A DNA stretch of 22,439 nucleotides, from positions 1-22,439 of the forward strand of contig KV919327.1 in the NCBI GenBank assembly GCA_002049455.2, written 5' to 3'. A model generated the notes under the pieces. The model searched no databases. It was not told where the DNA came from and was given only the letters and a program-made list of their open reading frames with translations. The DNA comes from Porphyra umbilicalis. Taxonomy: Eukaryota > Rhodophyta > Bangiophyceae > Bangiales > Bangiaceae. Positions 1-22,439 of this stretch are shown here, in pieces. Made by a program: the position numbers and the translations under genes. Positions within the stretch are counted from its first letter, which is position 1; each line of letters opens with the position of its first letter.

Positions 1-200
1 ATACTGGGAAGCTGCTGAGAGTGAGATGGACATTGTCGTTTTTTTTTTTTCGTCAGTGCCTGCCATGGCCATGAGCTATGAGCAGAAGAAGCAAGTCTGA
101 CAGTGGAAAAGAACCCGATAATGTCGACCAGCCTTCCCGGCCAATGACCGCATTGGGTTCATGTCATCGGGCGATCTTCACCAATCAATCACTGTCATTC

Positions 201-228
201 CACTACCGCGATCATGATCGCGGTAGTG
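201..228. repeat. Perfect 28-bp palindrome
   Basis: The half-site cactaccgcgatca is followed directly by its exact reverse complement with no spacer, centred between 214 and 215. Its right end overlaps the left end of the next palindrome by two bases. It could form a cruciform or a hairpin in RNA. Palindromes with no loop are unstable in most cloning hosts and are uncommon by chance at this length. Confidence 0.95.
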
Positions 229-286
229 CAAGCCACCACCGCTCCACAATATTGATATCAATATTGTGGAGCGGGGGTGGCTTGCA
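227..286. repeat. Near-perfect 60-bp palindrome
   Basis: The segment reads the same on both strands apart from a single mismatched pair (a against c, near 238/275). The inner 32 bases at 241-272 are a perfect palindrome with an AT-rich centre, attgatatcaat. Outer arms begin tgcaagccacc. It abuts the 28-bp palindrome, so together 201-286 is one 86-base block made almost entirely of self-complementary sequence. Confidence 0.95.
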
Positions 287-641
287 GGGGCTCCTGTGGC
301 ACCCGTCGACGTCTCGGAGAAGTAAAAAGCAAACATAAAAAAGTGTGCTACGAGCATACCCTTCATGCTCTGGACGTCATTTTTTCTCGTACAGTAGACA
401 AGACACACTGCCTTGGTATAGGTCCGGAGCGGTGCTCACATCTGTATCGACGTCGTCATGCGTGGACATGGTATAGAGACATAAGCTGAACGGCATGACG
501 ACGGGGGATGGAATCGCCGCTCAGCGCCTGAAGGAGCGGACTCGAGCGTGGTCAACATTTCTGAAGATGGTCGACAGGTAATGCGCGCACCAGTTTTATG
601 ACACGTCATATAACTCCCAGATTATCCTTGCCCGAGGGCTC

Positions 642-1068
642 GGGCTGTTAAAGCGGACAGGACGACATAGCTATGTTGTCCTGTCCGCTCCTTCTTTACA
701 GATGGAAGCGGACGCGGACCGTCCGAGACTGTCTCCTGCGTCCGCTTCGTCTCATTGGGTGCCTATGAGATCCTCATCAATTGTTCTTCGCCGTTTCATT
801 GGTCCCTCATCCGCACTCAGCCGATGCTGTCATTTCGCGGACACTGGCTGTAATGGCTTGTTGTCCGAGACTGTGCTGGTTCTGTCAGCCACCCCCTCCC
901 ACGGGGCTGCCGAGCGCTACGTAACGTGACGGCCGGAGGGGGGTCTACTGTTTGAGCATTACGGACCGTCCGGAATGCGTCCGATGGGAAACGGACGGGG
1001 CGTGGAACCATCATGGTTCTTATGGTAAGACAAAGCGGACGTGTCCGTAACGTCTGCTTTAACAGCCC
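642..1068. mobile_element. MITE-like element with terminal inverted repeats
   Basis: The left end reads gggctgttaaagcggac and the right end, read on the minus strand, gggctgttaaagcagac: a 17-base terminal inverted repeat with one mismatch, about 427 bases apart. The interior has no open frame of note but carries a dozen or more copies of CGGAC or GTCCG in both orientations, crowded at both ends. Such subterminal repeats are typical of transposase-binding arrays in DNA transposons. No clean target-site duplication is visible; a shared gagggc lies a few bases outside both ends. Non-autonomous DNA transposon is the best reading; family not assigned. Confidence 0.6.
652..689. repeat. 38-bp near-perfect palindrome inside the MITE
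   Basis: The arms start agcggacaggac and are complementary through the centre at 670/671 with one G/T mismatched pair. The palindrome begins inside the left terminal repeat of the MITE-like element, so the element end can fold back on itself. The arms contain the CGGAC motif that recurs through the element. Confidence 0.9.
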
Positions 1069-2090
1069 TATTAGAGGGCGCACGAGACCGCAGTACATGT
1101 ATTCAACTGTTTGCAGACGACCAAGTCGCCAGTGGGTATCTGATTGGTCAGATCCTGCACTAGTGGCAACGCTGTCAGGACCAATCCAGCTACCTGGACA
1201 GTTGACCAAGTCCGCAAGGGTGTCATATCAGCTGATATTGACTGTACAGTACTCCTAAATCTGGACTGTTTGCCTCTCGTGCACGAGACGGTACTGCATG
1301 GTTCTGACGGAACTCAGACGAGCCTCTGATTGGCCAATGCTACAGTTAGGAGCCCGATCCAGCCCATTCTTTACAAAACGTGCTGATTCCGGCCGCAATG
1401 GCATATTCTAAGCACTGTGCTCTCCAGTGTATTCTTTGTATCTCCCCAAAAATCTCGACTAATCATGACTTCAAGCTACCTCGACCCAACGGATCGAAGA
1501 CAATCGCCTGATACAGTTGGTGAGGTGTTCGACCGATAGCCGGTTCCCAGAGTTTGAAGGCCAATACAGTAGTTTCCCGATAGAACTTCGGTCTTCACAT
1601 TCAGCTGGTCCTTGCATTTTTCGACACACACCCCCCTCCAGGACGCATGTACGCAGATCATTTTGTAATCAGAATTATGGCCGGTGGTCTTCTTCTTGTT
1701 GCGGGATTCGTCTATTGAACATTGACTGATTGGATCCTGAAACCCTTTGCGGCGAAGAGTAGAAAGTTCATGGATCAGCAATGCTGTTGCGCCCCGTCGC
1801 TCTTCTTAACCCCAAGGTAGGATGGTCCAACGGTTAGTTCATCGACATCTGACCAATGCCACAGACGAGGTGTCTCCGCGAGCCCACTCTGCTGGCGTTG
1901 TTGACGGCGTGGCTGAGATGTCAGGCTTCGTCGTCCACGACCGGCTCGCCCAGCGCACGCCGCTCATTGCACGCCCCCCAGTACAGATTGTGGCAGCCTC
2001 CATCGTCCAGGACGGGCGGGGTCAGAAAGATGGAATGGATGCGGTGGATCCGCTGCGTCTGTGGTCCTCTGCGCCACGTTGCCGTCCAAG
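1069..2090. other. Gene-poor stretch; possible first exon at 1781-1816
   Basis: No recognisable gene. Composition changes gradually from moderate to high GC near 1850. One speculative exon: an ATG at 1781 gives MLLRPVALLNPK and then a good donor, AAG followed by GTAGGA, at 1817. An AG at 2089-2090 would join it in frame to the open stretch that starts at 2091, with an intron of 274 bases, similar to other introns here. The acceptor (CCAAG) is weak, so this is only a suggestion. A 14-bp palindrome, atatcagctgatat, lies near 1227-1240. Confidence 0.35.
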
Positions 2091-4239
2091 AGTGTGAGCG
2101 TTGTGTACAACCCGGACGCGTCGCCGAGGATTTTGTTGGAGGACCCATGCGGTGCTCACCCAGCCGTGTGTGAAGCGACACCGGGCCGGCCACCGTCGGC
2201 GCCGCCACGAGTCGACCTCCCCCCGCGCCGGCATCCATCCTTTGCACCTCTCCTTTCCTGGGTGCCGCCACCACAGCACCACACTTGCCCCCGGCCCCGT
2301 GATCCCATGGCGGCGAGGCCCCCCCCCTGCCGCCCGCCCCCCCTCCCCCCGGCCCGCTTGAATTCCCCCTCACCGCCTTCCCCGACCACCCCGTCGCACG
2401 CGCGTTGCGCGACGATGGCCTCTCCCGCCGGTGGTTGCTGCCCGTCGGTGGGCTTTCCGTGACTGCCGCCGGCGGCAACGGCGGGGGCGGCATGGGGCCG
2501 GTCCCTCCACGACCAGCGGCAACGGCCATGGTCTCCCGTGCGGCGCTGACGCAGCCGGGCTTGGCGCAGCGGGTGGGATGGACGTCTGACGTGGAGGCGG
2601 ACGACGGGCGCGTCGTCCAGCAGGTCCATCTGATGGTGCGTTGTGGAGGGGCAGTGGGAGCCGGGGCAGCGACAGAGCGGCGCAGAGGGAGGCTTGGGGG
2701 GGGGTGGCGGGTTGAGGGGACGCCCATCTTTTGTCGCGGCTGCACCATAAGCGACGGCGCCGACGGCGCTGGGGTAAGCCGTGCCGTGCAAGACCCCGAT
2801 CATCGAGCTGACGTGATGGCCGGTCACTGCCCGCCGCTTTCGTTTTTTTGCCTTTCATGAACTGACCCATCCTTACCCCCGCCTGACCACCCACTCCGCG
2901 TTCCCCCCGTTCGCCCCTTGGACAGCTCGTCCCCTACGCCACCGTCAATGGCATCACGCTCGGCACGTTTGTCGCACACCCCCACATGCCCCCCTCGCGC
3001 GCCACACCGGGCACCGCACCGGCCGCCGTGGCCGCGCCCGCCTTTGGCCGCTTTGTCCTCGACGAGGCCGCCGGGGAGCTCGTCGCCCTCCGCCCCGAGC
3101 GGCGGGGCTCCGGCCTCTTTTGCCTCGCCATCACGGGCGCGGGGGTGGGGCACGGCGGGTCGGCGGGCGCCGCCCACCGGTGTATGGTGCACCTCGACGG
3201 CGCCGGCGCGACGGGCGTGCCAGACGGACCCATCACCGTCCAGCGGCGCACCGCCCTGTGCTGCGGTGCGGGGTGGGCGGCCGTCGCCGCCAGCGTGCCC
3301 ACCGTCGGCCTGGTGCCCGCCGCCGCCACTGCCGCGGCGCCGACGCCACCGTGGACTAGCCCCGCCGACTTTCACGGCTTTGACACGGCCGTGCGGCGGC
3401 TGCTCGGCGGCGTGGCCGCCCGCCGGGGGGACCCCACCGCCGCAGCCGTCGCCGTGCCCCCGCCGCTGGCCGGCCAATGTGGCCACGGTGGCCCCCGGCG
3501 GTCAGGCGGCGGGTGCTTGTGGCCGCCCCTGTCGGCGGCGGCGGCGGTGCTCAAGCCCGCCGCCCTGCACCGTCTACCCCCCGCCGTCGGCGCTGGGATG
3601 GAAGTCGCCCTCGTGCAAGCCGCCCTCGACGTGGTCGTGGAGCGGCCGTGGTGGTCCGCCGCCGCCGTCGCCGGGGAAGAGGCAGACGCGCCTGCCGCCC
3701 GCGCCGCCGCGGCGGCGGCAGACGCGGCGGCGGCAACCGCCGCGGCCGTCGTCGCCGCGGCCGACGCGACGACGCAAGCGTGGGCGGCGGCCGAAGCAGC
3801 GGCCGTCGTGGCCGCGGCGGCGGGTGCCGCGACGCGTCCCCCGTGGGCGGCGCCCCTTTACCCCACCGTCGGCTCCCCCATATCACCCCCCCGCCTGGCG
3901 CCGCGACCGGCGGGTCACTCGGCCCTCTTGGCCGACGCGTCGGCGTGCCGGCCATCGCCGGCGCTGCCCCCGCGGGGGCGCGTCAAGCGGCGGCCGCACG
4001 GCGCCTCGCCCGGGGCCGCGTCTGACGCGGGCGCCGCCACCGCGGGCGCCGCCCCCGCCGCCGCCGACGGGCGGCCGAGCAGCCGCGTCGCGCGCAACCG
4101 GGCGGCGGCGGCGCGGGCCAATGCGGTGCGCGCCGCCGCGCGGGCGGCGCGGCGGGCGGCGCGAGCGGCGGCGGCGGGCACGTCGGCGGTGGGGGAGCGC
4201 CGGCGGTGGGGGGGCGCGCTGGTCGGGGGGTGGTTGTGA
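2091..4239 (+). CDS. Unrecognised Ala/Pro-rich protein, one intron
   Basis: I do not recognise the family. The most secure parts are 2357-2773, beginning LEFPLTAFPDHPVARAL, and 2926-4239, beginning LVPYATVNGITLGTFV. They are joined in phase 0 across an intron at 2774-2925. The segment 2091-2312 is in another frame and would join the next by a -1 step in the C tracts around 2313-2350. Codons end mostly in G or C. The middle carries alternating hydrophobic and small residues; the last 150 residues are almost pure Ala with Arg. An alternative end exists: a -1 step at the C7 tract near 3891-3897 would stop the protein at 4025. No transmembrane segment or catalytic motif is evident. The start is uncertain (see 1781-1816). 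Confidence 0.55.
2774..2925 (+). other. Intron in the unrecognised gene
   Basis: The donor is GTAAGC immediately after a GGG codon. The acceptor is a pyrimidine-rich stretch ending ccccttggacag. Removing 152 bases joins two open frames at a codon boundary (phase 0), giving DGADGAG followed by LVPYATV. The frame changes exactly as the intron requires, which is good evidence for it. Confidence 0.8.
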
Positions 4240-4877
4240 CGGGCGCCATCGTGGAGGACCGGATGGCCGCCGCGTCGAGGGGGGTGGGGGGTGGGGAGGG
4301 GGGTCGGTGGAGACCATGCCTGACGGCGTCGGGTCACCTCGGGCTGCTCCAGCACTGGGGCTTCGGGCGGGGTGGAGCGAGCGGCGACGGCTGCGGCCCT
4401 CGGAGGGAGCGTCTGCTGGACAGGCGGGTGCATTCCGTCCGCACTCGAGACTTGCCGCCGGTTTCGCGCTTGAGCTGCGCCGCCATCGACGGGATCCGCT
4501 GCCGCGACGCGCCGTGGCATCCCTGTGCGTTGTCCAATGGAGAGAGTGGCGCGGACGTCAGCGGACCCGCCGCCGCAGCAGACATGGACATGGACCGACG
4601 ATCGGCGGCGGTCGGGCTTTGGGAGGGGGGAGAGGTGAGTGTGTCGAGTCCTGGTCTCGGTTTGCTCGCAATTTTCTATTTGAGTCGCAAGAAGAGGAAC
4701 TGCGAGGCGAAGAAGCCAAACGTATATGCAAATGCCCACAACTGGAGGGTCCGAAGGCGCCTTCCCATCACGTTGCAGTCTCCAGGCGACAGGCCCCAAG
4801 CGTCGTTTCCGGCGCACCACCCTCGCGCCCTACATCACACCCGCGACCGCCAGCAAGTCGTGGCGCTCACCGGTTGC

Positions 4878-4950
4878 TGCCAAGCGTGCCCGGCGGGCCG
4901 CTGCGTGCGCGTAGCGGGCCGCCGCTCGCACGCGGCACCTTGGCATGCGC
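4878..4950. repeat. Imperfect GC-rich inverted repeat
   Basis: The core around 4892-4922 reads gcgggccgctgcgtgcgc followed by a close reverse complement, with a few mismatched pairs. Both strands therefore encode the same peptide, GGPLRARSGPP. The flanks (ccaagcgtgc on the left, gcacgcggcaccttgg on the right) continue the symmetry less well. It lies in DNA with no gene call; exact limits are approximate. Confidence 0.6.
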
Positions 4951-5538
4951 TCGAATGGCAACCGCATGACGGCGGCGACAGCGGGCGCGGCCTGCTTCCT
5001 CCTGCCCGTGCACCTTGCACTTCTTGCTGAGAGTCATCTGTGAGGCTGCGTAGGGGCGGGATGGCCGCGGGACCACCGTGTCGCGCCCGTCACGGGCAAT
5101 AGCAAGAAATCTCACGGCCTGTACCGCGTTTGCCACGGATTGCGGGCGCGGCAGTCACTGCCACCATTGCCTCGAGCAACGTAGCAAGTTCTGCTCGCTA
5201 ATATTCTACAAGCACGCGGGAGATGCCACGCACGTGGATCTCTTCAACTGCAAGACGGAGGTCATGCCGTTGTGGGGACCAGCTGATCCCCATTGGTGAG
5301 GAGTGCAGGCGCACGGCACTGCACTATTGAGATGAGGCCTCGAAAGATCTCCGCCACATTTTACCATGAGAGACGATGGGGTCCAAGGCGACGGCGCTGC
5401 CACCAAACGGTGGAGGTGCCACTCGGCAACGGCACCGCCACCAGAGGGTGATGGTGCCACCGTCGGACGCGCAGCGTCGTCAAGGCGCATCAGGACTAGG
5501 GCGCGAGAAGTAGCTCGGGGGTGAGACGTCTCGCCATG

Positions 5539-5572
5539 GCGACCGATCCGTTGGCGCCAAGGGATCGGTCGC
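5539..5572. repeat. 34-bp near-perfect palindrome
   Basis: The arms gcgaccgatcc and ggatcggtcgc surround a central ttggcgccaa, itself a palindrome. Only one pair, next to the core, fails to match. It lies in a gene-free stretch and is the same kind of loop-free palindrome as those at 201-286 and 652-689. Confidence 0.9.
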
Positions 5573-6827
5573 ACGGTATCACAGATCGTACAGCGCACAC
5601 TGGCATATTTCCCAAAAGAATGCAAGGCGGACAGAAATAGGCGTGCTACTTGAATATTGATACCTTTGACCAGAGGATAACTCTCATGGCATTTGTCAGA
5701 TCGAATCCACCATCTTTTGGGGCGTCAGCGAGCACATCCATCGACGCGCTCAATCGCCAAGTTATGGTTTCCAGCATATTCATCGGGCACCTACGGAGCC
5801 ATATTAATACCGGAGACATTGAGCCACAGCCATCGCTATTTCTGCACGGAGTTCCCATGAGATCAAATCAGACGTGTCTCGTAGCTCGTCACGTCTTCGA
5901 TCCTGTCGAGTAACACTTCACGCAGGTCCGGGGCAGTTCCCATCCAGAGCGCGCGTGCCACGCCGTACGGCCCACCGAGAACCTGTGCATCACTCCATAC
6001 TCCCCACCGCCCCCCCCACCACATGACCAACATGTCATCTTCTGCCACACCCACGCCCCTCGGGCCCTCCGACACAGACGAGGAGGACCTGGCGCTCCGC
6101 CGGCCCTGGCCGCCCATGCGATCGAACAGCCGGGCTGCCGCTCGGGCTGGTTTGGAGAATGGTGTTCGTGAAGTTCGTTATGGATGGAAATTGACTGACA
6201 CACACACGCACGAGCCATAACCACAAAAAATGGCGATCTAGCGACCGTCTTTGGGACACCGATCGACGAGGTCTGACACTGAGCTTGCGCGCTCGCAGCG
6301 CCGGGACGCTCCGCCGTGGGCGTGTGTTTGGTTGGCTGCTCCGCCGCCGTCGGCCCCCCCCCGCACCAGAGCTCCGTCGGGCGACCGAGCCGCCCGCCGC
6401 GGCTGTCGGTGGCGCGCTTTTTCGCCATCCCCCCGTGTTCCTGCGGGACGCTTGCCCGCGCCCCGCCGCCCCTGGCCCGCCGCGCCGCCGACCACCACCG
6501 ACCGCCCTCCGTCCGAGCCACCCCTCGGCCCGCGTCTGCCGTCCCGTCTGTCGGTCGGTGGGTGTGTGTCTGCGTGGTCGCGTCCCCCCCCCCCCCCATC
6601 CACCCCGACGCGCGCCGGCGGCGGCGGTCCCCGCGCGACGGCCAGACCGACTGCGTCGGCGCCCTTGCGCCTCCTCCGTCGTCGCCCCCCCCCCCCCCCT
6701 GCCCCTGCCTTCCCCCCTCGGCCTCCCCCCCCCCACCCCCCCGTTCCGCCCTCTCATCCGCTCACCTCCTCGCTTCGGGCAGGCGCCGCCCGCACGCCAC
6801 GCGCGCGCCCCGCGGCGGCGCGGGGCC

Positions 6828-7332
6828 ATGGCGCACCTCGTCGGCCCGCCCGACGGCCCGTCGGTTGCGGGCGTGGTGGGCCCCCTCGGCTTGGGCGGGG
6901 GCGGCGGCGGCGGCGGGCCCGCCGCGCCGCGCCCCGCCTCGTCTGCCGACGTGGAGGCGGCGGCGGCGGCGGCGGCGGCCGCCGCCGCCGCCGACGCGGC
7001 CGACGCGGACGAGGCGGTGGTTGTGGCCGCCGCCGTGGCTGCCGAAGCGGCCGCCGCCGCCGCGGCGGCCGGCGGTGCCGACGGCGGCGCGGCGCCAGGC
7101 GGGGCGGTGGCCGCCGACGCGGCCGCCGCCGCATCGCCGGGCGCCCCAGTGGCGGCCGACGGCGGTGGTGGCGGCGGCGGCGGCGACGGGCGGGCCGCCG
7201 ACGCGGCGGGCGTGGGGGCGGGCGCGGCGGGGGCGCTCGGCTTTTCCCCGCCCCCGTTTGGGGGGGGGCCCCCTGCCGCGACGGACGCGGGCGGGGACGG
7301 CACTGCCGTCAACGGGGGCGGCGTCGGCAGTG

Positions 7333-7370
<38 letters not shown>

Positions 7371-7523
7371 CTCCCCCTGTCGGCCGACGTGGCGGCGGCG
7401 GTCGACGCGGCGGCGGCGGCGGCCGCCGTCGACATGGCCGCCGCCGCAGACGCGTTTGCCGACGGCGTCGCCGGACGCGTGGCCGCCCCCCCCCCCGACG
7501 CTGACGCTGACGCCGACGCCAAC

Positions 7524-7558
<35 letters not shown>

Positions 7559-9583
7559 CGACGCGGCAACGACCGCCGCCGCCGTCGCCGCGGCAGCGGT
7601 GGTGGCCAATGGCAGCGACGGCGGGGGCGGCGGCGGCGGCGGCGGCGGCGCGGCGGGCACCCCCCCGCCATGGTGGCGTCGGCAGCGTCGGGGGCGGGTG
7701 GGCGGGGCCACCCCCCCCCCCTATCCCCAAACTCGACCCCGCCGGCACGCCCGGCGGCGCCGGCGAGGAGCCCCCCGGCGATTGGGTGCCGCCGCGGGTC
7801 ATCGCCACCCACTTTACGGCCGTGTCGCGCGACACGGCGCGGCACCGCATGGCGGCCGTGTGCCTCCACTGCGACGCGGTCGTGCGGGGGTCCACGTCCG
7901 CGACGAGCAACTGGATTCAACACTTGAAGCGGCGGCACCCGCCCGCACACGCCGCGTTTGTGGCGGGCACGCCGCGGGGGAAGCGCGCGCGCCTCAGCGG
8001 GGGGGGCGGGGGGGGGGGGGGGGGGGGGGGGGCGCCCGCGCGGGCGCCGCCGCCGCTGCCGCCGCCGGCGCGGGCAACATGGACATGGACGCGGACGGGC
8101 CGCCGCCGCCGGCCGTGGCGGCGGCGGCGGGCGGCGGCGGCGGCGGCGGCGTCGGCGGCGGCGGTGGCGGCGCGGCGGGGGCGGCGGGGGCGCCCATCCT
8201 GGCGCCGCACCCTCCCCCCCCCCGCCCCCCCCCCCCCCCCCGTATCCGTCGACGCGGTCCCCCCACCGTCTACGTGCACGCGCCCGACGCGGCGGCGGTG
8301 GCGGGGGCGGGGGCGACCGCCGCCGCCGCCGCGGGGGCGGCGGGGGCGGGCGCCCTCGCGGCCGGCCCCGCCGCCGCGGCGGCCGCGTCGGCGGGCACCC
8401 CCGCGGCGCTCGAGCGGCTGCCCGTCCCCGGCCTGCGGGTGTGGGTGCGCCGCGACGGTGGGGGGGGGGGGCGGGGGGGGGGGGGACGGCACCCCGGGCG
8501 CCGCCGCGGGCATCACAGCCGCCATTGCCGCGGCGGCGGCGGCGGGCGTGGGGGGGGTCGCCGTCGGACCCGCCCGCGCCGCGGCGGTCGCGGCCGCCGC
8601 GCGCGACGCGGGGCTGCCGGCGGTGGTGGTGTTGCCAGAGGCGGCGGGGAAGCGGGGGGGGGAGGGTGGGGGTGGGGGGGTGGGGGGGGGGCGCCGCCCC
8701 GCCGCCGCCATTGCCCGCCGTGGCGGCGGCGCCCGACCCGTGGGAGGCGCCGGCCGAGGTCGCCCGCTGGGCGGGCGCCGACGTTGTGCGCATCGGCGCC
8801 GACGTGGCGGCGGCGACGGCGGCGGCCGCGTCGGTCGCCGTCGACCGGGGGCACCGGTACGTGGATGGGGAGGCGGCGGCGGCGGCGGGCGTCGGCGCCG
8901 ACCTCCTCGCCGCCCTCCGCGCGCTGCCGCCGCCGCCGCCGCCGCCGCCGGCCGCCGCCGCACCGGCGGCGGCGGGTGCCGACGCGTCGGCGGCCGCCGC
9001 GGCGGCGGCGGCGGCGGCGGCGGCAGCGGCAGCGGCGTCAGCGTCGGCACCTCCAATGACGACGGTCGTCCTCCCCGCCCACGGGCCGACCATCACCGCC
9101 GCCGCCGCGGTGGCGGCGGGCCTCCCCACCCTCCGGTTGGCGGTGGCGGTCGGGCGCCCCCCGCCCCCCCCCCCCCGCGCCGGCGCCCGCCACGGAAGCG
9201 GACGTGACGGCGTCGGACGTGGCCGCCCTCCCCGCCGCGTGCCCGTGGTTGTCCCTCTCCTCTGGGGGGTCGTCGTCGGCGCCGCCGCCGTGGCCGCCGC
9301 CGCCGCCGCCGCCGCGGCGGTCGGCGTGGCGGGCCTCGACGCGCCCGCCGCGACGGTCGCCGCCGCGGCGGTTGCGTGGGCGCGCGCCCACCCGGCCGAC
9401 GGGCGGGGGGCCGTCGTTGCGTGGCTGCCCCCGCCCCCGCCGGCGCCGGCGACCGCGCTCGGCGGCGCCGCGTGTGTGGCGGCGGATGCGGCGCTCGAGG
9501 GCGGCGCCGAGGGGCTCCTCGTTGTTGGTGGCGGCAGCGGCGGCGGTGGGGGTGGCGCCAGTGGCGCCGGTGGGGGCGGTGGG

Positions 9584-9614
<31 letters not shown>

Positions 9615-10182
9615 TGGCGGCCATCCTCGCAGCGACCGCCGCGGCGGCCGCCGCCGACGGCGTCGTGACGCGGCTGTCGTGGGGCGGGTCCCCCGCCGCC
9701 GGCTGCCTCGTCGGCATTGCGCCCGCCGCCGCCGCGGCGGTGGCGGCGGAGCGCCTCCGCGCCACGGGGCTCGCCGTTGCCGACGTGGCCGCCGACGAGG
9801 CGCTGCGCGGGGTGCTCGGCGCGGGGGGTGGGGGCTTGCCGCCCGCGCCGGCGGGGACGGCGGCGGCGGTGGCGGCCGCTGCCGCCGCTGCCGCCGCGCC
9901 GCCGTCGCTCGGCGGCGGCGGGCGGGCGGCGGGGCCCCCCCCCCGCGCCTGTGGCGGGTGTGGGTCGGCCCCTCGGGCGTCGGCGGCGCCGTGGCGGCCG
10001 CGTCGGCGGGGGGCGGGGGGGGGGGCTCGTCGGCGTCTCGTACCGGGCGGCGGTGGGGGGGGGGTGGGCGCTCTTTGCGACGGGGGGGGGGGGGGGGGGG
10101 GGGGGGAGCCGGCCCGCTGGGGGGGGGGGGGGTCGAGCTCACCGGCACCCCGGCGGTGCGCGCGTTGTGGGGGCTGCGGTAG
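6828..10182 (+). CDS. BED zinc finger fused to a degenerate threonine dehydratase (IlvA-like)
   Basis: Order: ATG at 6828 (MAHLVGPPDGPSVAG); Ala/Gly/Asp tract to about 7680; BED finger 7790-7941; low complexity to about 8250; then an IlvA-like region. Dehydratase landmarks: LERLPVPGLRVWVRRDG (8410-8458, strand before the PLP-lysine loop), AGLPAVVVLPEAA (8608-8647), WAGADVVRIGAD (8766-8801). First ACT-like repeat about 9505-9830: GCLVGIAP, then GLAVADVAADEALR. Second repeat about 9947-10179: LWRVWVGPSG, GVSYRAAVGGGWALFA, ending TGTPAVRALWGLR, which lines up with the natural IlvA C-terminus. Catalytic features are gone: no lysine codon in any forward frame from 8459 to 8648; PARAA where Gly-Asn-His-Ala is expected; AHGPT where the glycine-rich phosphate loop belongs. 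The reading frame must step -1 about 17 times, always at G or C tracts. Inference: a pseudoenzyme with amino-acid-binding repeats. Two separate proteins cannot be excluded; ATGs at 8078 (MDMDADG) could start the second. Confidence 0.65.
7790..7941 (+). other. BED-type zinc finger domain
   Basis: The segment reads VIATHFTAVSRDTARHRM, then AVCLHCDAVVRG, then NWIQHLKRRHP. The metal ligands are Cys at 7861 and 7870 and His at 7921 and 7936, spaced C-x2-C-x16-H-x4-H as in BED fingers, with the aromatic HFT motif upstream. BED fingers bind DNA and occur in transposases and in host regulators derived from them. A basic tail, GKRARL, follows at about 7978-7995 and could be a nuclear localisation signal. 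Confidence 0.85.
9505..10179 (+). other. Two ACT-like regulatory repeats of threonine dehydratase type
   Basis: In IlvA, two ACT-like repeats follow the catalytic domain and bind isoleucine and valine. Here repeat one has the pattern G-V-V-T-R-L near 9660-9676, C-L-V-G-I-A-P near 9704-9723 and a G-L-A-V-A-D-V-A-A-D-E segment near 9768-9800. Repeat two starts LWRVWVGPSG and contains a Y-R segment, GVSYRAAVGGG, in the position of the IlvA F-H-Y-R motif. Frames within repeat two change at G tracts 10008-10025, 10082-10106 and 10119-10132. The repeats look better kept than the catalytic part. Confidence 0.55.
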
Positions 10183-11153
10183 GGGGGGGGGGGGGTCAGG
10201 GGGGCCCCCGCCTGGCCGGCGGGGGGGGGGGGGGGGTGCGCCGCGCGGCGGCGTTGGAGCGATGTGGATTGTGTGTGTGTTTTTTTTTTTTCAGGCTCCG
10301 CGCGGGGCCGCAACGCAACGGAGCCGTGTCGGTGCCACGCCGCCCGCGGGCACACGGGGCGGCGGTCGGGGCGGCCGGCGCGGCGCGGCGCCCCCACGGC
10401 CGGCGCGGCGCGGCGGTCGCGGCGCCTGGCACGGGGCGCGCGCGCCCCGCGCGCGCGCGCGCCCGCCACCGCCGCCGCCGCCGCGCCTGCCACCCCCGTC
10501 GCCGACCGTGTGTCCGTGGCGGCGGCGGTCGACGCCCCCCCCCCCCCCCCCCCCCCCCCCGACCGGGGCCCGACGCCGACGGCGCGTCGGTGGCGCCGCC
10601 GCAGCCGCGGTGGGAGGGCGGCGGCGGCGGCGCGGGCGCCGCCGCGCCGCCGCGCACGCACGCGCCACGGGGCACGGGGGGAGGGGGGGGGGGGCGCCCG
10701 CCCGCCGCGTCGCGCCGGCGGGGCGGGGGTGGCCGCCCGCGGCGGCGGGGGTGGGCAGACGGGCGGCCGCGCGCGGGGCGGGCGGGGCGGCGCGGGCGCC
10801 CCCGCCGCCGCCGCCGCGCGCGGCGGTCGACGCGGGGGCAGCCGCCGCGCGTGGGGGGGGTGGAAGGGGGGGGGCGACGGCCGCCACGCGGGGCGGGCAG
10901 ACACGAAGAGATGCGGCCGGCCGGCGGTCGGGCGACACCTCGCGGTTTGCAAAAACACAAAAAAAAAGGCAGCGGTGGCGCAGCCGAGGCGCCCACCGCC
11001 CCACCCACACCCCGCCCCGCCCGCCGTCTGCCGCGCCGCGCCGCCCGCAGCGCCGCGGCGCATGCCAGCGGCGGCGGGCGGCCACGCGTGCCCTCCCCCC
11101 CTCCCCCCCCCCCCCCCCCCCCCCCCCCGCCCGCTGGCAGCCCGTCCCCCCCC
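10183..11153. other. Convergent intergenic region, extremely GC-rich
   Basis: The region separates two convergent genes. It holds a T12 tract ending in CAG (10280-10294) on the plus strand, a C26 run at 10535-10560, and an A-rich block at 10951-10967 that reads as T-rich on the minus strand. Each convergent gene is thus followed within about 200 bases by a T-rich element, which may be 3' UTR or terminator sequence. Some plus-strand segments, such as ADRVSVAAAVDAP before the C26 run and PDADGASVAPPQPRWEG after it, look coding-like but give no recognisable protein. Confidence 0.45.
10280..10294 (+). promoter_or_regulatory. T12-CAG, 3' splice-site-like element
   Basis: A (GT)n stretch runs into twelve T residues and then CAG, a textbook polypyrimidine tract and acceptor. 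It lies 98 bases after the stop of the BED gene. No donor with a convincing coding exon could be paired with it, so it may be an intron in the 3' UTR, the start of an unseen exon, or a chance T tract. Confidence 0.35.
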
Positions 11154-12819
11154 TCACGCCCCCCACGTCAGTCTGTAACTCGGCTGCACGCCCCGCCCGT
11201 CAATGGTGATGGCGTCCGCCTCAAACGTCGCCACCGCGTACGCGTTGGCGGGCGCGCCCGCGGGGGTGGCGGCGTCGAGGATGGCCACAAAGTTGACGTG
11301 GTGCACGCCGCTCGGGCGCACCGTGTAGCCGCCCTGTCGTCCGTCCCCCCACACACGCAGCGCGCCGGGCCAAGCCGACCGAGCCAACCGCAAGGGGGGG
11401 GGGGGGGATGGGGGACGTTGAGACGGGGAAAAGCAACCAGGGCGCACGTCAGCAGCCGTGCAACGCCGCCGCGGGGCGCGCCTGCCACGCGGGTCCACGC
11501 CGCACCCCCCGCGCCCGTGGGCGGCGCGACGGCCATCGGGGTGGCCACCCGGAACCTCCACACCCCCCCCCGCCCCCCACGGCACCGCCGCCCCGCACGT
11601 ACCGGGTGGTGGTGGCCACAAAAGTAGGCGCGGACAACGTCCGCGTTGGCGTCGAGCAGCGCGGCCACGGTCGGCGCGTCCCACGCCGGGTGCATCGGCG
11701 TCTGCGTTGCGCGAGCGGCCGACGCGGCGCGCACCACAAACCACGCGCAGGCGGCACGACCACACGGCAACCGCGGGGCACAAGCCACAAACCACCGCGT
11801 CAGTCGGCCGGCGCCACGACCGCTCCCCTCCGCACCGTCACGCAGTCGCGCGAGCAGCGCCGCCCGTCCAGATGGCCGCACCCCCCCGCCCCCCCCACGC
11901 CCTCACTCCCTCCCCCGCCCCCCCCCCCTCCCTGCCGCCACCCCCCCCCCCCCCCCCCCAACGCACCGCCACGGCCTCGTCGAGCGGGTGGTGCCCACAC
12001 ACGACGAGCTGCTCCCCCCCGCGCGCGCGTCGGCACACACGCAGGCGAGCCACGCGCGCTGCGCGGGCCCGACGGCGCCGACCCACACGACCGCGTTGGC
12101 CGCCCCGCCCGCGGCGGCGAGGTGCGCCTCGGCCGCCGCGCGCCGCGCGTCGCCGGGCGGGTACGCCACGCCCACAGCCATGGTGTCGAGGACGACGAGG
12201 CGCCACGGGCGGCCGCCGCCGCCGCCGCCGCCGCCGCCAGTGCCGCCGCCAGTGCCGCCGCCAGTGCCGCCATCCCCCGCATGGGCGACGCCGTTGACGA
12301 CGCCGTCTCCCCCATTGGCCACGCCGTTGCAGGCGGCGTCCCCGCCATTGGCCACGCCGTTGCGGACGCGGCGGCCGCCGCCGACCCCCCCCCCCCCGCG
12401 CCACCCGCCTTGCCGGCCGGCGGCACATACGTGTACCACGCGTCCCCCCGGCGCGCACCCCGGGGCACCCCCGCCGCCGCCAGCAGCGCCTCGCGCCCCG
12501 CAAACAGGCAGTGGTTGCCGACCACGTGCAACACGGGTCCGCCCGTAAAGCGGCCAAACGCCCCCATGACCGCCCCCAAATCCACCCGGTTGGCCGCCAT
12601 GGCGCTCGTCGGCGGCGGCGCCGCGCCCGCCGCGTCGGCCGCCATGGCGCCATCGTCGTGGCAGAGGATGCGGCCGTCAATGAGGTCGCCGAGGTGCAGC
12701 ACCGCGTCGGGGCGGCGGGCGGCACCGGCGGGGGAGGTGAGGTCGTCCATGGCGGCGTGGAGGCGGCACAGAGCATCGCGGTAGTCGCGGAGGGGGGGGG
12801 AGGGGGGGGGGTGCCGCCC

Positions 12820-12862
<43 letters not shown>

Positions 12863-12935
12863 GGAAGCGGGGGTGCGGCACCGACGGCTTGTCCGCGTAC
12901 TGGACGTCGGTGAGGATAGCGACGCGCCACGCCAT
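11154..12935 (-). CDS. ADPRM: ADPRibase-Mn-like metallophosphoesterase, three exons
   Basis: Family members hydrolyse ADP-ribose, CDP-alcohols and related diphosphates using Mn2+. Start MAWRVAILTDVQYAD at 12935. Exons 12935-11967, 11701-11603 and 11333-11154, both introns in phase 0. Motifs in order: TDVQYAD, LHLGDLIDG (GD-x-x-D), VVGNHC, VVCGHHPLDEA, YFCGHHHP joined to GGYTVRPSGVHHVNF. The spliced junction reproduces the family's GH-x-H-x-GGY signature. GNHC replaces the usual GNHE; the metal-ligand Asn and the His remain. A repeat-rich linker of about 70 residues is inserted between VPPAG and RPWRLVVLD. Exon 1 needs three -1 frame steps, at 12792-12811, 12385-12397 and 12014-12020, all G tracts on the coding strand. 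With them the product is about 416 residues, against roughly 340 in vertebrates. It shares a divergent upstream region with the aminopeptidase gene. Confidence 0.88.
11334..11602 (-). other. Intron 2 of the phosphoesterase gene
   Basis: The donor GTACGT follows CACCACCACCCG; the acceptor is cgacag before GGCGGCTACACG. Its removal (269 bases, phase 0) joins CGHHHP to GGYTVRP, restoring the family's conserved metal-binding segment, so both ends are well supported. Confidence 0.92.
11702..11966 (-). other. Intron 1 of the phosphoesterase gene
   Basis: The donor GTGCGT follows GAGGCCGTGGCG; the acceptor is aacgcag before ACGCCGATGCAC. The length is 265 bases, phase 0. The intron contains a run of 19 G (on the coding strand) just after the donor. 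Splicing yields HHPLDEAVA followed by TPMHPAWDAPTVAALL, which matches the helix before GHTH in the family. Confidence 0.88.
12205..12370. repeat. Tandem repeats inside the phosphoesterase coding region
   Basis: A (GCC)n run leads into three copies of a 12-base unit, agtgccgccgcc (about 12238-12272). Then come three imperfect copies of a 33-36 base unit built on cccattggccacgccgttg (about 12279-12365). On the coding strand these give NGVANGGD-type repeats and a Gly/Thr run. They lie in a loop between conserved strands, so the protein may tolerate length change. Confidence 0.8.
12819..12861. repeat. (CGG)n microsatellite encoding poly-Ala
   Basis: About 14 uninterrupted CGG units sit beside G9 and G10 tracts. 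On the phosphoesterase coding strand they give a run of 14 Ala just after the first metal-binding motif. Similar (GCG)n or (GCC)n runs encoding poly-Ala or poly-Gly occur at 6955-6990, 7525-7560 and 8998-9025 in the BED gene, and one near 13875-13895 in the aminopeptidase N-terminus. Confidence 0.9.
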
Positions 12936-15082
<2,147 letters not shown>

Positions 15083-15414
15083 GGCGGCGGCGGCGCGGCG
15101 GGCGGTGGCGAGACGGGGGGTGCGGGGGGGCGGCGTTGCGACGGGGGGGGTGAGCCGCCGCGTGTGGAGCCGGGGTAGTGGGTGGGTGGGCGCCTGGGGG
15201 ACTGGGTACTTGCGTACGCTCGAGGGGTGGGCTTGCTTGCGCGTCGCGTCCTAGACCGGCAGCCCTACCCGCGGTGCCGTCTTGTGTTTCGACATTGGTG
15301 CTTACCAGCGTGGGCGGTGTTGTCGTTTCCTCCCATGGTGCCCCTCGTGCCTGTGTCTGCTAGCCCGTAGGCGAGTTTTGTCGTGCTGCGCCGCTCGCCT
15401 CTCCACAGTTTTGA
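15083..15414. other. 3' flank of the aminopeptidase gene
   Basis: No gene is supported. The first 100 bases are G-rich; the rest is mixed. A short open stretch starting with ATG at 15334 (MVPLVPVSASP) runs to a possible donor, CCGTAGGC, but nothing confirms it. Confidence 0.4.
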
Positions 15415-16122
15415 CAGCGTTCCCGACGCACGGCCCACCCGAGGACGCTGTTCCTTGTGGTGCTCGTCGTGCTGGCAAGTGCCATTGGCCTGCGGTGCCC
15501 GGCCCCGAGCGCCCGCTGGGCGCGCGATCAGCGCCCGTCGGCGAGCCCTTTCGGGAGCCCGTCGGCCAACCCCGTCGGTCACGGCGCCCCCCGGGGTGGG
15601 CTGGGCGCGTCTGCCCGACCCGCCCGTCGGGCGCCACGCCCGCCTCGGCACGCGCGGTCCTCCAAGACGCGCCCGACGCGGGGGTGATCGCGGCTCCCGC
15701 GTCGGTACCGCCACACCCGGTCGTCTCGGGGCGGGCGGCGGCGGGTGTTGGGACGCGCCGCCAGAGGCGGGGGGCGCCCGTGGGGCAGTCGCCGCCGCGG
15801 TCGGCGCCGTGACCCGGTGGGTGGCGGGCGGGGGGGGGGGGGGGGTCCACGCGCCCCGCCACGCGGCTGCCGCCGTGTGCGCGTCGGCACCGCGGGGGTG
15901 CCCCGGCGCAATGCCACGCCGTCCACGCGCGTGACGAGGCGTGCGGGCGGGCGACCAGGGGCCATTGCTCGCGTGTGTGGTGGACAGGTGGCGGCTGCGG
16001 CCGCAGCCGGTTGCCATGGGACCGATGTGCCGTACCCGGTGCCGCGCCCTGCGCTTCCGAGTCGGCTTGCACCCTTGATGGAAGCCGAGCGTGGGACACG
16101 ACGACGTTTGGACGGCTGGTGA
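15415..16122 (+). CDS. Tentative secreted or membrane protein with frame breaks
   Basis: Not recognised. Around 15442-15492 the plus strand encodes RTLFLVVLVVLASAIGLRCP, a stretch like a signal peptide or transmembrane segment, with codons ending mostly in G or C. Downstream, the coding-like frames are AVLQDAPDAGVIAAPASVPP (about 15655-15714), CWDAPPEAGGARGAVAAAVG (about 15750-15809) and finally GCHGTDVPYPVPRPALPSRL to a stop at 16122. The changes between them can each be read as -1 steps at G or C tracts, as in the neighbouring genes. There is no clear start codon; an AG at 15417-15418 could be an acceptor. It would end 218 bases from the stop of the convergent channel gene. It may be non-coding. 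Confidence 0.28.
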
Positions 16123-16339
16123 TGCGCACTGCTTGTGTGGTCTGCATCGCCGGAACTGCTTGCTGCGTGTGTGCCATTTGTGCAGGCGCATCAGCCTAGA
16201 AACAAAAGAGAAAAGCTACGCAGTAGACACGCACTCATCACACGTCCGCGCGCACGCACGCACCTCGCCTGTCAACAGCTGACCAGAAGAGACATCTCCT
16301 TCAACATTCCGCGCCGGTGGAACCGTCGTCCCCGCGCAC
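16123..16339. other. 3' flank between convergent genes
   Basis: This short spacer follows the channel stop codon on the minus strand. It includes an A-rich block (16200-16216, aaacaaaagagaaaagc), T-rich on the minus strand, which could serve in 3'-end formation of the channel transcript. No gene is visible. Confidence 0.4.
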
Positions 16340-19300
16340 CTACCACTGGTTGGGGACGTGCGTGTCCGGGTCCACCAACACGTACACCGCGTCCAGCGGG
16401 GATAGCAGCGTGAACGGCTCGGGGTTGGTGTATACGTACGGCAGACGGTTGCTGCGGGTGCTCGGCTGCTGCTGGTAGTAGATGACATTGCCGGCGGTCG
16501 GGCACACATAGGTGTGCGGGGGCAACTCCCCTGGACCGCCCACCTCGTCGTCGCCGACCTCGTCACCGGCGTAGTCATCCCACTCATCCATCGGCAGCCG
16601 CTCGTCCGCTGCCTCGAGGACGTCGTCAAAGCTACCACCGCGCGGCGCGGCGCCCGAGCTGAGGCCGTTATCCCAATCGAGTTCCGCCTGCATCTCGTCC
16701 ATGTGCTGGTCCAGGGACCACGAGCCAGCCGCGCCCCGCCGGTGTCGCCGGCTGCACGCCCCGACGCTGGCGAGGCGGTGCGCTGCCGCCGCTTCACCGG
16801 CCGACAATAGCGGGTCCGTCTCTCTGGTCGCGGCAGCGGCAGCATCGGCACGGAGAGTCGGCGAGAGCGTCGCCCAGCTGCTACGGCGGCTGTGGCCGAG
16901 GCCCACGCTGTCACCAACGCTAAAGCTCCCGCTCCCACTCCCGCCGCGCAAGCTCCCATTGCTGCTGCAGTGCTCCATTACAGAACCGACAGGGCCGTGC
17001 CAACTGACGCGCACCCGAAAGACAGCGTCGCCGGCCCGGTAGAGACCAATCGGCAGCGCACCGAGCGGCAACAGTGCTTGATACAGGTCCCGGTACACGC
17101 GGTGCAGCGGGCGGCCGCCGCCGCCGACGCCGCTAGCGTTGCTGCCATCATCGGTGGCCTCCCAGTCCGACTCGTCGCCCGGCCACAGCCAGGAGCGCGG
17201 AATCGGGAGCGCACGCACCCAACAGCGCGTCGACCGCGCACGCGTGCCGACGCCGACGCCAAAGACAGTGCGGACGGCCGCCATTAGGCCAGGCGTCTGA
17301 AACTCCCGAACCGCCAGCGCCAGCAGCGCCGACGACAAGAGCACTTCACCCGACGCGTAGCGCTGACGCTGCTGCGTCTCGGCGTGCGCCGACACTGTGA
17401 GGGGGTCGTCGCCGAGGACCATCGACCCGCCGGCGTAGCCGCCGCCACCGGGACCGCCGCTGTACGGCGGACCGAGGCTGTCAAAGCGGAGGTTGCGCTG
17501 GGAGCCGCCCCAGGTCGAAGACGCCCCCCCGTACAGGGCACTGTTGAAGAGGCTGGCAGACGAGAGGCCCCCCGCCAGGTTCCGGTACGCCTCGGAGTCA
17601 CTGGCTCCCCCGGGCGCCGGAGTACGTGACGCATAAGCGTAGCCACCCCCACCCCCGAACGGGCCGGGCGAAGACGGGACGCCTGCGGATGTGCTCATAC
17701 CGGGCACGCTATACCCGCTGTACGTGCGGGGTAGGCCAAGGAAGGATGCCGCCGGGGAGGGCATCCCCGATGGCAGGCGCACCCACGACGCCACGGCCGG
17801 CGTGCGGGTCATCATGGCGGGCTCCGTATGCACGCCGAGCGTCGTGCCTTGGCGACGGGGGTTGGCCGGTGCCCGCAGCAACGCCATAGATGCCTCCGCG
17901 TCCAGCATGCAACACACAAACACCGAGCTGTTGGTCGTCAGCAGGTGGTCGAGCGTCATGACAGTGAAGAGCGCACGGCTGTCCGACGTGTGCTGCCGCG
18001 GCCGCGACTCGCACGCAAGAATGAGGATGGCCTTGGCCGAGCCGTACTGCGCCCGCCGGAGCGTCGGGATGGCCAACGAGTTGCCGCGCACGAGGAAGAG
18101 CGGGGACTTGTCAAACTTACGGAGGTTGGCCTCGTCGGCGGCCGTAAACGCGGCGCTAACCGCGACCACGGGCGTGCGCGGCGCCCGCCCGCCATCGCGG
18201 GGCTGCCAGATGCGCTCGAGGAAGACACGCAGGTTGCCGACGGCCATGGAACCGAGCAAACACACGACGATGTGGGAGCGCAGCCGAACGGGCAGCGGCC
18301 GCGCGCCGTACAAGATGAGGTTGCGCCCGCCGGCAGCGGCAAACGCCGCTGCCGATAGCACTGCCTTGGAGGATCCGCGACGGGCGCCGCCGGTGCTCGG
18401 CCAGCCGCCTGCGCTCGACGCAAACGAAGAGCGCGAGAGGCGGCGAGTCGCCGTCCGCCGCTCTCTGCCATGGCTCGCGCGGCGCTCCGCGCCGTCAGGC
18501 TCAGTCGGAAAGTCGGGCGCGTCGTGGCTGCCCATGGAGCGTGTACGAGAGTCATGCCTGCTGGTCGACCGGTCGACGAATGGGGGACTGCCGCTCGCAG
18601 GCGAATTGCCATCCTGCCCCTCCTTGGCATCCACGGGGCGAGCCACAGGGCCCGCCGCAGCCACTGCAGCGTGGCCCGCGCCAAAGGCGGCCGTCGAGGC
18701 GGCACTGCCGACCACCTCTAGGGTGTCATCACTGCCAGCAGACTGGCTATCGGGGCGGCGCTTCCACTGGGAGGGGCCTTGCCAACGCTCCTCCCGCAGC
18801 CGTGAAAGTTCCTCCTTGTCCATACTCACACTGCCGCTGCGGATGGCGAGTTGTGACGGTAGAGGCAATGACAGCTCCAGCGCCGGTGCGGTGGGCGCAG
18901 GCGGTGTCGGCACTTGCAAGTCTAGCGCGCGGACGGGCGCGACGGGCACCAACGGTAACGCCAATGGCACAGGCAACGACGACGATGCGGCTAGCGCCAC
19001 AGAGGCCAAAGGCGGCTCGGCTGCCGACGTGGCAGCGGATCGCCCCAGCGTGGGCACTTGCACGTCGGTGTCAGCCAGCGGTGGTGGCGGCAACGCCGCC
19101 ACCGCTGGGCTCGGCGTGGAGGCAGACGACTTTGTGCTGCTGTTGCTGCTCATCGGCCCGCTGTTCTCCTCCAGCCGCGCGACATCTGCTCCGCTGTGGC
19201 TGCTACCGCCACTGTTTCGCCGTAGCAGCCCGGAGTCGCCGTGTCGGACCGCTGCGGCCGCCGCGTGGGGTAGGGCCGACAAAGCGCGCGGCAGCGATAC

Positions 19301-22300
19301 AATCTCCTCCGCCACGTACTCCATGCTCATCCCGCCAAAGCCGTCATCGTCGTCCAAGTCCACGGCAACGTCTTGGAAGTCGATGTCATGATCACCGTTG
19401 CCCGTCGCAATCATCGGATCAGCCGCCGCCGCCGCGCCCCATGCGCTGACACCCGCCACGACGCCATGGACAGAGCCCGCTGCCGGCCCGCCGCCAGCGT
19501 GCGTCGACTGCTCGAGAACGCTGCCGTTACTCGTCGTACTCTCATCCTCTGTTGGGTATGGCACAGCCGACTCGTGGAGGGACCTGGACGCCGACTCGTG
19601 GAGGGACCTGGACGCCGACTCAAACGACTCCGCCGCCGCCGCAGGCTTGTGGTAGGTAATTGCAATCGCCGTGTCGCCTCGTCGGAAGACGGTTGACGGA
19701 CCAACCGTCGCCCATCGAGAAGCGGGTGCTCCTGGTCGCTGTCGATGCCGCACGGCAAGTAGCACGAGCCCGAGGTCGTACAGGGCCACCGCCACGTCGG
19801 CCATGCACCATCCGGTGAGACTGTCCGGGACCGACGTGAAGCAGAAACCACACTCGGAGCCCAGTCCGTACTCGTACATCCACGACGGGTTGTCAGGGGA
19901 GATGTTGGGGTCAGCCGGTTGGCCGCCCTGCTGACACAGGTTGCACAGCAGCGTGGAGAGCCCGTTGCAAAACACGTTCTCCGCGAGCAGCCCCATCTCC
20001 ACCTCCTGCATGCACACCGCCTCAGACAGCTGGGCAGAGCTGGGGGTGGCCTCGGCAAATGCCGAACCCAGCGGCGCCGTGTCGTCAAAGCCGTCGGGCA
20101 GGTTGATGGAGTCAGAGGAGCTCGGCGGCGCGTCCACAGACGAGTCGGATGTCCACTCCCGGGATGACATGGGTGACCACCGGGACGCGGAAGAGTTGGA
20201 CGACCCCACCGAAGATGGAGAAGATGGGGTGGACGACGGCAAGGAGGAGAGCGGTGTGGAGAGGTCGCTGCTCAAACCAGGTGTTGACGAGCTGCCGTCA
20301 CCCATGTCGCCGCCGCCTCCGCCGCCGACACTGCCATCGCCACCGTCGTCTCCGCCAGTGCCACTCTGCACTGATGCCCGCGTGGACGCCGTGGACCATG
20401 GAAGCGACGCAGTCGGCGCGCGGTCCCCACCACCGCCCGACGACCGCTCGGCCGTTAGCACCGACAGTCTGTCAGCGGAAGAGGTTGCCGTCGGAGGCGC
20501 ACCGTCCCCTCCCACCCCGCGCGCCGCTCTGGCCCGACGGCGAGGGCGAGTGGGCGGCCCGACGCGGACGGCCGCCCGCCGCGGGCGGTACCCTTTCCGA
20601 CGGGCCCCCCTCCCCGAAGACGGTACCGTGGTCGGCGAGAGCGCGAACGAGATTTGCAGCATCGAGTCCCGAAGCGCCACCATGGCATACACGGGCACCG
20701 CCGGCGCAACGGCCCGGATGGTCAACACCCGTTTGAGCGTCGCCGAATCCTCCCCGACCGTGTCCTCGCTGTGCTGGTTGCACAACACAAACACCGATGC
20801 CGCGTCACTGACGCGTGCGCGGTCGAGCGCGTCCGAGGAGGTGGCGTCGCCCTCTAGGTAGACCAGCTTGTACCGCACATGGTCAGGGACGGCGGCAGAC
20901 TGGACAAAACCGTTCCACAACTCTGCCGCGCTCTGGTCGCCCTCCGTGCCAAACGGAGCGGTGTGGAGGACGACCAGCATTGGCTGGTCGTCGGAGGGTA
21001 TCGCGTACAACTCCACCACAAACTGGACGAAGAACTCCCATTTGACATTGCCGCATAGGATGACGTGCCGGTTGCAACTTTTGGTGAACGTCCCCGTGCC
21101 ACGGCGGCCAGCGGCAAGGGCGGACAGGACGGAGGAGACCAGCTGAGCAACCAAAAAGGCCCCGGATACGATGACCGCCAGCACCCAGATGCGGCCCATG
21201 AGCGAGTACGGTACAAAGTCCCCATACCTGCATGACATGGACGAGACATGCAACACACACGAGCAAGCCGGAAAGGGACAACGTGCAACACAGCAAGGAG
21301 CAACCATCCGTACATTTGTCGCGCGGAGAACACACTGGGAGTGTCAGAACATGACGCCGGACGTGATGAACAACACACTCGCATGAGCCTCGGGATGCTT
21401 GCAACGGCAAATACAAAAGCCCACGATGACGTCCCCGCTTCTGAACCCCGTGCGTGAGCACTGCATGCAAGCCCCGTCCCCCACACACCAAAAAAATACA
21501 ACGCGCGCGGTGTGGCGTACCCAACTGTCGTAATGGTTACGCAGCTCATGTACAGAGCATTGACCCAAGTCATCTCAAAAGACGTTGCCGCGAGCGCCTC
21601 TGACGGGTCGCCAAGCAGCTCGGCCATCTGCAAGCCGCACGCAAAGATGAAGACAAAGACGAGGAACTGCAGCACGAGCCGCAAGACACTGCGGGCAACA
21701 GCAGACAGCTGGTCGCTCAGCGCCAGCCCCTCCTGCTCCAACTGCCGGTAGCGGATGAGCATGATGTACGCTTGCAGGAAGCCAAAGTGGCACCACGAGA
21801 CGGACGCCGCGAGGCTCACCGCCGACAGACACTCGACGGCCGCATCAATCGACACAATGGCGCCATACGGCGCCGGGGACGACGCAATGACCAGGCCCAG
21901 CCGCGCAACGATAACCGCGGCCATGACCCGGTCAATGACCAGCCCGACCGCCGTCCGCCGCTGCAGGTGCGAACACACCACATAGTTGACGCACGCCCCC
22001 AAGCACGCCGACACGCGCACGAGCGTTAGCAGCCGCGCGAGGCGGTAGAGCGTCGGCGACGCGGGGATGCCGACGAGCACAAACACATTGACGAGGTCGT
22101 CGGCGGTGTGGCCGCCGCCGACGAGCGACTCGTGGCGGCCGAGGAGGACGCTGGAGAGGGACACGGCCGACCGCTGCTTGTCGTTGGTCACCCCGCCGTC
22201 GCCGGGAGCGCCGCTGCCACCACCGCCGCCGCCGCCGCCGCGGGGCAGGCGGGCGCCAAGGGCGAGCGAGCGGCCAATGGCCCACGCGGCCAGGGCGGCC

Positions 22301-22377
22301 CACAGCAGGCCGGCAGCGGCGGCCAGGGTCGTCACACCCGTAGCGCCCGCCCAGGTGGGCAGGCCCGCCTTGAGCAT
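16340..22377 (-). CDS. slo: BK/Slo-type potassium channel alpha subunit
   Basis: A tetrameric membrane K+ channel with cytosolic RCK domains. Exon 1 22377-21521, exon 2 21227-16340; 1914 residues, no frame break. An in-frame TGA ten codons upstream supports the ATG at 22377. Hydrophobic segments: S0 about 14-40, further segments about 108-135, 147-166, 173-193, S4 198-215, S5 231-250. Pore: TITTVGYGDF at 281-290; S6 298-325; LLGDPSEA before the pore matches the Slo turret. RCK1 about 338-485 (HVILCGNV; YLEGDA). Slo-specific segment about 688-840 (GLSTLLCNLC; SLTGWCMADVAV). RCK2 about 1270-1400 (HIVVCLLGSM). The tail has LPLGALPIGLYRA, then YVYTNPEPFTLLSPLDAVYV near the C-terminus, as in Slo1. 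Three Ser/Gly-rich linkers (about 490-685, 845-1250, 1405-1560) explain the length over the usual 1200 or so. S4 has Arg only at 209 and 211, and the calcium-bowl position has only GDD. Confidence 0.93.
19569..19616. repeat. 24-bp tandem duplication in the channel linker
   Basis: Two exact copies of a 24-base unit beginning gactcgtggagggacctgg. On the coding strand this duplicates the eight-residue unit SLHESASR in the Ser-rich linker between the Slo-specific segment and RCK2. The frame is kept. The identity of the copies suggests a recent duplication. Confidence 0.95.
21228..21520 (-). other. Intron of the channel gene, within the selectivity filter
   Basis: The donor GTACGC follows ACAGTTGG; the acceptor is catgcag before GTATGGGGAC. 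Removing 293 bases in phase 2 rebuilds the codon GGG and reads TTVGYGDF, the canonical potassium selectivity filter. This makes both splice sites nearly certain. Read through, the donor side would give TTVGYATP, which no potassium channel uses. Confidence 0.96.
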
Positions 22378-22439
22378 CGCACGGGTGGCGCCGCGATACC
22401 CTCACGCATCGCGTCCGGCAGGCGGCGGGGGGGGGGGGG
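22378..22439. other. Upstream flank of the channel gene, window edge
   Basis: These 62 bases lie before the chosen start codon. They contain the in-frame TGA at 22406-22408 on the minus strand and end in a run of G at the window boundary, possibly an assembly break. An upstream exon joined by splicing cannot be excluded. Confidence 0.5.

Follow-up and report, generated by a model that had tools for sequence, protein, structure and literature searches.

A candidate DNA-bound regulator of bangialean red algae that joins a BED zinc finger to a threonine dehydratase-like scaffold

The DNA analysed here (the window) is a stretch of 22,439 nucleotides of contig KV919327.1 from the red alga Porphyra umbilicalis. 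On its forward strand, to which all coordinates below refer, a gene lies at positions 6828-10182 whose reading needs ten frame changes, nine of them on G/C runs of at least 7 bases and one on a run of six G. G/C homopolymer runs are frequent sites of assembly error. The composition of the predicted protein is extreme, with 34.6% Ala and 19% Gly, and its N-terminal part (6828-7664, frame 3, from the first ATG) is a low-complexity region rich in these two residues, with a GC content of 0.92/0.77/0.90 at the three codon positions. It precedes a BED zinc finger with an upstream aromatic motif (WVPPRVIATHF ... CLHC ... HLKRRH; 7783-7941, frame 1). The complete C-x2-C-x16-H-x4-H finger of the original prediction, at 7861-7938, is borne out: zf-BED (PF02892) matches with an E-value of 7.5e-8 and 32.7 bits, the curated Pfam cut-off being 20.6 bits, and the zinc ligands are all present. 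Besides zf-BED, Pfam yields zf-WIZ for this protein, below its cut-off and on the same residues. Directly after the finger, an AHAAF extension and a basic KRAR stretch (7942-8007) are, according to the alignment, common to a paralogue located on contig C102; the basic stretch is a possible nuclear signal.

This paralogue consists of one intact ORF of 1059 aa, counted from its ATG. It carries a BED finger, an AT-hook-like motif, which is not seen in the window copy, and the same IlvA-like scaffold as the window gene. Its finger scores 27.8 bits with zf-BED, above the Pfam cut-off, and shares 48% identity with the window finger over 89 aa (E 3e-21). Four public relatives of the C102 protein exist, at 98, 79, 78 and 77% identity, the last being a named gene model of Pyropia vietnamensis. 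The intact paralogue and its four relatives show that the fusion of a BED finger to an IlvA-like part is real and conserved. In this respect the reading as a single protein, with the finger joined to an IlvA-derived scaffold devoid of a recognisable PLP site, is backed, while PALP and Thr_dehydrat_C remain unmatched in single-sequence searches. Protein searches returned no orthologue of the window copy; as they also missed the C102 paralogue, they say little about absence.

Between the C102 protein and its Pyropia relative, identity amounts to 91% in the finger region, 94% in the AT-hook region, 90% from the strand to the lysine loop, 88% in the core, 78% at the PALP end, 89% in ACT-like repeat 1 and 86% in repeat 2. 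Lower values are found in the hinge (25%), two inserts (31 and 52%), the N-terminus (61%) and the linker before the core (73%), the insert at residues 471-512 forming an exception among the linkers with 81%. By these identities, the finger, the pseudo-enzyme and the ACT-like parts of the C102 family are conserved above most linkers.

Downstream of the finger, the window gene can be laid out along IlvA. The strand preceding the PLP-lysine loop (8409-8459, frame 3; LRVWVRRDG, compared with ILVKRED of IlvA) is assigned by eye, from motif and order, and lies outside the matched stretch. A poly-G stretch without lysine codon (8460-8485) occupies the expected position of the Ser-x-Lys loop. Two PALP-like segments follow, the scores of which are each reached by 0 of 100 shuffles: the first (8485-8649, frame 1) has PARAA (8569-8583) in place of the Asn loop and is matched on IlvA columns 95-117, and the second (8735-8929, frame 2) corresponds roughly to columns 118-180, with its match on columns 124-159, within the 104-column alignment described below. 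Next comes a PALP-like strand with a degenerate glycine-rich phosphate loop (9056-9154, frame 2; VVLPAHGPT, with AHGPT at 9077-9091), the start of which is inside the joined match; alone it is out of register and not significant. A putative PALP-like end (9189-9611, frames 3 then 2) is placed by order, its frame-2 piece alone being equalled by 65 of 100 shuffles. ACT-like repeat 1 (9617-9820, frame 2) falls on IlvA columns 368-421, and ACT-like repeat 2 with the C-terminus (9949-10182, frames 1, 3 and 1), placed by order and by eye and not significant alone, contains TGTPAVRAL from 10141 and ends in TGTPAVRALWGLR followed by the stop. The three motifs PARAA, AHGPT and TGTPAVRAL had been read in the same way before.

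By profile comparison, the proposed IlvA order in the window gene is borne out for the PALP half only. The trimmed window protein aligned locally to the IlvA profile with a score of 34.3 over 104 columns, a value reached by none of 200 shuffled controls (best 24.2). Aligned by itself in global mode it showed no similarity signal, and a narrow enteric IlvA profile lowered the score to 18.8. Pieces G and S of the window, taken alone, are not significant (8 and 65 of 100 shuffles as high). That the two ACT-like repeats would be better kept than the rest is unconfirmed for the window, as 13 of 100 shuffles scored as high for repeat 1 and 18 of 100 for repeat 2. The piece of repeat 1 is in register on IlvA and no shuffle out of 100 matched both its score and its register; the piece of repeat 2 is out of register. 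Across the IlvA part, the window did not rise above shuffles against the C102 family either (5 and 8 of 100 as high).

IlvA (EC 4.3.1.19; E. coli NP_418220.1) has curated families, but the window and C102 proteins reach none of their cut-offs (PALP, Thr_dehydrat_C, TIGR01124 and TIGR01127). For the window protein, neither Pfam nor NCBIfam gives a significant PALP or Thr_dehydrat_C match, the sole NCBIfam row being TIGR01127 (IlvA) with an E-value of 4.3, in the correct register. The C102 protein has no PALP or Thr_dehydrat_C match in Pfam, no match in NCBIfam and no sequence match in the PDB. A home-made IlvA profile used in HMMER with default filters matched neither protein; with the filters off, C102 scored weakly (best 6.3 bits) and the window totals stayed below zero. 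AlphaFold2 models, with a mean pLDDT of 30.3 and 36.7, gave no structural support for an IlvA fold and were not used. The lack of a significant PALP or Thr_dehydrat_C match, which the original prediction had named as evidence against itself, is thus what single-sequence HMMER found, and it was overturned by profile-profile comparison only.

Like IlvA, in which a PALP core is followed by C-terminal ACT-like repeats, the C102 family aligns with the IlvA profile over 404 colinear columns, with a score of 67.6 and a P-value of 5.8e-8 for this single comparison (31 IlvA sequences in the profile; 3 of the 5 C102-family rows kept by hhalign). Divided by segment, the core, the PALP end and repeat 2 are each matched by 0 of 100 permutations and repeat 1 by 1 of 100, whereas for the N-terminal segment with the presumed lysine loop 97 of 100 permutations align as well. 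Unrelated profiles reached 21.1 (IlvY) and 14.6 (IlvD) against the C102 family, and with the narrow enteric IlvA profile the score fell to 31.6 (P 0.0036). Judged from these alignments, the C102 family is homologous to IlvA, with PALP core and ACT-like repeats colinear. They also bear on the very improbable reading of the gene as a domesticated hAT transposase, in which the finger would come from the transposon, the remainder would be low-complexity sequence and the IlvA likeness would be due to chance. A BED finger is characteristic of hAT transposases, Ala-rich sequence is prone to false alignment, and among the zf-BED places in the genome, at least four in number, the two listed besides the window gene (7810-7941) and the C102 paralogue look hAT-like by eye. 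Yet the best of 105 permuted, composition-keeping controls scored 29.6 against 67.6 for the C102 family, and Pfam found no hAT domain in the full-length window or C102 protein, so both chance resemblance to IlvA and a plain hAT transposase were rejected. The proteins resemble known BED-finger proteins, such as hAT transposases and their domesticated forms, in having a complete finger above the Pfam cut-off, and differ from them in having no hAT or other known domain match behind it, where the IlvA-like scaffold is found. The finger itself may be of transposon origin.

A separate matter is whether the window gene arose by duplication of a C102-type gene and is now in decay, with only the C102 family being functional. 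The ten frame changes within 3.3 kb, the Ala/Gly expansion, the lack of a detected orthologue and an IlvA part so divergent that not even the C102 family matches it would fit such a pseudogene, which we nevertheless consider rather unlikely. All frame changes fall on the error-prone G/C runs, and the zinc ligands are undamaged. Moreover, the chosen frames contain 0 stops in 1054 codons versus 3.4 expected under a first-order model, an outcome seen in 3.2% of 500 simulations, and the two shifted frames contain 4 and 2; for the part behind the finger, 1.8 stops are expected and 15.4% of simulations are stop-free. Finally, codon position 2 has the lowest GC in 11 of 11 window segments, two ties counted in, a pattern also present in the C102 paralogue and in MetAP2.

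Unlike IlvA, the window and C102 proteins add a BED finger and have no recognisable PLP site. The glycine-rich phosphate loop, GGGGL in IlvA, reads ARVAC in four of the five C102-family proteins, ARVSC in the fifth and AHGPT in the window; ARVAC of C102 sits inside a significantly aligned segment, and on this alignment the loop is lost in both paralogues. The Asn loop of C102 is altered, as read by eye. No catalytic lysine was found, and it was presumably lost: at the equivalent place C102 has, by eye, a Gln, in a poorly aligning segment that does no better than permutations. In the window, AAA and AAG are indeed absent from the forward strand of 8459-8648, as had been claimed, but since only two such triplets occur across 8001-10182, the composition leads one to expect zero Lys codons in 190 bases, and their absence alone is weak evidence. 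That the C102-type protein still catalyses a reaction through an atypical active site, for instance one using another lysine, is very improbable: several lysines, K448, K514 and K563 among them, are invariant across the five members and the alignment of the lysine loop is uncertain, but the change of GGGGL to ARVAC, the altered Asn loop and the window region without Lys codon argue against catalysis.

A separate active IlvA was not detectable in genome profile searches, in an assembly that may be incomplete: Thr_dehydrat_C has no match, and TIGR01124 and TIGR01127 stay below cut-off. The PALP places were read as a cysteine synthase (C30), a catabolic-type dehydratase (C2), serine-dehydratase-like repeats (C41, C83 and C121) and, by eye, a desulfhydrase/deaminase type (C148); C460 could be assigned to no type, and the two 13-bit matches on C94 and C480 lie outside this reading. 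The catabolic-type fold-II dehydratase (G000:C2, a 511-aa open frame) belongs, like the IlvA-derived scaffold, to the PALP superfamily. Unlike that scaffold, it keeps GSFKFRG, SSGNHG and VGSGSML, and no BED finger or ACT repeats are seen in it; compared with the C102 family as a lone sequence, it scored 19.5, which is no match. Citramalate synthase is present, at 478.9 bits against a cut-off of 450, with a separate match to the first exon, the gene apparently being split by an intron, and dihydroxy-acid dehydratase was found as well. With citramalate synthase found and IlvA undetected, isoleucine synthesis probably begins from pyruvate. Judged by titles and abstract openings, and by passages of PMC3901274, the literature listed offers nothing relevant on a BED-IlvA fusion, on threonine deaminase or dehydratase from Porphyra or other red algae, or on red-algal citramalate synthase.

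Altogether, we favour, with a probability of roughly 0.55, the reading that the window gene belongs to a small bangialean red-algal family of dead-enzyme, DNA-bound regulators. Behind a BED zinc finger, these would carry the scaffold of a one-time biosynthetic IlvA that has lost its PLP site. The finger, joined in the C102 paralogue by the AT-hook-like motif, would be expected from its sequence to bind DNA, and the pseudo-PALP core would supply oligomerisation. In the likelier mode, the ACT-like repeats would have as their ligand a small amino acid (probably Ile or Val, or a related compound), which would alter DNA binding or the choice of partner; a nuclear site and a role in transcription regulation would go along with this. 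It is a serious possibility, though not the one we prefer, that the dead scaffold of a DNA-binding regulator or chromatin protein serves oligomerisation or protein contacts only, without ligand sensing. The lost phosphate loop and the undetected lysine agree with this, and a scaffold role would explain why the PALP core is as conserved as the ACT parts (88% versus 86-89%). Sensing is favoured by the conservation of the ACT repeats between P. umbilicalis and Pyropia, and to a small degree by aromatic residues found by eye in both paralogues near E. coli IlvA Tyr369 and Tyr465, but MAFFT places a gap at Tyr369 in C102.

For the preferred reading, a parallel is offered by the bacterial MocR/GabR regulators, in which, according to excerpts of two papers, a winged helix is fused to an aminotransferase fold and a PLP-enzyme scaffold acts as the sensor (PMC5734734; PMC6917764). 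The likeness, a DNA-binding domain joined to a PLP-enzyme scaffold, is one of analogy only: MocR/GabR proteins are bacterial and combine the winged helix with a PLP-binding aspartate-aminotransferase fold, whereas the window and C102 proteins are eukaryotic and combine a BED finger with a stripped fold type II. Pfam matched no winged-helix or PLP-binding aminotransferase domain in either protein.

As to the history of the family, we tentatively suggest that citramalate synthase replaced threonine deaminase in bangialean red algae and that the discarded feedback-regulated enzyme became BED-finger (and AT-hook) transcription regulators, the ACT-like repeats of which still sense a branched-chain amino acid. 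With isoleucine synthesis shifted to the citramalate route, the need for IlvA would have gone, and its sensor domains could have been put to another use. The turning of an enzyme fold into a DNA-binding sensor is already known in bacteria (MocR). If true, the present case would be a eukaryotic one that started from an enzyme of amino-acid synthesis under feedback control, in a genome where the step that displaced this enzyme can also be recognised, and it would show an order of events in the origin of a regulator: the pathway is rerouted, and the spare allosteric scaffold then gains a DNA-binding domain. The family of the window gene and C102 is also a candidate amino-acid sensor in seaweeds grown as food.

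The gene at 6828-10182 (+) carries a C-x2-C-x16-H-x4-H motif at 7861-7938 that matches the Pfam zf-BED profile with 32.7 bits (cut-off 20.6), which bears out the complete BED finger of the original prediction. Directly behind the finger come AHAAF and a run of basic residues, which the paralogue on contig C102 of the same genome also has; an 89-residue alignment of the two fingers and their flanks shows 48% identity (E 3e-21). A profile search of the genome yielded at least four zf-BED places, i.e., the window gene, C102 and two hAT-like transposases, the latter identified by eye. The C102 paralogue is encoded by one unbroken ORF, 1059 residues long when counted from the ATG, containing a BED finger, the AT-hook-like motif KKSRGRPP and a part resembling IlvA, the biosynthetic threonine deaminase with a PALP core and two C-terminal ACT-like repeats. 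With the C102 protein as query, four relatives were found (98, 79, 78 and 77% identity; E<=0.01, 7990 candidates scored), all with a precomputed BED domain; the 98% one has JGI as its source and the closest named one belongs to Pyropia vietnamensis, a red alga (77%). As the C102 ORF is intact and four relatives bear the BED domain, the predicted joining of both parts in one protein is real and conserved. In the own genome, a search with the C102 IlvA-like part matched solely C102 itself. On the opposite strand, about 440 bases past the C102 stop, lies a stretch that by eye resembles a bZIP basic region and leucine zipper (KKRGRKRK ... NRQSAKQSRLRRKAQ; L025:3-1715, G000:C102).

The window is contig C567 in full (assembly of 83.8 Mb, 665 contigs), with a local GC content of up to 88.5%. 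Translation from the ATG (6828) as far as the stop (10182) gives 1054 residues, provided that ten frame changes are allowed; residues within some homopolymer runs are omitted. Nine of the changes are on G or C runs of at least seven bases, the tenth on six G (9264-9269). The chosen frames have no internal stops, with 3.4 expected and zero reached in 3.2% of 500 runs of a first-order simulation, which is weak (15.4%) when limited to the part after the finger; the two shifted frames have four and two. GC is lowest at codon position 2 in all 11 segments (two ties counted; frames picked by eye ahead of this count), like in C102 and in the Peptidase_M24 gene at 13250-15082 (+; E 2.9e-29), by eye methionine aminopeptidase 2. 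Because of these run-sited changes, stop counts and codon-position GC, assembly error is more likely than decay of the gene. Two G runs of 25 bases (8008-8032 and 10082-10106) are within the reading path; if real, their length would be unstable, with possible frame switching in vivo.

Elsewhere in the window, a 1667-aa frame at 16340-22401 (-) encodes a Slo/BK-like calcium-activated potassium channel with RCK and BK alpha domains, the pore domain being in a second, overlapping frame. A calcineurin-like phosphoesterase, recognized by eye and split over frames, is found at about 11170-13190 (-; Pfam sub-threshold, E 0.0088). An open frame of 450 codons (2887-4236, +) contains a basic stretch rich in Ala and Arg and has no Pfam match at E 0.01, and the lower-GC first 2 kb contain a gapless inverted repeat (227-286; 30-base arms, 97% complementary).

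Single-sequence searches of Pfam, NCBIfam and PDB gave no significant match for the IlvA-like part. The C102 family, i.e., the paralogue and its four relatives, was compared by hhalign (filter retaining three of five rows) with a profile of 31 IlvA sequences (32 matches, one duplicate removed, one partial retained). The score was 67.6 (P 5.8e-8 for this single comparison) over 404 colinear columns spanning IlvA columns 100-516; the best of 105 controls (45 column and 60 block permutations) reached 29.6 and the reversed family 16.0. The unrelated IlvY and IlvD profiles scored 21.1 and 14.6, and a narrow enteric IlvA profile 31.6. The core, PALP end and ACT2 segments each exceeded all 100 permutations; ACT1, which falls on the second IlvA repeat, was equalled by one and the N-terminal segment by 97. 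For the window gene, the predicted IlvA order holds over the PALP half, as the trimmed part alone scored 34.3 over 104 columns (IlvA columns 95-201; 0/200 shuffles equal), although global mode gave no signal. The ACT-like part alone was not significant, so that the repeats, proposed to be better kept, cannot be called so. Window and C102 family were not significantly similar over the IlvA-like part either (5 and 8 of 100), and the sequence argument for homology of the window copy therefore lies in the finger, the common layout and the PALP half.

The phosphate loop GGGGL is ARVAC in the C102 family (ARVSC in one of five), within a significantly aligned segment, and in the window AHGPT is read there and PARAA in the Asn loop, as described originally. 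The argument from missing lysine codons is weak: 8459-8648 indeed lacks AAA and AAG, but only two occur across 8001-10182. By eye, the likely C102 equivalent of the lysine is Gln (KCDGALPGGRTQFRAL), invariant in 5/5, in a segment without significant alignment; MAFFT put the IlvA lysine loop elsewhere. Since PLP enzymes of this class require both the phosphate loop and the lysine, catalysis is very unlikely from sequence.

A separate active IlvA was looked for genome-wide: Thr_dehydrat_C had no match, TIGR01124 and TIGR01127 stayed under cut-off and E. coli IlvA reached 39 bits at best. Citramalate synthase was found at G000:C58:39712-41232 (L151, L153; -) with 478.9 bits (cut-off 450). Its first-exon match (41534-41668), 301 bases upstream, is in a different frame, which suggests an intron and counts against bacterial contamination; the gene is apparently intron-split and nuclear. 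Dihydroxy-acid dehydratase is present as well. With IlvA undetected and this synthase present, 2-oxobutyrate for isoleucine is probably derived from citramalate; a catabolic-type dehydratase on contig C2 could be a further source. A serine/threonine-dehydratase-like stretch occurs in three similar copies (G000:C41:103301-103879, C83:156502-157434 and C121:133653-134261; L005, L003, L007), those on C41 and C83 with an in-frame TGA within the matched part; it is perhaps a dehydratase borne in a repeat.

The finger and AT-hook regions of the C102 and Pyropia proteins are 91 and 94% identical, the stretch from strand to lysine loop 90%, the core 88%, the PALP end 78% and the two ACT repeats 89% and 86%. 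Elsewhere the values are 25% for the hinge, 52 and 31% for two inserts, 61% for the N-terminus, 73% for the linker ahead of the core and 81% for insert 471-512. Judged by protein identity, the dead domains look constrained. Structure prediction gave no usable fold, and the open-licence literature yielded no description of the BED and IlvA-like layout or of a red-algal citramalate pathway swap. The reading proposed here is a DNA-bound regulator that combines a dead IlvA core with ACT-like sensor repeats, for which we infer DNA binding, oligomerisation, a ligand and target genes; a role of the IlvA part purely as a scaffold, with no sensing, has only slightly lower probability. Among working systems, bacterial MocR/GabR is the closest analogue.
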